NCBI GenBank assembly: GCA_028291515.1
Contig: JAQGHU010000009.1
Span: 1 to 64,000 of the forward strand
Origin: Schlesneria sp.
GTDB lineage: Bacteria > Planctomycetota > Planctomycetia > Planctomycetales > Planctomycetaceae
Length of the DNA stretch: 64,000 nt
Direction: 5' to 3'
Both the position numbers and the translations under genes were made by a program. Below, one piece after another: positions 1 through 64,000 of the stretch (position 1 is its first letter; every line of letters begins with the position of its first letter). The notes under the pieces were generated by a model, which searched no databases, was not told the origin of the DNA, and saw nothing but the letters and a program-made list of their open reading frames with translations.

Positions 1-546
1 ACGAGGGCTAATCGAGCGGCCTGGGCTGCCAGGTGGGAGGACCAGTGGGACAGGGCTTCGTCGATCTGGGATTGCCGGGTGCCGAGGTCGGTCATGAACA
101 TGTCGATGTGATCACGCGCTTCCGGGGGAGAGTGTGACACAACCGGTGCGAGGTGCGCCCGACACAACCTCGGGGAGGGAGAACAGCTTGTTGATCACGG
201 AGGCAAAACCGTCTTCGGTCGCCTGATCCACTTCGTCATCGGTCCAGCATTGCGGCCGGGCTTCGGGCGAGGCGATGAGTAAGCGGCTGGCCAGTTCGCA
301 GGCTCCGCCTTGCTTCGCGAACTTCTGGGTGAAGAGGTCGGCGGACAATGTCCCTGTCAGACTGACGGCCGCGGGAATCAGTGTCGCTGTGGTGCGGCCT
401 TTGATCGTGACGGAGTGACCGGCGTAGAGATCCAGCCAGGCTTGCCGCTGGATGGACGCTCGTTCGCCGGCGCCGCAAAGCTTAAGGCCAATCGTTCTGG
501 CGCTCAAGGATAACAGCGCCGAAGATGTCTGACCCCGTCTTGGCAT
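1..546 (-). pseudogene. DUF3987-family protein, truncated and frameshifted
   Basis: The reading frame from 546 down to 112 encodes a segment that resembles the DUF3987 domain, found in primase/helicase-like proteins of mobile elements and some bacterial genomes. Recognisable pieces are RQAWLDLYAGHSVTIK, the SLTGTLSADLF stretch, and CWTDDEVDQATEDGFAS. The frame stops at 112, but the next frame continues the domain as LSPEARDHIDMFMTDLG and then an AALSHW/AARLAL-like helix running off the window edge. Removing one base from the five-G run at 124-128 joins the two parts exactly at LSPEARD. The upstream half of the domain, including the usual RDELxGWL part, is missing, so this is both truncated and frameshifted. 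Family assignment rests on motif resemblance only. Confidence 0.55.
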
Positions 547-903
547 CCGTTCCGGTAAGGTGGAACGGTCGGCGAAGGTTTTCCAAACAGTCCGCGCACT
601 GCGATTTGCGGCCTCCGCGGAACTCGAACATTACGATCTTCCCTGAAGTTACGCCCCCCTTTGATGTAACTCCATTCTAGCAAGCATTCTTCGGAAACTG
701 GCCACCTTACGGTTCCGATTAAGCCGGATTGAACGAAACCACGGGTCGCGCGTAACGTCCGAGTTGTGAGTGGTGTGACTTGACGGACAGATCGTTTATG
801 CATCGCATTCCGAGTTCGCCGATGTGAACGAAGACGCGGGTCATAATCCGACGCATGGACTGGCGTCGGTAGACGAATGCGATTCACGGAAGGTGGCGAC
901 AAT
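547..903. other. Intergenic region, no convincing gene
   Basis: No gene can be supported here. A 49-codon frame on the minus strand (631 to 482) overlaps the DUF3987 remnant; it contains two cysteines spaced CADC but matches nothing I recognise. A partial copy of the REP core (TTACGCCCCCC) lies near 650-660. The last 20 bases hold the ribosome binding site of the next gene. Confidence 0.4.
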
Positions 904-2184
904 ATGATCAGGCGATGGCTTCTTTGCCTCACCGTGCTGTTGAACGGCTTCATAGGGACGGATGGATTTGCTGCTGAAGAGCCCCCTCTACCGAGCCCAG
1001 ATGCCCAGACAGAGGCCGCGGTCAAGGGTGGCATTACCCTCGAAGAACTGATCATCCTGGCCGAGGCTAACAGTCCCTCGCTGCGACAGGCGGCTGCGGC
1101 GGTGGAAGCAGCCCGAGGCAACGCCGTTCAGGTCGGCTTGTATCCGAATCCCTCTCTGATCGGCGGAGCCAATCAGCTTGTCGGCAACCAAAGTCAGTAC
1201 TACGCCGCCTTAAGCCAGGAAATTGTCACCAAGCACAAGCTGCAGTTAAACCGGGCTGCCGCGACGCAGGCCGCTTTGCAGGCGGAACAGGAATTCGTCC
1301 TGACGCGATTTCAACTGCTGACCAATGTTCGACAGGGATACATGATGGCCCTGGCGGCCCAGCGCCGTAACGAGGTACTGATCCGGCTGGTCGAGATCGC
1401 CACCAAATCAATGCAAGCCGCCGAACGCCTGCAGCAGGCCGGTGAAGGGACTCGAACGGATACGCTGCTCTTCGAAATTGAAGTGGAAAAGGCGGAAGTG
1501 GCCGTCGAGAACTCGGAAGCCAAAATGAAAGCCACACGGCGCCAACTGGCCGCCATCATCGGCATCCGCGACATGGATATTGGCAGAATCAACGGCAATC
1601 TTCTGGAATCGCTGGATCAGATCGCTCAGCAGGTCCTGCTCGACGGCTATGTCCCGTTCAACGCCAGCGTGCAGATTGCCCAGTTGGAAATCGAAAGATC
1701 AAAGTACCTGATTCGCCGAGCGGAAGTGGAGCCGTTCCCCAACGTCACGGTTTATGCGGGATATCAACGTCAGATCGAACCCGCCTTGCATAACATGGCC
1801 TTGCTCACACTTTCTCTCCCTGTCCCATTGTGGAATCAGAACCAGGGGAACATCAGCAGCGCGTACGCTAACCTGACCAGGGCTCACGCCGATGTCGATG
1901 TGATCCAGAACACGATCTCGAAGCAGATGGCCGATGCCGGCGGACGCTACCGCATCTCCGATCAGCAGGCTCAACGCTTCGAACGAAAAATCGTCCCCAA
2001 AGCCCGCGAAGGAGTGAAAATCATCCAGGAAGGCTTTTCTCAAGGCCAGTTCGACTTCCTGCGTCTTCTCCAGGCTCAACGGATTCTGGTCGAATCCAAC
2101 TTAGGCTTCATCGATGCCCTGGAAGCTCGCTGGGGCGCCGCCGCTGAAATGGCCGGCATGGCCCAGATCGAACAGTTCCCCTGA
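904..2184 (+). CDS. TolC/CzcC-family outer-membrane efflux protein
   Basis: This is a 426-residue outer-membrane factor of the TolC superfamily, closest in style to CzcC, the channel component of heavy-metal RND efflux pumps. A signal peptide (MIRRWLLCLTVLLNGFIGTDGFAAE) is followed by two OEP repeats rich in heptad-like coiled-coil helices. Typical features are LYPNPSL after the first helix, the PLWNQNQGNI turn in the second repeat, and a short end QIEQFP. An upstream in-frame ATG at 877 exists, but the start at 904 is preferred because the AAGGTGG ribosome binding site lies just before it and the signal peptide then begins at once. No inner-membrane partner is adjacent; the nearest RND pair is at 9954-14906, which has its own CzcC-like neighbour. 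The metG gene converges on it across an inverted repeat. Confidence 0.88.
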   Translation: MIRRWLLCLTVLLNGFIGTDGFAAEEPPLPSPDAQTEAAVKGGITLEELIILAEANSPSLRQAAAAVEAARGNAVQVGLYPNPSLIGGANQLVGNQSQYYAALSQEIVTKHKLQLNRAAATQAALQAEQEFVLTRFQLLTNVRQGYMMALAAQRRNEVLIRLVEIATKSMQAAERLQQAGEGTRTDTLLFEIEVEKAEVAVENSEAKMKATRRQLAAIIGIRDMDIGRINGNLLESLDQIAQQVLLDGYVPFNASVQIAQLEIERSKYLIRRAEVEPFPNVTVYAGYQRQIEPALHNMALLTLSLPVPLWNQNQGNISSAYANLTRAHADVDVIQNTISKQMADAGGRYRISDQQAQRFERKIVPKAREGVKIIQEGFSQGQFDFLRLLQAQRILVESNLGFIDALEARWGAAAEMAGMAQIEQFP

Positions 2185-2213
2185 TCGTTCTTGTGTGTCA
2201 GATCCTCTCGCCA

Positions 2214-2257
2214 TCCTGAGCGGGGCGGCGTCAGTTGACTTACGCCCCCGCTCAGGA
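2214..2257. repeat. Inverted repeat related to the REP family, possible two-way terminator
   Basis: The 12-base arm TCCTGAGCGGGG (2214-2225) is matched perfectly in inverted orientation at 2246-2257. The inner part carries CTTACGCCCCC, the same core as the REP copies around the RAYT at 5562-6213. It sits between two convergent genes, so it could end transcription from both sides. Confidence 0.7.
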
Positions 2258-2265
2258 AGATGGTT

Positions 2266-4329
2266 CTAATGCACGCGATGACCTGGTTTGGCTCCGGTAT
2301 CGGGATTGAGCAGGAAGATTTCCTTGCCACCCGCTCCGGCCGCCAGCACCATCCCTTCGCTAATTCCGAACTTCATCTTTCGAGGAGCCAGGTTCGCGCA
2401 CAAAATCACCAGGCGTCCGACCAGATCTTCCGGCTTGTAGGCACTCTTGATCCCGGCGAAGACGTTGCGAGTTCCCTCGCCACCCAGGCTCAGCGTCAAC
2501 TGCAGCAGTTTGTCCGCACCGGCGACTTCGTTGGCGGCGACGACTCGGGCGACGCGTAAATCGACTTTGACGAAGTCGTCGATGGTGCAGTGTTCGGCGA
2601 CCAATGGCTCGGCCGCAATCGGCTCGGGACCATCGTTCCACTGGGACGCTGGTGCGGTGGATGTTGTCGCTTCAAGGGCAGCGGCGGCTTGTTCACCTTC
2701 TTCAATCATGGCTTGGACCTGTGCGAGTTCAACTCGCTTCATGAGGTGTTCGAACTTGGTGACGCGCGTTCCCACGAGCGGCGTCTGGGCATCTTCCCAT
2801 TTTTCAATCGGCTGCTGAAAGAGCTGACTGACCTGCGTTGCCAGTCGCGGCAATACAGGAGACAGATAGATCGCAATTTGACGAAACAGATTCAGTGTGA
2901 CCGTGCAGGCATCCTGCACCTCGGTCGCTTTGGTTGGATCTTTACGAAGCGTCCACGGAGCCTTTTCGTCGACATACCGATTGGCGCGATCGGCCAACGC
3001 CATGATCGTTCGCATGGCCCCATTATTGTCGCACGCTTCATACGCCGCCGCGATCGCCTCCGCCTGAGCCGCCGCATCGCGAAACAATCCTCCATCGTCA
3101 GGATAGGTGCTGGAGAGACCGGTCTGCTCGACAAACCGAGCGGTCCGGCTCGCCAGGTTGATCACCTTCCCGACCAGGTCGGTATTCACCTTTGTGAGAA
3201 ACTCTTCGAAGTTGAGGTCAACATCGTCCAGCCGGGAACCAAGCTTGGTGGCGTAGTAATAACGCAGGCAACTTGGGTCCAGGTGCTTCAAGAAGGCAGA
3301 CGCCTGGTGAAAATTTCCCTTGGTCTTGGCCATCTTCTCACCGTTGACGGTCAAGAAGCCGTGGATATGCACCTTCTCGGGAAGACGCAGTCCGGCGGTC
3401 TTGAGCATGGCTGGCCAGAACAGCGTGTGGAAGTAAGTGATATCCTTGCCGATGAAGTGGTGAATCTCGGCAGGCGTCCCCGTCGGCCGCCACCAGTCTT
3501 CCAACTTCTCGCCATGCTTCTGACACCATTCGGCGGTCGAACCGATATACCCAATCGGAGCATCGAACCAGACATACCAGTAGTCGCCGGGACTGTCGGG
3601 AATCTCGAATCCAAAGTAGGGCGCAGGTCGCGAGATGTCCCAATCGCGCAACGGATTCCCCAGGAAATGCCCTTTCAAATAGTTGGCGATTTCGTCCTGA
3701 AGATGATCACCGGATTGCGTCCATTCTGTCAGCCAGTCATGAAGCTTTTCGATCTGGACAAAGAGGTGTTTTGCCGATCGCACTTCGGGCGTGGCACCGG
3801 ACAATGTGCTGACCGGGTCGATGAGATCAACCGGACTATAAGTCGACATGCACTTGTCGCAGTTGTCGCCATACTGACCCGGCGATTTACATTTTGGACA
3901 CGTCCCCTTGACGAAGCGATCTGCAAGAAACGTGTTGGCCTTGGGGTCAAACAACTGTGTCACTTCGCGTTCAACAATCAGGTTCGCGGCGCGGAGCGAT
4001 CCCCAGATCTCATGGCAAAGCTGGCGATTGTATTCGCTGTGGGTGCTGCCATAGTTGTCGAAGGCAATGTCGAAGCCGTCGAAGTCGCGCAGATGCGCTT
4101 CTCTCATATCCGCGATCAGGGCTTCTTCGCTGCGTCCTTCCTGCTTCGCCCGAATCATGATGGCGGTGCCGTGAGTATCATCGGCGCAGATGTAGATGCA
4201 GCGGTTGCCGCGCAGTTTTTGGAAGCGGACCCAGATGTCGGTCTGGATGTACTCGACCAGGTGCCCCAAATGGATGTGCCCATTGGCATACGGAAGGGCC
4301 GAGGTGACTAAAATGCGTCGTGCCGTCAT
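2266..4329 (-). CDS. metG: Methionyl-tRNA synthetase
   Basis: This is a class I aminoacyl-tRNA synthetase that charges tRNA-Met in the cytoplasm. It is 687 residues long, the size expected for the long form with a C-terminal tRNA-binding domain. The HIGH signature appears as HLGH at residues 20-23 in the [13 protein letters not shown] context. A zinc knuckle CPKCK...CDKC lies near 143-160, and the KMSKS loop appears as KMAKTKG near 340. The anticodon-binding helical domain follows. Residues from about 580 form an EMAP-II/Arc1p-like OB fold ([33 protein letters not shown]). The start ATG gives the canonical N-terminus. The Zn-knuckle form with one intact motif pair is normal for this enzyme. 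Confidence 0.97.
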
Positions 4330-4559
4330 GCGTGATTGTACTCGAGTTTCAAGTATCTAGCTGCGAAGTCGTCGACTTGGACGGGTCCGCCGGGAAGTGG
4401 TGGCGGGACCGGCCAACTCCCTGACACTGCGAAGCTTACGTGTCCGGAAGGACAATTGCGAGTGTCCGCAGTTGGCGTCAAAACGGTTGCCGTTAAGTAA
4501 TGGAGACGTTACGCTCCGACTCGGTTCGCTGGAATCTCGTCACGTAGGAGTTTGCTTGA

Positions 4560-5552
4560 ATGACCGCCCCGATTCATGTTGCCGTTACCGGTGCTGCCGG
4601 CCAAATTGGTTATGCGACCCTGTTCCGCCTGGCCTCGGGCGAGATCTTTGGTGCTCACCGTCCCGTTGTCCTGCATCTGATTGAAGTTCCACCCGTCATG
4701 GCTGCCCTCGACGGGATCCAGATGGAACTCGACGATTGTGCATTCCCGACGTTGGCCGGGGTGCAGAAACACGACAGTGACCACTTGGAAGAGGGCTTCC
4801 GTGACTGCAATTTCGTGATTCTCGTCGGCAGTATTCCTCGTAAGCAGGGAATGGAACGAGCCGACTTGATCCGTATTAACGGCCCGATCTTCACCAACAC
4901 CGGCAAGGCAATCCAAGCTTCCGCTGCGAAGGACGTGCGCGTCGTTGTCGTGGGCAACCCTTGTAACACCAACTGCCTGATCGCGATGTCGCACGCTCCA
5001 GACGTGCCTCGCAATCAGTGGTTCGCGATGACGCGACTGGATCAGAACCGCGCTGTCGCTCAGTTGGCTCAAAAGGCTGGCAAGCCGGTGGCTGCAGTTT
5101 CGAACGTCGCGATCTGGGGTAATCACTCGGCGACTCAGTTCCCTGACTTCGTCAACGCGAAGATCGATGGCAAGCCGGTTCCACAAGTGATCACCGATCA
5201 GGCTTGGTTGAAGGGGGACTTCATCAGCACCGTTCAACAACGCGGAGCCGCAGTGATTAAGGCTCGCGGTGCTTCCAGTGCTGCCAGTGCCGCGAACGCA
5301 GCACTCGATACTGTGAAGAGCATCATCACCCCGACTCCAGCCGGATCGTGCTTCAGCGCGGCTGTCTGGTCCGACGGCAACGGCTACGGCGTCGAACCAG
5401 GCTTGGTGACTGGCTTGCCACTGTCGACCGATGGCCACACTTGGCGCGTTGTTCCCGGCTTCCAAGTCGACGACTTCAGCCGCAGCCAGATCGATAAGAC
5501 GGTCAACGAGTTGAAGCAGGAACGAGATACTGTGAAGGATCTGTTGCCTTGA
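4560..5552 (+). CDS. mdh: Malate dehydrogenase (NAD-dependent)
   Basis: The protein has 330 residues and belongs to the lactate/malate dehydrogenase family, type 2 MDH. It interconverts malate and oxaloacetate in the TCA cycle. The dinucleotide-binding motif VTGAAGQIG lies at residues 9-17. The mobile loop with substrate arginines reads GSIPRKQGMERADLI. VGNPCNTN and the catalytic histidine in IWGNHSATQFPD are present, as is the MTRLDQNRA segment. The ribosome binding site TAGGAG precedes the ATG at 4560. The gene appears monocistronic, with a REP copy starting 9 bases after its stop codon. Confidence 0.97.
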   Translation: MTAPIHVAVTGAAGQIGYATLFRLASGEIFGAHRPVVLHLIEVPPVMAALDGIQMELDDCAFPTLAGVQKHDSDHLEEGFRDCNFVILVGSIPRKQGMERADLIRINGPIFTNTGKAIQASAAKDVRVVVVGNPCNTNCLIAMSHAPDVPRNQWFAMTRLDQNRAVAQLAQKAGKPVAAVSNVAIWGNHSATQFPDFVNAKIDGKPVPQVITDQAWLKGDFISTVQQRGAAVIKARGASSAASAANAALDTVKSIITPTPAGSCFSAAVWSDGNGYGVEPGLVTGLPLSTDGHTWRVVPGFQVDDFSRSQIDKTVNELKQERDTVKDLLP

Positions 5553-5561
5553 GGATTTCCT

Positions 5562-6213
5562 GAGCGGGGGGCGTAAGCCCCCTGGCAGGTTTGGGATTTT
5601 GGGGTAGGCTGACATCGCTCTCGGTTTGGGGAGACGCGAGATGTCCTTTCTTCAGCAGTTTGGTCGAATGCAGCCGGGGGGCTTACGCCCATGCGTATGG
5701 CGAGCAGCCTGCTCCGCCCAACTCGGCGTTACGATCATGGGTGACGAAACAGCTCAAAGGTGGTCCTGTTCGGCTGAGTGTTCAGCAGGCCGAAGTCCTG
5801 TTGGAGCAATTCCACACCACCGCCGAACATCGCGGCTGGAGATTGCACGCGGTCGCCGTGATGGCCACGCACGTTCATGTCGTCATGTCGGCACCAGAAT
5901 CCGTGGAGGCCGAGGATATCGTTCGGGATCTGAAGAGCTACGGTTCACGGCGTCTTACGCAGCAGTCGGGAAAGCCTGCGTCAGGAACCTGGTGGACCGA
6001 ATCGGCGTCGCGCCGGCCGCTGGATCAAGAGAGTAATGTTGAATCTGCCGTGCGATATGTTGCCGAGCAGCAGTCTCCGTTGGCGTTGTGGGTTCACCAG
6101 GAGTTTCAATGGCTTGTTCCGGAGAAGAGGAGAGATGCGTTGAGTGAAATTGGGCCAGGGGGCTTACGCCCCCCGCTCGGGAGGACGGAAGAGGTCAGGG
6201 GGCTTACGCCCCC
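5562..6213 (+). mobile_element. REP/RAYT element (palindromic repeats flanking a Y1 transposase remnant)
   Basis: A 25-base sequence at 5562-5586 is repeated perfectly in inverted orientation at 6154-6178; its core is GGGGGGCGTAAGCCCCC, itself an imperfect palindrome. Further copies of the core lie at about 5675-5690 and 6196-6213. Between the two main copies is a coding segment for an IS200-like (Y1) REP-associated tyrosine transposase. This is the layout of a RAYT with its REP sequences: terminal hairpins around a single HUH nuclease. The element lies between mdh and bioA and is read in frame into bioA. Confidence 0.75.
5695..6139 (+). pseudogene. REP-associated tyrosine transposase (RAYT), N-terminally truncated
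   Basis: The reading frame that enters bioA first encodes a Y1-transposase-like domain. The HUH nuclease motif is visible as ATHVHVVMSAP, and the catalytic tyrosine is probably the Y of RDLKSYGSRRLTQQ. The later GTWWTESASRR and VRYVAEQQSPLALW pieces are typical of the C-terminal helix region. The N-terminal segment that normally precedes it (the TYGTWLPGD-like strand) is missing; in its place is sequence translated from a REP copy at 5675-5690. There is no good start codon with a ribosome binding site, and no stop before bioA. RAYTs process REP hairpins as single-strand nucleases; activity here is doubtful because of the missing first strand. Confidence 0.65.
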
Positions 6214-7567
6214 ACTGCGTCAACTCGACAATGATCACGTCTGGCATCCGTTTACGGCGATGTCGGCGTATCGTGATGAAGACGCGCCGATCATTGTGGA
6301 TGCCGAAGGGTTCTTCCTGATTGACTCGACCGGGCGACGGTATCTGGACGGGCATTCGTCGCTGTGGTGTAACATTCACGGGCATCGAGTTCCCGCCATC
6401 GATACGGCGATTCGGGCACAGCTTGATCGGGTTGCCCATACGACTTTGCTGGGGTTGTCGAACCAGCCGGCAATTGAGCTGGCGGCGGAACTCGTTCGTC
6501 GGGCTCCGGCGGGCCTCAACAAGGTGTTCTATGCGGACTGCGGGGCGGCCGGTGTGGAAGTCGCGTTGAAGGTCGCGTTTCAGTATCACCGCCAGAAATC
6601 GACGGGGCCGGAAGAGCGGAATCTGTTTGCTTGCATGGGCCGAGCTTATCACGGAGACACTGTCGGGACGATCAGCCTGGGTGGGATCGATCGATTCCAT
6701 AGTCTGTTTTGTTCACTGATGTTTCCGGCCTTGCGGATCCCCACGCCACAAGGGCATGAGCCGATCGACGTCGAGACACTTGAGCGATTGCTCGCAGAGC
6801 ATGCTGACCAGTTGGCGGGATTCGTGATCGAGCCGCTGGTGCAGGCAGCGGCCGGGATACTGGTTCATCCGCCTGGCTACCTGAAGACCGTTCGTGAGCT
6901 GACTCGCAAATATGGCATCTTACTGATCGCGGATGAGATCGCAGTCGGCTTCGGTCGCACGGGAAAGCTATTCGCATGCGAGCATGAAGAAGTTTGCCCT
7001 GACATCCTGATCCTGTCGAAGGGCCTGACCGGCGGCTATCTACCGCTGGCGGCGACGCTGGTGACCGACGAGATCGAAAACGCCTTCCTGGGAGATCCCT
7101 GGGAGGGGCGCACGTTTCAACATGGCCATACTTATACTGGCAATCCCCTCGCCTGTGCTGCGGCGTTGGCTTCGCTTCAGTTGTTTGATGAGAACCGGAT
7201 CCTAGAGAATGTGCAGGAACTGGAGTTGGTGCTGCGACGCGAATTGGGCGTGCTGACCGACCTTGACTACTCGCACGCGGCAGCGATCCAACAGCGCGTC
7301 TTCGTCAGGCAGCGGGGAGTTATGGTTGGGATTGAGCTTGTTCAAGATCGTTCGACGCGAGCGCCGTTTGCAGCTTCCAAACGAATCGGACATCAAATCA
7401 CGTTGGCCTGCCGAAATCGCGGGGTCATTCTGCGCAATATTGGTGACACGATCGTGCTGATGCCGGCCCCTGCGATGCCAGCGGAACTGGTTGAGCAACT
7501 ATGCCATGTGGTGATAGAATCACTGCAAGAGGTGTTGGGGCAGTTGGATCAGTCAGTTGGTGGCTGA
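6140..7567 (+). CDS. bioA: Adenosylmethionine-8-amino-7-oxononanoate aminotransferase, N-terminus altered by REP insertion
   Basis: This class III PLP-dependent aminotransferase converts KAPA to DAPA in biotin synthesis using SAM as amino donor. The recognisable enzyme begins at LDNDHVWHPFTAM (about 6224) and runs through YLDGHSSLWCNIHGH, IADEIAVGFGRTGKLF, the PLP lysine in LSKGLTGGYLPLAA, and HGHTYTGNPLACAAAL. No ATG lies near the family's usual start; that spot is occupied by two REP copies whose translation reads GPGGLRPPL and RGLTPPL. The same frame is open upstream to 5591 through the RAYT remnant. I chose the TTG at 6140 because GGAGAAGAGGAG lies just upstream. A CTG at 6215 or a true RAYT-BioA fusion from further upstream are alternatives. 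It overlaps the convergent gene at 7549 by 19 bases. Confidence 0.85.
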   Translation: MSEIGPGGLRPPLGRTEEVRGLTPPLRQLDNDHVWHPFTAMSAYRDEDAPIIVDAEGFFLIDSTGRRYLDGHSSLWCNIHGHRVPAIDTAIRAQLDRVAHTTLLGLSNQPAIELAAELVRRAPAGLNKVFYADCGAAGVEVALKVAFQYHRQKSTGPEERNLFACMGRAYHGDTVGTISLGGIDRFHSLFCSLMFPALRIPTPQGHEPIDVETLERLLAEHADQLAGFVIEPLVQAAAGILVHPPGYLKTVRELTRKYGILLIADEIAVGFGRTGKLFACEHEEVCPDILILSKGLTGGYLPLAATLVTDEIENAFLGDPWEGRTFQHGHTYTGNPLACAAALASLQLFDENRILENVQELELVLRRELGVLTDLDYSHAAAIQQRVFVRQRGVMVGIELVQDRSTRAPFAASKRIGHQITLACRNRGVILRNIGDTIVLMPAPAMPAELVEQLCHVVIESLQEVLGQLDQSVGG

Positions 7568-9240
7568 TAGCCATCCGGTGCGGTGACGACTTCGAAATCC
7601 TCACCTTTCACCTTCCGCAGTTCTTCGTGAATGTCTGGGATGCGCGGGTCGGGGGCCATCGACAACGACCAGTCGATACCATTGTCGGCGACGAACATGC
7701 CGTACTTCTTCAGGCCTTTCAAGATCGTCTTCACGTGTGGTGAGAACCGGGTGGTGTCGAAGTCTTGTCGCAGGCGGAAACGTTCGCCCATGCGAGGAAA
7801 TGACTCATCCGTACCGTGACCGGCGTGGTGCGTCGCGGGATACACGTAAGCCTTGCGGCTGCGGCTGATGGTGAAACGCATCGCGTGTTCGATCTCACCG
7901 CGATGCAGTTCGTCATAACGAATGATGGCTGGAAAGATCGGCAGACCCGCGGCATCGGCGGAGGTCCAACCATCCGGCCGCAAGCGGTTGCTCTTGAGGT
8001 CGAAGATGGATGATTGATCGGCCGCCCAGCCTTCGGTGGTCTTGCCCATCACGAAGAATTCGTACAGTTTTCCGGCGACGGGATCGACGATGATCGCATG
8101 GCGGTCGCCTTCGTATTTGGCGGGTCGGCGCTGAGCCTCGGCAAGAGTCAGCTTCTTGCCGTCTTCGGTACGAATCTTGGGCCAGCCCTCAATCGGCAGG
8201 TTGTCGGGAACCGGAAATGGTCCCGGATCGGATTCGTCTGGATAGCCAGCCAGCTTCACATCGACCAGGCGTTGATTCGGTGGGACGATCAGGAAGCACA
8301 TGTCGTCGTTCACTCGCAAGACCTTGTCGGCACCGACACTGGCCACCATGGCTTTGGAGTCTGGATGAACCGGCCAATCGTTGATGACCAGATTCCAGGG
8401 GTTGTTCGGTGGATAGATCTCCATCGCGGAGAGAACGGCGTCCGCTTCGGGGGTATCGAACGAGATGACCTTGTCGATCTTCGGCATCTTGGCGGCGCGG
8501 ATGCGAGCCAGTCGAGCAGGATCGCCAGTGACGGTTGCCGAAGTCGCGGAAGTCGCGTTTTCGGACTCGAACGGAGTGACAACCAGATCGACCTTGGCAT
8601 CGCCGATTGTTCCGCGCACTCGAAAGGCACCGGCGGGTGTCGTTCCCTTTGATTTCGCGACGGTCGGCTTCGTTTCTTCAGTGGTGCTCGCGGACTCGAG
8701 AGCGATGTCGCCGAAATAGAGCGTGGGGGACATCCCTTCATCACAGTTGATGTACCACTTGACGATGTTGGTCAGATCTGGCTTCGAACCGTCGACGTTC
8801 AGCAGCCCATTCAGTTCGATGTCGACGGTATTCAGGCCAGCCTTGATCTTGAGTGGATGGACAACCCTGGTCTGATAGTTGAAGGTCCGTTTGTGATTGA
8901 TGTTGAAATCCAGTCCCACAGCTTCCTGATTCGGATTGAACACTCGAAATCGAATCCGTGCGTGTGGCTGCCAGTTCTTGACTCGTGAAGTGCGGTCCCC
9001 AAAGCTGTCTCCGGCCGCAAACACGACCTTCAGCGCGTTCCCGCCAATCTCGGCCGATTTCTCGACCGTCATTTTTGTTTGGCCGTCCGAGCCTGTGTCA
9101 TTGGGAACCTGCCCTTTGGAGGGACTGAGAAGATAGGCGCTGGTGGTTGCCGGCCCCTGACCGAACGAGAAGTTCGTCAGGACGGCAGCCATGACGAGAA
9201 CGCAGCTAAAGCGGCAGGAGCAGATCATGGGAGATTCCAC
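7549..9240 (-). CDS. Secreted protein of unknown function
   Basis: The protein has 563 residues. It starts with a signal peptide (FSCVLVMAAVLTNFSFGQG) and is therefore exported. Residues about 30-190 look like a carbohydrate-binding-type beta sandwich (WQPHARIRFRVFNPNQ, LNTVDIELNGLLN, SPTLYFGDIALE). A linker rich in Ala and Thr follows. The C-terminal 300 residues contain IYPPNNPWNLVINDWPVHPDS and YPATHHAGHGTDESFPRMGERFRL, a conserved-looking domain I cannot name; the paired histidines in ATHHAGH may bind metal. A second in-frame Met five codons in is equally possible as start. It stands alone, convergent with bioA and downstream of the SRP RNA on the same strand. Confidence 0.8.
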   Translation of the reverse strand: MESPMICSCRFSCVLVMAAVLTNFSFGQGPATTSAYLLSPSKGQVPNDTGSDGQTKMTVEKSAEIGGNALKVVFAAGDSFGDRTSRVKNWQPHARIRFRVFNPNQEAVGLDFNINHKRTFNYQTRVVHPLKIKAGLNTVDIELNGLLNVDGSKPDLTNIVKWYINCDEGMSPTLYFGDIALESASTTEETKPTVAKSKGTTPAGAFRVRGTIGDAKVDLVVTPFESENATSATSATVTGDPARLARIRAAKMPKIDKVISFDTPEADAVLSAMEIYPPNNPWNLVINDWPVHPDSKAMVASVGADKVLRVNDDMCFLIVPPNQRLVDVKLAGYPDESDPGPFPVPDNLPIEGWPKIRTEDGKKLTLAEAQRRPAKYEGDRHAIIVDPVAGKLYEFFVMGKTTEGWAADQSSIFDLKSNRLRPDGWTSADAAGLPIFPAIIRYDELHRGEIEHAMRFTISRSRKAYVYPATHHAGHGTDESFPRMGERFRLRQDFDTTRFSPHVKTILKGLKKYGMFVADNGIDWSLSMAPDPRIPDIHEELRKVKGEDFEVVTAPDGYQPPTD

Positions 9241-9347
9241 GCGGGGAGATCAACGTCGACGACGAAGAGCGCAGAATACGGCGTGAAGACGAGTAAGAAA
9301 AACGAATCGCCGCCAGAGATTGGTAGAAATCGCTGAGGACTCTGCCA

Positions 9348-9464
9348 CAGAGACGGGAAGCTACCCCCGACCGCACCCGAAATCTGATGCTTAGGGCTGC
9401 TCCGGTTAAGGCCTGACCCGGTTCACACGACCCCGCCGCAGCAAGGGGTAGCTTCTCGTCTCTG
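9348..9464 (-). ncRNA. ffs: Signal recognition particle RNA (4.5S-like)
   Basis: Read on the minus strand, the centre contains GAACCGGGTCAGGCC, then a short apical loop, then GGAGCAGCCCTAAGC. This matches the conserved asymmetric internal loop of domain IV of bacterial SRP RNA (GTCAGG on one side, AGCAGCC on the other). The two ends pair over about 20 bases (9348-9367 with 9445-9464, one mismatch), closing the long hairpin expected of the small SRP RNA. Length of about 117 nucleotides fits the short bacterial form without an Alu domain. It pairs with Ffh to target nascent membrane proteins. The exact ends are estimated from the pairing. Confidence 0.88.
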
Positions 9465-9953
9465 CAGGAGCCGCCATCGGCTTTTTGATCGAGCGGACCA
9501 GTATGGGGAACAATCGACAGAAGTCAAGGCTGGGTCATGTTTTTCGTAATCTGGCGTCTCAAAGGCAAGGAATCCGAAATCGAGGTCAATTGAGGACGAT
9601 CCGCCTCCTTTTGGGACTGCCTCACGGCAGTCGTGCATTGTCGTCTTGGCGTCTGAATTGAGGTGTCGTGTCACGGAGAATGTCAAAACTGGAAAGTTCG
9701 TTGCAATAGGTCCAGAGATGCGGATGATCGAGGAAGAGGTCGCAGATCGGCACAGCAATTCGATTTAACTCATTGATACCGAATACTCTGTGGCAATGAT
9801 TGGCCAAGTAAACAGGCCGAATCCGGGCGAGTGCCGGCAGTGTTGTTAAGCTAATCACAGGTGAAATCCACCTATTGCCGCGCTCCCACAAAGCATAATC
9901 TATAGACACACTCACATCTCTTGATTGCCATTTTGGAAGGAAACGGGCCAGGC
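9465..9953. other. Intergenic region upstream of SRP RNA and the czcBA-like genes
   Basis: About 490 bases with no convincing gene. Two overlapping minus-strand frames of 97 and 111 codons have no recognisable domain and no clear ribosome binding site. The region must hold the SRP RNA promoter (minus strand, above 9464) and the promoter of the efflux genes (plus strand), but I cannot pick either with confidence. Confidence 0.4.
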
Positions 9954-11339
9954 ATGCAACGCTTGAAATTTTTCGGCTTCATCCTGCTCTTGATCGTCGC
10001 CGGATTTGGGGGAGGCTACGTGATCGGATCGCGCGCGGAAGAACTGAAAAAGTTCGACGCGCACGAAGCTCAAACGCCTCACGCGGATGCCACCCGCCGC
10101 CAACTCACTGGTGTCGAACTTGGGAAGTTGCCTGGTGAGCTGGAGTTGAATCCAGATGTCATCAAATCACTCAACATTCAGGTCGCCGCCGCTCGCCAGG
10201 CTCCGAATACAGAACCGCTAGTGCTCGCTGGTTCGCTCTTCCTCGATTCCAGCCATCTCGCGGTAGTGCATACTCGTTTCACCGGAGAGGTCGTACGCGT
10301 TGGCGATGCGGTCGAGATTAATCCCAAGGAGGGCGATTCCAAGTTACGGCAGGTGCGGGCGGGTGACTTCGTCAAGAAGAACGACATCATCGCCGTGATC
10401 TGGAGTAAGGAAATCGGCGAAAAGAAGAGTGACCTTGTTGAGGCGTTGTCGCGTCGAAATGCTTCGAAAGCGACGTTGGAGCGCCTGGAGGGCCTGGAAA
10501 AGGGAAGTGTCTCGGGTCAAGTTGTTCGCGATGCGCGCCGCCAGTTCGAATCCGATCTGATCGCGATCGATCGCGCCGAGCGAACTTTGCGTTCGTGGAA
10601 AGAGACCGAAGAGGAGATCGCCGAGGTCTATGCGGAAGCCGAGCGGATTGTCCGCAGCGAAAATCCAAAGGACTCACGCGTGCGAGAAACCTGGGCGAAC
10701 GTCGAGATTCGCTCACCCCTGGACGGCGTGGTGCTGGAGCGAAACATCTCCATTGGCGAGATCGTCGATACGGGCTTCGACATGTTCAAGATCGCAGACA
10801 TCACTCGCATGGGTGTGCTGGCGAATATTTATGAAGAAGACATCCCGAAATTGATGACCTTGGGCGCCGGTCAGCGGCAGTGGCGAATTCGCCTGAAAGC
10901 AGAGCCGGAATCCGAACCGATCGCCGGGGCTTTCGAGGTGATTGGCCACGTGATCGATCCGGGGCAACATACGGCGGCCGTCGTCGGGTGGATCCACAAT
11001 CCTGACCAACGGTTTCGAACGGGCCAATTCATCACGGCCACGGTCGAAGTTCCGGGCCCGAGCAACGCGATCCTGATCCCGAACTCGGCAATCATCGATC
11101 AAGGGGCATCCGCCACTGTATTCGTCGCGGCGGATAGTTCGCGCACCAAAGTCACCGCGCGTCACGTCACTGTGATTCGGCGTGGACGAGATTTTGCGCT
11201 GGTTCGAAAAGCATCCACGGAAAACACGGGTTCTGAGGAAGCCCTGAAAGAGGGCGAGTTGGTGGTTACGGCCGGGAATCTGGAGCTGTTTGGCGTCTTG
11301 CAAGACAACCCCCCGGCAACGGCGGCGAAGTCTCCGTGA
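9954..11339 (+). CDS. RND efflux periplasmic adaptor (CzcB/HlyD-type)
   Basis: This membrane-fusion protein links the inner-membrane RND pump to an outer-membrane channel. It is about 461 residues long, with one N-terminal membrane anchor (FFGFILLLIVAGFGGGYVIGS). A lipoyl/barrel-sandwich half FTGEVVRVGDAV, a long helical hairpin (VEALSRRNASKATLERLEGLE through VYAEAERIV), the second lipoyl half VEIRSPLDGVVLERNISIGEIV, and a beta-barrel with FKIADITRMGVLANIYEED follow in family order. The ATG at 9954 is preferred over a TTG at 9921 since AAGGAAAC and CCAGGC precede it and the anchor then starts at once. It is 60 bases upstream of the RND gene, so the two probably form an operon. Heavy-metal export is inferred from the CzcA-like partner. 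Confidence 0.92.
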   Translation: MQRLKFFGFILLLIVAGFGGGYVIGSRAEELKKFDAHEAQTPHADATRRQLTGVELGKLPGELELNPDVIKSLNIQVAAARQAPNTEPLVLAGSLFLDSSHLAVVHTRFTGEVVRVGDAVEINPKEGDSKLRQVRAGDFVKKNDIIAVIWSKEIGEKKSDLVEALSRRNASKATLERLEGLEKGSVSGQVVRDARRQFESDLIAIDRAERTLRSWKETEEEIAEVYAEAERIVRSENPKDSRVRETWANVEIRSPLDGVVLERNISIGEIVDTGFDMFKIADITRMGVLANIYEEDIPKLMTLGAGQRQWRIRLKAEPESEPIAGAFEVIGHVIDPGQHTAAVVGWIHNPDQRFRTGQFITATVEVPGPSNAILIPNSAIIDQGASATVFVAADSSRTKVTARHVTVIRRGRDFALVRKASTENTGSEEALKEGELVVTAGNLELFGVLQDNPPATAAKSP

Positions 11340-11399
11340 TGTCGTGGCTCGATCTCGTTCCGCAGAGTTATCGCAGGCATAAGGTTCAAAGCGCTCGCC

Positions 11400-14300
11400 A
11401 TGATTTTCCGTCTCATCCAATGGGCTCTCAATAATCGTCTGGTCGTGCTGCTGTTGACGATCGCCTTGATCGGTGTGGGCAGCTTTTCGTTGGTCCACCT
11501 CAACGTAGAAGCGTATCCCGACCCTGCGCCGGCAATTGTCGAAGTGGTGACACAGTTTCCTGGGGCGTCCGCCGAAGAAATTGAACGCGAAGTCACGATT
11601 CCCCTGGAGATTGCCCTATCGGGTATGCCCGGGTTGCAGTCCATGCGCAGCAAGTCGCTGTTCGGACTGTCTCACGTTCGAAATCAGTTTTCCTATCAGA
11701 CAGACTTCTTCCGCGCGCGAATTGAAGTGTTGAACCGAATCTACACAGCAGGTCTGCCGCCGGGTGTGCAGCCGACGCTGGCCAATACGACACCGACGGG
11801 CGAGATCTTTCGATACATTCTGAAGGGCCCGACCGATGCTTTGGGTAACCAGATCTATACGACGGCCGATTTGAAATCGCTGCAGGACTGGGTCTTGGAA
11901 CGTGAGTTTCGACGCATTCCCCGTATCGCGGATGTGGTTTCCTTCGGTGGGACCGTCAAGCGATACGAAATCCAACCGTCGCCCGAACGTCTGAAGGCTT
12001 ACGGGATCAGTCTGGAGCAGCTTCAAAAGGCGATCGAGGAAAACAACTCCAACGTCGGAGGCGACTTCGTCACCGCCGGGCCCACCGTGCAGGCGGTCCG
12101 CGGGCTTGGTCTGCTGGGATTAGGGATCGATCCTGCGACGACCTTTCCAAACGGGTCGACGCCCACGGAAGTGGCTTTGCATCTGCGAAAAGGGGAGGAC
12201 CGACGACTACGCGAGTTGCGAAGCATCGTGCTGGCGGCCACGAACAATGTTCCCATTCGTGTTGGTGACGTCGTCGACGGAGGAACTTATTCGTCAGACA
12301 CCGTGGCGGGTCAACGTGGCGTCATTGTCGGAGCGCATCCTCCTCAGGGTCGAGTCGCCGTCAGCCGGCCAGTCTCCGCGGATGGCAAAGATGCGGATGA
12401 CGCCGACGAAAATCGCACGTGGACAGATCGCCCTGATGTCGTCCAGGGGATCGTCCTGCTGCGAAAAGGGGAGCAATCATTGCCCGCCCTGACGGACGTG
12501 AAGGCGAAGGTCGAAGAATTAAATACCACTGGCACCAAATTGCTGCCTGGTGTGCGCGTCGAGACGATCTACGACCGGACGCACCTTGTTGATCTGACGA
12601 CCCATACTGTTCGCGAAAACGTGGTGCTGGGTATTTGTCTGGTGACGGCGATTCTGCTGCTGTTCCTGAACCACGTTCAAAGCGCGGTCATCGTAGCAAT
12701 CAATATTCCGCTCGCACTGCTCTTCGCGATGTCCGTGTTGTACTTCCGCGGCCTCAGTGCAAACCTTCTCTCGCTGGGAGCAGTCGACTTCGGGATCATC
12801 GTGGATTCGTCGGTGATCATGGTCGAGGCGATTTATCGGTCTCTGAGCGCTGGTGAGCGCGCCGACTTGGAGTTGAAGGACCGCATCCTGCGTGCCTGTG
12901 GCGACGTGGAACGAGGCCTGTTTTATTCCACCATCATCATGGTGTTCGCGCTCTTACCTCTCTTCACGATGCAAGGCCCCGAAGGTCAGATCTTTGGCCC
13001 CATGGCCGACACCTATGCGTTTGCACTGGGTGGGGCATTGATTCTGTCGCTGACACTGTCACCTGTGTTGTGCGGACTCTTGTTTGCGAAGTTGAAGCCC
13101 GCTAAGGACAACATGCTGGTCCGAGCCCTGAAAGGCTTCTACGTCGGCCAGCTCAGGTTGGCCCTTCGGTTCCGTTGGCTGACCGTCGGTCTGTTCGCCG
13201 CGCTGCTTGCGGCGACCGCGATCGCCCTGCCGCACCTGGGCGCCGAGTTCATGCCGGAATTGGAAGAAGGCAACGTCTACGTCCGCGGTACATTCCCGGT
13301 GAATGCGTCACTCGATGAGGTCGCCGACAAAGCCCTGACCGCTCGCAAGATCCTGCAGAAGTATCCCGAGATCACCTTGGTCCTGAATCAGATGGGCCGC
13401 CCTGGCGACGGTACCGACCCGACGGGTTTCTATAACTGTGAATTCTCGGTGCCGCTGAAGACGCACGATGAATGGCCGAAGTCCGTGAAGCAGACTGGTG
13501 TCGCTCGATGGTTGCACGGCCCGATGCGAGCCCGCTCCAAGGATGAACTGATTGATGAGATGAATGCGGAGCTGAACGCTTCGATCCCTGGCGTCGACTG
13601 GAACTTTTCGCAGTACATCCGCGACAACGTGCTGGAAACACTCTCGGGAGTGAAAGGCGAAAACGCGGTCAAGATCTTCGGTCCGGATCTCGACAAGCTC
13701 GAAGAGATCGCGGAGAAGGTGAAGGCCGCATTGAGTACTGAAGTTCCGGGCATTGTGAACGTCGGTATCTTCCGCATTAAAGGGCAGGCCAACCTCGAGT
13801 TTGCCGTGGATCGATCCAAGTGTGCATTGTGGAACGTCAGCGTGGCCGACGTGCAGAACGTGCTGACGACCGCTGTGGGCGGAAAATCGTTAACTCAAGT
13901 CGTCGAAGGCGAACGCAAGTTCGATGTCACGCTGCGGTGGCCAGAACGATTGCGACATAACGAAGAAACGATTCTCGATATCCCTGTCGAAGTCGTTCGC
14001 AACCGATTGGTCGCCGACGCGCCTCAAGGTCCAGGAAGCAAAGCGGGACAACTTGACTATGCGGGAGGCCGCGTATCAGATCTGGCGACCACCGGCAGTC
14101 GCGAGAATATGTCCTACACCGACGCCGCCAGTGTGCCTCGCCGTCGCTTACGCGATCTAGTCACCCCTCTGACCGCAGAGGGCGAGCCCCAGGAGGATGG
14201 GACGTTCGTGCGTTCTGGTGCCTCGACGATTTATCGAGAAAAAGCGAGCCGCCTGATCGCCGTTAAATTCAGTGTTCGCGGTCGCGATCTGGCCGGGGCT

Positions 14301-14906
14301 GTCGCCGAAGCGCAAGAGAAAACCAAGCCATTCTTGAAAGAGCCCTACTCTGCCGAATGGAGCGGTGAGTTCCAGGAAATGCAGGAGGCCGTCCATCGCC
14401 TGATGATCGCTTCCACACTGGCTATGATCCTGATCGTGGTACTGCTGTATCTGGCCCTGCGGTCGCTGCTGGACGCCGCTGTTGTCCTATCCAACGTGCT
14501 GGTGATGTGCATGGGCGGGATCTGGGCCCTGCTGCTGTCGGGGGTCAACTTCAACATCTCGGCGGGCGTCGGGTTTATCTCGGTGCTGGGCGTCGGAATC
14601 ATGAATGGGCTGCTGCTGATTGCCCGCTTCAATGCGGCTCGTTCCCACGACGTGCCGCTGGTCGAAGCCCTGGTGGATGGTGTGGATAAGCTGATCCGTC
14701 CACTGACCATGACCGCGCTCGCCGCGATTTTCGGACTGTTGCCGGCGGCGATCTCGACACAGATCGGGTCCGAGACTCAACGACCGCTGGCGATCGTGGT
14801 TGTCGGTGGCATGACGATGACGCTGCTGCTGATCAATTTGCTCCCCGTGCTGTACAGCTTCTATGGCAATCGTCAGCCACCAGAAGTCGCCGGAATGGGG
14901 CACTGA
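11400..14906 (+). CDS. RND efflux pump inner-membrane subunit (CzcA/HME-type)
   Basis: This proton-driven RND transporter has 1168 residues, longer than the usual 1020-1070. The N-terminal membrane helix, PGASAEEIEREVTIPLE, and the ILLLFLNHVQSAVIVAINIPLALLF segment are standard. The TM4 motif reads LGAVDFGIIVDSSVIMVEAI, close to the DFG-IVD form of heavy-metal efflux pumps, in contrast to the GxxVDDAIVVVEN of drug pumps. Two insertions account for the extra length, near residues 310-345 (charged, Asp-rich) and 870-930 (between beta strands of the second porter domain). TM11 region GVNFNISAGVGFISVLGVGIMNGLLLIARFNAAR is intact. The neighbouring adaptor and the convergent CzcC-like gene complete a CBA system; the substrate cannot be read from sequence. 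Confidence 0.93.
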   Translation: MIFRLIQWALNNRLVVLLLTIALIGVGSFSLVHLNVEAYPDPAPAIVEVVTQFPGASAEEIEREVTIPLEIALSGMPGLQSMRSKSLFGLSHVRNQFSYQTDFFRARIEVLNRIYTAGLPPGVQPTLANTTPTGEIFRYILKGPTDALGNQIYTTADLKSLQDWVLEREFRRIPRIADVVSFGGTVKRYEIQPSPERLKAYGISLEQLQKAIEENNSNVGGDFVTAGPTVQAVRGLGLLGLGIDPATTFPNGSTPTEVALHLRKGEDRRLRELRSIVLAATNNVPIRVGDVVDGGTYSSDTVAGQRGVIVGAHPPQGRVAVSRPVSADGKDADDADENRTWTDRPDVVQGIVLLRKGEQSLPALTDVKAKVEELNTTGTKLLPGVRVETIYDRTHLVDLTTHTVRENVVLGICLVTAILLLFLNHVQSAVIVAINIPLALLFAMSVLYFRGLSANLLSLGAVDFGIIVDSSVIMVEAIYRSLSAGERADLELKDRILRACGDVERGLFYSTIIMVFALLPLFTMQGPEGQIFGPMADTYAFALGGALILSLTLSPVLCGLLFAKLKPAKDNMLVRALKGFYVGQLRLALRFRWLTVGLFAALLAATAIALPHLGAEFMPELEEGNVYVRGTFPVNASLDEVADKALTARKILQKYPEITLVLNQMGRPGDGTDPTGFYNCEFSVPLKTHDEWPKSVKQTGVARWLHGPMRARSKDELIDEMNAELNASIPGVDWNFSQYIRDNVLETLSGVKGENAVKIFGPDLDKLEEIAEKVKAALSTEVPGIVNVGIFRIKGQANLEFAVDRSKCALWNVSVADVQNVLTTAVGGKSLTQVVEGERKFDVTLRWPERLRHNEETILDIPVEVVRNRLVADAPQGPGSKAGQLDYAGGRVSDLATTGSRENMSYTDAASVPRRRLRDLVTPLTAEGEPQEDGTFVRSGASTIYREKASRLIAVKFSVRGRDLAGAVAEAQEKTKPFLKEPYSAEWSGEFQEMQEAVHRLMIASTLAMILIVVLLYLALRSLLDAAVVLSNVLVMCMGGIWALLLSGVNFNISAGVGFISVLGVGIMNGLLLIARFNAARSHDVPLVEALVDGVDKLIRPLTMTALAAIFGLLPAAISTQIGSETQRPLAIVVVGGMTMTLLLINLLPVLYSFYGNRQPPEVAGMGH

Positions 14907-14933
14907 TTGGTCTCGTGCTACCAGACAAGTGAC

Positions 14934-15016
14934 TGGGAGGGCGAAGCTCCTGCCGAGCCGCTATGTCATTGTGAGTCCATCGACATGCGCGGCTCGGCAG
15001 GAGCCTCGCCCTCCCA
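14934..15016. repeat. Long inverted repeat between convergent czcA- and czcC-like genes
   Basis: A 28-base arm at 14934-14961 (TGGGAGGGCGAAGCTCCTGC...) is repeated in inverted orientation at 14989-15016 with one mismatch, around a 27-base loop. A single arm of the same family recurs at about 46308-46334. It is probably a dispersed palindromic element that may also terminate both converging transcripts. Confidence 0.8.
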
Positions 15017-15049
15017 AATACAAGGTCGCAAGCTGTCACTGAAGAGTGA

Positions 15050-16297
15050 TCAAGGGAATTGATCCATTTGCAACAGTCCAGCGATGACGGCGGCGGCTCG
15101 TAGACGATTTTCCAGAGCGGACACATAGTCCAGATTGGCTTGGAACACGGACCGCTGTGTTTGCAGCAGTCGAGTGATATCGAACTGGCCTCTGGCATAC
15201 GCCTTCTGAACCAATTCGAGAGTTCGCATGGCGTCTGGAAGAATTCCTTCTTCGAGGCTTTTTACGGTCACTTCCGCAATCTGATAATTCTGCAGTGCCT
15301 CCACCAATTGCTTGGTCAAATCCAACTGCACGGACTCACGGTTGGCGTGGGCGCGGAAGATGGCCGCCTGTGCCGCAGCGATATTCCCCTGATTTCGATC
15401 CCAGATCGGGACATCGATGTAGACACCAACCAATCCCTGGGTGTTATTGGTGGCATACTGGTATTGAAAGCCCCCCTGCACTGTCAAATCGGGGATCGGT
15501 TGCACTTCGGCTCTTCTGAGTAAGAACTGCGTCCGACTGATGTCGAGCAGAGCGATTTGCACGGCAGAATTGCCGGTCACAATCTGCAGGAGTGACTGTT
15601 CGGAATCAAATTGTTGCAGCGGGACCGAAAGGCTTCCTGCCACGGAAACGATCTTCATATCGGTGACGCCCATCGTCGCCGCCAATTGTCGTTTTTGGGC
15701 CTGCATGGCGATCTCGGTTGTTCTCAACGCGAGTTCGGCACGGCGGCGTTCCACGCGCAGCAGCAAAACGTCCGTTTCGCTGACCTGCTCGGCTTTGAAC
15801 AGATTCGATCCGGTCTTCTCTGATTGTTCTGCGAGCAGCAGCAGCTTTTCCGACAACGTTTGCCGCCGTTGGGCCGCCAGCGTGGTAAAGAATTCTTGTC
15901 GCACCTGAGTGAGCACTTCATAGCGAGTGCGCACTCGATTCCACTCGGCTTGTCGTGCGGCTTCGGTGGCGGCGGCTTGATCTAATTTCAACTTGCCGGC
16001 GGTCACAATTCGTTGCGTCAAACCGGTCGTCAGAATCGTCGTTTTCTGAGGACCGATTGTTTGAGGGTTACCGCTGTCGATTCGCGGATTTGGATAGAGG
16101 CCTGCCTGCAGTGCGTCGCCGCGAGCTTCGTCGATCTGGAAGCTGGCTTCGGCCAGGCGGGGATGGCGCATCTGAGCCCAGGCGATGCACTCGTCGAGCG
16201 TCATGCCCGGTATGGTTTCGTCCGGAGCGGGTGGAACTTCATCGCCCCATGAAAGAGACGAGGTACCGATGACAATGAGAATGATGAACCAACGCAT
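15050..16297 (-). CDS. TolC/CzcC-family outer-membrane efflux protein
   Basis: The protein has 415 residues: a signal peptide (MRWFIILIVIGTSSLSWGDE), then two OEP repeats. LYPNPRIDSGNPQTIG, the VRQEFFTTLAAQRRQ coiled-coil stretch, VPIWDRNQGNIAAAQ and the terminal LLQMDQFP align closely with the gene at 904-2184, including the shared QFP end, so the two are paralogues. It most likely provides the outer-membrane channel for the convergent CzcB/CzcA pair. It is transcribed from its own promoter in the 16298-16665 gap, divergent from the beta-lactamase-like gene. Confidence 0.9.
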   Translation of the reverse strand: MRWFIILIVIGTSSLSWGDEVPPAPDETIPGMTLDECIAWAQMRHPRLAEASFQIDEARGDALQAGLYPNPRIDSGNPQTIGPQKTTILTTGLTQRIVTAGKLKLDQAAATEAARQAEWNRVRTRYEVLTQVRQEFFTTLAAQRRQTLSEKLLLLAEQSEKTGSNLFKAEQVSETDVLLLRVERRRAELALRTTEIAMQAQKRQLAATMGVTDMKIVSVAGSLSVPLQQFDSEQSLLQIVTGNSAVQIALLDISRTQFLLRRAEVQPIPDLTVQGGFQYQYATNNTQGLVGVYIDVPIWDRNQGNIAAAQAAIFRAHANRESVQLDLTKQLVEALQNYQIAEVTVKSLEEGILPDAMRTLELVQKAYARGQFDITRLLQTQRSVFQANLDYVSALENRLRAAAVIAGLLQMDQFP

Positions 16298-16665
16298 TGA
16301 ACGGATTCCTCCCTGAATCGCAGTCCTTAACTACTGTAGGGGTCGGATCAATTCCGCCACCGCCTGAATGTTCGTTGCGTCGCTTGTTCCGACCCATAGA
16401 TTCGGATATTCCCGTACCACCGGATCAATTCCGCAGATAGTCACTGAGTATCTGTGGCATTGCCGCTACAACCGTCACCACACGATTTTCCGCTAACGGA
16501 ATCGCAAGTCTCATCCGCAACATAACGCCATCAGTCGCCGGGAATGAACGTCTTGGCAGCAATTCGTTGATCGGAATGTTAAAAGTGATAGGTGACTCGA
16601 CCAGTCCATCCAGGGTGCACGGTCAGTCAGTGACCACCACAGATCTTCTAGGGGAGGGGTTCGGA
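16298..16665. other. Divergent promoter region
   Basis: This 368-base gap separates the minus-strand czcC-like gene from the plus-strand serine hydrolase. Promoters for both must lie here. I see no confident -35/-10 pair and no RNA gene. The stretch GGGGAGGGGTTCGGA just before 16666 is the ribosome binding site of the next gene. Confidence 0.4.
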
Positions 16666-17679
16666 ATGCGACATCGTTTGGCGTATGCGCTGTTGTTCGT
16701 CGGCCTGTGTAGTCAACAAGCACTGGCGCAGACGGTTTGGCCCACCGAGAACTGGGAAGTTGCCTCGCCCGCCAGTCAGGGACTAGATGCGGCGGCCTTG
16801 GAAAAGGCCAGGGCCTGGCTGGAATCTCACAACAGCAAATCGGGCGTCGTCATCCGTCACGGCCGCATCGTGAGTGAATGGTACTTCGGCGGGGCAGACC
16901 AAAAGTCAAAGTTTGCCGCTTATTCCACCACGAAGTCCCTGTCGAGTATGGCGACCGGCCTGGCGATCGCCGACGGTAAGCTTGCTCTGGATCAAACTGT
17001 CGGGAAGTACATTCCTGATGCCAGCCCGGAAACGAAACGAACGGTTACCGTCAAGCAGTTGCTCAGCATGACATCCGGCGTTCACAACGATCCAGCCATC
17101 GGACAACATCAGGATCTGTTCAGCTATGCGACCAAGACGGTCGCGATGGACCACGAACCGGGCGCGAAGTGGGACTACAACAACACCGGGTTAGCGTTGC
17201 TAAGCCCCGTCTTTAAGAAGGCGACCGGTCAGCAGGTCGATGAAGTCTTGAACAATCGAGTCTTCCAGCCAATTGGTATTACGTCCAGTGATTGGACTTG
17301 GGAACACCGCGAAGAATTGTCGATGCCGTATTCTGGCTGGCATACCAATGCCCGTTCACTGGGGCGAATCGGACTACTGGTGCTGCACGAAGGAAAATGG
17401 AATGACCAGCAACTTGTGCCGGCCGCGTGGTTGAAGGAATCGATCGGTCCTTCGCAAGATCTGAACAAGTCGTACGGATATCTCTGGTGGAACAACACCA
17501 CGAACAAATGGCCCCAAGTTCCGAAAGATGCCTTTGCCGCACTCGGTCGCTGGGACAACAACATCCTGGTTGTTCCCAGCCTCGATCTGGTTGTGATCCG
17601 TCAGTCGGATTTGGAGCCGGCAAAAGGTCACAATATTGCAGAGTACTTCCAACTGGCCTGCGACGCTGTCAAGAAGTAG
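16666..17679 (+). CDS. Serine hydrolase, class C beta-lactamase-like family
   Basis: The protein has 337 residues from the chosen start, with a signal peptide (YALLFVGLCSQQALAQ), so it acts in the periplasm or outside. The fold is that of penicillin-binding-protein-like esterases. The active-site SxxK is STTK in AAYSTTKSLSS, and the second motif YxN is YNN in KWDYNNTGLALL. The C-terminal WGYLWWN-like piece (YGYLWWNNTT) is typical of this family. The catalytic set fits an esterase, amidase or D-Ala-peptidase; resistance to beta-lactams should not be assumed. The start at 16666 was chosen for its strong upstream GGGGAGGGG and the signal peptide, over an in-frame ATG at 16567. Confidence 0.88.
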   Translation: MRHRLAYALLFVGLCSQQALAQTVWPTENWEVASPASQGLDAAALEKARAWLESHNSKSGVVIRHGRIVSEWYFGGADQKSKFAAYSTTKSLSSMATGLAIADGKLALDQTVGKYIPDASPETKRTVTVKQLLSMTSGVHNDPAIGQHQDLFSYATKTVAMDHEPGAKWDYNNTGLALLSPVFKKATGQQVDEVLNNRVFQPIGITSSDWTWEHREELSMPYSGWHTNARSLGRIGLLVLHEGKWNDQQLVPAAWLKESIGPSQDLNKSYGYLWWNNTTNKWPQVPKDAFAALGRWDNNILVVPSLDLVVIRQSDLEPAKGHNIAEYFQLACDAVKK

Positions 17680-17840
17680 GCAACTTGTCTCACTTCGCAA
17701 AAGCGAAGAAACGCAGAATTCTCGCGAACTTATCTGCGTCCTTGCGCATCTGTATTGTGACGGTCATTCAATAAGCAGAACAGGTCGCAATCAGGACCAT
17801 TCCCACTAGCAAAGTTTCGCAGATCATGTTGTTTTCACAG

Positions 17841-18002
17841 CCGATGTCCCGCAGCGAATTAAAGGGTGTGCTTGCCCAAGCCGCAAGTAGTCTCGCCGCG
17901 CGATCTGTATTGTCTCTCTCCCGGAATCGACAAGCCGGGAATCAGGGAGCAACCAGTTCGCAGAGCGCGAAGTCCCTCTATCGTCTGCGCACGTGACATC
18001 GG
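17841..18002 (+). ncRNA. Candidate structured small RNA (6S-like architecture)
   Basis: No gene is convincing here, but the sequence folds as a long rod. CCGATGTC (17841-17848) pairs with GACATCGG (17995-18002), and GCAG (17851-17854) with CTGC. An inner stem CGCG-TCTG pairs with CAGA-CGCG (about 17899-17964), capped by a TCCCGG/CCGGGA hairpin (about 17929-17940). Between closing and apical stems is a large open bubble. A strong intrinsic terminator follows at 18027. Closing stem, bubble and apical stem resemble 6S RNA, which binds RNA polymerase, but I cannot verify homology. It could also be another stable RNA or the leader of the tRNA array. Confidence 0.45.
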
Positions 18003-18026
18003 CCAAAAGCCAAACGGAAGCTTGAA

Positions 18027-18063
18027 AAAGCCCGGTGTCACGCAAAGGACACCGGGCTTTTTT
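18027..18063 (+). terminator. Rho-independent terminator
   Basis: AAAGCCCGGTGTC pairs perfectly with GACACCGGGCTTT around an eight-base loop, and is followed by a T run. It would end the candidate small RNA and isolate the tRNA array that starts at 18112. Confidence 0.88.
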
Positions 18064-18111
18064 CGTTGTCAAACCATATCGATTCAGCATTTTCTTTCGA
18101 GAAACAACGCC

Positions 18112-18184
18112 GGGATCAAGGTGTTAGCGGCAGCACACTCGGCTCTTAACCGAGCAGGTGACGGTTCAAGTCCGTCTGGTCCCA
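18112..18184 (+). tRNA. tRNA-Lys (CTT)
   Basis: The acceptor arms GGGATCA and TGGTCCC pair, the anticodon loop is CTCTTAA between CTCGG and CCGAG, and the T arm is GACGG-TTCAAGT-CCGTC. Discriminator base A. No CCA is encoded, as for every tRNA in this array. First gene of the array. Confidence 0.93.
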
Positions 18185-18309
18185 TGCGTCCGAATCGCTT
18201 TGCGATTTGGACGCAGAGAGTGGAGGGGAGAAAGTAGAGAGTAGAAAAGAAGGTGATGCACGGCGTTTTTCTACTCTCTCGGCTTCCGTGGCGACACGGA
18301 AGCCGCTAT
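18185..18309 (+). repeat. tRNA-array spacer element 1
   Basis: Three hairpins in order: a GC-rich one (GCGTCCGAATCGC with GCGATTTGGACGC), a long purine-rich arm (AGAGAGTAGAAAAG) facing TTTTCTACTCTCT, and GGCTTCCGTG with CACGGAAGCC-type pairing. The same three-part design recurs in four other spacers. Confidence 0.75.
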
Positions 18310-18384
18310 TGCGGTGGAGTCCGTGTTGGTACGGGCAGGCGGCTATTAACCGCCCGATCACAGGTTCGATTCCTGTCGCCGCAG
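18310..18384 (+). tRNA. tRNA-Asn-like with ATT anticodon
   Basis: A complete cloverleaf: acceptor TGCGGTG/CGCCGCA, D stem GTCC/GGGC with GG in the loop, anticodon stem GGCGG/CCGCC, T arm ACAGG-TTCGATT-CCTGT. The anticodon loop is CTATTAA, giving ATT. The normal bacterial Asn anticodon is GTT. The discriminator would be G, as in tRNA-Asn. Identity is inferred from the anticodon and G73. Confidence 0.8.
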
Positions 18385-18424
18385 CTTGATGGTGTTCGTC
18401 ATCGGATTGAGGCAGGCAATTCGT

Positions 18425-18745
18425 CTACCAACCAGGAATGGGCAGTGAATGTTTGCTCGCCGCGATTCGAAGTCGCCTCGCGAGAGATGGAGCCACGATG
18501 CTCAATTCGTGCGGTATTTCTGCTACTTCGTAGCAGATTGTGAGTCCGGTCCATGTCGCTTGCACCGAAGTCATTTCGGTCCAGGCAAGCACGGTGTCAC
18601 GCAAGAAAGTGGTTTGGATGGTGATGCCCTTCTCAGTCACAACCAGGCGACCGAGTGGCCAATCGGCTCGTTTGATCACTGGGACAGTCCATCCGGTTCC
18701 GGACGAAAGGTCAAAACCGATTCGAGCAATCAATAGTTCGTTCAT
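18425..18745 (-). CDS. Small PH-like domain protein, antisense within the tRNA array
   Basis: The frame encodes 106 residues from an ATG at 18745. The pattern WPLGRLVVTEKGITIQT, then LAWTEMTSVQATWTGLTI, then a terminal helix SLARRLRIAASK resembles bacterial PH-like domains, with alternating strands ended by an amphipathic helix. No signal peptide or membrane segment is present. An AGGTCG element lies 5 bases before the ATG; an in-frame ATG at 18808 would add 21 residues. It is transcribed opposite to the tRNAs on either side. Function is unknown; the PH-like call is by strand pattern only. Confidence 0.55.
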   Translation of the reverse strand: MNELLIARIGFDLSSGTGWTVPVIKRADWPLGRLVVTEKGITIQTTFLRDTVLAWTEMTSVQATWTGLTICYEVAEIPHELSIVAPSLARRLRIAASKHSLPIPGW

Positions 18746-18818
18746 TGTTCGACCTGCAACAAGTTCCTTCCTTTCTATCAGTACGCAATCGGGGCGAATG
18801 TGGATCACAAGTGAATTT

Positions 18819-18902
18819 GGAAGTCATCCGGCTGGATGAGGAACCTGCCTCGAAAGCAGGTGCGAGCAACACTCGTTGTGGGTTCGAGTCCCACGGCTTC
18901 CG
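18819..18902 (+). tRNA. tRNA-Ser (CGA)
   Basis: Acceptor GGAAGTC/GGCTTCC, anticodon loop CTCGAAA between CCTGC and GCAGG, a long variable arm (GCGAGCAACACTCGT), T arm GTGGG-TTCGAGT-CCCAC, discriminator G. Class II tRNA, as expected for serine. Confidence 0.94.
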
Positions 18903-19046
18903 TTGCGTCCCAATCGCGGTGCGATTGGGACGCAGAGAGTAGTGGGTAGAAAGTAGAGAGTAGAAAAGCGCTGTGCATAACCGTCTTCTCTACTTTCTAC
19001 TCTCTCCCCTCTACTCTCTCGACTTCCGCGGCAACGCGGAAGTCGC
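18903..19046 (+). repeat. tRNA-array spacer element 2
   Basis: Begins with the hairpin CGTCCCAATCGC/GCGATTGGGACG, then purine-rich units GAGAGTAGTGGGTAGAAAG and GTAGAGAGTAGAAAAG, a short loop, pyrimidine-rich units CTCTACTTTCTACTCTCTC and CTCTACTCTCTC, and ends with CTTCCGCG/CGCGGAAG. This is the clearest copy of the design. Confidence 0.78.
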
Positions 19047-19118
19047 GTGCCCTTGGCCGAGTGGCAGAGGTGCCAGACTTCCAATCTGGACAGGCAGGTT
19101 CGATTCCCGCAGGGCACT
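19047..19118 (+). tRNA. tRNA-Gly (TCC)
   Basis: Acceptor GTGCCCT/AGGGCAC, anticodon loop CTTCCAA between CCAGA and TCTGG, T arm with TTCGATT, discriminator T as usual for glycine. Five bases separate it from the next tRNA. Confidence 0.93.
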
Positions 19119-19123
19119 TTCGA

Positions 19124-19198
19124 TGCGGGGTAGTTTCTGTTGGTAGAAATCCGTGGCTTTGAACCACGGGTCCGCTGGTTCGATTCCAGCCCCCGCAA
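19124..19198 (+). tRNA. tRNA-Gln (TTG)
   Basis: Acceptor TGCGGGG/CCCCGCA with a weak T-A first pair typical of Gln, anticodon loop CTTTGAA between CGTGG and CCACG, T arm CTGG-TTCGATT-CCAG. Confidence 0.92.
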
Positions 19199-19205
19199 TT
19201 GTTTG

Positions 19206-19290
19206 GGAAGCCATCCGACCGGATGAGGAACTTGTCTTGAAAACAGGCGACGGATAACACCGTTTGTGGGTTCGAGTCCCACGGCTTCCG
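19206..19290 (+). tRNA. tRNA-Ser (TGA)
   Basis: Acceptor GGAAGCC/GGCTTCC, anticodon loop CTTGAAA between CTTGT and ACAGG, long variable arm, T arm GTGGG-TTCGAGT-CCCAC, discriminator G. Closely related to the Ser (CGA) gene at 18819, suggesting local duplication. Confidence 0.94.
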
Positions 19291-19432
19291 TGCGTCCAAA
19301 TCGCTTTGCGATTTGGACGCAGAGAGTAGAGAGTGGAAAGTAGAGAGTGGACATGACGTTACGAAGCGGGTTTTTCTACTGTCTACTTTCTCACCGCTAC
19401 TCTCTCGACTTCCGCGGCAACGCGGAAGTCGC
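19291..19432 (+). repeat. tRNA-array spacer element 3
   Basis: Hairpin GCGTCCAAATCGC/GCGATTTGGACGC, purine units AGAGAGTAGAGAGTGGAAAG and GTAGAGAGTGGACA, loop, pyrimidine units CTACTGTCTACTTTCTC and CTACTCTCTC, and the CTTCCGCG/CGCGGAAG hairpin, as in elements 1 and 2. Confidence 0.76.
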
Positions 19433-19503
19433 GGGCTCATGGTCCAAGAGAAAGATCTCGGTCTTGCAAACCGAGGATTCGGGTGCAAGTCCCGATGAGT
19501 CCA
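19433..19503 (+). tRNA. tRNA-Ala (TGC), non-canonical D and T loops
   Basis: Acceptor GGGCTCA/TGAGTCC and anticodon loop CTTGCAA (stem TCGGT/ACCGA) are fine. The D loop is CAAGAGAAA, lacking the GG that contacts the T loop, and the T loop is TGCAAGT, with G where almost every tRNA has the U that becomes pseudouridine 55. Compare the normal Ala (GGC) gene at 20005. May be a decaying or specialised tRNA. Confidence 0.75.
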
Positions 19504-19533
19504 CTGCGGCTGCGCCGGAGAGAAAGCGGGCAT

Positions 19534-19606
19534 GCCCAAGTATGCCAATGGTTGAGCAACTCGTCTTAAACACGAGTGTTTGCGGGTTCGAATCCCGCCT
19601 TGGGCA
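19534..19606 (+). tRNA. tRNA-Leu-like (TAA) with short variable loop
   Basis: Acceptor GCCCAAG/CTTGGGC, D loop with GG, anticodon loop CTTAAAC between CTCGT and ACGAG, T arm GCGGG-TTCGAAT-CCCGC, discriminator A. The anticodon TAA reads the Leu codon UUA. The variable loop is only about five bases, whereas bacterial tRNA-Leu has a long extra arm. Confidence 0.78.
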
Positions 19607-19624
19607 CATGATGAATAGATCAAC

Positions 19625-19708
19625 GCGTCGGCTGGGCATTGGCGTGCCTAAGTGGCTGTAACCCACCCGCCCTCAGGGGCATTGCAGGTTCAACTCCTGC
19701 CCGACGCA
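19625..19708 (+). tRNA. tRNA-Tyr (GTA)
   Basis: Acceptor GCGTCGG/CCGACGC, anticodon loop CTGTAAC, a long variable arm around GCCCTCAGGGGC as expected for bacterial Tyr, T arm GCAGG-TTCAACT-CCTGC, discriminator A. Confidence 0.9.
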
Positions 19709-19824
19709 CTGCGGCTGTGCCGTAGAGAGAGTAGATCGGAGAAAGTAGTGAAGAAGGGACGTAGCTGTTTCTTGTCTACTTTCTACTCTCTCAAATCTAC
19801 TTTCTCGCCCGCCAAAGCGGGCGC
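19709..19824 (+). repeat. tRNA-array spacer element 4
   Basis: Starts with CTGCGGCTGTGCCGTAG, then purine units GAGAGAGTAGATCGGAGAAAG, a loop, pyrimidine units TCTACTTTCTACTCTCTC and TCTACTTTCTC, and ends with the hairpin GCCCGC/GCGGGC. Flanking hairpins differ from elements 1-3 but the purine/pyrimidine core is the same. Confidence 0.72.
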
Positions 19825-19899
19825 GTCCGAGTACGCAAATGGAAAAGCGGCCAGGTCGAGAGCCTGGTGATTTTGTGGGTTCGACTCCCACCTCGGACA
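19825..19899 (+). tRNA. tRNA-Leu-like (GAG) with short variable loop and C33
   Basis: Acceptor GTCCGAG/CTCGGAC, D stem CGC/GCG with GG in the loop, anticodon stem CCAGG/CCTGG, T arm GTGGG-TTCGACT-CCCAC. The loop TCGAGAG puts GAG at the anticodon with C instead of the universal U at position 33. The variable loop is short (about seven bases). Anticodon identity is therefore tentative. Confidence 0.65.
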
Positions 19900-19924
19900 T
19901 TGGATGAGGTGAATGGTGTGAAAG

Positions 19925-19995
19925 GGTCTGTAGGTGTTCCGGAAGCATTCCGCTTTGGTAAGGCGGCAGACCGGGTTCGATTCCCGGACGGACCT
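19925..19995 (+). tRNA. tRNA-Thr (GGT)
   Basis: Acceptor GGTCTGT/ACGGACC, anticodon loop TTGGTAA between CCGCT and GGCGG, T arm CCGGG-TTCGATT-CCCGG. Only nine bases separate it from the next tRNA. Confidence 0.9.
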
Positions 19996-20004
19996 CTGAA
20001 ATTT

Positions 20005-20075
20005 GGGCTCATGGTCTAACGGCAAGACACCGCCCTGGCGTGGCGGAGGACCGGGTTCGACTCCCGGTGAGTCCA
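20005..20075 (+). tRNA. tRNA-Ala (GGC)
   Basis: Acceptor GGGCTCA/TGAGTCC, D loop TAACGGCAA with GG, anticodon loop CTGGCGT between CCGCC and GGCGG, T arm with TTCGACT, discriminator A. The acceptor is identical to that of the aberrant Ala (TGC) gene. Confidence 0.92.
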
Positions 20076-20172
20076 CTGCGGCTTTGCCGCAGAGAGAGTG
20101 GAGATGAGAAAGTAGAGAGTAGACAAAGTGGAACTCAGTGGTTTCTTGTCTACTCTCTCGCCCGCGGGCGTT
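20076..20172 (+). repeat. tRNA-array spacer element 5
   Basis: CTGCGGC/GCCGCAG hairpin, purine units GAGAGAGTGGAGATGAGAAAG and GTAGAGAGTAGACAAAG, a loop, pyrimidine unit CTTGTCTACTCTCTC and a final GCCCGCGGGC palindrome. Shortest copy of the spacer design. Confidence 0.72.
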
Positions 20173-20260
20173 GGAAGGTAGCCGGATACGGCTGGCCGGG
20201 GCACGTTGCTAACGTGTTTCCCCTTCACTGGGGATGAGGGTTCGAATCCCTCACCTTCCG
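20173..20260 (+). tRNA. tRNA-Ser (GCT)
   Basis: Acceptor GGAAGGT/ACCTTCC, anticodon loop TTGCTAA, long variable arm CCCC-TTCACT-GGGG, T arm GAGGG-TTCGAAT-CCCTC, discriminator G. Confidence 0.94.
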
Positions 20261-20281
20261 CTGGAGACGTTGTCTCCCTTG

Positions 20282-20353
20282 GCCTTGATGGTGAAACGGA
20301 GATCATTCCCCGCTTCGAACGGGGCGTTCCAGGTTCGAATCCTGGTTGAGGCA
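20282..20353 (+). tRNA. tRNA-Arg (TCG)
   Basis: Acceptor GCCTTGA/TTGAGGC, anticodon loop CTTCGAA between CCCCG and CGGGG, T arm CCAGG-TTCGAAT-CCTGG, discriminator A. Confidence 0.92.
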
Positions 20354-20393
20354 CTGGATTGGATCGACGACGGTTATGACGACGGAAGGGCCA

Positions 20394-20471
20394 CCCGATT
20401 GGCGACGGGAACCGGTTGGAAGCCGGTCGAGCACTTGCAGTGCCTTGCGGGTTCAACTCCCGCCCCTTCCG
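20394..20471 (+). tRNA. tRNA-Ser (GGA)
   Basis: Acceptor GGAAGGG/CCCTTCC, D stem CCCG/CGGG, anticodon loop TTGGAAG between ACCGG and CCGGT, variable arm GCAC-TTGCA-GTGC, discriminator G. With CGA, TGA and GCT this completes the serine set within one array. Confidence 0.92.
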
Positions 20472-20507
20472 CTATGAGCATGAACCGGCACGGGCGGCGG
20501 ACGACTT

Positions 20508-20649
20508 GTTTGACCGCGTGGGCATTGCGCCGCGCGTGAGCGGCGGCGTGCAATCGACTGAAATTTCGAAGAAATGGGACTGCTACGACCCGTAAGACAC
20601 ATAGGTCGTTGTGCATCTCACACGCGGCGCAATGTCCACGCGGTGAAAC
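20508..20649. repeat. Palindromic repeat element (33-base ends)
   Basis: The arm at 20508-20540 begins GTTTGACCGCGTGGGCATTG and is matched in inverted orientation at 20617-20649 with about three mismatches, around 76 bases. A second element with the same ends lies at 50489-50587, so this is a dispersed, probably non-autonomous family. Confidence 0.75.
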
Positions 20650-20659
20650 GAAAGGCGAT

Positions 20660-20929
20660 TTACAGCGAGCCACCGACGCTGCGGTTGATGTCGCGGGCTT
20701 CGTCTGACCAGATGAACTTATCGAGTGGATCTTCGCTGCTTTTTCTGGCCATCCCCTGGCGCAGATTCGATGGGGCCGAACGCCAGTCGGAGGCATTCGA
20801 GGCTTCGACATCCGGTTCCCACTGATCGCGGGCGACGGTCTTGCGTCCGAACAAGCCAGACGAAGCACAACCCATCGCTCCACACGACAGAGCGAGCAAA
20901 CAGAGGGACACGGTCAGATAGCGCGGCAT
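20660..20929 (-). CDS. Small lipoprotein, unknown function
   Basis: This 89-residue protein starts with a lipoprotein signal (LTVSLCLLALSCGAMGC), the lipidated cysteine being probably the second one, before ASSG. The mature part is short, polar and rich in Asp, Arg and Trp (DQWEPDVEASNASDWRSAP), with no known domain. It is likely anchored to a membrane on the periplasmic side. It stands alone, divergent from bshB1, and ends next to the repeat at 20508-20649. Confidence 0.72.
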   Translation of the reverse strand: MPRYLTVSLCLLALSCGAMGCASSGLFGRKTVARDQWEPDVEASNASDWRSAPSNLRQGMARKSSEDPLDKFIWSDEARDINRSVGGSL

Positions 20930-21064
20930 GTCGATCCTTCCCAGTTCAGGTGTCGGCGATCGCCTTGCATTTCGCGACGGCGTCGATCACCCTTTGGGCG
21001 GCTTATCTCACATCACACTTGGGCTGTCGAGAGGGCCCCTGCGATCTCGTTCAAGTGAGTTGCC

Positions 21065-21775
21065 GTGCCTCCTTTGTCGTTACCTCTTGATGTTCTTGCA
21101 GTTGCTCCTCATCCAGACGATGCTGAAATCGGTGTGGGGGGAACGCTGGCTTGTTGCTTACGGCAGAATCTGCGAGTCGGAGTCCTCGAATTGACCTCGG
21201 GCGAGCCGACGCCGCACGGATCACCGGAAATTCGGGCTGCGGAAACGGCCGCCGCGACCAAAGTGCTGGGACTCGATTGGCGTCACAACCTCGGCCTGCC
21301 GAACCGATCTCTGGAGCATACGCTCGAAGCTCGACGAGCCCTGGCAACTGTCTTCCGGCTGACTCGCCCGAAATTGATTCTGGCTCCTTATTGGGAGGAC
21401 AGCCATCCCGATCATGTCGCCGCGACCAGCATGATCGAAGCGGCCCGGTTCTGGGCGAAGTTGTCTCGCAGCGACATGCCGGGGGAACCCTATCATCCAC
21501 CGCGCATCCTGTACTACTTCAGCATTCACCTGCGGATTCATCCACAGCCAGCGTTTGTCTTCGACATCAGCGAGACGATCGAGCAGAAGATGCAATCCAT
21601 CCGCTGCTACGAAAGCCAGTTCATCACGGGCAAGTCGCAGGACTACCCCACGGCCATCGACGATATCAAAGATCGAGCTCGCTATTGGGGCTGGAGCATC
21701 GGTGCCAAGTACGGTGAACCATTCGCCAGTCGCGAATCGATCCGGGTGACCAGTTTTCGCGACGCGCTTCTCTAA
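21065..21775 (+). CDS. bshB1: PIG-L/LmbE-type deacetylase, bacillithiol biosynthesis BshB1-like
   Basis: The protein has 236 residues and belongs to the zinc-dependent GlcNAc deacetylase family. The metal site motif is APHPDDAEIGVGG at residues 14-26, with the second ligand region DSHPDH near 117. The GEPTPHGSPEIRAAE stretch and the YGEPFASRESI end are characteristic of BshB1, which removes acetate from GlcNAc-malate in bacillithiol synthesis. The start is a GTG at 21065, which places the first strand correctly. No other bacillithiol gene is in the window, so the pathway role rests on family resemblance. Confidence 0.85.
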   Translation: MPPLSLPLDVLAVAPHPDDAEIGVGGTLACCLRQNLRVGVLELTSGEPTPHGSPEIRAAETAAATKVLGLDWRHNLGLPNRSLEHTLEARRALATVFRLTRPKLILAPYWEDSHPDHVAATSMIEAARFWAKLSRSDMPGEPYHPPRILYYFSIHLRIHPQPAFVFDISETIEQKMQSIRCYESQFITGKSQDYPTAIDDIKDRARYWGWSIGAKYGEPFASRESIRVTSFRDALL

Positions 21776-21795
21776 ACGTTTCCTAAGATCGTCGA

Positions 21796-23091
21796 CTACT
21801 TCTTACCGATGCAATACAACGATTCTTCCCGCTTCCCGTCATTCTGAGCAGCAACGCGCATGTAGATTCGGCTGTCGACGATCGTTGGTGTGGCGTAGAC
21901 ATCGGAACCCAACTGGTTCGTTTCGAGCAACTCGAATTCCTTCGGCGAGGCATTGAAGATGTACGTCTTGCCAGCTTCGCTCGTCGCGAAAATCTTGTCG
22001 CCGACCAGGACCGGAGACGCACTGAAGGTTCCCTGGATTCGGCCCTTCCACATTTCCTCGCCGGTGTCACTCTTCCAACACATGGCGACACCCGCATCCA
22101 GCACGGTGTACAGGTAGCCGTCGCGAACCAGCATGGAGGGAACATAGACGCGTGTGTTGTTCTTCCAGACGACTTTGCCCGAGCCATCCGCGGCCATGGC
22201 CGAGATGTGATTTGCGGGGTAGCCGCCACTGGTGAAGATGAGCTTGCCGTCGGTTACAGTCGATGTGACGCACTCGGTCGTCGAGCCTTCGAACTCCCAG
22301 AACTTCTTGCCGGTCAGTGGATCAAAGCTGGTGACCAGTTCGCACCCCGTAAACAGCAACTGGTCGTGGCCATCGATATTCAACACGATGGGCGAGGTGT
22401 AGTTCGGAAATTTGGGTCGAGGTTCTTTCCAGACGATCTTGCCTGTTTCGCGATCCAACGCTGCGACGGCACCGGCTCCCCCTTTATTATCGGCCGAGAC
22501 CAGCAGCAACGATCCGTAGATCGCCGGCGATGAACCGAAGCCCTGATGCAGCACGTAGTCGGCGATTTTTGTCTGCCAGACTTGTTTGCCGTCGCGATCG
22601 AGGGCCGTGGTGTAGATGGCACCCGCGTGCAGGAAGTTGATGTAGATCTTCTGACCATCACAGGCCACGGTTGACGATGCGTGCGAGCTCTTGCTGTTCC
22701 CTTTGGTGTCGAAGGCTCCCTTGTGAACATCTGTCTGCCATTGCCGTTTGCCCGTGTTGCGGTCAAAGCACAGGACCGATTGAACTTCACGATCGTCTTC
22801 GGCCGCCGCGAGGAACACTTGATCGCCAACAACCGTCGGTGAACCATGGCCGCGGCCAGGCACGGGGCTCTTCCAGACCACATTTTCGGTCTCGCTCCAA
22901 GTGAGCGGAGAATGTTGATCGGCATCTGCGATGCCGTTGCGATTCGGGCCACGCCACCAAGGCCAGTCCGTGGCAGGCAGCTTCACAGCATCGAGGCGTG
23001 ATTCACTTCGCTCCGCAGCGTTTACTGACGCTGCCGCGAGCAACGCACACACCAACGCCATCCCGGCCACACAATTCCGCATGCGCATCAT
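21796..23091 (-). CDS. PQQ-like beta-propeller repeat protein, secreted
   Basis: This 431-residue exported protein has a signal peptide (VAGMALVCALLAAASVNAAE), then repeated PQQ/quinoprotein-type propeller blades. Blades show the usual pattern of a gxVWKxxTG-like turn: CFDRNTGKRQWQ, LDRETGKIVWKEPR, SFDPLTGKKFWEFEG, WKSDTGEEMWKG. The mature N-terminus WPWWRGPNRNGIA is a common opening of planctomycete members. Propellers of this type may bind partners as BamB does, or be structural; residues for PQQ-metal binding are not evident. Probably periplasmic. The gene lies between bshB1 (convergent) and the DUF1501 gene. Confidence 0.85.
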   Translation of the reverse strand: MMRMRNCVAGMALVCALLAAASVNAAERSESRLDAVKLPATDWPWWRGPNRNGIADADQHSPLTWSETENVVWKSPVPGRGHGSPTVVGDQVFLAAAEDDREVQSVLCFDRNTGKRQWQTDVHKGAFDTKGNSKSSHASSTVACDGQKIYINFLHAGAIYTTALDRDGKQVWQTKIADYVLHQGFGSSPAIYGSLLLVSADNKGGAGAVAALDRETGKIVWKEPRPKFPNYTSPIVLNIDGHDQLLFTGCELVTSFDPLTGKKFWEFEGSTTECVTSTVTDGKLIFTSGGYPANHISAMAADGSGKVVWKNNTRVYVPSMLVRDGYLYTVLDAGVAMCWKSDTGEEMWKGRIQGTFSASPVLVGDKIFATSEAGKTYIFNASPKEFELLETNQLGSDVYATPTIVDSRIYMRVAAQNDGKREESLYCIGKK

Positions 23092-23205
23092 CGAATCCTT
23101 TTCCTCGTTGTCTCGAGCCGCGCAGGTCCGCGCGACGATCGGTCAGTTCGATGTTGTAGCACAGACAGCCCGGCGGCTTAACTTAGGCACCGCAGAAAAA
23201 TGTGG

Positions 23206-24621
23206 CTAAGCGAGAATATCATGCACGATCTCGCCATGGACATCGGTCAACCGGAAGTCTCGACCGGCGTACTTGTACGTCAGCTTCAGGTGATCGAGTC
23301 CCAGCAAGTGCAGCATCGTGGCGTGCAAGTCATGCAGATGGACTTTGTCCTCGACCGCATAATAGCCGTAGTCGTCGGTTTTGCCGTATTGAATCCCCGG
23401 TTTGACGCCCGCTCCGGCCAGCCACATGGTGTACCCTTGTGGATTGTGATCGCGTCCATCGTCACCTTGCGCGACGGGGGTCCGCCCAAACTCGCCGCCC
23501 CACAGGATCAAGGTGTCTTCCAGCAAGCCGCGCGATTTCAGGTCCATCAACAGTGCGGCTATCGGCTGATCGACTTCCATGGCGTTCTTGGCATGGTCGG
23601 CTTTCAGGTTGCCATGCTGATCCCACTTGTAGCTGTGAGTGCATTGGACAAAGCGAACTCCGCGTTCGATGAACCGGCGAGCCATCAGGCACTGTCGTCC
23701 AAAGTTCTTGGTCGCAGGTTGATCCAGCCCGTACAGTTTTTGAGTCGCCTCAGACTCGCTGCTGATGTCTTGCAGGTCTGGCGCTGCCGATTGCATCCGG
23801 AAGGCGAGTTCGAACGATTCAATCCGGCTTTCCAGCGTGCTGTCGGGGCCCGTGGCTATGAGTTGCTCGGTGTTCATTTCGCGAAGCAGATCCAGTTCCA
23901 GACGCTGCACCCGCCGCGATTGCTGCTCTGCATTGGCAATGAACGGGATCTCTGCCTGCTCCGAAGGAATGCTGGCATTCCCGAGTGGCGTCCCGGAATA
24001 AACAGCGGGCAGGAAACTGGAACTGAACGCGTTCACGCCGCCGTGAGACAATGTCGGACACATCGTGATAAAACCAGGCAGATCCTGATTCTCAGTTCCC
24101 AGCCCATAAGTGATCCATGAACCAAGACTCGGTCGGACAAAGGTATCACTGCCGGTGTGCAGTTCCAGCAGTGCTCCACCATGCCGCGAGTTGGAACCGT
24201 GCATGCCGTTAATCATACACAGGTCATCAACGCGGCCGGCGATGTGCGGGAAAATCTCGCTGACCCACGTCCCGCTTTGGCCATACTGCTGGAACTTGAA
24301 CGGTGACTTCAGCAGGTTACCTGTCGGTGCCGAGAAGACGCGAGGTTTTGCAAAGGGCAACGGTTTCCCGTGATCTCGTTCGAGCAGCGGCTTATAGTCA
24401 AACGTATCGACCTGCGAGGGACCGCCGTGCATAAACAGAAAGATGACTCGGCGAGCCTTCGGCTGGAAATGCGGCGGCTTTTCCCCTAGCGGGTTCGCCT
24501 TCGCGTCGGCGCGAACTTCTTCAGCGGCAAGTCCGGCCAGGGCCAGGCCACCGAAGCCGGCGGCGCTCACCTTCAAGAAGTCGCGACGGTTCGAAACCGG
24601 CGTGAATGTATTGCAACGCAT
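23206..24621 (-). CDS. DUF1501 family protein, Tat-exported
   Basis: The protein has 471 residues from the chosen ATG. A twin-arginine signal SNRRDFLKVSAAGFGGLALAG is followed by VIFLFMHGGPSQVDTFDYKP, the hallmark of DUF1501, a sulfatase-fold-like family of planctomycetes and relatives. The end carries GGEFGRTPVAQGDDGRDHNPQGYTMWLAGAGVKPG and DLHATMLHLLGLDHLKLTY, also diagnostic. An in-frame start further upstream would put extra residues before the Tat motif, so 24621 is chosen. It begins 11 bases after the end of the PSD1-type gene, the usual operon partner. The function of this pair is not known; a role in polysaccharide breakdown has been suggested from context in other genomes. Confidence 0.93.
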   Translation of the reverse strand: MRCNTFTPVSNRRDFLKVSAAGFGGLALAGLAAEEVRADAKANPLGEKPPHFQPKARRVIFLFMHGGPSQVDTFDYKPLLERDHGKPLPFAKPRVFSAPTGNLLKSPFKFQQYGQSGTWVSEIFPHIAGRVDDLCMINGMHGSNSRHGGALLELHTGSDTFVRPSLGSWITYGLGTENQDLPGFITMCPTLSHGGVNAFSSSFLPAVYSGTPLGNASIPSEQAEIPFIANAEQQSRRVQRLELDLLREMNTEQLIATGPDSTLESRIESFELAFRMQSAAPDLQDISSESEATQKLYGLDQPATKNFGRQCLMARRFIERGVRFVQCTHSYKWDQHGNLKADHAKNAMEVDQPIAALLMDLKSRGLLEDTLILWGGEFGRTPVAQGDDGRDHNPQGYTMWLAGAGVKPGIQYGKTDDYGYYAVEDKVHLHDLHATMLHLLGLDHLKLTYKYAGRDFRLTDVHGEIVHDILA

Positions 24622-24632
24622 GCGGGCAGCCC

Positions 24633-27984
<3,352 letters not shown>

Positions 27985-28344
27985 CTCGAAACCCTAAAAA
28001 CCAACCATCGCATCAGAGTCTGCTTGATTGTAGAGCAGTGTGGTATCGAATCGGAAGTCCGATTCAGCGAAGACCATGGTTTTGCGGCTTCCCCTAGGTC
28101 CGGCATCAACGTAAGCCCCTGGCCGAGTATCGTCAGCGATCACTGCGGTCCGCCACTGATTCAGCGGGGCTGCCGACCACCGACGCGTCAACCCCGCGCA
28201 GCTGGGAATCCAGCCGTTCGTCAGATGCGATAGAAATGTTACTCAAGTGGATTGCCTGCTCGCGAAGGAAGACGACTCTTCCTGCAGAGTCTCACTTCGG
28301 ATCAGCCGATTCCGGTCGCAAGGCGAGCTGATGTCGCCGAATCG
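27985..28344. other. Intergenic region
   Basis: About 360 bases. A 65-codon minus-strand frame (28191 to 27994) ends FDTTLLYNQADSDAMVGF but has no domain I recognise and a poor start, so I do not call it a gene; it could be the tail of a lost protein. No RNA gene or repeat is evident. Confidence 0.35.
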
Positions 28345-30513
28345 CTACTGCGTTTGCTTCGTTGACCGGTACTTCTCCGCGTACTGACGAATTTCCCCAT
28401 AAGCCCGATGTCCCTGGCCGTGCCAAGCGACAATATGCGGTTCCTGCGCGCGGTATTGTGAGAGCCATTGGACACTGTTCCACGCATGATCCAGTGCGTA
28501 GAACTGCTCTCTGTGCTGTGGAACAACGGAGTGAAATGCATGCTGTTCGCGCCAGGGATGATTTTCATCAGGCGCGTCGAGCCACTTCTTGACGAACTCG
28601 CGGACGAATTCCGTTCGGTTTCTGAGAAAAATCACTCCCAGGTTGAAGTGGTCGTAGTGGTGCCCAGGTCCGGAGCCAGGGGCATCATGGTAGGTCGCGG
28701 CGAGCCACGCGTCTTGGGGCGCGTTTTCCCAGCAGTCCAGCAACGGCCGATCGCCTAACCACAAAGCATCCGCATCAATCCAGACAATGTGCTCATAACC
28801 TTTGTCGATCGCGTCCTTCACCATGCGCACTTTTTCCCAGCACGCATGTCGTGGCAGTTTGGGAAGATACTCGACAACAAAATCGTATCCATATCGTGCA
28901 CAGGCCGCTTGATGGATCGGCTCGGTGACGTTGAGCATGTCTCTGGCGACTCCATTGCCAAACTGCAAGACAACAATGTTCGATCGTTTCTCCGTGGCAA
29001 TTCGCTGGTGATCGGAACGGACGCCCGTCGTCACCACTTCGAATTGATCCATGTATTCGCGACAACGCTCCCAGAGGGGAATTAAAGGCGAGTTTTCGAC
29101 AACTCGTTCATTTTTTGACGCGGGTTGTTGCCACTTGTAGCCGTGGTGAAATATCACTTCTTCGGCGCCATTCTTCTGATAGAAGAGCGGCCAGGGGGCG
29201 GTGCCCGCGAAGGGAATCATGTTGTACGCCGTATCCAGTAGTCGCCAACCCAGGCGAAAGGTGTCTTTATCTCCGTGCATGTGTTGGTACCAGAATTCAC
29301 TCTCCTCATTGAACCAATTGGAGAGCACCAACTCGCGCCAGCAGCGTCTGCGATCGATCAGCATCTGGCCCGACTCGAACTCGGCTTCATCGCGGTACGT
29401 CAGTCCCGTGAGCTTCCAGATCTTGTTGTCGGGAGCGAATCGACCCCGATCTGGCCAGAACAGGCTGCCGTGTTGCAGGTATTGTGGATCATCGAACAGA
29501 TTGGTGACGTCGCGAAGCGGAATGTTATCTGCATCCAGCAACATGACTTCGCGCCAGGGACAGTGCAGCAACGCAAACGCCTTCAATTCCCAACCGAACA
29601 ATCGCGGGTGCGGAAACAGCTCTGCCACTCGATGTGCATCGACCGATTCCGCATCAATCGAGGCAAGCGCTGCTGACAGTAATGGAGAAATCTCCTCAGG
29701 CCCCAGGTGCCAAACTTGAATCGGCAACTGACAGCCAAGCTGCCGAAGGACTTTCGCTGTCACCCAGGCTGATGCGGCGTACTTTCCCCCGCCACAGATG
29801 ACGATTCCACGACCGGACAGGTCATCAGGCGGATTACTTAATCTCGCTTTCGCGGTCGCTACCTGGACGTGAAGAAGGGCGTTCCGCTCGTTGATTGGTT
29901 CAACGCGAATCGGACGAAGATTGATATGGGGACACTGTGGACCGGAATTTGTTTCGGAATTGCCGCCAACATCAACGATCCAGGTTGGCCAGGCTTCTTT
30001 CGTGACAATTTCCGGATCACGACCGAAAAACTCCGTGACGGCCTTCTTTACTCCAAAGTCGCCCTCCGGTCGAAGACCGTCGAGAAAGTCGTGTCCGGCA
30101 AACGCCCCTCCTTTCCGAATCTTCGGCAGCCAGGCGGTCAAGTCGGCCAACACTGCTTCGTATGAATGACTGGCATCCAAGTATACCACATCGAAGTACT
30201 CGTCAGGAAAGCACTTCGCGGCATCGACCGAGGACAACCGAAGCATCTGCACTCTTGGAGCGAATTCCGCCGCGACTCTCCGGGCCTGTTTGAAGTTTCG
30301 CTCGTGTTCGGCATCGGTTACTTTTGAGATATTGAAGTCACCTTGGGGTAGGTGAGCCCACAAATCAACCATCGTATAGGCACCGACCCAACGGCTTAGA
30401 ATTTGCCGCGCAAAGTCGCCGGCAGCGACTCCGATTTCCGCAATTCGGAGATAGCCACGATCTACCAGCCAGTCAGGGAATTCTTCGCGAGTCTTCATGG
30501 GGATTCCGTGCAA
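28345..30513 (-). CDS. Methyltransferase fused to two glycosyltransferase-like domains
   Basis: This 722-residue cytoplasmic protein has three parts. Residues about 1-190 are a class I SAM methyltransferase: IAEIGVAAGDFARQIL as the SAM loop and FDVVYLDASHSYEAV, typical of Methyltransf_24. Residues about 230-480 resemble mannosyltransferases of the MNN1/GT71 type: GRGIVICGGGKYAASAWV, then VMLLDADNIPLRDVTNLF with a DxD metal motif (DAD). Residues about 510-722 form a second GT-A domain of GMA12/GT34 type: IVWIDADALWLGDR with DAD, and a late HFNLGVIFLRN and HIVAWHGQGHR. Such a fusion could decorate and cap one glycan. The start could be the second Met (MKTREE, six codons in). It is divergent from the GT9 gene. 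Confidence 0.82.
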   Translation of the reverse strand: MHGIPMKTREEFPDWLVDRGYLRIAEIGVAAGDFARQILSRWVGAYTMVDLWAHLPQGDFNISKVTDAEHERNFKQARRVAAEFAPRVQMLRLSSVDAAKCFPDEYFDVVYLDASHSYEAVLADLTAWLPKIRKGGAFAGHDFLDGLRPEGDFGVKKAVTEFFGRDPEIVTKEAWPTWIVDVGGNSETNSGPQCPHINLRPIRVEPINERNALLHVQVATAKARLSNPPDDLSGRGIVICGGGKYAASAWVTAKVLRQLGCQLPIQVWHLGPEEISPLLSAALASIDAESVDAHRVAELFPHPRLFGWELKAFALLHCPWREVMLLDADNIPLRDVTNLFDDPQYLQHGSLFWPDRGRFAPDNKIWKLTGLTYRDEAEFESGQMLIDRRRCWRELVLSNWFNEESEFWYQHMHGDKDTFRLGWRLLDTAYNMIPFAGTAPWPLFYQKNGAEEVIFHHGYKWQQPASKNERVVENSPLIPLWERCREYMDQFEVVTTGVRSDHQRIATEKRSNIVVLQFGNGVARDMLNVTEPIHQAACARYGYDFVVEYLPKLPRHACWEKVRMVKDAIDKGYEHIVWIDADALWLGDRPLLDCWENAPQDAWLAATYHDAPGSGPGHHYDHFNLGVIFLRNRTEFVREFVKKWLDAPDENHPWREQHAFHSVVPQHREQFYALDHAWNSVQWLSQYRAQEPHIVAWHGQGHRAYGEIRQYAEKYRSTKQTQ

Positions 30514-30892
30514 TTAGCGAAACGAGAAGCAAGCGACCTTATAGCGGACTGTCGATTCTTCGCAAGGTGGTGTTCAGTTTCTGCATCAGAATATCGCCCG
30601 CATTGCGTCGTTTTAGCGCCAACGAATCTTTCCGTATCATTATTGTCCTGACTGCCGAAATAAGATGTTGACTGAGAGCATTACAGTGTTCTCTAATCAG
30701 TCATTTTAATGTGCGACAACACGTCAGATCGGCTATTTGTGTGTTGCACGATGACATCGATGCTACTCGCGAACCGTGCGTGCGACCTCTCTTCAATTTG
30801 ATGTGATCTCGGTGGACGTCGAGCCCCTCAGGGTTCTTCCTCGGAATGCAATCTGAAAATCGCTGTGAGTTGTTGCCAAGGAGGGTACGCGG
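30514..30892. other. Divergent intergenic region between glycosyltransferase genes
   Basis: About 380 bases, AT-richer than the surroundings. It contains a promoter candidate for the plus strand (see 30668-30697) overlapping a partial dyad GACTGAGAGA ... TCTC...TCAGTC. No gene or RNA is evident. Confidence 0.4.
30668..30697 (+). promoter_or_regulatory. Candidate sigma-70-type promoter for the GT9 gene
   Basis: TTGACT at 30668-30673 and TCTAAT at 30692-30697 are 18 bases apart. Flanking sequence forms a partial dyad (GACTGA with TCAGTC), which could be an operator. The start codon is about 195 bases downstream, leaving a long leader. Confidence 0.35.
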
Positions 30893-31881
30893 ATGCTGGA
30901 TAGCCCCCAGCGCCTTTTCCTGAAATGTCACCTCAGTCCAGGTGATATCGTCATGCTGACAGCAGCAGTTCGCGATCTGCATCGCGCTCATCCGGGTAAG
31001 TTTGTGACTGCCATAGAGACGGTCGCGCGAGAATTATGGGATCACAATCCGCACATTTCCGCTTTCGACGCGGCGACCGCTTCCGTACGCACGATCGAGA
31101 TGCATTACCCGTTGATCAATCAAAGTAACTCCGCCCCGTATCACTTCATTCATGGGTTCGCCCAATACCTCGAACAGCAACTCGATATCCGTATCCCGCT
31201 CACGGAATTCCGAGGTGACATTCATCTTGCTGCGATCGAAAAATCCTGGATGAGCCAGGTGGAAGAGACCGGATTCCGCGGGCCGTTCTGGATCATGATG
31301 GCCGGGGGGAAGTTTGACTTCACCGCAAAGTGGTGGAATCCGAGCTTCTATCAGGAAGTGGTCGATCACTTCCGCGGTCGCATTCAGTTCGTCCAGTGTG
31401 GCGAAGCCCAGCATTGGCATCCTCCGCTGACAGGCGTGATCAACCTGATCGGGAAGACGAATGTCCGGCAATTTGTCCGACTGATGTACCATGCCGACGG
31501 CGTTGTTTGCCCTGTGACATTCGCCATGCATCTGGCCGCTGCGGTGGAGACGAAGCCAGGACGACCCAAAAACAGAGCGGCAGTCGTGATTGCCGGGGGA
31601 CGAGAGCCCTCGCACTGGGAAGCCTATCCGCACCATCAGTATCTCCACACTAACGGTGCCCTCCGCTGTTGTGACCAGGGGGGTGCTGGAAAAGTCGCTG
31701 TCAACCGGTCGGCGACAACGACCCGAAAGATCAAAACCTGTGCCCGAATCCGGTGCGGATCAATCCTGATCTGCAGATCGCCCAATGCATGAACATGATT
31801 ACCCCGCAAGACGTCATTCGTGCCATTGAACGCTACTACGACGGCGGAGCCCTATTCCCGCTGTCCTCATCTGCCGCCTGA
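30893..31881 (+). pseudogene. GT9 (heptosyltransferase-like) glycosyltransferase, C-terminal frameshift
   Basis: The first 260 residues are a family 9 glycosyltransferase: LKCHLSPGDIVMLTAAVRDLHRAHP at the N-terminus, GPFWIMMAGGKFDFTAKWW, and GVVCPVTFAMHLAAAVE as the nucleotide-sugar site. The frame then diverges after LRCCDQGG and stops at 31792. The next frame continues the expected tail: CWKSRCQPVGDNDPKDQNLC, then CMNMITPQDVIRAIERYYDGGAL, ending with TGA at 31879-31881. Adding one G to the six-G run at 31678-31683 joins them. The lesion may be an assembly error, in which case the gene is intact at about 329 residues. It probably adds a sugar to a cell-surface glycan. ATG at 30893 follows GGAGGG. 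Confidence 0.85.
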
Positions 31882-31983
31882 TAGGGATGCGGCGCGAGAC
31901 AGCTTCGACTTCAATCAACACTGATCGTCAGCAAGGGTTATTCGGTTACTATCGCAATCTTCGTGTGTCTCAAGGAAAAAATA

Positions 31984-33812
31984 ATGCCAGGTGAAAGTAG
32001 CACATCGTCAGTTTCAGCGTCGAGCCTTCAACAAGTATCGGACCCTGGGCCGTCGAGTTCAAACAGCCCTGTCATTGACCCACCGGTCAGTAGCTCAACT
32101 TCACCTGGAGCTCAGCCTTCGAGCAGTAGTGGGCCCAGCTTCGTTGTCGACCCACCGGTTAGCAGTTCGTATTCGCCCGGAGGCAATTCTTCGAGCAGTA
32201 GCGGACCAAGCTTTGTCGTAGACCCGCCAGTCAGCAGCTCACAATCACCCTCCAGCAACTCGCCGACAACATCCTCATCGTCTAGTCCAAGCGAAAGTTC
32301 GAGTTCTTCGTCGTCCGAAAGTTCATGCACTTCTGGTAGTTGCAACATTACGTCCATTGAAAAAGACAAAGACATTACCGGCATCACCTGCGAAATCACT
32401 TTCACTGCCAAAGGTACTTGCCTTGGCTATGTGCAATGGAGTGCTACCGGCGCAGATCCATCATCTGGCAGCGGTGCCACATTTACCACCAAATGGGCGA
32501 CGGTTGGTGACAAGACAGTGTCCGCGATGTGCCAAGGCGGTGACAATGCTCTGGCTGCGACTGTGAAGGTCGTCGCAATCGACAAGATTATTGTTGCAGG
32601 CTCTGACCCCGAAAATTCGGGACCGGTCACAGTGAAGCTCGGTATGTCGGTAGATTTGATGGCAAAACGCACACCGGTGCCGGCCAACGGACCGTGGCCA
32701 GAAGGTCAACCCACATGGGAGATAGTGGATCCTCCGAATCCGTTCGCAAGGGGGCGACTACTGCCATCCACTGGTGGAAGGATCACATTCGTACCTGATT
32801 CTGAAGGAACTTGGACAATCAAAGCCAAGTGCTGCGACTCCGAAGACACTATTGTCATAAATGCGGAAGCTGGATGCGGCTGGATAACAAATGTGAGTGC
32901 TGACAACTGCTTCGAGCGCGTAGACAGCGGTGCGGGAACGGAAAGTATCCCGATGAATGTTCTGGGCAAACGAGGAGTGAATGCCAATGAGAAAGTCACC
33001 CTGACAGTCGAACTTAAAGATGGCGGCGTATCGAACAAAGTTACATGGAACGGCGCGACGCAAGACGGCTCGAATCCGCTGAAGGCGACCATCCCTATCG
33101 GCGATTCGGTCCTGAAAAAAATAATTGTCAAATATGATGGTGAGGATTGTCGCGAGATTCACGTGTGGCCCGTCTGGGCACAGTCACGATCGCGGTAGAT
33201 GGACAACTTAACCCCAGCGACAAGGCTCCGACGTTAGTTAACAATGGTCAGTTCAAGGATAAGTATGGGAGCGGAAAGAGCTTGGGGCCAATCGACAAGT
33301 GGACCAACCCAAAGCTGACCTACAAAGATGCGGGCACACGTATCGAGGCGCGCGCCCTACTTTCTCCATCCGGAGTCGGTGAAATAATCCCAATCGGAAA
33401 GCTGACGTTCAAGAGAAAGTTGAACTCAATCGCATGGTTTAATGGTGGCCACTACATTGGCGGTAGCTGGGTTGCCGGGCCATCTGATGTCCAAGTGAAT
33501 GCAGATGACGACTCTGCAACCGAGTTTCTCGACGTCAATCCAGCAGAAAACGATTCGTTGTTTGACCTTGATATCCCTAGATTTGGGGTGCCGCCACAAT
33601 ACCATACTTGCGAGATGTATGCGAGCTTTGTGCAATACGTTACAATTAAGGCGTGTGGATCCGGAGTTCAATGTTCAGCAGATTTTCCTTGGAGTTATCG
33701 CCTCCGGATTGACTATGACAAGGCAAATAACAAAGTTGATCTCAACGATGTGAAAACCTCGGCCATCGACCTTCCAGATAAGCCGTTTTACAAAAAATTT
33801 GGAACGATGTGA
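31984..33812 (+). pseudogene. Ser-rich repeat protein with Ig-like segments, frameshifted
   Basis: From ATG 31984 (AAGGA upstream) the first 120 residues are almost all Ser, Pro and Gly, with the unit GPSFVVDPPVSSS occurring twice plus variants, then a poly-Ser stretch. Beta-rich, Ig-like sequence follows (CEITFTAKGTC, TVSAMCQGGDNALAATVKV). The frame ends at 33198, but a second frame continues from about 33165 with GTVTIAVDGQLNPSDKAPTLV to 33812. Adding one G to the GGG near 33174-33178 would give WPVWGTVTIAVDG, so I treat both as one gene of about 609 codons. No signal peptide is seen, so export is uncertain. The Ser-rich part is a plausible glycosylation target next to glycosyltransferase genes. 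Confidence 0.65.
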
Positions 33813-33840
33813 TACAAAACAATTGTTTAGGAGTATAAGT

Positions 33841-34471
33841 ATGAAGGCATTAAGGATATTTGTCTGCGGCATCGTGATTGGCATTTCCGGGATGGGTTTG
33901 AGTAGCCTAACCGCAGGACCGAGACTTGCGCCTGCATCGGCCGACCCTGCCAGATTCTCGATCAGCATGCCAGACTATCACAGAGTCGGTCGAGAGATTT
34001 GGATGGGCGAAGTGAATACAGCATGGCTTCAGCTACAGTCTATTGCTGATGAAGCCGTAAAGGCTGTTTCTGATAGTCGGCTGACGATTGACCAGCGCAG
34101 CGTTATCGATTGTTGAACGATTCAGTGCAAATGTAACGGCAAGTTCACTCGTGGAATGCATAGATTTTGAGGATGATAGGTATATCCACTTTTCCGGCGT
34201 TCCTCGAGGGCGATATCCTGTTGTCACTACATTGATAGAGTACGGCGAACCGGTCGCGGAGCACATCAACTTTGCCCTTAGCAACGACGACAATGCAATC
34301 CGACGAAAGTTGATGTGTGACGTATTGCAGAAAGCGGTCGGTTTACATCGAGCTCGTCAACTCATCTTGAAGTTTCTTGCTGACAGTAAGTTTTCTGAGG
34401 ACCGAACGCGCCGCCTGAATGTTGCAGTTGAAGAGCTGGCAACTCGTGATGAAAATCTCGACATTCGGTGA
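33841..34471 (+). pseudogene. Secreted protein of unknown function, probably frameshifted
   Basis: ATG 33841 follows TTAGGAG and begins a signal peptide (FVCGIVIGISGMGLSSLTAG). The frame continues as SDPARF-like sequence to a stop at 34116. A second frame from about 34088 runs to 34471 (LSIVERFSANV through DRTRRLNVAVEELATRDENL) and overlaps the first by 29 bases. The second has only a TTG start with no ribosome binding site, so it more likely continues the first after a one-base change near 34085-34110. If the two are separate genes, the second would lack a signal. No family recognised. It is 28 bases after the Ser-rich gene, probably co-transcribed. Confidence 0.5.
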
Positions 34472-34652
34472 GCGCCAACGAATACTTGCGTACCCATGAC
34501 TAAAACGAAACTCGCCGATACCTACGTCTCGTGGTTTGTTCTGGTTGGGGATTAAAGGGGGACAGGACTGGCGAGCACGTTCGAGCAGATCGTATTTTGC
34601 TCGCATCGTTTAGTATACCAAGTCGAGTCCCATCCGTCACGCCCTTCATCCG

Positions 34653-36811
34653 CTACTTGGAACTCACCACGAACTCGACCAGTCCACAGTCGATGTACTG
34701 CCCTCCCGAGTTTTGATGGCAGTGAATGGCGATCGTGTTCTCGCCCTTCTTCAGTGATTTGATCGCGTCCTGGTCCAGAACGACTTCCACGTAGTTCGAT
34801 GTCCAGCGATTCAGCCGGGCAACTTCGCGTCCGTTGAGGAAGATTTCGGCATCCTCGTCGTGATGGACTCGCAGGGAAACCTTCGAAGTCGGATCGACAT
34901 CGGCAGCCAATGAAAACTTCCGACGCAGCCAGATATCGCTGCTGCGCCAGTCCGTGCGAACGGTGCTGCCAGGAGTTCCCATTGTCCCAAACCCGCCTGG
35001 CCCCAATCTCCACGAACTGTCATCGAAGTCACGTTGTTCCCATCCCGCAGCCGCGGAACGTGTCGTATATCGCCACAGGATAGGTGACTGCTCGGACGTC
35101 TCTGCCAGGATCCGTCGACGGACTGGCGTCAGGTCGACCTTGGCCAGGTCCATGCGGTAGACGGTCCCGTTGTCGTAGCCCACCAGTGCCAATTCTCCGT
35201 CACTTTCTTCGGTGAACGAGACAATCCGGGTCGGAGCGCGACCGATCTCGACCGCTCGGACCAGCTTTTTTTCTTTTTGCTGCAAGGCCCAGATTCGTCG
35301 TGATTCGAAGTCGCCGAAGATATACCAGCCAGCGAGTTGTGGAGCCCGAGTTCCGCGATACACGAAGCCACCAGTGATGGATACACCCAGGCTGCGAGGG
35401 TAGCTCAGAACCGGCTCGACGAATGTCTGCTTCTGATCGCGGTGTTGGTCCGAGAACTCGGCGAATCCTTCGTAGACGTTCCAACCGTGATTCTCGCCCT
35501 TGCTGACGATGGCCACTTCTTCATAGCGGTCCTGCCCGACGTCGCCCACCCACAGTTCTCGCGTGGTGCGATCGAAGCTGAATCGCCACGGTTCGCGAAA
35601 GCCGTAGGCCCAGATCTCTGGCCGTGCGTCATCCCGTTTTGCAAACGGATTGTCTGCGGGGATGCCATAAGCCAACGGATCGACTTGCCGATTGATGTCG
35701 ATCCGCAGGACCTTTCCGAGCAGTGTTTTCAAGTCTTGTCCGTGACCTCGCGGATCGCGCTGCGGTCCCGAGTCTCCCATACCAATGTAGAGGTAGCCAT
35801 CGGGTCCAAACCCCAGGCTGCCGCCGTTGTGATCCTGGGTTGCACCGACGATCCGCAGGATCTCTCGTGCCTGTTCCAGTCGCGGTTTCTGATTGTCGGT
35901 CTGCATCCAACGGCGTTCTTCGACAATCGTCGTGATCCGACCTCGATCGTCAATCTGGTATTTCAGAAACACACGGCCGTTCTGAGCAAACTGAGGATGA
36001 AAGGCCAGGCCCAACAGGCCCGTCGCTCCGCCCAGCCGCACGGTGCGACCCAAGTCCAGCAGACCTTGTGGTTCTGTCCGAGGCAGGGATTCATCCAACC
36101 AGTAGATTGCTCCACCATGCTCGATGACAACAAACTGCGACTTCTGTCCGGGAACGGGTTCCATCGCGACCGGTCGAGTGGACGTCGCGTCGCGAAATCG
36201 CGGGACCAACTCCAGAGGGGTCTGGCACCGATCAATCTCGTTCACCGCGCCGCGATGCGACGGCAGAGATGTTTGGGTCTGCTTCAATGCCTCTAGATAG
36301 GCAACAAGATCGGCAAATTCCAGCGGGCCGATCAGCGTTTCGATCCGCTCGGGCATAAGTGATGTGGAACTTTCGCGCTGTTCTTCGATGGCCCCGCTTC
36401 GATGCGGACTGTCTTCGAATCTTTGTCCTTCAGTTCGAGGAATTCATCTGTGACTCGTTGCAGCACACCTTGATAGGCCTGTCCAGACTCGGTGACGACA
36501 ATGGTGATGCCATAGCCGATGGCAATGGAACTGGACGGATCGAGGATCGACTGAATCAGGCCGGGGCGTTCGAACTTGTTGCCGATCGAACCGAGATCCG
36601 GCCCGACGCCTCGTCGCGAGCCATCGATGGAATGGCACTTCGCACACGCGGCCTTAGTCGCGTCTTCGAAGACAATTTTCCCAGCAGCGGCGTCACCCGG
36701 ATTCGCCGCCGCGAATTCGCGATATTCGGATTTGCGATTGGCACTGTCCTGCGCATGGCCAAGTTGTGGAACAAGAACCAACGACAGTAGACCGAGCAGT
36801 TTCCAAAACAC
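34653..36811 (-). pseudogene. Cytochrome c / PQQ-dependent sugar dehydrogenase fusion, frameshifted
   Basis: Read as one gene, it starts with a signal peptide and a heme domain with CAKCH, KIVFEDATKAACAKCHSIDG and GVGPDLGSIGNKF, typical of the planctomycete heme-binding domain. The frame then shifts: SKNSAKVPHH stops at 36332, while the next frame reads IEEQRESSTSLMPERIETLIG and continues to the end. One extra base in the CCCC at 36392-36395 joins them. The body is a glucose/sorbosone dehydrogenase propeller (GLAFHPQF, DHNGGSLGFGPDGYLYIGMGD, PEIWAYGFREPWRFSFD), and the last 150 residues form a beta-sandwich with WEQRDFDDSSWRLG. The start GTG at 36811 is preferred (AAGG upstream); ATG 36883 is possible. 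It probably oxidises sugars outside the cytoplasm. Confidence 0.82.
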
Positions 36812-37004
36812 GGTGAACCTTATCTGAACGCATCGGATAGTGGATGAAAACAGGGACGGTAATATCGTAGCCAATGCAATCACGCCCGCGTTAATGACTC
36901 CAGCGATTCTCTAGGCGTTCCACCTCTAGCATAAACCTCAGCCTATCGCCGACAATTTCGACGATAGGCTGGCCCGAAACCGCATCAGCACCGCCGTACA
37001 CGGC

Positions 37005-37670
37005 TCATTGCATGGCCGTCAGCGCTGGTTCTGATCCTTTCAGCTTCTCGGCAGGCCACCCGATTCCACCCAGGTGCCAGATGAGCGATTTCAGATTCCT
37101 GATCCCCAGCTTGGCGAGGATTTCTGCTCGTCGATGATCGACAGTGCGCAGCGAGATCTGCAGGCGCGAGGAAATCACCTTGTTGGGATTGTCGCTGACC
37201 ATCATGGTCAGGATCTCACGTTCTTCGTCGGACAGATCCTGGATGGATGCCATCAGCATTTTGCGGCGCGATGAAAGCGCGCGCTGATCGCGATCCTGTT
37301 GCAGAGCCCGCACGATCTGGTCCCACAAGTGCTGGTCTCGATACGGCTTTTCGATGACTGTCATTGCGCCCCGGACCATCACCTTTACGGCGACCTCCAC
37401 ATCGGCGAAGGCGGTCATCAGTATGAACGGCATCTGGCTTCTGTCTGCACGCATGGCGGCCAGCAGCGAGGTTCCGCTCATTCCACACAACCTGAGATCG
37501 GCGATCACACATCCAGGTTGATGGTGATGGTGTCCCGCTAAGAAATCCTCGGCGGTCTCAAAGACTTCGGCCTTTAACCCCATGAGGCGAACCATGGCGG
37601 CTACAGATTCACTCGTTCCCATGTCGCCGTCAACGACAAATACCGTGGCATTCCTGTCGAAAGTGTGCAT
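37005..37670 (-). CDS. FixJ/NarL-type response regulator
   Basis: This 221-residue two-component regulator has an N-terminal receiver: acidic pocket at D14/D16, phosphoacceptor D58 in CVIADLRLCGMSG, T86 in ILMTAFAD and K108 in VIEKPYRD. The C-terminal LuxR-type helix-turn-helix includes LSDEEREILTMMVSDNPNKVISSRLQISLRTVDHRRAEILAKLGIRN, matching the FixJ/TtrR class. No sensor kinase is adjacent, so its signal and targets are unknown. The receiver is complete and should be phosphorylatable. Four histidines in a row (HHHH) at 47-50 sit in a loop and are unusual. Confidence 0.93.
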   Translation of the reverse strand: MHTFDRNATVFVVDGDMGTSESVAAMVRLMGLKAEVFETAEDFLAGHHHHQPGCVIADLRLCGMSGTSLLAAMRADRSQMPFILMTAFADVEVAVKVMVRGAMTVIEKPYRDQHLWDQIVRALQQDRDQRALSSRRKMLMASIQDLSDEEREILTMMVSDNPNKVISSRLQISLRTVDHRRAEILAKLGIRNLKSLIWHLGGIGWPAEKLKGSEPALTAMQ

Positions 37671-38022
37671 GCATGTGTACTCCGTTCACGTCGCAGACTC
37701 CTTACCGAGGCAATTTGCCTGGCACATCACCGATCGCCAGCAAGACTGGTCACTCTCTTGGAATCGACCCTGATTCTAAGGGAAATGATCTTACGACAAT
37801 CGTCTTTAGCCTATTGCGACTTAGGTAGTGGCCCGCAATAAGTTGAACCGGCACCCAGCACCGATCCACACTCTTACCTCACACGAACAGGGACGTCGCC
37901 GATTTCGGAGTATTTCTAATGTTTTTTGGAAGAATTCCGACTGGCTGTCGGCATAAACGTCCCGGACAATCGTCAGAGACCGTCTTTCCCGTCGCGAAGG
38001 GCCGCTCCAATGTTTCGGACCG
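37671..38022. other. Intergenic region
   Basis: About 350 bases between two minus-strand genes. It includes the promoter of the response regulator and the downstream end of nothing recognisable. No repeat, RNA gene or clear terminator is seen. A TGCATGCATG palindrome lies just upstream of the response-regulator start. Confidence 0.35.
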
Positions 38023-38766
38023 TTAGCCAATCACGCTGTTGATCCATTCGGCGAGATCGCCGAACAGACATTCCTGTGTGTATCGCCCAGGAAGGTACAA
38101 ATGAGTCGTTATTCTCATCCCAAGCGCGCGCAGAAAGCGACCCGTTGAAATTGCTTCGCTGACCGCTGAATTCGAGCGAACTGAATTCGCGAGCATGGCG
38201 CGAAGATGATTCAAGCCGTGATCGACCTCAATCGACTTCGATATCGCAGTGAGATCCGCGTTGAACAAAGCGATACCGAGAAAATCCTCGGGTTGAATCA
38301 GTAACAATCGCAACGCCATGGCCGCACCGGACCCCATCGACGCGAGATAGACATGACCCAGCGAAATGGAGTATGTCTCGCTGAGAAGGACGACAACCTC
38401 GCGTAGTTCCGCCAACACGTTGGTGAGCATCGCGGTGCTAGAAGTGATGCAGTCATTCATTTGAACATGAAGCCAGTTTGCATCGCCATGAACAGTCGGC
38501 ATCGTGGGCTCCTCGTTTGAGTCGCCGTCGTCCCCGTGAATCCAGATGATCAACGCCGTTGACAGCGTTTGATCGGTGACGTCCAACGTTGCGGCCAAGT
38601 TCCCCGAGGCGGAGCCCATTGGTGCAAATGACCAGGAGATCGTCTGGCCCGTTCTCAAGCGAAGTCGACGGCCCCCTATTTGCGATAAACCGCATTGTCT
38701 CATCCGGTCGGGGCGTCGCCCGAATCCATCCTCGGTCTCTTCACGAATTATGAGTTGTCGAGTCAT
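38023..38766 (-). CDS. Alpha/beta-hydrolase-like protein lacking the usual serine
   Basis: The protein has 247 residues from ATG 38766. The middle reads ALIIWIHGDDGD, then HVYLASMGSGAAMALRLLLIQ, which matches the phospholipase/carboxylesterase pattern in which VxLAGFSQGAAMAL carries the nucleophile serine. Here Gly sits at the serine position, so it may be non-catalytic. A later RALGMRITTHLYLPGRY could contain the family's final strand, and the terminal WINSVIG helix is typical. There is no signal peptide. A longer frame upstream overlaps the next small gene and is rejected as start. Role unknown; perhaps a binding or regulatory homologue. Confidence 0.65.
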   Translation of the reverse strand: MTRQLIIREETEDGFGRRPDRMRQCGLSQIGGRRLRLRTGQTISWSFAPMGSASGNLAATLDVTDQTLSTALIIWIHGDDGDSNEEPTMPTVHGDANWLHVQMNDCITSSTAMLTNVLAELREVVVLLSETYSISLGHVYLASMGSGAAMALRLLLIQPEDFLGIALFNADLTAISKSIEVDHGLNHLRAMLANSVRSNSAVSEAISTGRFLRALGMRITTHLYLPGRYTQECLFGDLAEWINSVIG

Positions 38767-38878
38767 CTTCGGTGATCCTGTTATGAGTGGCATGAGCTTC
38801 GAAGTCGATTGGAGATGTGGTCCACGATTTGGCGACATATTGCTAGTGGACAAAAGGGATTCTCGCGCCATCGGTCGT

Positions 38879-39127
38879 CTACGCCGTCCGTGATCTTCGA
38901 AAGCTGAAACCAAGAATTCTGTTCCAAAACGAAGGCGGAGATTCCGTCGAAGTGACTGCCGTTGGATCTTGGAACGGCAGAGACAGTGCTTCGTGGCGAT
39001 CCAGCCAGTCGCGACATTCAATGGCACTGCCGTGAAATAGCGGTCGATCTTCGTCGTAGATGCACCACAGATGGTCCTTGACGATCGAAAACTTCATCGA
39101 CAATGGTTCGACGCGCAATTGTTTCAT
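38879..39127 (-). CDS. Small conserved protein of unknown function
   Basis: This 82-residue cytoplasmic protein begins at ATG 39127, preceded by an excellent ribosome binding site GAAGGAG six bases away. The sequence LWCIYDEDRPLFHGSAIECRDWLDRHE has a compact alpha-beta pattern that I associate with short planctomycete proteins in which a C-x-x-W-L-D motif recurs; this is from memory and no family name is available. The end is basic. An in-frame ATG 25 codons upstream has no such site. It lies just upstream of the hydrolase-like gene on the same strand and may be co-transcribed. Confidence 0.62.
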   Translation of the reverse strand: MKQLRVEPLSMKFSIVKDHLWCIYDEDRPLFHGSAIECRDWLDRHEALSLPFQDPTAVTSTESPPSFWNRILGFSFRRSRTA

Positions 39128-39761
39128 GATGGCTCCTTCATTGTGGTGACAAACGTTTTGGTGAGCAGCGATGCGACCAACACCCGAAACATTGGTCATC
39201 ACTACGGAAGGAGCGTTGCGTAGATACGCAATCGCGTGCGCACCTGCGCAAGCCTCCGAATTACAGTCGTCCTTAATGCCTTGAACAAGACATGGGGGCG
39301 AACCAAACGGGCTTGACGAGAGTCGCGATCAGCCCCGAAGGGCTGAGACTTCCCCATTCTCTTGGCATGTCTCTGTGACCTCCGTGACTCTGTGTTTCAA
39401 ATTCCCTTTTTACATTTCGCTGAACTCGGCGTCTTTCGGCGTTAATTCGCCCACCTCTGATCCAGCTTCCTGCCTTGATGTTTCCACTCGACAACATGTG
39501 GTGAATCGGCAACGGCGTTGTGATGTTGATGTTGCCCAATCGCCACGTCGACTGTGATGTCCGCGAGGGGTTCACAAATTGTTTACCGAACTTAACTGCT
39601 CATTCCATTGAGGATTGCAACCAGAACCATTCGGCTCGTTAGCGCTTTGGCATTCCATTTGTTTAGCACTTGATCAGACCGTTTCACTGACTGAACATTG
39701 AACCTCACAAATCAAGACCTCAGTCAGTCGCCATTCGCCAAAGCTCGACAGGATTTACTCC
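39128..39761. other. Long intergenic region
   Basis: About 630 bases with divergent genes either side. It contains a short hairpin TCAGCCCC-GAA-GGGGCTGA-like sequence near 39329-39347 and an AT-rich stretch around 39400-39430. A 100-codon minus-strand frame has no ribosome binding site or domain. Promoters of the regulator at 39762 and the small gene at 39127 must lie here but I cannot name them. Confidence 0.4.
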
Positions 39762-41255
39762 ATGAACAAGCCAGTCATCGTCGTCCTCAGTCGCGATCAA
39801 ATCATGACGTCTGAAGTGCCGGGGCTGTTTGATGGCAAAGCGGACATTCGCTCGTGCGATTCGATCGATGAACTGATCGACCTCAGCGGCCATGTGGAAC
39901 CACAGGCTCTGCTGGCCGACTTCCGACGCGTTGACAGCGGCGGACATGCTGAGAATCGCATTCTGGAAGTCTTGGCTCAACGGTTTCCTAAACTTCGCGT
40001 TGCCATGCTGACGGCTGAAGAATGCCCCGAACCACTCGCCCGTCACGCCGTGATGAACGATATCGTCATGTGCCGCGGCAGGCTGGATCGAGCGACGCTG
40101 TTCAAGGCGTTCCAAAATCTGTTCCCCTGCGAGCCAGAAGTAGAACCAACTCCCGCCGCGGCCCCCGTCGCTCGCGTGAATGCTCCATTGCAAACCTCAG
40201 CACTGTTGCCGAATGATCTTGGTGAAGAGAAAACACTGGGAGTCTTGACCGGGATCGGTCGCCGCTTCGAAACGAACTCGCCTCAATTGCAGCAAATGCT
40301 GCTTGACCTCGAAATTGCCGCGCGACACGACGTGACGATCCTGCTGATCGGTGAAACAGGTGCTGGCAAGACCTTCCTGTCGAAGCTGATCCATGAAGTC
40401 AGCCCACGACGTCATGAACCGTTCCTGCCGGTGGCGTGCGGAGCTTTGCCATCCGACTTGATCGAAGGTGAACTGTTCGGACATATGAAAGGATCTTTCA
40501 CCAGTGCTCATGCTGACAAGGAAGGAAAGTTCCTGGCGGCTCGACGTGGATCGATCCTGCTGGACGAAATCGATGTCCTGGGCCCCGAACAACAAGTGAA
40601 ATTGCTGCGTGTGATCGAAACGGGTGAATTCGAGCCAGTTGGTTCAAATCAGACCCAACACAGTCAGGCTCGGCTGATCGTGGCGAGTAATCTCGAATTG
40701 CAACCACTGGTTGAACAAGGCCGGTTTCGCCCAGACTTGTACTATCGCCTGAACATGCTGAAGTTCGTGATTCCGCCGCTGCGACAGCGACGCATGGACA
40801 TCGTGCCGCTCGCCAAGAAGTTCGTACGTCAGTTCGCGATCAAGCACGGCGTTCGCATCGAACACATCTCGCCATGCCTGTTCAGTGCCCTGGTGAACTA
40901 TCCTTGGCCTGGAAACGTCCGCGAACTGGAACACGTGATCCAGCGGGCGGTAATCTATTGCAGCGACGGCACATTGACCCAGGCGAATCTGCCCCAGCAT
41001 GTGCTGTCAGGGACGGCCGGACCAACCAATGATCCAACCGTCGTTTTGGGTTACGGAAATGCTCCAGCAGTCCCGGCCGCCGCGACGACGGCCAATGATC
41101 GATCTTTGGGTGGTCAGATTGCTCTGAGCGAAAAAGAGATCATCGAACAGACGCTGTTCAAGAATACCTTCAGCCGAACCAAGACCGCGAAGGACCTGGG
41201 GATCAGTCGAGTGACTCTGTACAACAAGATGAAGAAATACGGGCTGCTGAGATAG
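39762..41255 (+). CDS. NtrC-family AAA+ transcription regulator with altered sigma-54 contact loop
   Basis: This protein has 497 residues. Residues 1-120 form a degenerate receiver: D53 is present in LLADFRRVD, T84 is kept, but no lysine partner is evident. Residues about 165-400 are the AAA+ domain with Walker A GETGAGKT (197-204) and Walker B SILLDEID (264-271). The loop that normally reads GAFTGA, which touches sigma-54, is GSFTSA at 244-249. The arginine-finger region RPDLYYRLNMLKFVIPPLRQRR and NYPWPGNVRELEHVIQRAV are normal. A Fis-type helix-turn-helix ends the protein (TKTAKDLGISRVTLYNKMKKYGLL). It is either a regulator that no longer activates sigma-54 or one adapted to a variant partner. 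Confidence 0.93.
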   Translation: MNKPVIVVLSRDQIMTSEVPGLFDGKADIRSCDSIDELIDLSGHVEPQALLADFRRVDSGGHAENRILEVLAQRFPKLRVAMLTAEECPEPLARHAVMNDIVMCRGRLDRATLFKAFQNLFPCEPEVEPTPAAAPVARVNAPLQTSALLPNDLGEEKTLGVLTGIGRRFETNSPQLQQMLLDLEIAARHDVTILLIGETGAGKTFLSKLIHEVSPRRHEPFLPVACGALPSDLIEGELFGHMKGSFTSAHADKEGKFLAARRGSILLDEIDVLGPEQQVKLLRVIETGEFEPVGSNQTQHSQARLIVASNLELQPLVEQGRFRPDLYYRLNMLKFVIPPLRQRRMDIVPLAKKFVRQFAIKHGVRIEHISPCLFSALVNYPWPGNVRELEHVIQRAVIYCSDGTLTQANLPQHVLSGTAGPTNDPTVVLGYGNAPAVPAAATTANDRSLGGQIALSEKEIIEQTLFKNTFSRTKTAKDLGISRVTLYNKMKKYGLLR

Positions 41256-41288
41256 CCAAGCGAGTACGAACCCAGCAAGAGAATCCAA

Positions 41289-42125
41289 TTAGAACGGATT
41301 GGAACTGCCACCGGCTGGGGCCGTGCCACCTTGTCCGCCAGGCTTGGGTTCGTTCTTGGTGATGTGGAAGTTCTCCAGCATCATCGGAATTCGTTCGACC
41401 AGCTTTTCCTGTGACGAGATTCGGTCGGGAAGAACGACCAACACGATTGCTTGAATGTTGCCGTTCTGCTTGGCGTACATTGTGAAAGTGTAATTCGTCG
41501 TATCGTCTCGATCGGTGATCGCCTTGGGCTGAAAGCTGAAGACGCTGTAGGACTGAGCCGGAAGATATCGGCCCGGCTTTGGATGAAGTTCGACATCGGG
41601 AGCCTCCAGCTTGTTGGGAGGAATGTGATTGTCGAGCGCATCGCCGACCAACTGGACCATTTTCCCGAGGAACTTCAATGCTTCGGCCGGGTCTTCGCCC
41701 ACGAACATCCAGTAGTTGCTGAGGACGTAGATATATCCTTTGCGAGTTCCTGCCGTTCCATCGGCACTATCAACCATAAAGGGAGCTTCCCACGCAGCAA
41801 CGAGTTGTTCGTGAGGGAAGATCAAATTCAAGTAGTCGGGCTGGCGCGGATCGACCGCCGGAAGTTCGTCCTCGCCATTCTCGTTCTTGACCGGAACTGG
41901 TGCCGGAATCTGCTGGAACTGCTTGGGGACTCGCATCAAGTCGACGATGCGACCGTCGGACCATTTGGGTCCCAGATTCTGCTCGATCTTTTCCAGGTAG
42001 TTGAAGTAGTCCTTCGATTGTCGCAACCGTTGCTCGTACTGTTCGGCCCCACAGCCGACGAAAGTCAGGGTCAACGCCCCCAACAGCAGCGGCTTCTTTA
42101 AGGCGAGCAAATCAAACAACGACAT
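41289..42125 (-). CDS. Lipoprotein of unknown function
   Basis: From ATG 42125 the protein has 278 residues and a lipoprotein signal (KPLLLGALTLTFVGCGAEQ) with lipidation expected at the Cys before GAEQ. The mature part is alpha-beta and without a known domain; it includes YEQRLRQSKDYFNYLEKIEQNLGPKWSD, IPPNKLEAPDVEL and a proline/glycine-rich tail GGQGGTAPAGGSSNPF. A 15-residue extension to ATG 42170 is possible but would bury the signal. It is transcribed away from the regulator, downstream of the NYN gene. Probably outer-membrane anchored. Confidence 0.72.
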   Translation of the reverse strand: MSLFDLLALKKPLLLGALTLTFVGCGAEQYEQRLRQSKDYFNYLEKIEQNLGPKWSDGRIVDLMRVPKQFQQIPAPVPVKNENGEDELPAVDPRQPDYLNLIFPHEQLVAAWEAPFMVDSADGTAGTRKGYIYVLSNYWMFVGEDPAEALKFLGKMVQLVGDALDNHIPPNKLEAPDVELHPKPGRYLPAQSYSVFSFQPKAITDRDDTTNYTFTMYAKQNGNIQAIVLVVLPDRISSQEKLVERIPMMLENFHITKNEPKPGGQGGTAPAGGSSNPF

Positions 42126-42280
42126 CACGAATTTCCTGAGTGCGAAAGATTTCACTTGGCTGGTCATCACAAGACCGAATGACTTGGGTGAAGATTCTGC
42201 TCGAACCCGCTGCCTAGGTCAATCCGGTCAGGGAAGTCAACTCTGTAGGAGTACTCAAAGGGTGGGAGAACCATCGTAAG

Positions 42281-42943
42281 CTATTTTTTACGCCGATCGG
42301 GTGGTGGTGACTTCAGCCACTCGTCCAGATCGGCCTGATTGAGCTGTTTCTGCAGGTCGTCGAGGTTTTTCTGCCACTGATCAGTTGCCGCAGGCTTCGC
42401 GTCTGGGTCGTCGAGTTTGCCAATCGCTTCAACATCGATTTTGCCAAATTCGTTCAGCCAATACGATGTCTCTTCTTGCGAACTGCCCGTACCGGTCACG
42501 CTTGGTTTGGCAGGTTTTACTTTCGCAGCTTCTCCCGTACGAGTTGCCAACTGCTGCAGAAAGTCCTCGCTGTCGACGCTCTTGCCTCGTCGCTGCTTGG
42601 CGGCTTTTTGAAGGCGATGATCGCTGGAGACCACCAGCAGTTGTGTCGGTGCCGAATGAGCTTCGACCAACTCTTCGATGAGAGAATCCGCGTCATGCCC
42701 CGGTTCGGCGAACATGACCGTAATTTCGCCGTGTCGAAACTGGCGTTCGAGACCAGATGGGGCCTCGATGGCGTCGAAAACCACGGTACAGCGAATTCGT
42801 TCTTCTGCAGTCAACTCATTCGTTAATCGCACTAGCAACCGATGCCGTTGGCGGTGGAGGTCACCTGGCGCGTACTTGGCCTGAGACAATCCGGCCTCGT
42901 GCAGCAGGTTGTAGCCATCAATAATGAGGAACGCGGCCGACAT
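42281..42943 (-). CDS. NYN-domain protein (YacP/Rae1-like nuclease family)
   Basis: The protein has 220 residues from ATG 42943, with the start motif FLIIDGYNLLHEAG typical of YacP-like NYN/PIN domains; the aspartate is the first acidic active-site residue. Further pattern matches are TVVFDAIEAP, HDADSLIEELVEAH with paired acids, and LLVVSSDHRLQKAAKQRRGKSVDSEDFL. The family includes Rae1, a ribosome-associated endoribonuclease. The C-terminal 80 residues are a charged linker unique to this protein (QWQKNLDDLQKQLNQADLDEWLKSPPP). An in-frame ATG at 43012 would add a Ser-rich lead. It follows the pyrBC'-like pair by about 80 bases on the same strand, so it may share their transcript. Confidence 0.83.
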   Translation of the reverse strand: MSAAFLIIDGYNLLHEAGLSQAKYAPGDLHRQRHRLLVRLTNELTAEERIRCTVVFDAIEAPSGLERQFRHGEITVMFAEPGHDADSLIEELVEAHSAPTQLLVVSSDHRLQKAAKQRRGKSVDSEDFLQQLATRTGEAAKVKPAKPSVTGTGSSQEETSYWLNEFGKIDVEAIGKLDDPDAKPAATDQWQKNLDDLQKQLNQADLDEWLKSPPPDRRKK

Positions 42944-43025
42944 CGATTGGAATCCAGAACTCGAAAACGAACGGCTCGACGAGGAACCATTCCTGTCCGG
43001 CCGGATCAGCATTGTACGAGGTCTG

Positions 43026-44312
43026 TCAAACTTCGGTGACGCGGAAGCGAATTTCCCCGCCGATTACGACCGCTTTAACCTGTCCCTGCATTGTCCAGCC
43101 GCCAAATGGGGTATTGCGGCTTTTGGAACGAAACTTTGCTGGATCGACTGTCCAACTCGCCGTGGGATCGATCACGGTGACATCGGCAGACACCCCGGTG
43201 GTCAACGTCCCGGCTTCGGTCCATCCCAGAATTCTCGCGGGGCCCGTGGTCAGTTTGCTGATCAACTGCAGCCAGGAGAGTCGCCCGGGCTCGACGAGCG
43301 TCTTCGCGCAGAGTGGCAACAGCGTTTCGAGTCCGACGATTCCAAACGGAACTTGATCCAACTCGCGATCTTTCTTTTCCGACGCCCAAGGCTGGTGATC
43401 GGCCGAAATCGCATCGACAGTGCCGTCCACCAGGCCGTCGATCAGGGCTCGCACATGCTCTTCGGTTCGCAGCGGCGGTCGCACCTTATAGTTCGCGTCG
43501 TATTTCTGCATGTCTGCATCGGTCAGAACGAGGTGATGCGGCGTGACATCGCACGTCACCTTAATCCCACGCTGTTTCGCTCGGCGGACTTGTTCGACGG
43601 CTCCTTGAGTCGAGATCGACATCAGGTGGATGCGACCGCCAGTCAGTTCGGCGAGCGCGATATCGCGGCTGACCATGATTTCCTCGGCGGCGGCGGGCAT
43701 GCCGCGCAGCCCAAGCGCCGTCGAATAGTACCCTTCGTGCATCACTCCACTGGCGGTGAGCGTCGGGTCTTGAGGATGAACGAAAATTGGCCGATCGAAC
43801 ATGCGGGCGTATTCGAGGGCTCGCCGCATGATCTCGGCGCTGGCGATCGGAAAGGTGGAATCGGTGAACGCGACAGCACCGCTTCGAGCAAGCTGCCCTA
43901 AGTCGGCCAGTTCTTCGCCTGCATGGTTGCGAGTGACCGCTCCCAGAGGATAGACGCGACAGTTTCCCGCACGTTTCGCCTGTAGGACGACATATTCCGC
44001 AGCGGCCGCGTTGTCGACCACAGGAAGTGTATCTGGCAGCGCGGCGATCCGAGTGAAGCCGCCGGCGAGTGCAGCAGCCGTGGCGGTGGCAGTGGTTTCG
44101 TCTTCTTCAAAGCCCGGATCTCGGACACCAACGTGCGTATCGATGAAGCCCGCACAGACGATGCAGTTCGTGGCATCCAGAACTTCGTCGGCCTGACCCA
44201 GATTCGAGCCGATTTCGGCAATGCGGCCATCACGGACGATCACGTCACCGACGCGGTCCAGTTCCCGGCTGGCATCGATCACTCGACCGCCACGAATCAA
44301 CAAGGAAGACAT
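43026..44312 (-). CDS. Dihydroorotase-like protein lacking metal ligands (PyrC'/PyrX type)
   Basis: This 428-residue amidohydrolase is most similar to class I dihydroorotase. Canonical DHOase has PGFIDxHVHxRxPG; here it is AGFIDTHVGVRDPGFE, so the second metal histidine is a Gly. The later histidine in HxxHxST is replaced, giving HLMSISTQGAVEQVR. IFVHPQDP and AISADHQPW retain one His and one Asp. Losing two ligands should abolish catalysis. It lies 42 bases downstream of pyrB. In pseudomonads an inactive PyrC' is needed to assemble aspartate transcarbamoylase, and I infer the same role here. A true dihydroorotase should exist elsewhere in the genome. Confidence 0.88.
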   Translation of the reverse strand: MSSLLIRGGRVIDASRELDRVGDVIVRDGRIAEIGSNLGQADEVLDATNCIVCAGFIDTHVGVRDPGFEEDETTATATAAALAGGFTRIAALPDTLPVVDNAAAAEYVVLQAKRAGNCRVYPLGAVTRNHAGEELADLGQLARSGAVAFTDSTFPIASAEIMRRALEYARMFDRPIFVHPQDPTLTASGVMHEGYYSTALGLRGMPAAAEEIMVSRDIALAELTGGRIHLMSISTQGAVEQVRRAKQRGIKVTCDVTPHHLVLTDADMQKYDANYKVRPPLRTEEHVRALIDGLVDGTVDAISADHQPWASEKKDRELDQVPFGIVGLETLLPLCAKTLVEPGRLSWLQLISKLTTGPARILGWTEAGTLTTGVSADVTVIDPTASWTVDPAKFRSKSRNTPFGGWTMQGQVKAVVIGGEIRFRVTEV

Positions 44313-44354
44313 GAATTGCAGGGCCTTCGGCGCGGGATTGCTTCCGTCAAAATC

Positions 44355-45329
44355 TCAATGCTGTCCCGACACAGGTCGGGCCTCATGTAACAACGACAGG
44401 CATGCCATGCGGATGAACAGACCGTTTGTCACCTGATCCAGAATCACACTGCGGTCGCCGTCTGCCACGTCCGGCGTCAGTTCGACACCGCGGTTGATTG
44501 GTCCGGGTGCCAGGATCAGCACGTCTTTGCGGGCTCGCTGGACGCGGTTGCCGTTCATCCCGAAGAAGTGGGCGTACTCGTAAATCGAGGGGAAGAACGC
44601 GCTTCGCTGCCGCTCGGCCTGGATTCGGAGCAGGTTGATCACATCCGTCCTGGGAACGATGGCGTCCAGACTGTGACTGATTTCTACACCCAGTCGTTCG
44701 ATTTCCGGTGGAATCAGCGTTGCCGGACCGCAGACGATCACCTTCGCCCCCAGCGTCGTCAGGCCCCAGATATTGGATCTGGCGACGCGGCTGTGCAGGA
44801 TATCGCCGACCAGAGCCACCGTCAGGCCAGCAATCTGCCCGCGATGTTCACGAATGGTAAAGATATCGAGCAGCCCCTGAGTCGGATGCTCGTGCGTACC
44901 GTCGCCGGCGTTGATCACTCCCGCCTTGAGATGTTTCGTCAGATGATACGGCGCACCCGATGTACTGTGTCGCACAACCATCTGGGTCACGCCCATCGCT
45001 TCGATATTTCGGGCCGTGTCGATAAAGGTTTCCCCCTTCGACAAGCTGCTGCCCGAAGCGGTAAAGTCGACCGTGTCGGCAGAAAGTCGCTTCGCGGCCA
45101 GGCTGAAACTCGTTTTCGTGCGCGTGGAGGGCTCAAAAAACAAGTTGCCTACAGTCACGCCCTTAAGATGATCCAGTTTCGTCTGGCCCGCCGCATGCAG
45201 ACGTTTGAACTCGGCCGCCCGATCCAGAATGATGGTCAATTCGGCAGCAGATAGCCCCTGTAATCCCAGCAGATGCGGGCGGTTCCAGAGCGCGGTCGGT
45301 GCAGCAGACGGGGAGGCGGAAGGCGACAT
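44355..45329 (-). CDS. pyrB: Aspartate carbamoyltransferase catalytic subunit
   Basis: PyrB joins carbamoyl phosphate to aspartate, the first dedicated step of pyrimidine synthesis. The 324-residue length is normal. The carbamoyl phosphate loop is [15 protein letters not shown], and the later signatures are [34 protein letters not shown] and [14 protein letters not shown]. The aspartate-site 80s-loop ([11 protein letters not shown]) is present. An N-terminal Ser/Ala/Pro leader of about 15 residues precedes the family start. It is followed by the pseudo-dihydroorotase gene, a combination known from pseudomonads where both form a dodecamer. Confidence 0.95.
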
Positions 45330-45729
45330 GGCAGGATGCTATCAATGCCAGGCGGTATTCGTCAAATTGACGAATACTGATGGATGAAAATCTTCACCAA
45401 GTCTGATCCCCATTACTCGTGCGGATGGTCGTTCGTGCTGCCAGAAACCGACCACGCTTCGACGGATATCCCGCTGTACCTTGAACATTCTGCCTGAGTT
45501 AGGGACGATATGCTGGACGGAAGTCGCCTGGTCGATCCGCTTCGTAGATCTTTTGATCCCCCCAATCGAGCTGGATGTGACGAATTGAGTAGTGGAAGTC
45601 GCCTGCGACAGCGGGAACAGGCTGTCCCAATCTTGCGGGTTTCTTCCGGATTGCGGGCGAACCTGCCACCGCGATGAATCGTCTACTTGATGCCCGCAAG
45701 GCATTCGTAGATTCCGATATTGATGACGA
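45330..45729. other. Intergenic region, divergent pyrB / rsfS
   Basis: About 400 bases. It contains a GC-rich stretch with short inverted sequences around GACAGCGGGAACAGGCTGTC (about 45610-45632), which can fold but matches no known pyrimidine attenuator or PyrR-binding leader. A 250-codon minus-strand frame overlapping rsfS has no domain and is ignored. Promoters for pyrB and rsfS must lie here. Confidence 0.35.
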
Positions 45730-46203
45730 TTGAACGGAGCTTTTCCCATTAGCGCGACACTGACCACCAGCGAAACCACCACCACAACCACTGCCCCCCT
45801 GAACGCGAAGCAGAAGGCTCGTCTGGAAAGAAGCCTTGCGGATGCCTGCCAAATCGCTCGCACGTGTGAGGAATTCCGCGGCAAAGAGACCGTGGTGCTG
45901 GACCTGACGGCGATCACTCCGATCATGGACTTCTTCGTCATCACGACCTGTAACAATCCCCGCACGATGGCCGCCCTGGCCAGCGAATCGCGGGTCCTGA
46001 TGAAGGCCCGTGGCAATTCGGTCCCCAACACCGAAGGCGAACGAGTCAGCACATGGTTGCTACAGGACTGGGGCGACATTGTCCTGCACGTCATGCTGCC
46101 AGAGGCTCGTGAACTGTACGACCTGGAAGGTCTGTGGGCTGACGCACGCCGCGTTGATTGGAAAGCGATCGCCGGCGAGCCGTTGGTTGCTGGTAGTAAG
46201 TAA
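45730..46203 (+). CDS. rsfS: Ribosome silencing factor
   Basis: RsfS binds ribosomal protein uL14 and blocks subunit joining when nutrients are scarce. The protein has 157 residues; the core is complete: VVLDLTAITPIMDFFVITTCNNPRTMAALASE and DWGDIVLHVMLPEARELYDLEGLWADA. The first 25 residues are a Thr-rich lead with no family equivalent. The only in-frame start is a TTG at 45730 with no clear ribosome binding site; the true start might be a rarer codon nearer the core. A minor role in late ribosome maturation is also known for the family. Confidence 0.9.
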   Translation: MNGAFPISATLTTSETTTTTTAPLNAKQKARLERSLADACQIARTCEEFRGKETVVLDLTAITPIMDFFVITTCNNPRTMAALASESRVLMKARGNSVPNTEGERVSTWLLQDWGDIVLHVMLPEARELYDLEGLWADARRVDWKAIAGEPLVAGSK

Positions 46204-46228
46204 CTAGATTACTGCTGGCGAATGTCGA

Positions 46229-46334
46229 CCGCACACGGAGTGTGCGGAAAACGGCACACGGAGTGTGCCTTCTACAATGGTGTGACTGCCATATGGCAGC
46301 ATCAAGACGGCTCGGCGGGAGCCTCGCCCTCCCA
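46229..46334. repeat. Cluster of palindromic repeats between rsfS and argS
   Basis: Two GGA-loop palindromes occur back to back: CCGCACAC-GGA-GTGTGCGG (46229-46247) and GGCACAC-GGA-GTGTGCC (46253-46269). The second, with flanking bases (27 in all), recurs exactly at 52945-52971. Just downstream, 46308-46334 matches one arm of the repeat at 14934-15016. Confidence 0.75.
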
Positions 46335-46362
46335 AAAGCGATTGGATTGAGGACTGACGTTC

Positions 46363-48312
46363 ATGAATCTGTTGGCTGAACTTCGATCCCGACTGCGACA
46401 GGCGCTGGTTTCGTTCACGGACGCTCCTGATTCGTTTGTCGAGATGCTCAAACCAACTACGGACACCAAGTTTGGCGACTTCCAAGCCAACTGCGCGATG
46501 CCGCTGGCTAAGCAGCACAAACAGCCACCGCGGGACATGGCACAGGCGATTATCGCGAAGCTGGATGTCGCCGACATTTGCGATGCCCCGGAGATCGCGG
46601 GGCCGGGATTCATCAACCTGCGCGTCAAAACGGATTATCTCGCTGTCGAAACGGCCAAGCTGTGTCGCGACGATCGGTTGGGCGTTGTTCCCGTCGAAAA
46701 TCCACGCACATACATCGTCGACTACTCGTCTCCCAACGTCGCCAAGCCGATGCATGTCGGTCACCTGCGAAGCACGGTGATCGGCCATGCGCTGTACAAG
46801 GTGCTGCAGTTCCTGGGACATCATGTTCTGTCCGACAATCACGTCGGCGACTGGGGCACTCAGTTCGGCATGATCATCTACGGTTACAAGCACTTCCGAG
46901 ATCAGGCGGCGTACGAACAAGCGCCGGTCGCGGAACTGGCGCGACTCTATCGACTGGTCAATCAGCTCTCGGACTATCATGAGATCGTCGCCAAGCTGCC
47001 GAAGATGCAGCAGGAACTACCGCTGAAAGAGCAGGCTGTTGTTGCGGCGAAGTCGACCGCAACAGCCAATCCCTCTGATAAGGATGCGGCCCGAAACCTG
47101 AAGCGACAAGAACAGGATCTGGCCGCGTCGAAAGACGAGATTGGATCCGCCAAGAAAAAGATTGAGGCCGTTGATTCCAACCCGAATCTAAAGACCCTGG
47201 CAGATGCTCACCCGCAGGTTGCTGAACTAGCGCGACGAGAAACGGCCAAGCTGCATGCCGGCGACGTCGAAAACAAGCGACTGTGGGACGAATTCGTGCC
47301 GCAATGCCTGCAGGCGTTGGAGTCGGTCTACCTGCGATTCGGCATCAAGTTCGATATGACGCTCGGCGAGAGTTGGTACAACCCAATGCTTGCCGGGACC
47401 GTCGAAGAGTTGAAGCGGAAGAAGCTGGCCGTGGAGAGCAACGGCGCGACCTGCGTCTTCGTCGAAGGGAACGAAGCTCCATTCATCGTTCAGAAGGCCG
47501 ACGGGGCCTTTACTTACGCCACGACCGATCTGGCCACGATTCGACATCGTGTCGAAACGCTTCACGCCGACGCGAGCCTGTATGTCGTCGATTCACGACA
47601 GGGTGAGCACTTTCAACTGCTGTTCTCCACGGCGAAGAAGCTTGGTTTCGACAAGACCGAGTTCCGGCATGTCAGCTTCGGAACAGTGCTGGGCGACGAT
47701 CGACGCCCGTTCAAGACACGTTCGGGCGACACCGTCGGCCTCGAAAGCTTGCTCGACGAAGCTGTGCAGAACGCTCGCAAGATCGTGGACGTAAACAGCG
47801 CACATCTTCCGGACGAAGAGCGAGCCCGAGTCGCGGAGTTGGTTGGTCTCGGCGCGATCATCTACGTCGACCTGCATCACAACCGGGACAGCGACTACGT
47901 CTTCAGTTGGGAGAAGATGCTCGCGACGAACGGGGACACGGCGACGTACATCCAGTACGCGTACGCGCGCGTCTGCGGAATTTTGCGCAAGGGCGAAATC
48001 GATGTCGCGGCACTTAGACTCGCCAACGCGCCGATTGTTTTCAGCCTGCCGGAAGAACGGCTATTGGCTCTGCAACTCAACGCATTCGCCCAAGCCGTTT
48101 CGGATGTCGCTGTTGACTATCGACCCAACATGCTGACTCAGTACCTCTTTGACACAGCGAAGATCTTCGCCCAGTTCTTCGACAAGTGTATAGTGCTGAA
48201 AGAACCGGATACGACTCTTCGTACCAGCCGCCTGCTGTTGTGCGATGCGACTGCCCGAGTCCTGAAGCAGGGCTTGGAATTGCTCGGCATCGGTGTCGCC
48301 GAACAGATGTAG
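46363..48312 (+). CDS. argS: Arginyl-tRNA synthetase
   Basis: This class I synthetase is 649 residues long, somewhat longer than the usual 560-590. The N-terminal additional domain, the HIGH motif as HVGH in SPNVAKPMHVGHLRSTVIG, and the C-terminal DALR-type anticodon domain (ATYIQYAYARVCGIL, then LTQYLFDTAKIFAQFFDKC) are present; arginyl enzymes commonly lack a good KMSKS. A charged, coiled-coil insertion of about 70 residues lies at roughly 215-290 (KEQAVVAAKSTATANPSDKD, LKRQEQDLAASKDEIGSAKK), within the catalytic domain. No frame damage is seen. The ribosome binding site before ATG 46363 is weak (GAGGAC). Confidence 0.96.
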   Translation: MNLLAELRSRLRQALVSFTDAPDSFVEMLKPTTDTKFGDFQANCAMPLAKQHKQPPRDMAQAIIAKLDVADICDAPEIAGPGFINLRVKTDYLAVETAKLCRDDRLGVVPVENPRTYIVDYSSPNVAKPMHVGHLRSTVIGHALYKVLQFLGHHVLSDNHVGDWGTQFGMIIYGYKHFRDQAAYEQAPVAELARLYRLVNQLSDYHEIVAKLPKMQQELPLKEQAVVAAKSTATANPSDKDAARNLKRQEQDLAASKDEIGSAKKKIEAVDSNPNLKTLADAHPQVAELARRETAKLHAGDVENKRLWDEFVPQCLQALESVYLRFGIKFDMTLGESWYNPMLAGTVEELKRKKLAVESNGATCVFVEGNEAPFIVQKADGAFTYATTDLATIRHRVETLHADASLYVVDSRQGEHFQLLFSTAKKLGFDKTEFRHVSFGTVLGDDRRPFKTRSGDTVGLESLLDEAVQNARKIVDVNSAHLPDEERARVAELVGLGAIIYVDLHHNRDSDYVFSWEKMLATNGDTATYIQYAYARVCGILRKGEIDVAALRLANAPIVFSLPEERLLALQLNAFAQAVSDVAVDYRPNMLTQYLFDTAKIFAQFFDKCIVLKEPDTTLRTSRLLLCDATARVLKQGLELLGIGVAEQM

Positions 48313-48379
48313 CTTCTGCTGTCGCCGTTCGATTCATCTCCGCGCCCTTGGCGCGGAGATGACTAAGACGAAGCGGTTC

Positions 48380-50449
48380 TTACATTTCTGGTGGATTGAT
48401 GGCCACGTCGTAACGCAGTGGTTCCATTGAGAACGAGGCACGTCCCTGGGAGAGGCTGCGGACGTCGTTTGAGTAGCCGAACATCTTTGACAGCGCGACT
48501 TCGGCCGTGATCGCGACCAGGTTTCCGCGGACTTCTGTGTTCACGATGATCGCTCGACGGGAATTCAAGTCACCGGTGACGTTGCCGACGAAATCTTCGG
48601 GCACGACGACTTCCAGCTTCATGATCGGTTCGAGCAGCACTGCACCGCCGTCTTGCAGGGCTCGCCGCATGGCGTCCGCTGACGCGGCTCGTAGCGCGAC
48701 TTCTGTTGTTTCACCTTCGCGATAATCTACATCCTTCAACACGACTTTCACGTTGATCAGCGGATAACCGACGATGCCGCCACCCTTCAATTCGTCTCGC
48801 AAAGCATTGAGCAGCACTTCGAGTGAATCTGGTGGGATCGCGTTCGGTTTCAGTTTGCTCTCGACAACCAGTGTCGCTTCGTTGATGACAGGTTCGACAC
48901 CGATTGTGATCCCTGCATATTGGCGCGTTCCTCCCGTCTGACGATCAAATTTGCCTTCAGTATCGATCTTGTTGGGAATCGTTTCGCGGTACGTGACGCG
49001 TGGCTTGTGGGTGCGGAATTTCATGTGGAAGTCGCGTTCCATGCGTTTGCTGATGATTTCCAGATGCAGTTCGCCCATTCCGCTGATGATTGTCTGACCC
49101 GTTTCTTCGCTGATCTTTGCCGTGAAGGTCGGATCCTGCTTCATCATCAATTTCAAGGTCGTTTCCAGCTTCTTACGGTCCGCGCTGCTGTCCGGCTCGA
49201 TCGCCATCGAGATCACGGACTCAGGGAAAGTGATTGCTTCCAGCAAGATCGGGTTCTGCTGATCGCAGAGCGTATCGCCCGTCACCGAGTCCTTGGGACC
49301 AATGACGCCGACGATATCGCCGCAGGTGGCTTCGTCGAGAGCTTCACGAGAATCGGCTTGAACTCGCCACAGTTGGCTGACCAGTTCTTTGTCGCCCGTT
49401 CGCGGATTCAACATGCGCGAGCGACTCTTGAGGACGCCCGAATAGATCCGGATGAAATACAGTTCGGCGTGTTCGTCGGCGTGAATCTTGAAGACCAAGC
49501 CGCAGAACGGATCTTTCTCCGAAGGCTTCCGCACTTCGACCTTGTCGGCCTTCTTGGGATTCGGATTGCGGCCTTCGACCGGTGGGACATCCAGCGGACT
49601 GGGGAGGTAGCGAATCACGGCATCCAGAACCGGCTGGACTCCGATGTAATCGAGCGACGAGCCGCAGAACACGGCCTGGATCTGAGAAGAGACAACGGCT
49701 TTACGCAGCACGCGGATGATCTGATCTGCGGGCAAATCGCCAGTTTTGTCGTAGATGGCGAAGGCTTCGTCATCGGTCAGGGCGATCGCGTCGATCAGTT
49801 TGCCACGCCATTCTTCAGCACGCAGTTGCTCGTCTTCGGGAATCGGCTGGATGTCGATCTTCGTTCCTTGGGACTCACGATCGAAATACATCGCCTTCAT
49901 CTCGATCAGGTCGATCACGCCACGAAATCCGTTGGGGTTCGTGATCGGCCCTTCGCCAATCGGAAGCTGAACGGCAATTGGGTTGGCTCGCAAACGATCT
50001 GAGATCTGATTAAAGACGCGTTCGAATCCCGCGCCGATCCGGTCCATCTTGTTGATGAAGCAGATGCGCGGCACGTGATATTTGTCGGCCTGGCGCCAGA
50101 CGGTTTCACTTTGAGCCTCAACGCCTTCGACCGCACTGAAGACGACAACGCCGCCGTCGAGCACTCGCAGGCTGCGTTCGACTTCCGCGGTGAAGTCGAC
50201 GTGGCCGGGTGTGTCGATGATGTTGACGGTGTAACCCTGCCATTTGCACGAGATGGCCGCCGAATAAATCGTGATGCCGCGCTTGGCTTCTTCGGGATCG
50301 AAGTCGGTGACGGTCGTTCCTTCATCGACACTCCCCATTCGATGCGTTTCACCCGCATAAAACAGGATCCGTTCCGTGGTCGTCGTCTTGCCAGCATCAA
50401 TGTGAGCAATGATGCCGATGTTGCGAATCTGTTGAATGTCGGTGGCCAT
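48380..50449 (-). CDS. fusA: Elongation factor G
   Basis: EF-G is a GTPase that translocates tRNA and mRNA on the ribosome. It has 689 residues. The P loop is AHIDAGKTT, G3 is DTPGH and G4 is NKMD, with all five domains in order through the C-terminal EPIMKLEVVVPEDFVGNV. The switch I segment reads RGITIYSAAISC where the commonest form is RGITITSAA, as in the spdEFG-like lineage found in planctomycetes and organelles (from memory, not tested). It lies alone, without the str operon genes rpsL/rpsG/tuf. Gene copy number of EF-G in this genome cannot be judged from here. Confidence 0.93.
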   Translation of the reverse strand: MATDIQQIRNIGIIAHIDAGKTTTTERILFYAGETHRMGSVDEGTTVTDFDPEEAKRGITIYSAAISCKWQGYTVNIIDTPGHVDFTAEVERSLRVLDGGVVVFSAVEGVEAQSETVWRQADKYHVPRICFINKMDRIGAGFERVFNQISDRLRANPIAVQLPIGEGPITNPNGFRGVIDLIEMKAMYFDRESQGTKIDIQPIPEDEQLRAEEWRGKLIDAIALTDDEAFAIYDKTGDLPADQIIRVLRKAVVSSQIQAVFCGSSLDYIGVQPVLDAVIRYLPSPLDVPPVEGRNPNPKKADKVEVRKPSEKDPFCGLVFKIHADEHAELYFIRIYSGVLKSRSRMLNPRTGDKELVSQLWRVQADSREALDEATCGDIVGVIGPKDSVTGDTLCDQQNPILLEAITFPESVISMAIEPDSSADRKKLETTLKLMMKQDPTFTAKISEETGQTIISGMGELHLEIISKRMERDFHMKFRTHKPRVTYRETIPNKIDTEGKFDRQTGGTRQYAGITIGVEPVINEATLVVESKLKPNAIPPDSLEVLLNALRDELKGGGIVGYPLINVKVVLKDVDYREGETTEVALRAASADAMRRALQDGGAVLLEPIMKLEVVVPEDFVGNVTGDLNSRRAIIVNTEVRGNLVAITAEVALSKMFGYSNDVRSLSQGRASFSMEPLRYDVAINPPEM

Positions 50450-50488
50450 GGAACGGTACTTATCGAATGAACGGAAAAATCTGGAACT

Positions 50489-50587
50489 CGTTTAACCGCG
50501 TGGGCATCGACCCGCGCGTCGGCAACATCGTAACTCGGCCCCATCAAAAGCTGAAACCGCGCGGGGCGATGCCCACGCGGTTAAACG
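50489..50587. repeat. Palindromic repeat element (same family as 20508-20649)
   Basis: A 21-base perfect inverted repeat (CGTTTAACCGCGTGGGCATC... at 50489-50509 with 50567-50587) is extended by CCCGCGCG/CGCGCGGG. It lies between fusA and the SIS gene. Ends match the element at 20508 (GTTTRACCGCGTGGGCAT). Confidence 0.8.
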
Positions 50588-50606
50588 ATGTCCGAGATGC
50601 ACCAAG

Positions 50607-51218
50607 CTATTTGGTGGCGTAACGTCCCACCTTGTTGATCCGACCGTGGATGTCGTTCAGGATCCAGTGGAAAGCGACCAGATGTACGGATTCGACCATG
50701 CCCATGTCATCGAGCGGGACGTGCAGGTTCTTCTTGCCGAGCGGTTTCAGCTTGCCGCCCGAGTAGCCGGTAATCCCCCACGTCACCAATTCGTGACGGT
50801 TGGCCCATTCCACCGCGTTCAGAATGTTGGGACTATTGCCGCTGCCGCTGATCGCAATCAACACATCGCCGGGCGAAGCGAAATTCTTGAGCTGCTGAAC
50901 GAAGACTTGATCGAAGCCTTCGTCGTTACCCCAAGCGAGAATGTACGGAGTATTGTCGGTCAGGCTGAGAACCTTGAGACGCTTCACAGAATCGTTGGTG
51001 AAGTCCTTGCGGTCCAACGTGCTCTTGCCCAGATCTTCGCAGAAGTGCGAGCAGTTCGAACCGCTACCGCCGTTGCCGATCAGAAAGACGAACCGGCCGT
51101 TTTCGTAAGCAGAGTAGATGTCATCGGCAAGTCCTTCAATCTGCGAGATGTCGAGCGTGTCGAAGACTTCGGCGCAGCGCTTGAGGTATTCGGCGGGTTT
51201 CAGTTGCGTTCCGAGCAT
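50607..51218 (-). CDS. SIS-domain protein, phosphoheptose isomerase (GmhA)-like
   Basis: The protein has 203 residues from ATG 51218. The SIS fold is seen in [26 protein letters not shown] and [23 protein letters not shown], matching GmhA, which makes D-glycero-D-manno-heptose 7-phosphate for lipopolysaccharide core. Helical N-terminus [14 protein letters not shown] and the C-terminal [18 protein letters not shown] are family-typical. Catalytic residues cannot be fully checked. In this phylum such genes may serve other phosphosugar pathways. An in-frame ATG at 51275 would add a hydrophobic lead and is not preferred. Confidence 0.82.
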
Positions 51219-51374
51219 GTCCGATGTTCTTTCCAAAAATGAACACAGACACCGCAGGACCAAAAAGACTGACAAGTCTCGGCAGAAAAGGTTCGGAGCA
51301 TTCGGATGTCGCGAACCAGATTTCTGTCGTTGTTCCCGTCATTTTGGTCTGGATGTCTTGGTCGTAAAAACCAG

Positions 51375-52592
51375 TTAGCCGGCCGACTTGGCCGCGATGA
51401 CTTTATCCAATTCTTCCTTGAGCCTCGGCAGGATGGCGTCATACGGAAACGCTCCGAGTTCCGCCGGACCCTTCTTCAAGTTCACAAACGTAGGACCGCA
51501 CCACAGTCCCAGATCGGCATCGTCCGTTTCGCCGGGGCCGTTTACTCGGCAACCCATGACTGCAATTGTGACGGCATGATCTTTGGCGTACGAGGTCATC
51601 TCTTTGACCTGCTGAGCCAACTCAATAAACGCTTCGTTTTCAACGCGCGAACAACTCGGACAACTGATAATGTTCAGCGTCTGCAGACCGTAATCGACGA
51701 ACGAGCGAACTCGGCCGGCCGCGATATCTTCCAGGATCTTGCGTCCCGCCACGATCTCTTCGGGCTTGCGTGAATTGGGGACCGTCAGCGAAACGCGGAT
51801 CGTGTCGCCGATTCCCTGGCTGATCAGTTGTTCAAACGCCATTCGCGTCTTGATGATTCCATCGGGCGGCATTCCCGCTTCAGTGACGCCCAGGTGCAGC
51901 GGAATGTCGGAACGCTTCTCAGCAAATCGCCGATTTCCTTCAATCACTTTCTGGGGATCCGAGTCTTTCATCGAGACGCAGTAGCGTTCAAAACCGAGCG
52001 AATCGAGAAAGTCGCAGTGTTCCCAGGCGCTTTCGAGCATCGGGGTGATCGAATCGGCAGGATCGTACTTTTCCTTCTTGGCGGGATCGACCGAACCGCA
52101 GTTCACGCCGACTCGCATCGCGCAATCATGATCGAGGGCAATCTTGGCCAGGTAGCCAACCTTTTCCTGCCACGGCTTTTCTCGTTCGTGGTGATAGAGG
52201 TGGCCGGGGTTGTAGCGGATCTTGTCGACGTAAGGGGCGACCACTTCAGCGAGTCGATAATTTTCTTGCAGATCGACCGCCAGATTCGCCTTCGTCTGCT
52301 TCCGAATCTCGGCCAACGCCACAGCGTCTTTGTTGCTGTCGACGGCGACGCGAATGACATCGGCACCGGCAGCGTAGAGCGCTTCGATCTGCGCGACCGT
52401 CGCGTCGATATCTTGAGTGTGAGTTGCCGTCATGCTCTGCACGGCAATCGGGTGACCCGCACCAATCGTTGCTGAGCCAATCTTCACCGCACGAGTCGGA
52501 TTTCGCCGAAGTTCCACTGTTGCCTCCGTGTTGACGCAGCGATCGCTGCCAATTCTCACCGATTCCGTCCGGATTGTAGATAGCCTGGCCAA
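51375..52592 (-). CDS. ispG: (E)-4-hydroxy-3-methylbut-2-enyl-diphosphate synthase
   Basis: IspG (GcpE) is the iron-sulfur enzyme of the MEP pathway of isoprenoid synthesis. The 405-residue protein has the TIM-barrel start [27 protein letters not shown] and the [4Fe-4S] ligand region CPSCSR and [17 protein letters not shown], all cysteines kept. [24 protein letters not shown] is also typical. The first 25 residues are extra, and a start nearer [11 protein letters not shown] is possible. There is no operon partner; the SIS gene lies about 155 bases downstream. Confidence 0.95.
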
Positions 52593-52977
52593 CCTTCTCG
52601 CGGACAGAGCGCATTGTCGAGTCAGACGAGATTTTTCGCAAGTCGCGGCGAGTTAAGAGCATGCCGCTTTATCGCGTTGCGGGCGTGCAGCACAGAAATT
52701 AGTTCGCGGCGACTCACCAAAGTGTCGAAGGCACATTCGAGTCGAATCCACCCCCACACCCGTCCCTTGTGAGCCGCCGAAAGTAGACAGTTTTCACGCG
52801 AAGACGCGAGGAAAAGCAGAGAAAGAAATACTCAGCGGCCCGCCTGAGTCGATGTCGGGGCGAGGCATTTTCAATGGACGCGGCACACTCCGTATGCCGC
52901 GTCCTCGTTCGAGGATCGATTCTGCTCGCTTCACTCTGTCGCTCAACGGCACACGGAGTGTGCCTTCTACATTAGGC
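52593..52977. other. Repeat-rich intergenic region
   Basis: About 385 bases without a gene. It contains the hairpin GGACGCGGCA/TGCCGCGTCC at 52877-52903, and at 52945-52971 an exact copy of the 27-base repeat seen at 46250-46276, whose palindrome is GGCACAC-GGA-GTGTGCC. The remainder holds the ispG promoter. Confidence 0.6.
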
Positions 52978-54441
52978 TTACATCACGGAGAAATAGGTCT
53001 CGCAAGCGAAGTCAATTGCTTCCGGCGTGAGGCGGATTGGCAGATCGTTGTACTGACAGAAGAATTTGACTTGCAGCAGGATGTCTCGTGGTTGGCAAGC
53101 GCGTAGTGGTCGCTGAACGGGGGTGTAATGCTTAGCCACCAGATAGTCGACGGCTCGCTTTTCATAGGCAAAACCGAGTTGGTTCGCCATCAACACAAAC
53201 AGCTTGTGAAACTCTTCGAGCGAAGGATCTGGAACCGGAATCTTGTAAGGAATCCGTCGTAGAAATGCGGCATCAACCAGATCGCGCGGTTCTAGGTTTG
53301 TGGAGAAAATAATCAGTTGGTCGAAGGGAACCTGGATGCGTTTACCACAAGGGACACTCAAGAAGTCGTACCGCTTTTCCAGCGGCACGATCCAGCGATT
53401 CAGCAGTTCCACGACGGGCATCCGCTGACGGCCAAAGTCATCGATGACTAATGTGCCGCAGTTACTTTTCAACTGAATCGGAGCTTCGCAGATCTTGGTA
53501 GCCTGGTTCTGACGAATCTCGAGTTCTTCCATTGTCAGTTCGCCGCCGGCAATCACCGTGGGACGACGAATCTTGATCCAGCGCGAATCGACTTTGGATT
53601 CTTTCATCAGACCGCCACTTGACGGTGGATCTTCAATGCGTTCATGAATGATCGGATCGAAGACGCGAATGATGTCGCCATCAATCCCAATCGCCTTGGG
53701 GATATAGATTGTCGATCCAAAGCAACTCGTGACGCGTTCCGCGATGCTCGTTTTCCCGTTACCAGCCGGGCCGAACAGAAACATCCCTCGCCCCGAATTG
53801 ATCGCGGGACCCAGGCGGCGCAGCATACTGTCGTTGATGATCAGATCAGAAAACGCTCGCTTCAAATCGACGTTGGTTGTGCTGTAGTTGGTGATCGTCT
53901 GGGCCTTCACCGATTGCACGTATTCCTTCAGTGAAACCGGGGCAGCACCAAAATAGGTGCATTCTTCGCTGTAGCGGCGAGCCCGCTCGCGCCCCAGATC
54001 TGTCAGGATGTATTCGTAGTCACCCATCGACGTAGCATTGCGATAGGCCACCAATTGCAGCGTCTTCAAATCATTAAATATGGGTGCCAGCAATCCAAAT
54101 GGCAGGCACAGACTTTGGGCAATCCGGCGTCCCTCGCTGGAGCCACGACCCAACAAGTACTTGAGGATCAATCTCTCGACTTCTTCGGGAGACATTCCGG
54201 TCGATTCCAGGCGATCTGGCTCGAGCGGAACGAACTCTGCCGGCTTGCCCGTCTCCACGGCGAGAGATGCCAGCAAGAGTTCCGTGCTTTTCAGTGTCTG
54301 CAGCGCCGACGTGCCAGCGTCTGGTTTCGCATTCGGTTTTGCGCCGGATCCCGCCTCGCTGGCGGGGGCCGGCGACGGTGTGGCGTGGGATGCGAGGTCT
54401 GCAAAATCAATCGGGACGAGCCCGCGCGACGGATCACTCAT
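52978..54441 (-). CDS. AAA+ ATPase of unknown function, with N-terminal winged-helix-like part
   Basis: This 487-residue protein has a low-complexity Ala/Pro-rich lead, then a helical/winged-helix segment ([38 protein letters not shown]). The AAA+ core has Walker A GPAGNGKT (224-231) and Walker B LVIDDFG (331-337). [23 protein letters not shown] is the sensor/arginine-finger region. No target domain is named; planctomycetes carry conserved proteins of this shape, and a role in a secretion or pilus system has been guessed but is not supported here. It lies between folD and the repeats. Confidence 0.82.
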
Positions 54442-54573
54442 GATAGAGTCAGCACAACCCAGAGGATTCCCAATCTTTCCGGGCGACGCCCGAACATCTT
54501 GGGTGCAGAACCTATCAGCTATACCAAAACGTGTAAATGTGAATCCCCAGAAGGAGATGTGTCACCAGATGGA

Positions 54574-55440
54574 TCAATTCGCAGCGGCAATTCTGGCCGC
54601 CGTCAGCGTGTTTTTCAGCAGCATCGCAATCGTCATCGGGCCGACTCCGCCCGGAACGGGTGTAATCGCAGACGCGATCTCTCGCACACCCTCGAAGTGG
54701 ACATCGCCCACTAAGCGATCGTTGACTCGATTGATCCCCACGTCGATGACGACCACGCCCGGTTTCAGCATGTCCGGCGTGACAAATTCGGCCTTGCCGA
54801 TAGCAGCGATCAGGATGTCGGCGGAACGGACGATTTCGGCGAGGTTTTTCGTTCGGCTGTGACAGATGGTCACCGTGGCGTTCGCTGTTTCGCCTTTCTG
54901 AATCAGCATCATCGCGACGGGCTTCCCGACGATCTCGCTGCGACCGAGAACAACGACATGAGCCCCGTCCACTTTCGCGCCCGATTCAGCCAGCAAGACT
55001 TGCACACCGTGCGGCGTACACGGGAGAAATCGAGGGCGTCCCTGCACCATGAGACCGACATTTTCAGGATGAAAACAATCGACATCCTTCAGTGGGGTCA
55101 CTGAATCCAAGATCGTTGTTTCGTGGATATGCTTGGGCAAGGGAAGCTGAACGAGAATCCCATGCACCAGCGGGTCGGCGTTCAGTTGGCCGACCAGATC
55201 CAGCAATTCGGCTTGCGTGGTTGATTCTGGCAGACGATGAACATCGCTGGCCATGCCAATCTTGGCGCAAGCCTGTTCCTTGTTGCGGACATACACCTGG
55301 CTGGCCGGATCGGCACCAACCAGCACCGCCGCGAGCTTGGGAACAATTTGTGTTGACTGGTGAAACTCCGCAACATCACCGGCCAATTGCTCACGAATTC
55401 GTGCCGCAATGGCCTTCCCGTCAATCAATCGAGCTGTCAT
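54574..55440 (-). CDS. folD: Bifunctional methylene-THF dehydrogenase/cyclohydrolase
   Basis: FolD interconverts methylene-, methenyl- and formyl-tetrahydrofolate, supplying one-carbon units. The protein has 288 residues from ATG 55440. Motifs are ARIREQLAGDV, YVRNKEQACAKIGM with the catalytic lysine, LVQLPLPKHI, VVLGRSEIVGKPVAMML as the NADP site, and TPVPGGVGPMTIAMLLKNT. A longer frame upstream is unsupported and overlaps the sulfatase 3' end. It follows the sulfatase gene closely, with 14 bases to the frameshifted continuation, so they could be co-transcribed. Confidence 0.96.
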   Translation of the reverse strand: MTARLIDGKAIAARIREQLAGDVAEFHQSTQIVPKLAAVLVGADPASQVYVRNKEQACAKIGMASDVHRLPESTTQAELLDLVGQLNADPLVHGILVQLPLPKHIHETTILDSVTPLKDVDCFHPENVGLMVQGRPRFLPCTPHGVQVLLAESGAKVDGAHVVVLGRSEIVGKPVAMMLIQKGETANATVTICHSRTKNLAEIVRSADILIAAIGKAEFVTPDMLKPGVVVIDVGINRVNDRLVGDVHFEGVREIASAITPVPGGVGPMTIAMLLKNTLTAARIAAAN

Positions 55441-55454
55441 GAGAACAGGATTCC

Positions 55455-56719
55455 TCAATTCGCCTTCTTCGGAACGGACCACCAGGCGTCGATCATCTTG
55501 GTTAAGCGATCGACAACATCCGGATTCGAAGCAGCCAGATTGGACTCTTCGCGGGGTCTTCTGACAGATCGTACAGTTCCGGGCGGCTGCCTGCATCTTG
55601 AGGCAGAATCAGTTTCCATTGATGCTCGCGACACCATCGAAATTGCAAGCTGGCTTCCGGACGATCGATGTCGGCCACATCGTGGTCGAACGTGGAACCG
55701 AACAACGTCGTCCGATCTGATTCACCACGGGCAACTTGGGCCAGATCGATTCCAGGAAGCGGCACTTTCGGAGTGATGCCCACGGCGGCGAGGACAGTCG
55801 GCACGATATCGATCGAACTCACCGGCGTTTCAATTCGCCGCGGAACGATGTGGCCTGGCCAGCGCACCAGGATCGGCGTTCGCAACCCACCGTCATACGG
55901 GGAGCGCTTACTCTTGGGAGCGAACTGGTCGGAATCAGGTTGCTGAATCCAGCCGTTATCTGCCAGAAAGACGACAATCGTTTCTTTGGCGAGGTGCTTC
56001 TGATCGAGGTGGTCCAGCAATTGACCACACGTTTCATCGAACCATTCGCACATTGCTTCGTACTTGGCGATGGGGAGCGGCTTGCCGTCGCGAGTGTATT
56101 TCGCCAGCAGTCGCTGAGGTGGATTGTGCGGCGAGTGTGGTAACAGGGGCGCGTACCACAAAAAGAACGGTTTTCCCTTGGTCCCGTCGATAAAGTCAAA
56201 AACGGGCTGCATTCCATCGCGACCGATCTTCAAACCGACATCGCCGTGACGGCCACCCTTCGCGGGGTCGCCGTGGCTCATGAAGGCGGTGAAACCGCCT
56301 TCCGCGGGGCTGCCTTCCCACCATTTGCCGCTCTGAAAACTAATGTAACCCTTGTCGCCTAAATATTTTGGCAGCGTAGGGGCACGGCGGATATGCCTGA
56401 GCATCTCCGCTCGATCCGTCCCTTGGGGAGGGTCGTTGCCGACAATCTGATGCTGATGGGGATAGAGGCCGGTAATAATCGAGGCCAAGCTTGCCCGGCA
56501 GAGGCTGGTGGGACCATATCCCTGCGTAAAACACGCGCTTTGGCTCGCCAATCGATCCAGATGCGGCGTCTTAATTTCCGGATGGCCCATAAACCCGTAA
56601 TCAGTCCACGCCTGATCGTCGCCAAGAATGACAACGACGTTCGGCGGGCCGGCCGAAACGGCCGAACTTAAGAGCAGAACTGTCAGGGCCAGACAGCCGA
56701 ATCTTGTGGATCTCGACAT
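55455..56719 (-). pseudogene. Sulfatase family protein, secreted, with C-terminal frameshift
   Basis: The protein begins at ATG 56719 with a signal peptide (TRFGCLALTVLLLSSAVSAG), then NVVVILGDDQAWTDYGFMGHPE with paired metal aspartates. The catalytic region is SLCRASLASIITGLYPHQH. The usual CxPxR core is CRASL here, so the conserved Arg is a Leu. Metal-site FLADNGWI and SGKWWEGSP follow. The frame ends in PAKSPIWLLR at 55502, while the alternative frame gives EESNLAASNPDVVDRLTKMIDAWW and stops at 55455; one extra base in the GGGG at 55553-55556 restores YDLSEDPREESNL. Sulfatases remove sulfate from algal or other polysaccharides; here activity depends on whether the altered motif is matured. 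Confidence 0.88.
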
Positions 56720-57030
56720 AGTAAGCATTTCGGCAGGGGATGATGGCTGCAAAACCTGTCGCAGGACACGTGGAATCTCGTTCTTTTCGAAGTCTTCGCC
56801 ACAGTTTAACGTGATTCGATATGTGATGGCAGGTAATGGCTTGAGTTACGGGAAGTCACGCTGGCCACTGTTGACATGACCTGGTCACGTGCGTCTAATC
56901 TCGCTTGGTTACGGGCGGTGTGCATCCACTGAGGATTTCAAACGTTCTGGTCTGGAAACTGGGTCGACAATGAAGTCGTCCAAACCAGGCCGCACCGTCA
57001 TTTGACAGTCACACGGTTAGGAGACAGTTC

Positions 57031-57390
57031 ATGCGGAAGAGTTGGACGTGGATTGCCTGTGGCGTGGCCTTTGCTGGAGCCGCCCTGGTGAGTGCACCTC
57101 AAGCTGCTCAGGCTCGTCCTGGCTACTTGAAGGCCTTCAACGCGACATACCCCGCTCTGAAGGATGCGGCGGAAGGCGCGAAGTGCGGTATCTGTCACTT
57201 CGGCGAAAAGAAGACGAACCGCAATGATTATGGCAAAGCCATGGGCGAAGCCCTGGGTGCCAAGGACATCAAAGTCGAAAAAGATATCGTCGATGCCCTG
57301 AAGAAGGCTGAAGCTGGCAAGAGCAGCACCGACGGCAAGACCTTCGGCGACCTGATCAAGGACGGCAAGCTGCCAGGCAAGAATCCCTGA
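57031..57390 (+). CDS. Small secreted heme-motif protein
   Basis: The protein has 119 residues with a signal peptide (WIACGVAFAGAALVSAPQAAQA). One c-type heme motif CGICH is found in GAKCGICHFGEKKTNRNDYGKA; one more Cys lies in the signal. The rest is lysine-rich with a Gly/Asp-rich C-terminus (GKTFGDLIKDGKLPGKNP). No standard cytochrome c distal Met is evident. It could be a small electron-transfer or heme-binding protein in the periplasm. The ribosome binding site TTAGGAG is close to ATG 57031, and a strong terminator follows, so it is transcribed alone and perhaps highly. Confidence 0.8.
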   Translation: MRKSWTWIACGVAFAGAALVSAPQAAQARPGYLKAFNATYPALKDAAEGAKCGICHFGEKKTNRNDYGKAMGEALGAKDIKVEKDIVDALKKAEAGKSSTDGKTFGDLIKDGKLPGKNP

Positions 57391-57463
57391 TCGAGCAGAG
57401 ATTCGTGAATCCGAATCGTCCGCAGCGCTCGCGGCTATTCGGACACGTCTGCTCAAATGAATG

Positions 57464-57504
57464 ACCGCAGCTCGACCAAGTTTGGTCGGGCTGCGGTTTT
57501 TTTT
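57464..57504 (+). terminator. Rho-independent terminator
   Basis: ACCGCAGCTCGACCA at 57464-57478 pairs with TGGTCGGGCTGCGGT at 57483-57497 with one weak pair, followed by eight Ts. It ends the small heme-motif gene. Confidence 0.9.
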
Positions 57505-57588
57505 GCTCTCGAATTGATTCGCGTCAGCGCGGCAGTGGCCTGGGTTGGAGCCTTGCTGAAACCCCAAGGCTGTTGCCAATGCACCAGA

Positions 57589-58053
57589 TCAACCGCTTCG
57601 ATCTTGTGGACTTCCGGGGGTTTTTGGGGGTGGCCCCTCCAATTCGATCTTGATCGTTTTGGTACCGCCGGCGGGCACCTCGACCGTGACAGGATCGGTT
57701 TTGTACCGATCAGGAATCAAGTCGGGAGCAATTTCTTCTTCAGCATCGGGATTATCTGATCGCGGGGCAAACCGCTGGGTCGTCACCAACACGCGATGCT
57801 TACCGACGACAGCCCCTTTCTTGTATCCGGCAAACTCAAGCATGAAGTCCCCATTATCGCCAGTTGATCCAGACGAGGAGGGCCCGGAGTTCCCACTCCC
57901 AATCGGCTGAAAAATAACAGTGGCTTTGGGAAGGGGCTGTCCATTCAAAGTGACGGTACCGGACACTTCTTCTGCTTCTTTAAAACCTTTTCCGCTGCAA
58001 CCCGTCGTCAAGATCCACAGCGACAACAAGAGAGCGATTCGAAACCAACTCAT
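57589..58053 (-). CDS. Lipoprotein with carboxypeptidase-regulatory-like fold
   Basis: This 154-residue lipoprotein has lipobox LTTGC followed by SGKGFKEAEEVSGTVTLNGQPLPKATVIFQPIG, the characteristic start of a transthyretin/carboxypeptidase-regulatory-like beta domain that is abundant in planctomycetes. VVGKHRVLVTTQRF and VTVEVPAGGTKTIKIEL complete the sandwich. A Pro/Gly/Ser tail ends the protein. It lies about 90 bases downstream of the DUF1559 gene on the same strand; this pairing is common in the phylum, so the two are likely co-expressed. Function unknown. Confidence 0.85.
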   Translation of the reverse strand: MSWFRIALLLSLWILTTGCSGKGFKEAEEVSGTVTLNGQPLPKATVIFQPIGSGNSGPSSSGSTGDNGDFMLEFAGYKKGAVVGKHRVLVTTQRFAPRSDNPDAEEEIAPDLIPDRYKTDPVTVEVPAGGTKTIKIELEGPPPKTPGSPQDRSG

Positions 58054-58144
58054 TGAAGAATTCCAGTTGTCGATAGGAGGAGGTTAAACACAAAAGAGAG
58101 GGCAGTCATCTGATCGCCCTCTCCAAATCTGGTTGCAACCAAGA

Positions 58145-59080
58145 CTAATACTCGCCGACAACTTCGCCGCCAGCGATAGTAGACAAAGCGGCCAGTGTCG
58201 GGATGTTAATGTTGTTGCTCACGAACTTGACAGCGCCATCGGCCGCCAGGAATTGCGCTCCACCAGTATGATAGCTGGCCCAAGCGCGCTTGCTGCAGTT
58301 GTTACCGGCCCCCACCTTCGCGTAGTCCGGAGGGCCAAAGTTAGCCGGGACGCAAGTTGGACCAAGTCCCGAGATGGCGTAAGATGCGTAGGAGTAAGCC
58401 CAGAACGATCCGCGGTTGGGCGTGGTGCTCGTCGACCATTCGCCGATAACCAGAGTATTCGACATCCCATCGGTGACACTGGCCGCTCTCTCGCACCCAA
58501 AGCTCGTATCGACCGCATGGAGCATGCCACGATTTGTCAGCGCAAGAGTTCCACTTGGTGGGGATCCGAACTGTCCGTCCCAGAAATTGCTGGTGTCCGC
58601 CGAGATCCCGCCGTTGGCTCGATAAGAACTCGACGCAATAGGAGTGGTCACGGGGCCGCTGCCGGGGGTAATTCCAGTTCCTGCTTGCGGATCTGACGGG
58701 CAGTTTTGAGCGGCCAGCCTTTGCTTGAGGACGGGTTGATTGGCCACGTCTGCATTAAACAGGCTGCTGTTGTATGTGTTGTACAGCGGGGCTTGATCGA
58801 TGTATGGGAGAATCGCAATTCCCCATCCCATCGTCACGTTATTAATCGTGTTTTGGGGGAGGGCGATGCTACCGGGGGGAAACGACAGGTAGGTGTCGTG
58901 GTAATTGTGAAGTGCTAACCCCATTTGCTTTAGGTTGTTCTTGCACTGTGTCCGTCTGGCGGCCTCACGGGCCTGCTGGACAGCGGGTAACAGCAAGGCA
59001 ATCAGGACGGCAATGATGGCGATCACCACGAGCAGCTCGATCAGCGTGAAACCCTTCTTGCGCTGTTTCAATGAAGACAT
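58145..59080 (-). CDS. DUF1559 family prepilin-like protein
   Basis: The protein has 311 residues with a type IV-pilin/GspG-like start: [40 protein letters not shown] prepilin peptidase would cut after the Gly and methylate the Phe. The body has [25 protein letters not shown], and the end [23 protein letters not shown] is the H-x-DG region of DUF1559. This is a very large planctomycete-specific family, often next to the lipoprotein type seen at 57589. Role unknown, possibly in pseudopilus-like structures. Confidence 0.97.
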
Positions 59081-59160
59081 GCGTTCAACCCCTCAGAAAT
59101 GATGAAATTTCGGCGCGATTTGCGCAAAGACATGTGGGCCGACCGTTCGGCTATCCGAAT

Positions 59161-59189
59161 GATGCCAGTTGAAAAAAGGCTTGTCAACA
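59161..59189 (-). promoter_or_regulatory. Candidate promoter for the DUF1559 gene
   Basis: On the minus strand TTGACA (59189-59184) is followed after 17 bases by CATCAT (59166-59161). The -35 is perfect and the -10 weak. The gene starts about 80 bases further on. The rest of this 320-base gap (59081-59400) has no gene. Confidence 0.42.
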
Positions 59190-59400
59190 ATTAAGGATAA
59201 GTTAATGAATCCTTCATCGAAGATAATCTTTAGCCATCTTTCGAGACAGCGTTCTGCTCCGCGACGCCGCCGCACATGGTGGAGCGTTTCTCGCTTCTGC
59301 GCGGATTTCGAGCTGTCATGAACGCTTTCGATAACCACGCCGCGAGTTCAATCGCTACAGTACTGCTGAGAAGATTTCACCGCTTTTTCAAGGTCTCGAT

Positions 59401-60354
59401 ATGCAAGTCTCCCGACGCCAAATGATGGGCCTGAGCGTTAGTGCCGCAATGGCATTGCCACAAGCGGTCATCGCCGATGAACCGTCCACCAGCTCAAAGT
59501 CTCGTGCGAACCGGATTGGGGTCTCAACGTACTCGTTCTGGCATTTTCGAGGTGAGCCGACACCCATTGAGTCCTGCCTTGAGCAAGCCGCTGACATGGG
59601 ATTTGACGGGGTCGAAATTCTACATGTCCATATGGAAGAGGCAGCGAAAGCGGCTGGAGTTCCCGTCGACAATGCGCTGCTGGGTCGCATCAAGCGCCGA
59701 GCGTTCTCATTGGGACTGGACCTGATGGGGTTCTCGACGCATCAGGGATTTGTGACTCCTGATGACGAAAAACGACAGAAGAACATCGAACACACTTCGC
59801 GTTGCCTGGAGCTAGCCCACGAATTGGGGATTGCGACAATCCGGGTCAACACGGGCCGGTGGGGAACCAGCAAAGACTTCGACGAGTTGATGGCCAACAA
59901 AGGGATTGAACCGCGACTGCCGGGCTATTCTGACGAGCAGGGTTTCGAATGGGTGATTCGCAGCTTTGAAGCATTGTTGCCCAAGGCCGAAAAGCTGGGT
60001 GTCATGATGGGACTGGAAAACCATTGGGGTCTGGGTCGCGAAGCGACTGGCGTCATCAAAGTCTTGGACGCGATCAAGTCGCCCTGGCTGCAAGCGACGC
60101 TCGACACAGGAAACTTCCTGGAGAACATGTACGAGCAAATGGACGTGCTGGCACCGAAGGCGATTCTCGTTCAGGCGAAGACCTACTTTGGCGGCGGTGA
60201 GTGGTATTCGCTCGACATCGACTACGTGCGAGTCGCTCAGATCCTGCGCAAGCACAATTACCGGGGCTACATCTCATTGGAGATGGAAGGCAAAGAAGCC
60301 CCTGCGACAGCTGTCCCAAAGAGTCTGGCGATGCTGAAGAAGGCGTTCGCGTAG
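59401..60354 (+). CDS. Sugar phosphate isomerase/epimerase-like protein (xylose-isomerase TIM barrel), exported
   Basis: The 317-residue protein starts with a Tat-like signal SRRQMMGLSVSAAMALPQAVIADE and then a TIM-barrel of the xylose isomerase-like family. Motifs are IGVSTYSFWHFRG, MGFDGVEILHVHMEE with a metal-site Glu/His, ENHWGLGREATGV, ATLDTGNFLENMY and GYISLEMEGKEAP with a late Glu. Such proteins act on sugars or sugar acids; export suggests a periplasmic substrate. The ATG at 59401 has no strong ribosome binding site. Repeats follow at 60391. Confidence 0.88.
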   Translation: MQVSRRQMMGLSVSAAMALPQAVIADEPSTSSKSRANRIGVSTYSFWHFRGEPTPIESCLEQAADMGFDGVEILHVHMEEAAKAAGVPVDNALLGRIKRRAFSLGLDLMGFSTHQGFVTPDDEKRQKNIEHTSRCLELAHELGIATIRVNTGRWGTSKDFDELMANKGIEPRLPGYSDEQGFEWVIRSFEALLPKAEKLGVMMGLENHWGLGREATGVIKVLDAIKSPWLQATLDTGNFLENMYEQMDVLAPKAILVQAKTYFGGGEWYSLDIDYVRVAQILRKHNYRGYISLEMEGKEAPATAVPKSLAMLKKAFA

Positions 60355-60390
60355 CTCGGATGATTCACGACCAGATATCCCGCCGCTTTC

Positions 60391-60525
60391 GTCATTCCCG
60401 CGCAGGCGGGAATCCAGAAAATCGTGGGATGGTGTCGACGCACGAACTAAGCGATATTTTCCTATGGCGATAGCTGGTGATGATTCGCTGCGGAACCACT
60501 GGATTCCCGCCTGCGCGGGAATGAC
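60391..60525. repeat. Perfect 27-base inverted repeat pair
   Basis: GTCATTCCCGCGCAGGCGGG... at 60391-60417 is repeated exactly in inverted orientation at 60499-60525, with 81 bases between. Each arm is itself a small hairpin (CCCGCGCAGGCGGG). The motif belongs to a very common REP-like type seen in unrelated bacteria. No transposase gene lies between the arms. Confidence 0.85.
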
Positions 60526-60574
60526 GGAAGCAGCCGCCGAGTGAGCAGCGATCCGGTGAACAATCCGGATTGGG

Positions 60575-61162
60575 CTATTCCCAGGCGTCGATCGCTTCCT
60601 GCAGCAGTTCGTTGGAGCCGGACCAGCCAGTTCGTCGATCGCTGATGGCCGACAAGGCATCGGACTGGCCGTCGGCCGCCGATGAGCGAGTCGGTTCCGG
60701 AGCCGTCATCACCTTGGCGATGATCGTATCCATGGAAGTCTCGTTCCGGATATGTCGCGTCAGCCGATCCAGCTTGACGCGGAATTCATCGCGAGAAAAA
60801 GCGGTCTTGATCGTGTAATCGTCGGCACCAGCGTGAATGGCCGCCAATACCGTCTCGCGACTGGAATCGGACGTGAGGACCATCACTTTGACTTCGGCGA
60901 GCGATGGATGTGCGCGGAATGCTCGTAGCGTCTTCAGCCCATCCCAGCCGGGCATTTGCAGATCTAGAACAGTGACATCGGGCTTACAATCCAACGCTCG
61001 ATAGAACCCGTCGGCTCCATCGCACGCAACGGTGACATCAAAATCGCGTCGCAGCACTCCCACCATCAAACTACGGAACAGCGGATCATCGTCGACCACC
61101 AAAATATGGCGTCGCCGTTCCGTGGGCTGGGGATTCTGCAGATCCTGTTCAGGATGCATCAT
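60575..61162 (-). CDS. Response regulator receiver protein without output domain
   Basis: This 195-residue protein has a complete receiver: HILVVDDDPLFR with acidic pocket D24-D26, phosphoacceptor D67 in VTVLDLQMPGWDG, the conserved Thr region VKVMVLTSDSSRE, and the lysine in GADDYTIKTAFSRDEF. The last 60 residues are polar, with no known output domain, so it probably acts through protein contact. No kinase is nearby. It is transcribed from the 61163-61415 gap. Confidence 0.88.
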   Translation of the reverse strand: MMHPEQDLQNPQPTERRRHILVVDDDPLFRSLMVGVLRRDFDVTVACDGADGFYRALDCKPDVTVLDLQMPGWDGLKTLRAFRAHPSLAEVKVMVLTSDSSRETVLAAIHAGADDYTIKTAFSRDEFRVKLDRLTRHIRNETSMDTIIAKVMTAPEPTRSSAADGQSDALSAISDRRTGWSGSNELLQEAIDAWE

Positions 61163-61415
61163 ACAACTCGTCGTTGGCTAAGGGTGGCCCATGCAATGTC
61201 GGGAACGATGTCACGAAGGCCATATCGTTCCAAAAGCAAACATAGGCCACGATTCGGCCGATGCGCCGACTATGTGTCGTTTTTGCAACGTTTCCCGATC
61301 GTGAATCGCCGCAATCTAGCAAGTGAATTCGATGACCTCGATTGTATCGATTAAATCGAATGCACAGATCAGAACGGAAATTCGTGTCGATACGAGGCGT
61401 TTCGTCTGAATCCGG

Positions 61416-62021
61416 CTACTTCGATTGTCGAGCCGATTCGACGAACTTCACGAACTCTTCCCGGCGAGCGGCCAAGATCGCGGCCGGTCCCGTCAGCTTG
61501 ACGAAGTAGTTTGTCGGCCCCATGGGAACGGCGACGCCTAACATGCGCCAACTGCGATTGGGCGTGCCCCCGCTGAACATGTCGGTGTAAGTTCCGGCCA
61601 GCTCAACCAGAGTTCCCTTGTTGCCATCGAGAGCGATTTCGGATTCGCGGGGTTCGGGATCGTTTGGGCCGGGATTAAATTGCCCGCGCCATCGTTCGAC
61701 GTTGGCTTCAATTCCGCCGCCAGCCGAAGAGAGCGTCAGCCGGGCCGGTCCCCCTTCGCCGGGTATCGAGAACTCGCCAAGGACGAACTGGCTCTTGGGA
61801 GGTTGTTCCTGCCAATCGGCGGGGACTGTAAACTTGAACCCAGCGACCGTCGCGTCGTACGGTTCCGTCTTCGGTTGATGGTTCCTTTTCGCTGGCAACT
61901 CGCTGGCTGTTTCCAGAGCAGGAGCCTTGGCGATAGGAACCTCCCTCGGCCTTTGAGCTTCTTCGCAACCGATCGCGGCCATTCCGCAAATTAACCACGC
62001 CACATTTCGCTTCAATTTCAT
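61416..62021 (-). CDS. Lipoprotein of unknown function
   Basis: The protein has 201 residues with lipobox GMAAIGC followed by EEAQRPREV. The mature part has a beta-rich core: VAGFKFTVPADWQEQPPKSQ, RLTLSSAGGGIEANVERWRGQF, LVELAGTYTDM and NYFVKLTGPAAILAARREEFVKFVESA. The VPxxWxxxPP opening is one I recall from planctomycete lipoproteins, without a named domain. It precedes the M3 peptidase gene's 3' end by 30 bases on the same strand and may share its transcript. Confidence 0.75.
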   Translation of the reverse strand: MKLKRNVAWLICGMAAIGCEEAQRPREVPIAKAPALETASELPAKRNHQPKTEPYDATVAGFKFTVPADWQEQPPKSQFVLGEFSIPGEGGPARLTLSSAGGGIEANVERWRGQFNPGPNDPEPRESEIALDGNKGTLVELAGTYTDMFSGGTPNRSWRMLGVAVPMGPTNYFVKLTGPAAILAARREEFVKFVESARQSK

Positions 62022-62051
62022 CGTGATTGCCTATTCTTTGATCGTCTCTGT

Positions 62052-63932
62052 TTAGAGGGCCGAAGTCTTCTGGAGTGTGGCGTCTGCCAAAGTCACGAAC
62101 TGCTGCACGCGATCCGCAATGATGTTCAGGCTCTTGTTCCAGAAGTCCGGCTTACGCAAGTCGAAGCCCAAGGTGGACCGAACCGCGTCTTCGGCGTCCT
62201 TGCAGCCGGTCGCGAGCAACAGCTTACGATAGGTGTCCGCAAACTCGCCGCCGGAATCTTTGCCGATCGCATAGACACCCAGTGACAGCAGATAACCGAA
62301 GGTATAGGGAAAGTTGTAGAACGGCAGTCCCGTGATATAAAAATGCAGTTTCGAAACCCAGAAACGAGGGTTCCAACCACCATCAGCCAGCGAATCGAGA
62401 TACGCCGTTTTCTGAGCCGTCTCCATCAGCGCATTGAGTTGGTCCGCGGTCAGTTCACCCTTGAGCCGGTCGCGATGGAACTGATCTTCAAACAGAAACC
62501 GAGCGTGAATGTTCATCAAGAACGCAACCGCGTCACCCAGCAAACCATCCAGCATTTGCAGGCGATCATAGTCGGAACGAGCACGTCCAAAGCGCTGTTC
62601 ACCCAATACCGCTTCGGCAAATGTCGAAGCGGTCTCGGCCAGGTTCATCGGATAATCCTGGAGGAACGTCGGCTGATCTCGCAGCACATAAGAATGATAG
62701 GCGTGCCCCAGTTCATGAGCGAGGGTGCTCATGCTGTCCGCGCTGTTCGTATACGTCATGAAGATGCGCGACTGCTTGGCGACCGGGAAACTGGTACAGA
62801 AGCCCCCCTGATGCTTCCCCTTCCGATTTTCAGCTTCGATCCATTTCTCGGTCAACGCCTTCCGTGCGAAGTTTCCGAAGTCGGGGCTGAACTGCTGAAA
62901 GGCACCGATAATTTGCTTGCAGGCGTCGTCATACGAGATCTCATCGGCACTGCCACAGCCAGGCAACTGCGGCAACGGTGCGTTGATGTCGTACCAAGCC
63001 AACCGCTCGATCCCCAGCAGTTCGGCTTTCTTCGCTAGGTATTTTTGAAGCACCGATTTCTGCGCCGTGATCGTCGACCACATCGCATCCAACGTTTCCC
63101 GCGTCATCCGGTTGGATCGAAGCGGCACGACCAGGTGATCGTTGAGTCCGACGTGACGATAGGTCGTCAGCCGCGTGCCGGAGATATGGTTGATCGCATC
63201 CGCACAGGTGTCGGCGATCGTCGACCACGCGGCATCGGCCGCGAAGAAGTTATTTTCGCGAACTTGCCGCTGACTCGAATCGAACTGAACCTGTCCGGGC
63301 GACTTCGTAACAATCTTGCCTTGTTCCTGCACCTGGACCTTCAGCGCACCAGACAAGCGATCAAAGAGCCGTCCCCATGCGTGCAGTCCATCAACCGCCA
63401 AATCGGAGGCCAGCAATTCCTGAGATTTCGGTAATCGCAATGCGGCATTTCGACGCCGAGTCACGAAGAAATATTCGTTCTTCTTCAGCGTGGCATGCGC
63501 TGACAGGAGCGCCGCGAAATCATCGTCCGTCGCCTCTTTCATGGCGAATTCGATATTCGTGGCGACTTGTTCACGCAGCGGAGTCAGCGTCGCCAATTCT
63601 GCTTGAAGCTGTTGGTAGGACTTATTCTCGGCGTCTCCAGCGGCATAGCACTCTATCAATGCCCGCAGATCGGTCGCCTGCGAATCGAGCAACTCGTAGT
63701 CTTCGATCAATTTCACCCACCCGGCCACCACGACTGGATCCGTGCTCACGCCCGGCAACTGATTTGTGGAGGCGGCGAATTCAGCCAATCTCGCCTTGAA
63801 GTGATCCAGGTTCTGACGAAACTCGGGTGCCGCAGGGGTGGGAGCCAGCGAAACCAAGTCCCAGGTTTGCGGATAAGAAATCGGAGCCATAGGTTCAAAT
63901 TCCAGAGGAACGACGTTCGTCGGTTGCTGCAT
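62052..63932 (-). CDS. M3 family oligoendopeptidase (PepF-like)
   Basis: This zinc metallopeptidase is 626 residues long and has the HEXXH motif in TLAHELGHAYHSYVLRD, with the downstream glutamate in NLAETASTFAEAVLGEQ. The M3B helical lead (residues about 30-340) and the GLPFYNFPYTFGYLLSLGVYAIGK end are typical of PepF-type oligopeptidases that break down cytoplasmic peptides. No signal peptide. The start could equally be the Met 14 codons in (MAPISYPQTW), which fits the family N-terminus better. It lies near the window edge but appears complete. Confidence 0.93.
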   Translation of the reverse strand: MQQPTNVVPLEFEPMAPISYPQTWDLVSLAPTPAAPEFRQNLDHFKARLAEFAASTNQLPGVSTDPVVVAGWVKLIEDYELLDSQATDLRALIECYAAGDAENKSYQQLQAELATLTPLREQVATNIEFAMKEATDDDFAALLSAHATLKKNEYFFVTRRRNAALRLPKSQELLASDLAVDGLHAWGRLFDRLSGALKVQVQEQGKIVTKSPGQVQFDSSQRQVRENNFFAADAAWSTIADTCADAINHISGTRLTTYRHVGLNDHLVVPLRSNRMTRETLDAMWSTITAQKSVLQKYLAKKAELLGIERLAWYDINAPLPQLPGCGSADEISYDDACKQIIGAFQQFSPDFGNFARKALTEKWIEAENRKGKHQGGFCTSFPVAKQSRIFMTYTNSADSMSTLAHELGHAYHSYVLRDQPTFLQDYPMNLAETASTFAEAVLGEQRFGRARSDYDRLQMLDGLLGDAVAFLMNIHARFLFEDQFHRDRLKGELTADQLNALMETAQKTAYLDSLADGGWNPRFWVSKLHFYITGLPFYNFPYTFGYLLSLGVYAIGKDSGGEFADTYRKLLLATGCKDAEDAVRSTLGFDLRKPDFWNKSLNIIADRVQQFVTLADATLQKTSAL

Positions 63933-64000
63933 CAGGGATCGGATCTTATCAAATTATGGTACTGCCCTGCACGGTGAGGACGAGCGAACGCTGGCCGCCG

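Follow-up and report, generated by a model that had tools for sequence, protein, structure and literature searches.

Hairpin spacers of a Schlesneria tRNA array and their probable kinship with a small mobile element of tRNA and tmRNA 3' ends

The tRNA array and its spacers

The analysed window, a 64,000-nucleotide stretch of a Schlesneria sp. contig, carries an array of 15 tRNA genes on the forward strand, 14 predicted by ARAGORN and one by Rfam. The latter, a serine-type tRNA (19206-19289), was matched by the Rfam tRNA-Sec model with 39.2 bits, under the gathering score of 47. Five spacers of 96-143 nt, each composed of a GC hairpin, a purine-pyrimidine palindrome and another GC hairpin, lie flush with the tRNA genes on both sides. 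ARAGORN, Rfam and folding thus bear out the original prediction of a tRNA array with five related three-part hairpin spacers. The features are as follows (R2 is a profile introduced below):

18112-20472, + strand: tRNA array of 15 genes, host of the spacers (ARAGORN and Rfam)
18185-18309, + strand: spacer 1 (Lys-Asn), 125 nt; hairpin 18185-18215, purine arm from 18215, shortened pyrimidine arm to ~18280, hairpin 18280-18306; fold z -8.3, R2 profile E 4.9e-9
18904-19046, + strand: spacer 2 (Ser-Gly), 143 nt; hairpin 18904-18934, palindrome 18934-19020, hairpin 19020-19045; fold z -14.0, R2 profile E 4.9e-17
19290-19432, + strand: spacer 3 (Ser-Ala), 143 nt; hairpin 19291-19321, palindrome 19321-19406, hairpin 19406-19431; fold z -11.4, R2 profile E 6.4e-14
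19505-19533, + strand: putative remnant of a sixth spacer (Ala-Leu)
19710-19824, + strand: spacer 4 (Tyr-Leu), 115 nt; hairpin 19710-19724, palindrome 19724-19806, hairpin 19806-19823; fold z -6.7, R2 profile E 1.6e-11
20077-20172, + strand: spacer 5 (Ala-Ser), 96 nt; hairpin 20077-20091, palindrome 20091-20159 (pyrimidine arm shortened), small hairpin 20160-20170; fold z -4.6, R2 profile E 9.8e-10

A 7-nt repeat (GAGAGTA/GAAAGTA) forms the purine unit, the two end hairpins are not copies of each other, and none of 200 shuffles folded as well as the native sequence for any of the five spacers. The counterpart of spacer 1 in genome G012 has a longer pyrimidine arm. The Ala-Leu spacer is probably a collapsed sixth copy, a 106-nt element occupying that junction in G012 (L042:701-806). 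Known RNA families were rejected as the identity of the spacers, since only tRNA matched above the Rfam gathering score in the array region and at seven leader loci. A scan for intrinsic terminators (GC hairpin plus T run) gave six terminator-like sites, none inside the five spacers, leaving little support for the suggestion that they punctuate transcription.

A gene-bearing element at tRNA and tmRNA 3' ends

In relatives, lone tRNA-Pro, tRNA-Met and tmRNA genes are followed by the palindrome and then by a small gene assigned by Pfam and NCBIfam to 23S_rRNA_IVP (PF05635/TIGR02436), the four-helix-bundle S23 protein of 23S rRNA intervening sequences, with E values against PF05635 of 2e-26 to 1.3e-29 for three proteins and 1.8e-18 for a truncated one. 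At C5 and C91, two loci with a lone tRNA-Pro, T runs end the palindrome. The five window spacers are too short for an S23/IVP open reading frame.

GTDB genomes were scanned with the IVP protein and the best 80 of 290 confirmed loci were kept, nearly all with planctomycete titles; because the loci behind the query alignment (A2) were chosen for carrying the palindrome, the scan was aimed at the palindrome subfamily. An intact same-strand tRNA or tmRNA lies 68-249 nt upstream of the gene at 51 of these best 80 of 290 loci, 40 of them being tRNA-Pro, and at 47 of 74 once the six loci that contributed rows to the query alignment are set aside. On inspection of the remaining 29 of the 80, 20 begin with the 3' fragment of a tRNA/tmRNA or with a tRNA-end mimic, two are tandem, three have too little upstream DNA and four lack a clear assignment. 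As a control, among 32 PF05635 loci, a tRNA or tmRNA is adjacent in 6/9 of the subfamily versus 0/23 of the others, and the spacer model matches 9/9 versus 2/23.

The full element has an order that recurs in many genera, namely an intact tRNA, a GC hairpin (usually starting from the discriminator base), the purine/pyrimidine palindrome and the IVP gene, with the hairpin-palindrome-gene unit forming a compact module of about 0.5-0.6 kb. A hairpin at the tRNA end was present at 46 of the 51 tRNA- or tmRNA-adjacent loci from the best 80 of 290, with 36 different stems (0.5% in shuffles), and in each of the 31 displayed leaders the palindrome separates the tRNA from the gene. Some copies have a right end that mimics a tRNA T-arm and in which the final 8 nt of the tRNA, made up of the acceptor 3' strand and the discriminator, recur. 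This repeat follows the gene exactly in 6/51 (again from the best 80 of 290) versus 0/45 and 0/41 control stretches, and with one mismatch in 15/51 versus 7/45 and 7/41, a slight excess. No long direct repeat of the tRNA end was detected after the gene, the last 20 nt having a mean identity of 12.5 versus 12.2 for the reversed control. Locus L192 contains an ORF-less unit between two right ends and L170 contains tandem units. No recombinase or transposase gene was seen in the full element, and 40 pattern stretches in viral contigs included no relative.

Two models connect the spacers to these leaders. R1, built only from ORF-less copies of the genus Schlesneria, matched just upstream of the IVP gene at 48/77 loci (missing 29/77 leaders), with zero matches in 91.5 kb of control DNA; the members of set A4 were chosen among R1 matches. 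R2, a sequence-only profile of 16 leaders from contigs not titled Schlesneria, gave exactly five matches in the 64-kb window, which are the five spacers (E 5e-17 to 5e-9), and in a mixed set it matched 15/15 loci with ORF-less copies and 0/19 control loci. Judged by these profile matches, the spacers are homologous to the leaders of the IVP-gene element, which overturns the view that they are related only to each other.

Distribution, turnover and competing explanations

The 16-nt unit (up to two mismatches) occurs 29 times genome-wide versus 4 for a reversed control. The original prediction took scattering away from tRNA genes as the mark of an ordinary dispersed repeat, and by that standard the outcome is mixed. 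Of the 8 distinct model sites in the own genome (150 of 642 first-look candidates scored), 7 are at tRNAs and the other one is at a tRNA-Pro 3' fragment, while 4 of the 17 clusters of the 16-nt unit (C28, C61, C90 and C91 near 7.2 kb) are partial copies with no tRNA within the 3.5 kb fetched. Model matches also lie at tRNA ends or fragments in G012 (10/11) and G008 (4/5), those at tRNAs within 36 nt. In four sister species, 38 of the 51 listed sites are intergenic with no tRNA, and of the 81 sites listed for the genus, 41 have no tRNA, tRNA fragment or IVP gene nearby. An Rfam scan of 54 loci without an adjacent ARAGORN tRNA, two tmRNA loci included, returned above the gathering score one tRNA, two tmRNAs, one Acido-Lenti-1 RNA (L039) and one group II intron (L051), besides a few weaker matches.

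Certain tRNA junctions hold the element in one sister species and 6-8 nt in another, so copies come and go: the Asp-Leu junction measures 6 nt in G007 and G013 and contains a 99-nt element in G008, and the Lys-Thr junction measures 8 nt in G011 and 110 nt in G008. These differences are unpolarised and may reflect loss. No empty state was found for any of the five junctions in the window itself. A dispersed copy after a 450-aa gene was rejected as an insertion boundary, since the left flank differs at the G005 site without the copy. The array spacers may move differently from the full element, because they carry a second hairpin in place of the right end, show no visible target duplication and are not flanked by the 6-8 nt spacer of empty junctions.

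We consider it probable (approximately 0.7) that the spacers, which lack an ORF and are MITE-like, are related to a small mobile element residing at tRNA and tmRNA 3' ends in many Planctomycetota. Location and orientation at tRNA ends, tandem and ORF-less copies, and presence or absence among species at the same tRNA pair are direct observations. Of the three ideas originally offered, the data favour a small mobile repeat targeting tRNA clusters, and the original interpretation is supported in part.

It is rather unlikely that the spacers are attachment-site debris of larger integrative elements at tRNA 3' ends, mobilised in trans by integrases, with the IVP gene as a passenger. Such an origin would suit the tRNA-Pro 3' fragments (26-53 nt), which in three contigs have an intact tRNA-Pro gene 4-8 kb away and of which one (G005:C129) immediately precedes an IVP element, and it would suit the right ends that repeat the tRNA end at some loci; however, the unit of hairpin, palindrome and IVP gene is compact and recurs in the same order across genera and in tandem, as debris would not.

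Processing signals, also among the original suggestions, would have a function within the tRNA precursor, where RNase III, P or Z would cut them to separate the tRNAs, and would be kept by host selection. We retain this as an improbable alternative that accommodates the very stable folds, the hairpins that directly abut the tRNAs, the second-hairpin differences between G000 and G012 in spacers 3 and 4, which affect only the loop, and the better fit of leader arms to their own partners than to those of other loci (13.3 versus 11.1 of 26; 0/2000 permutations; 59 of 77 protein-bearing loci readable). Against it, 8 of the 14 array junctions and many sister-array junctions lack an element, no covariation was detected in the palindrome across 18 copies from the genus (76.9% paired versus 77.3% in shuffles), the first hairpin of spacer 3 has an uncompensated stem change between G000 and G012, spacers diverge faster than tRNAs (86.5% versus 96.5% identity), one spacer has seemingly collapsed with its tRNAs still there, and the 38 intergenic copies lie away from tRNAs.

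Very improbably, the spacers are ordinary REP- or MITE-type palindromic repeats with no special tie to tRNAs that gather in tolerant places, a reading to which the copies lacking tRNAs, both partial and genus-wide, and the complementary hairpins ending dispersed copies (GCCGAAGCGGC/GCCGCTTCGGC) would conform, but which is contradicted by the concentration of model matches at tRNA ends in three genomes and by the homologous leaders of tRNA-end elements in other genera. A REP/RAYT system was likewise rejected: R1 had no match in 30 examined Y1 (RAYT-type) transposase loci of 144 Y1 matches, and by coordinates only 2/144 have a listed R1 site within 1.5 kb (G011:C47 and G005:C48, both IVP-bearing copies).

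For the tRNA-end mobile element, we propose that it would recombine at the acceptor-stem sequence, leaving the tRNA intact, and would be transcribed from the tRNA promoter. Maturation of the tRNA at the flush ends, together with RNase III cutting of the long stem, could then remove it from the precursor, and a copy between two tRNAs might be tolerated on account of this removal, like intervening sequences in 23S rRNA. More tentatively, and with the odds against it, there may be a phylum-wide class of mobile elements whose sole gene encodes an S23/Avd-like four-helix bundle, directed to the 3' side of the acceptor stem in tRNA and tmRNA genes, living on the transcription and RNA maturation of these genes and perhaps moving via RNA. 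Movement through RNA is suggested by the coincidence of element ends with tRNA processing sites and by the protein family, which we take to be kin to the accessory protein (Avd) of diversity-generating retroelements. If this is true, stable-RNA parasites form a wider group in which 23S rRNA intervening sequences are a single branch. Mobility, target choice and RNA processing become testable with a defined tRNA/tmRNA-end element whose copies may be full, tandem, gene-less or collapsed and which some sister species lack at a given junction, and its relics would account for otherwise puzzling spacers in tRNA arrays.

Comparison with known systems

Searches of an open-access library of papers turned up no recognisable description of IVP genes at tRNA ends or of such spacers. 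Integrative elements whose attachment sites lie at the 3' ends of tRNA genes keep the tRNA intact, repeat its 3' end at the far side and insert in tandem. The element resembles them in all three respects, the far-side repeat being present in some copies, and differs in its size of about 0.5-0.6 kb, its repeat of only ~8 nt and the lack of a visible recombinase.

MITEs and REP/BIME sequences are short, ORF-less, palindromic repeats. Like a MITE, the spacer element is short, lacks an ORF, forms an inverted repeat and is multi-copy (8 own-genome sites; 81 listed in the genus). Of the target-site duplication typical of MITEs, none is visible at the array spacers, and the 8-nt repeat occurs in the six full elements noted above (from the best 80 of 290); as for a related autonomous element, the IVP element has a homologous left end and carries no visible transposase. 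The dispersed copies in some species resemble both kinds. Unlike all of these, the element is strongly tied to tRNA ends and related to an IVP-bearing element, and no Y1 transposase flanked by repeats was found in the 30 loci examined of 144.

Bacterial tRNA arrays such as those of mycobacteria (PMC5966550) are likewise dense accessory tRNA clusters, but repeated hairpin spacers are not mentioned in the parts of that paper drawn on here. Intervening sequences of 23S rRNA with an S23/IVP gene occur in Coxiella, Leptospira and others, that of Coxiella having a 28 bp stem cut by RNase III, and no function is given for S23/IVP proteins (PMC4990558, whose main text contains no occurrence of tRNA). 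As far as that account goes, these sequences sit inside rRNA helices such as 9, 25 or 45, whereas the copies examined here lie at the 3' ends of tRNA/tmRNA genes or are intergenic; the stem here stands ahead of the gene instead of bracketing it, an additional hairpin abuts the tRNA, and the window copies are gene-less. On the same account, the two share the protein family PF05635/TIGR02436, present here in the full element, and the character of a small selfish element with a long stem within a stable-RNA transcription unit.

Spacers of the tRNA array and their copies in the genus

The window carries 15 tRNA genes at 18112–20472 (contig C24 of an 8.59-Mb genome), 14 of them found by ARAGORN and the other by Rfam:

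19206–19289, serine-type tRNA gene

Long spacers (96–143 nt) occupy 5 of the 14 junctions, each with the order hairpin, purine arm, loop, pyrimidine arm, hairpin, and all five fold far better than their shuffles (200 each; z −4.6 to −14.0). The Ala-Leu junction (19505–19533) looks like a collapsed copy, as a 106-nt element stands at that junction in the relative G012, and the remaining eight junctions are 5–29 nt long, except for a 432-nt gap downstream of Asn. The array looks accessory and partly degenerate, because its ATT-anticodon tRNA (18310–18385) has a low Rfam score of 30.5 bits and array anticodons are present elsewhere in the genome (Tyr GTA; Gly TCC at C92). A near-identical terminator-like hairpin, GCCCGGTGTCAC...GACACCGGGCTTTTT, lies upstream of both tRNA arrays of the genome (window 18025–18062; ~1195–1235 of L012, the second-array locus on C109). 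At a distance of 12 kb from the array, the window also holds a Y1 transposase-like match (5786–6070; PF01797, E 1.5e-9).

When at most 2 mismatches are allowed, a 16-nt unit of the spacers has 29 matches genome-wide, compared with 4 for the reversed control. Of the 17 clusters that it forms, 12 lie no more than 90 nt from a tRNA and C22 adjoins a tRNA-Pro 3' fragment; the other four (C28, C61, C90 and C91 near 7.2 kb) are partial and have no tRNA in the 3.5 kb examined. A covariance model, R1, was built on an alignment (A3) of 18 ORF-less copies, all from the genus. Applied to this genome, with 150 of the 642 candidates scored and a cut-off of E ≤ 0.01, it found 8 distinct places: three in the window array, two in the second array (C109), two after tRNA-Pro (C5, C91) and one at C22; spacers 1 and 5, which have shortened arms, were absent from this set. 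Among the matches listed, R1 is present in at least 12 of the 15 genomes of the genus. The 81 distinct places listed comprise 31 at most 36 nt from a tRNA or tmRNA, 9 with an IVP gene (23S_rRNA_IVP, PF05635) or a sometimes weak tRNA-end motif, and 41 with neither, 38 of which belong to four species (G001, G002, G005 and G006); one of the other three (G012:C92) adjoins a tRNA-Ser-like 3' end missed by ARAGORN.

Several neighbouring features were noted. A group II intron 3' domain (L051:1336–1557, G006) lies ~250 nt from an S-type copy, and an Acido-Lenti-1 RNA (L039:801–845, G022; 39.6 bits, above gathering) ~70 nt from a purine-unit copy. On C61 of the window's genome, a tRNA-Pro(CGG) at 76079–76153 and a 43-nt 3' fragment 7.7 kb downstream (83839–83881) probably mark an integrated island. 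Directly past the second array, the ORF at L012:3951–4499 opens with the GTP-binding domain of elongation factor Tu (PF00009, E 8.8e-54; MRSKLHLNVGTIGHIDHGKTTL) and is perhaps a second, divergent EF-Tu.

A gene-bearing element at tRNA and tmRNA ends in many genera

In relatives, the palindrome at lone tRNA-Pro, tRNA-Met and tmRNA genes is followed by an ORF, mostly starting MAFAFEKL, whose product Pfam and NCBIfam identify as 23S_rRNA_IVP / four helix bundle protein; solved structures among its relatives include 2gsc and 2rld. The copy on C91 of the window's genome covers 66 of 106 profile positions and looks degraded, and no tRNA lies near either of the genome's two further PF05635 matches. 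A single scan of GTDB genomes with an alignment of 8 IVP proteins (A2) gave 420 stretches, 290 of them confirmed, and the best 80 of the 290 were analysed; their titles are planctomycete, the exceptions being one Actinomycetes and five that read simply 'bacterium'. ARAGORN placed a tRNA or tmRNA upstream on the same strand, 68–249 nt away, at 51 of the 80 loci (40 Pro with all three anticodons, 4 Met, 3 tmRNA, 2 Ala and 2 Arg), or at 47 of 74 once the six sources of query rows (L115, L123, L126, L131, L134 and L136) are excluded. By eye, the other 29 comprise 7 beginning with tRNA-Pro-like 3' fragments, 3 with tmRNA 3' ends, 7 with a right-end motif finishing in a tRNA-like end, 3 with CCCCG alone at the junction, 2 in tandem arrangement, 3 with too little sequence and 4 without an assignable start (L146, L159, L160 and L186). 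As a control, among the 32 PF05635 matches examined as loci, an adjacent tRNA was found in 6 of 9 subfamily members versus 0 of 23 others.

The first hairpin generally starts at the discriminator base. In 46 of 51 loci, a perfect stem of at least 6 pairs starts −2 to +4 nt from the ARAGORN tRNA end (shuffled rate 0.5%), with 36 different stem sequences; the structure of the hairpin is therefore conserved and its sequence is not. The first palindrome arm fits its own partner better than the arms of other loci (13.3 vs 11.1 of 26 positions; 0 of 2,000 permutations; 59 of 77 loci with both arms found), by a statistic that ignores kinship, and within the genus no covariation of the palindrome was detected (76.9% of cells paired vs 77.3% in shuffles). 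Downstream of the gene, some loci have a right end, AAAAAGTTCnAnYGGYGTC, followed after a few bases by a copy of the tRNA end and, in L140, by a terminator-like hairpin. Since the exact 8-nt tRNA end recurs after the gene in 6 of 51 loci versus none in either set of control stretches (45 and 41), and with one mismatch allowed in 15 of 51 versus 7 of 45 and 7 of 41, the right end is supported but is decayed or missing in many loci. Some copies lacking a whole tRNA start from a right end of this kind, the arrangement expected from tandem insertion. One unit without a gene (L192) is flanked by two right ends, and L170:3850–5350 has five hairpin-palindrome units in tandem past tRNA-Pro(GGG), the IVP genes of units 2–4 being cut at about the same place.

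Homology of spacers and element leaders

The spacers and the leaders, the DNA between tRNA and IVP gene, are homologous in searches run both ways. R1, whose training set was confined to the genus and free of IVP-element leaders, was run on 77 of the 80 loci (3 had too little upstream DNA), and in 48 of them it matched directly upstream of the IVP gene; additional matches were tandem or gene-less copies, 28 of the 77 loci gave no match and one further locus matched elsewhere only. It matched 9 of 9 subfamily loci versus 2 of 23 other PF05635 loci (L095, L099), and gave zero matches in 30 control loci (91.5 kb). Conversely, the sequence-only profile R2 was built from 16 leaders, all on contigs whose titles do not name Schlesneria. 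Across the full 64 kb of the window it matched the five spacers and nothing else, with best E-values between 4.9e-17 and 4.9e-9; in a mixed set it matched all 15 loci bearing ORF-less copies and none of the 19 control loci. The window spacers are thus most likely gene-less relatives of the tRNA-end element. At L099:2192–2691, R1-like palindromes of the GTTGATAG type lie next to another PF05635 gene, with no tRNA, among small ORFs whose products resemble, on visual inspection, microcompartment shell proteins.

Variation between species and relation to known intervening sequences

With junctions paired by anticodon and neighbours rather than by alignment, and filled and empty states unpolarised as to gain or loss, the same tRNA pair is separated by 6–8 nt in some species and by a 99–110-nt element in others. 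Asp-Leu is empty in G007 and G013 and filled in G008, Lys-Thr is empty in G011 and filled in G008, and Lys-Ile measures 8 nt in G008 versus 196–230 nt with the left half of the element in G005 and G001. No empty version of the window's five junctions was found among the compared genomes, and neither a target duplication nor the 6–8 nt spacer is visible beside the element at filled junctions. Several element-free tRNA-Pro genes lead into a terminator-like hairpin, others into unrelated DNA. Comparison of the window's genome with G012 gives an identity of 86.5% for three aligned spacers (300/347), 96.5% for ten tRNAs (748/775) and 70–90% for other gaps, so strong selection on spacer sequence is not in evidence in this pair.

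The element may insert via recombination at the 3' strand of the acceptor stem, sparing the tRNA, whose promoter would drive its transcription; tRNA end processing and RNase III would then remove it, by analogy with the 23S rRNA intervening sequences (IVS) treated in PMC4990558. PMC10053308 notes the likeness of the IVP family to Avd, the DGR accessory protein, and the IVP proteins studied here give below-cut-off matches to bAvd/DivGenRetAVD. By location and layout the tRNA-end element falls outside the family of 23S rRNA IVS, and it is most likely a new variation on the IVS theme.
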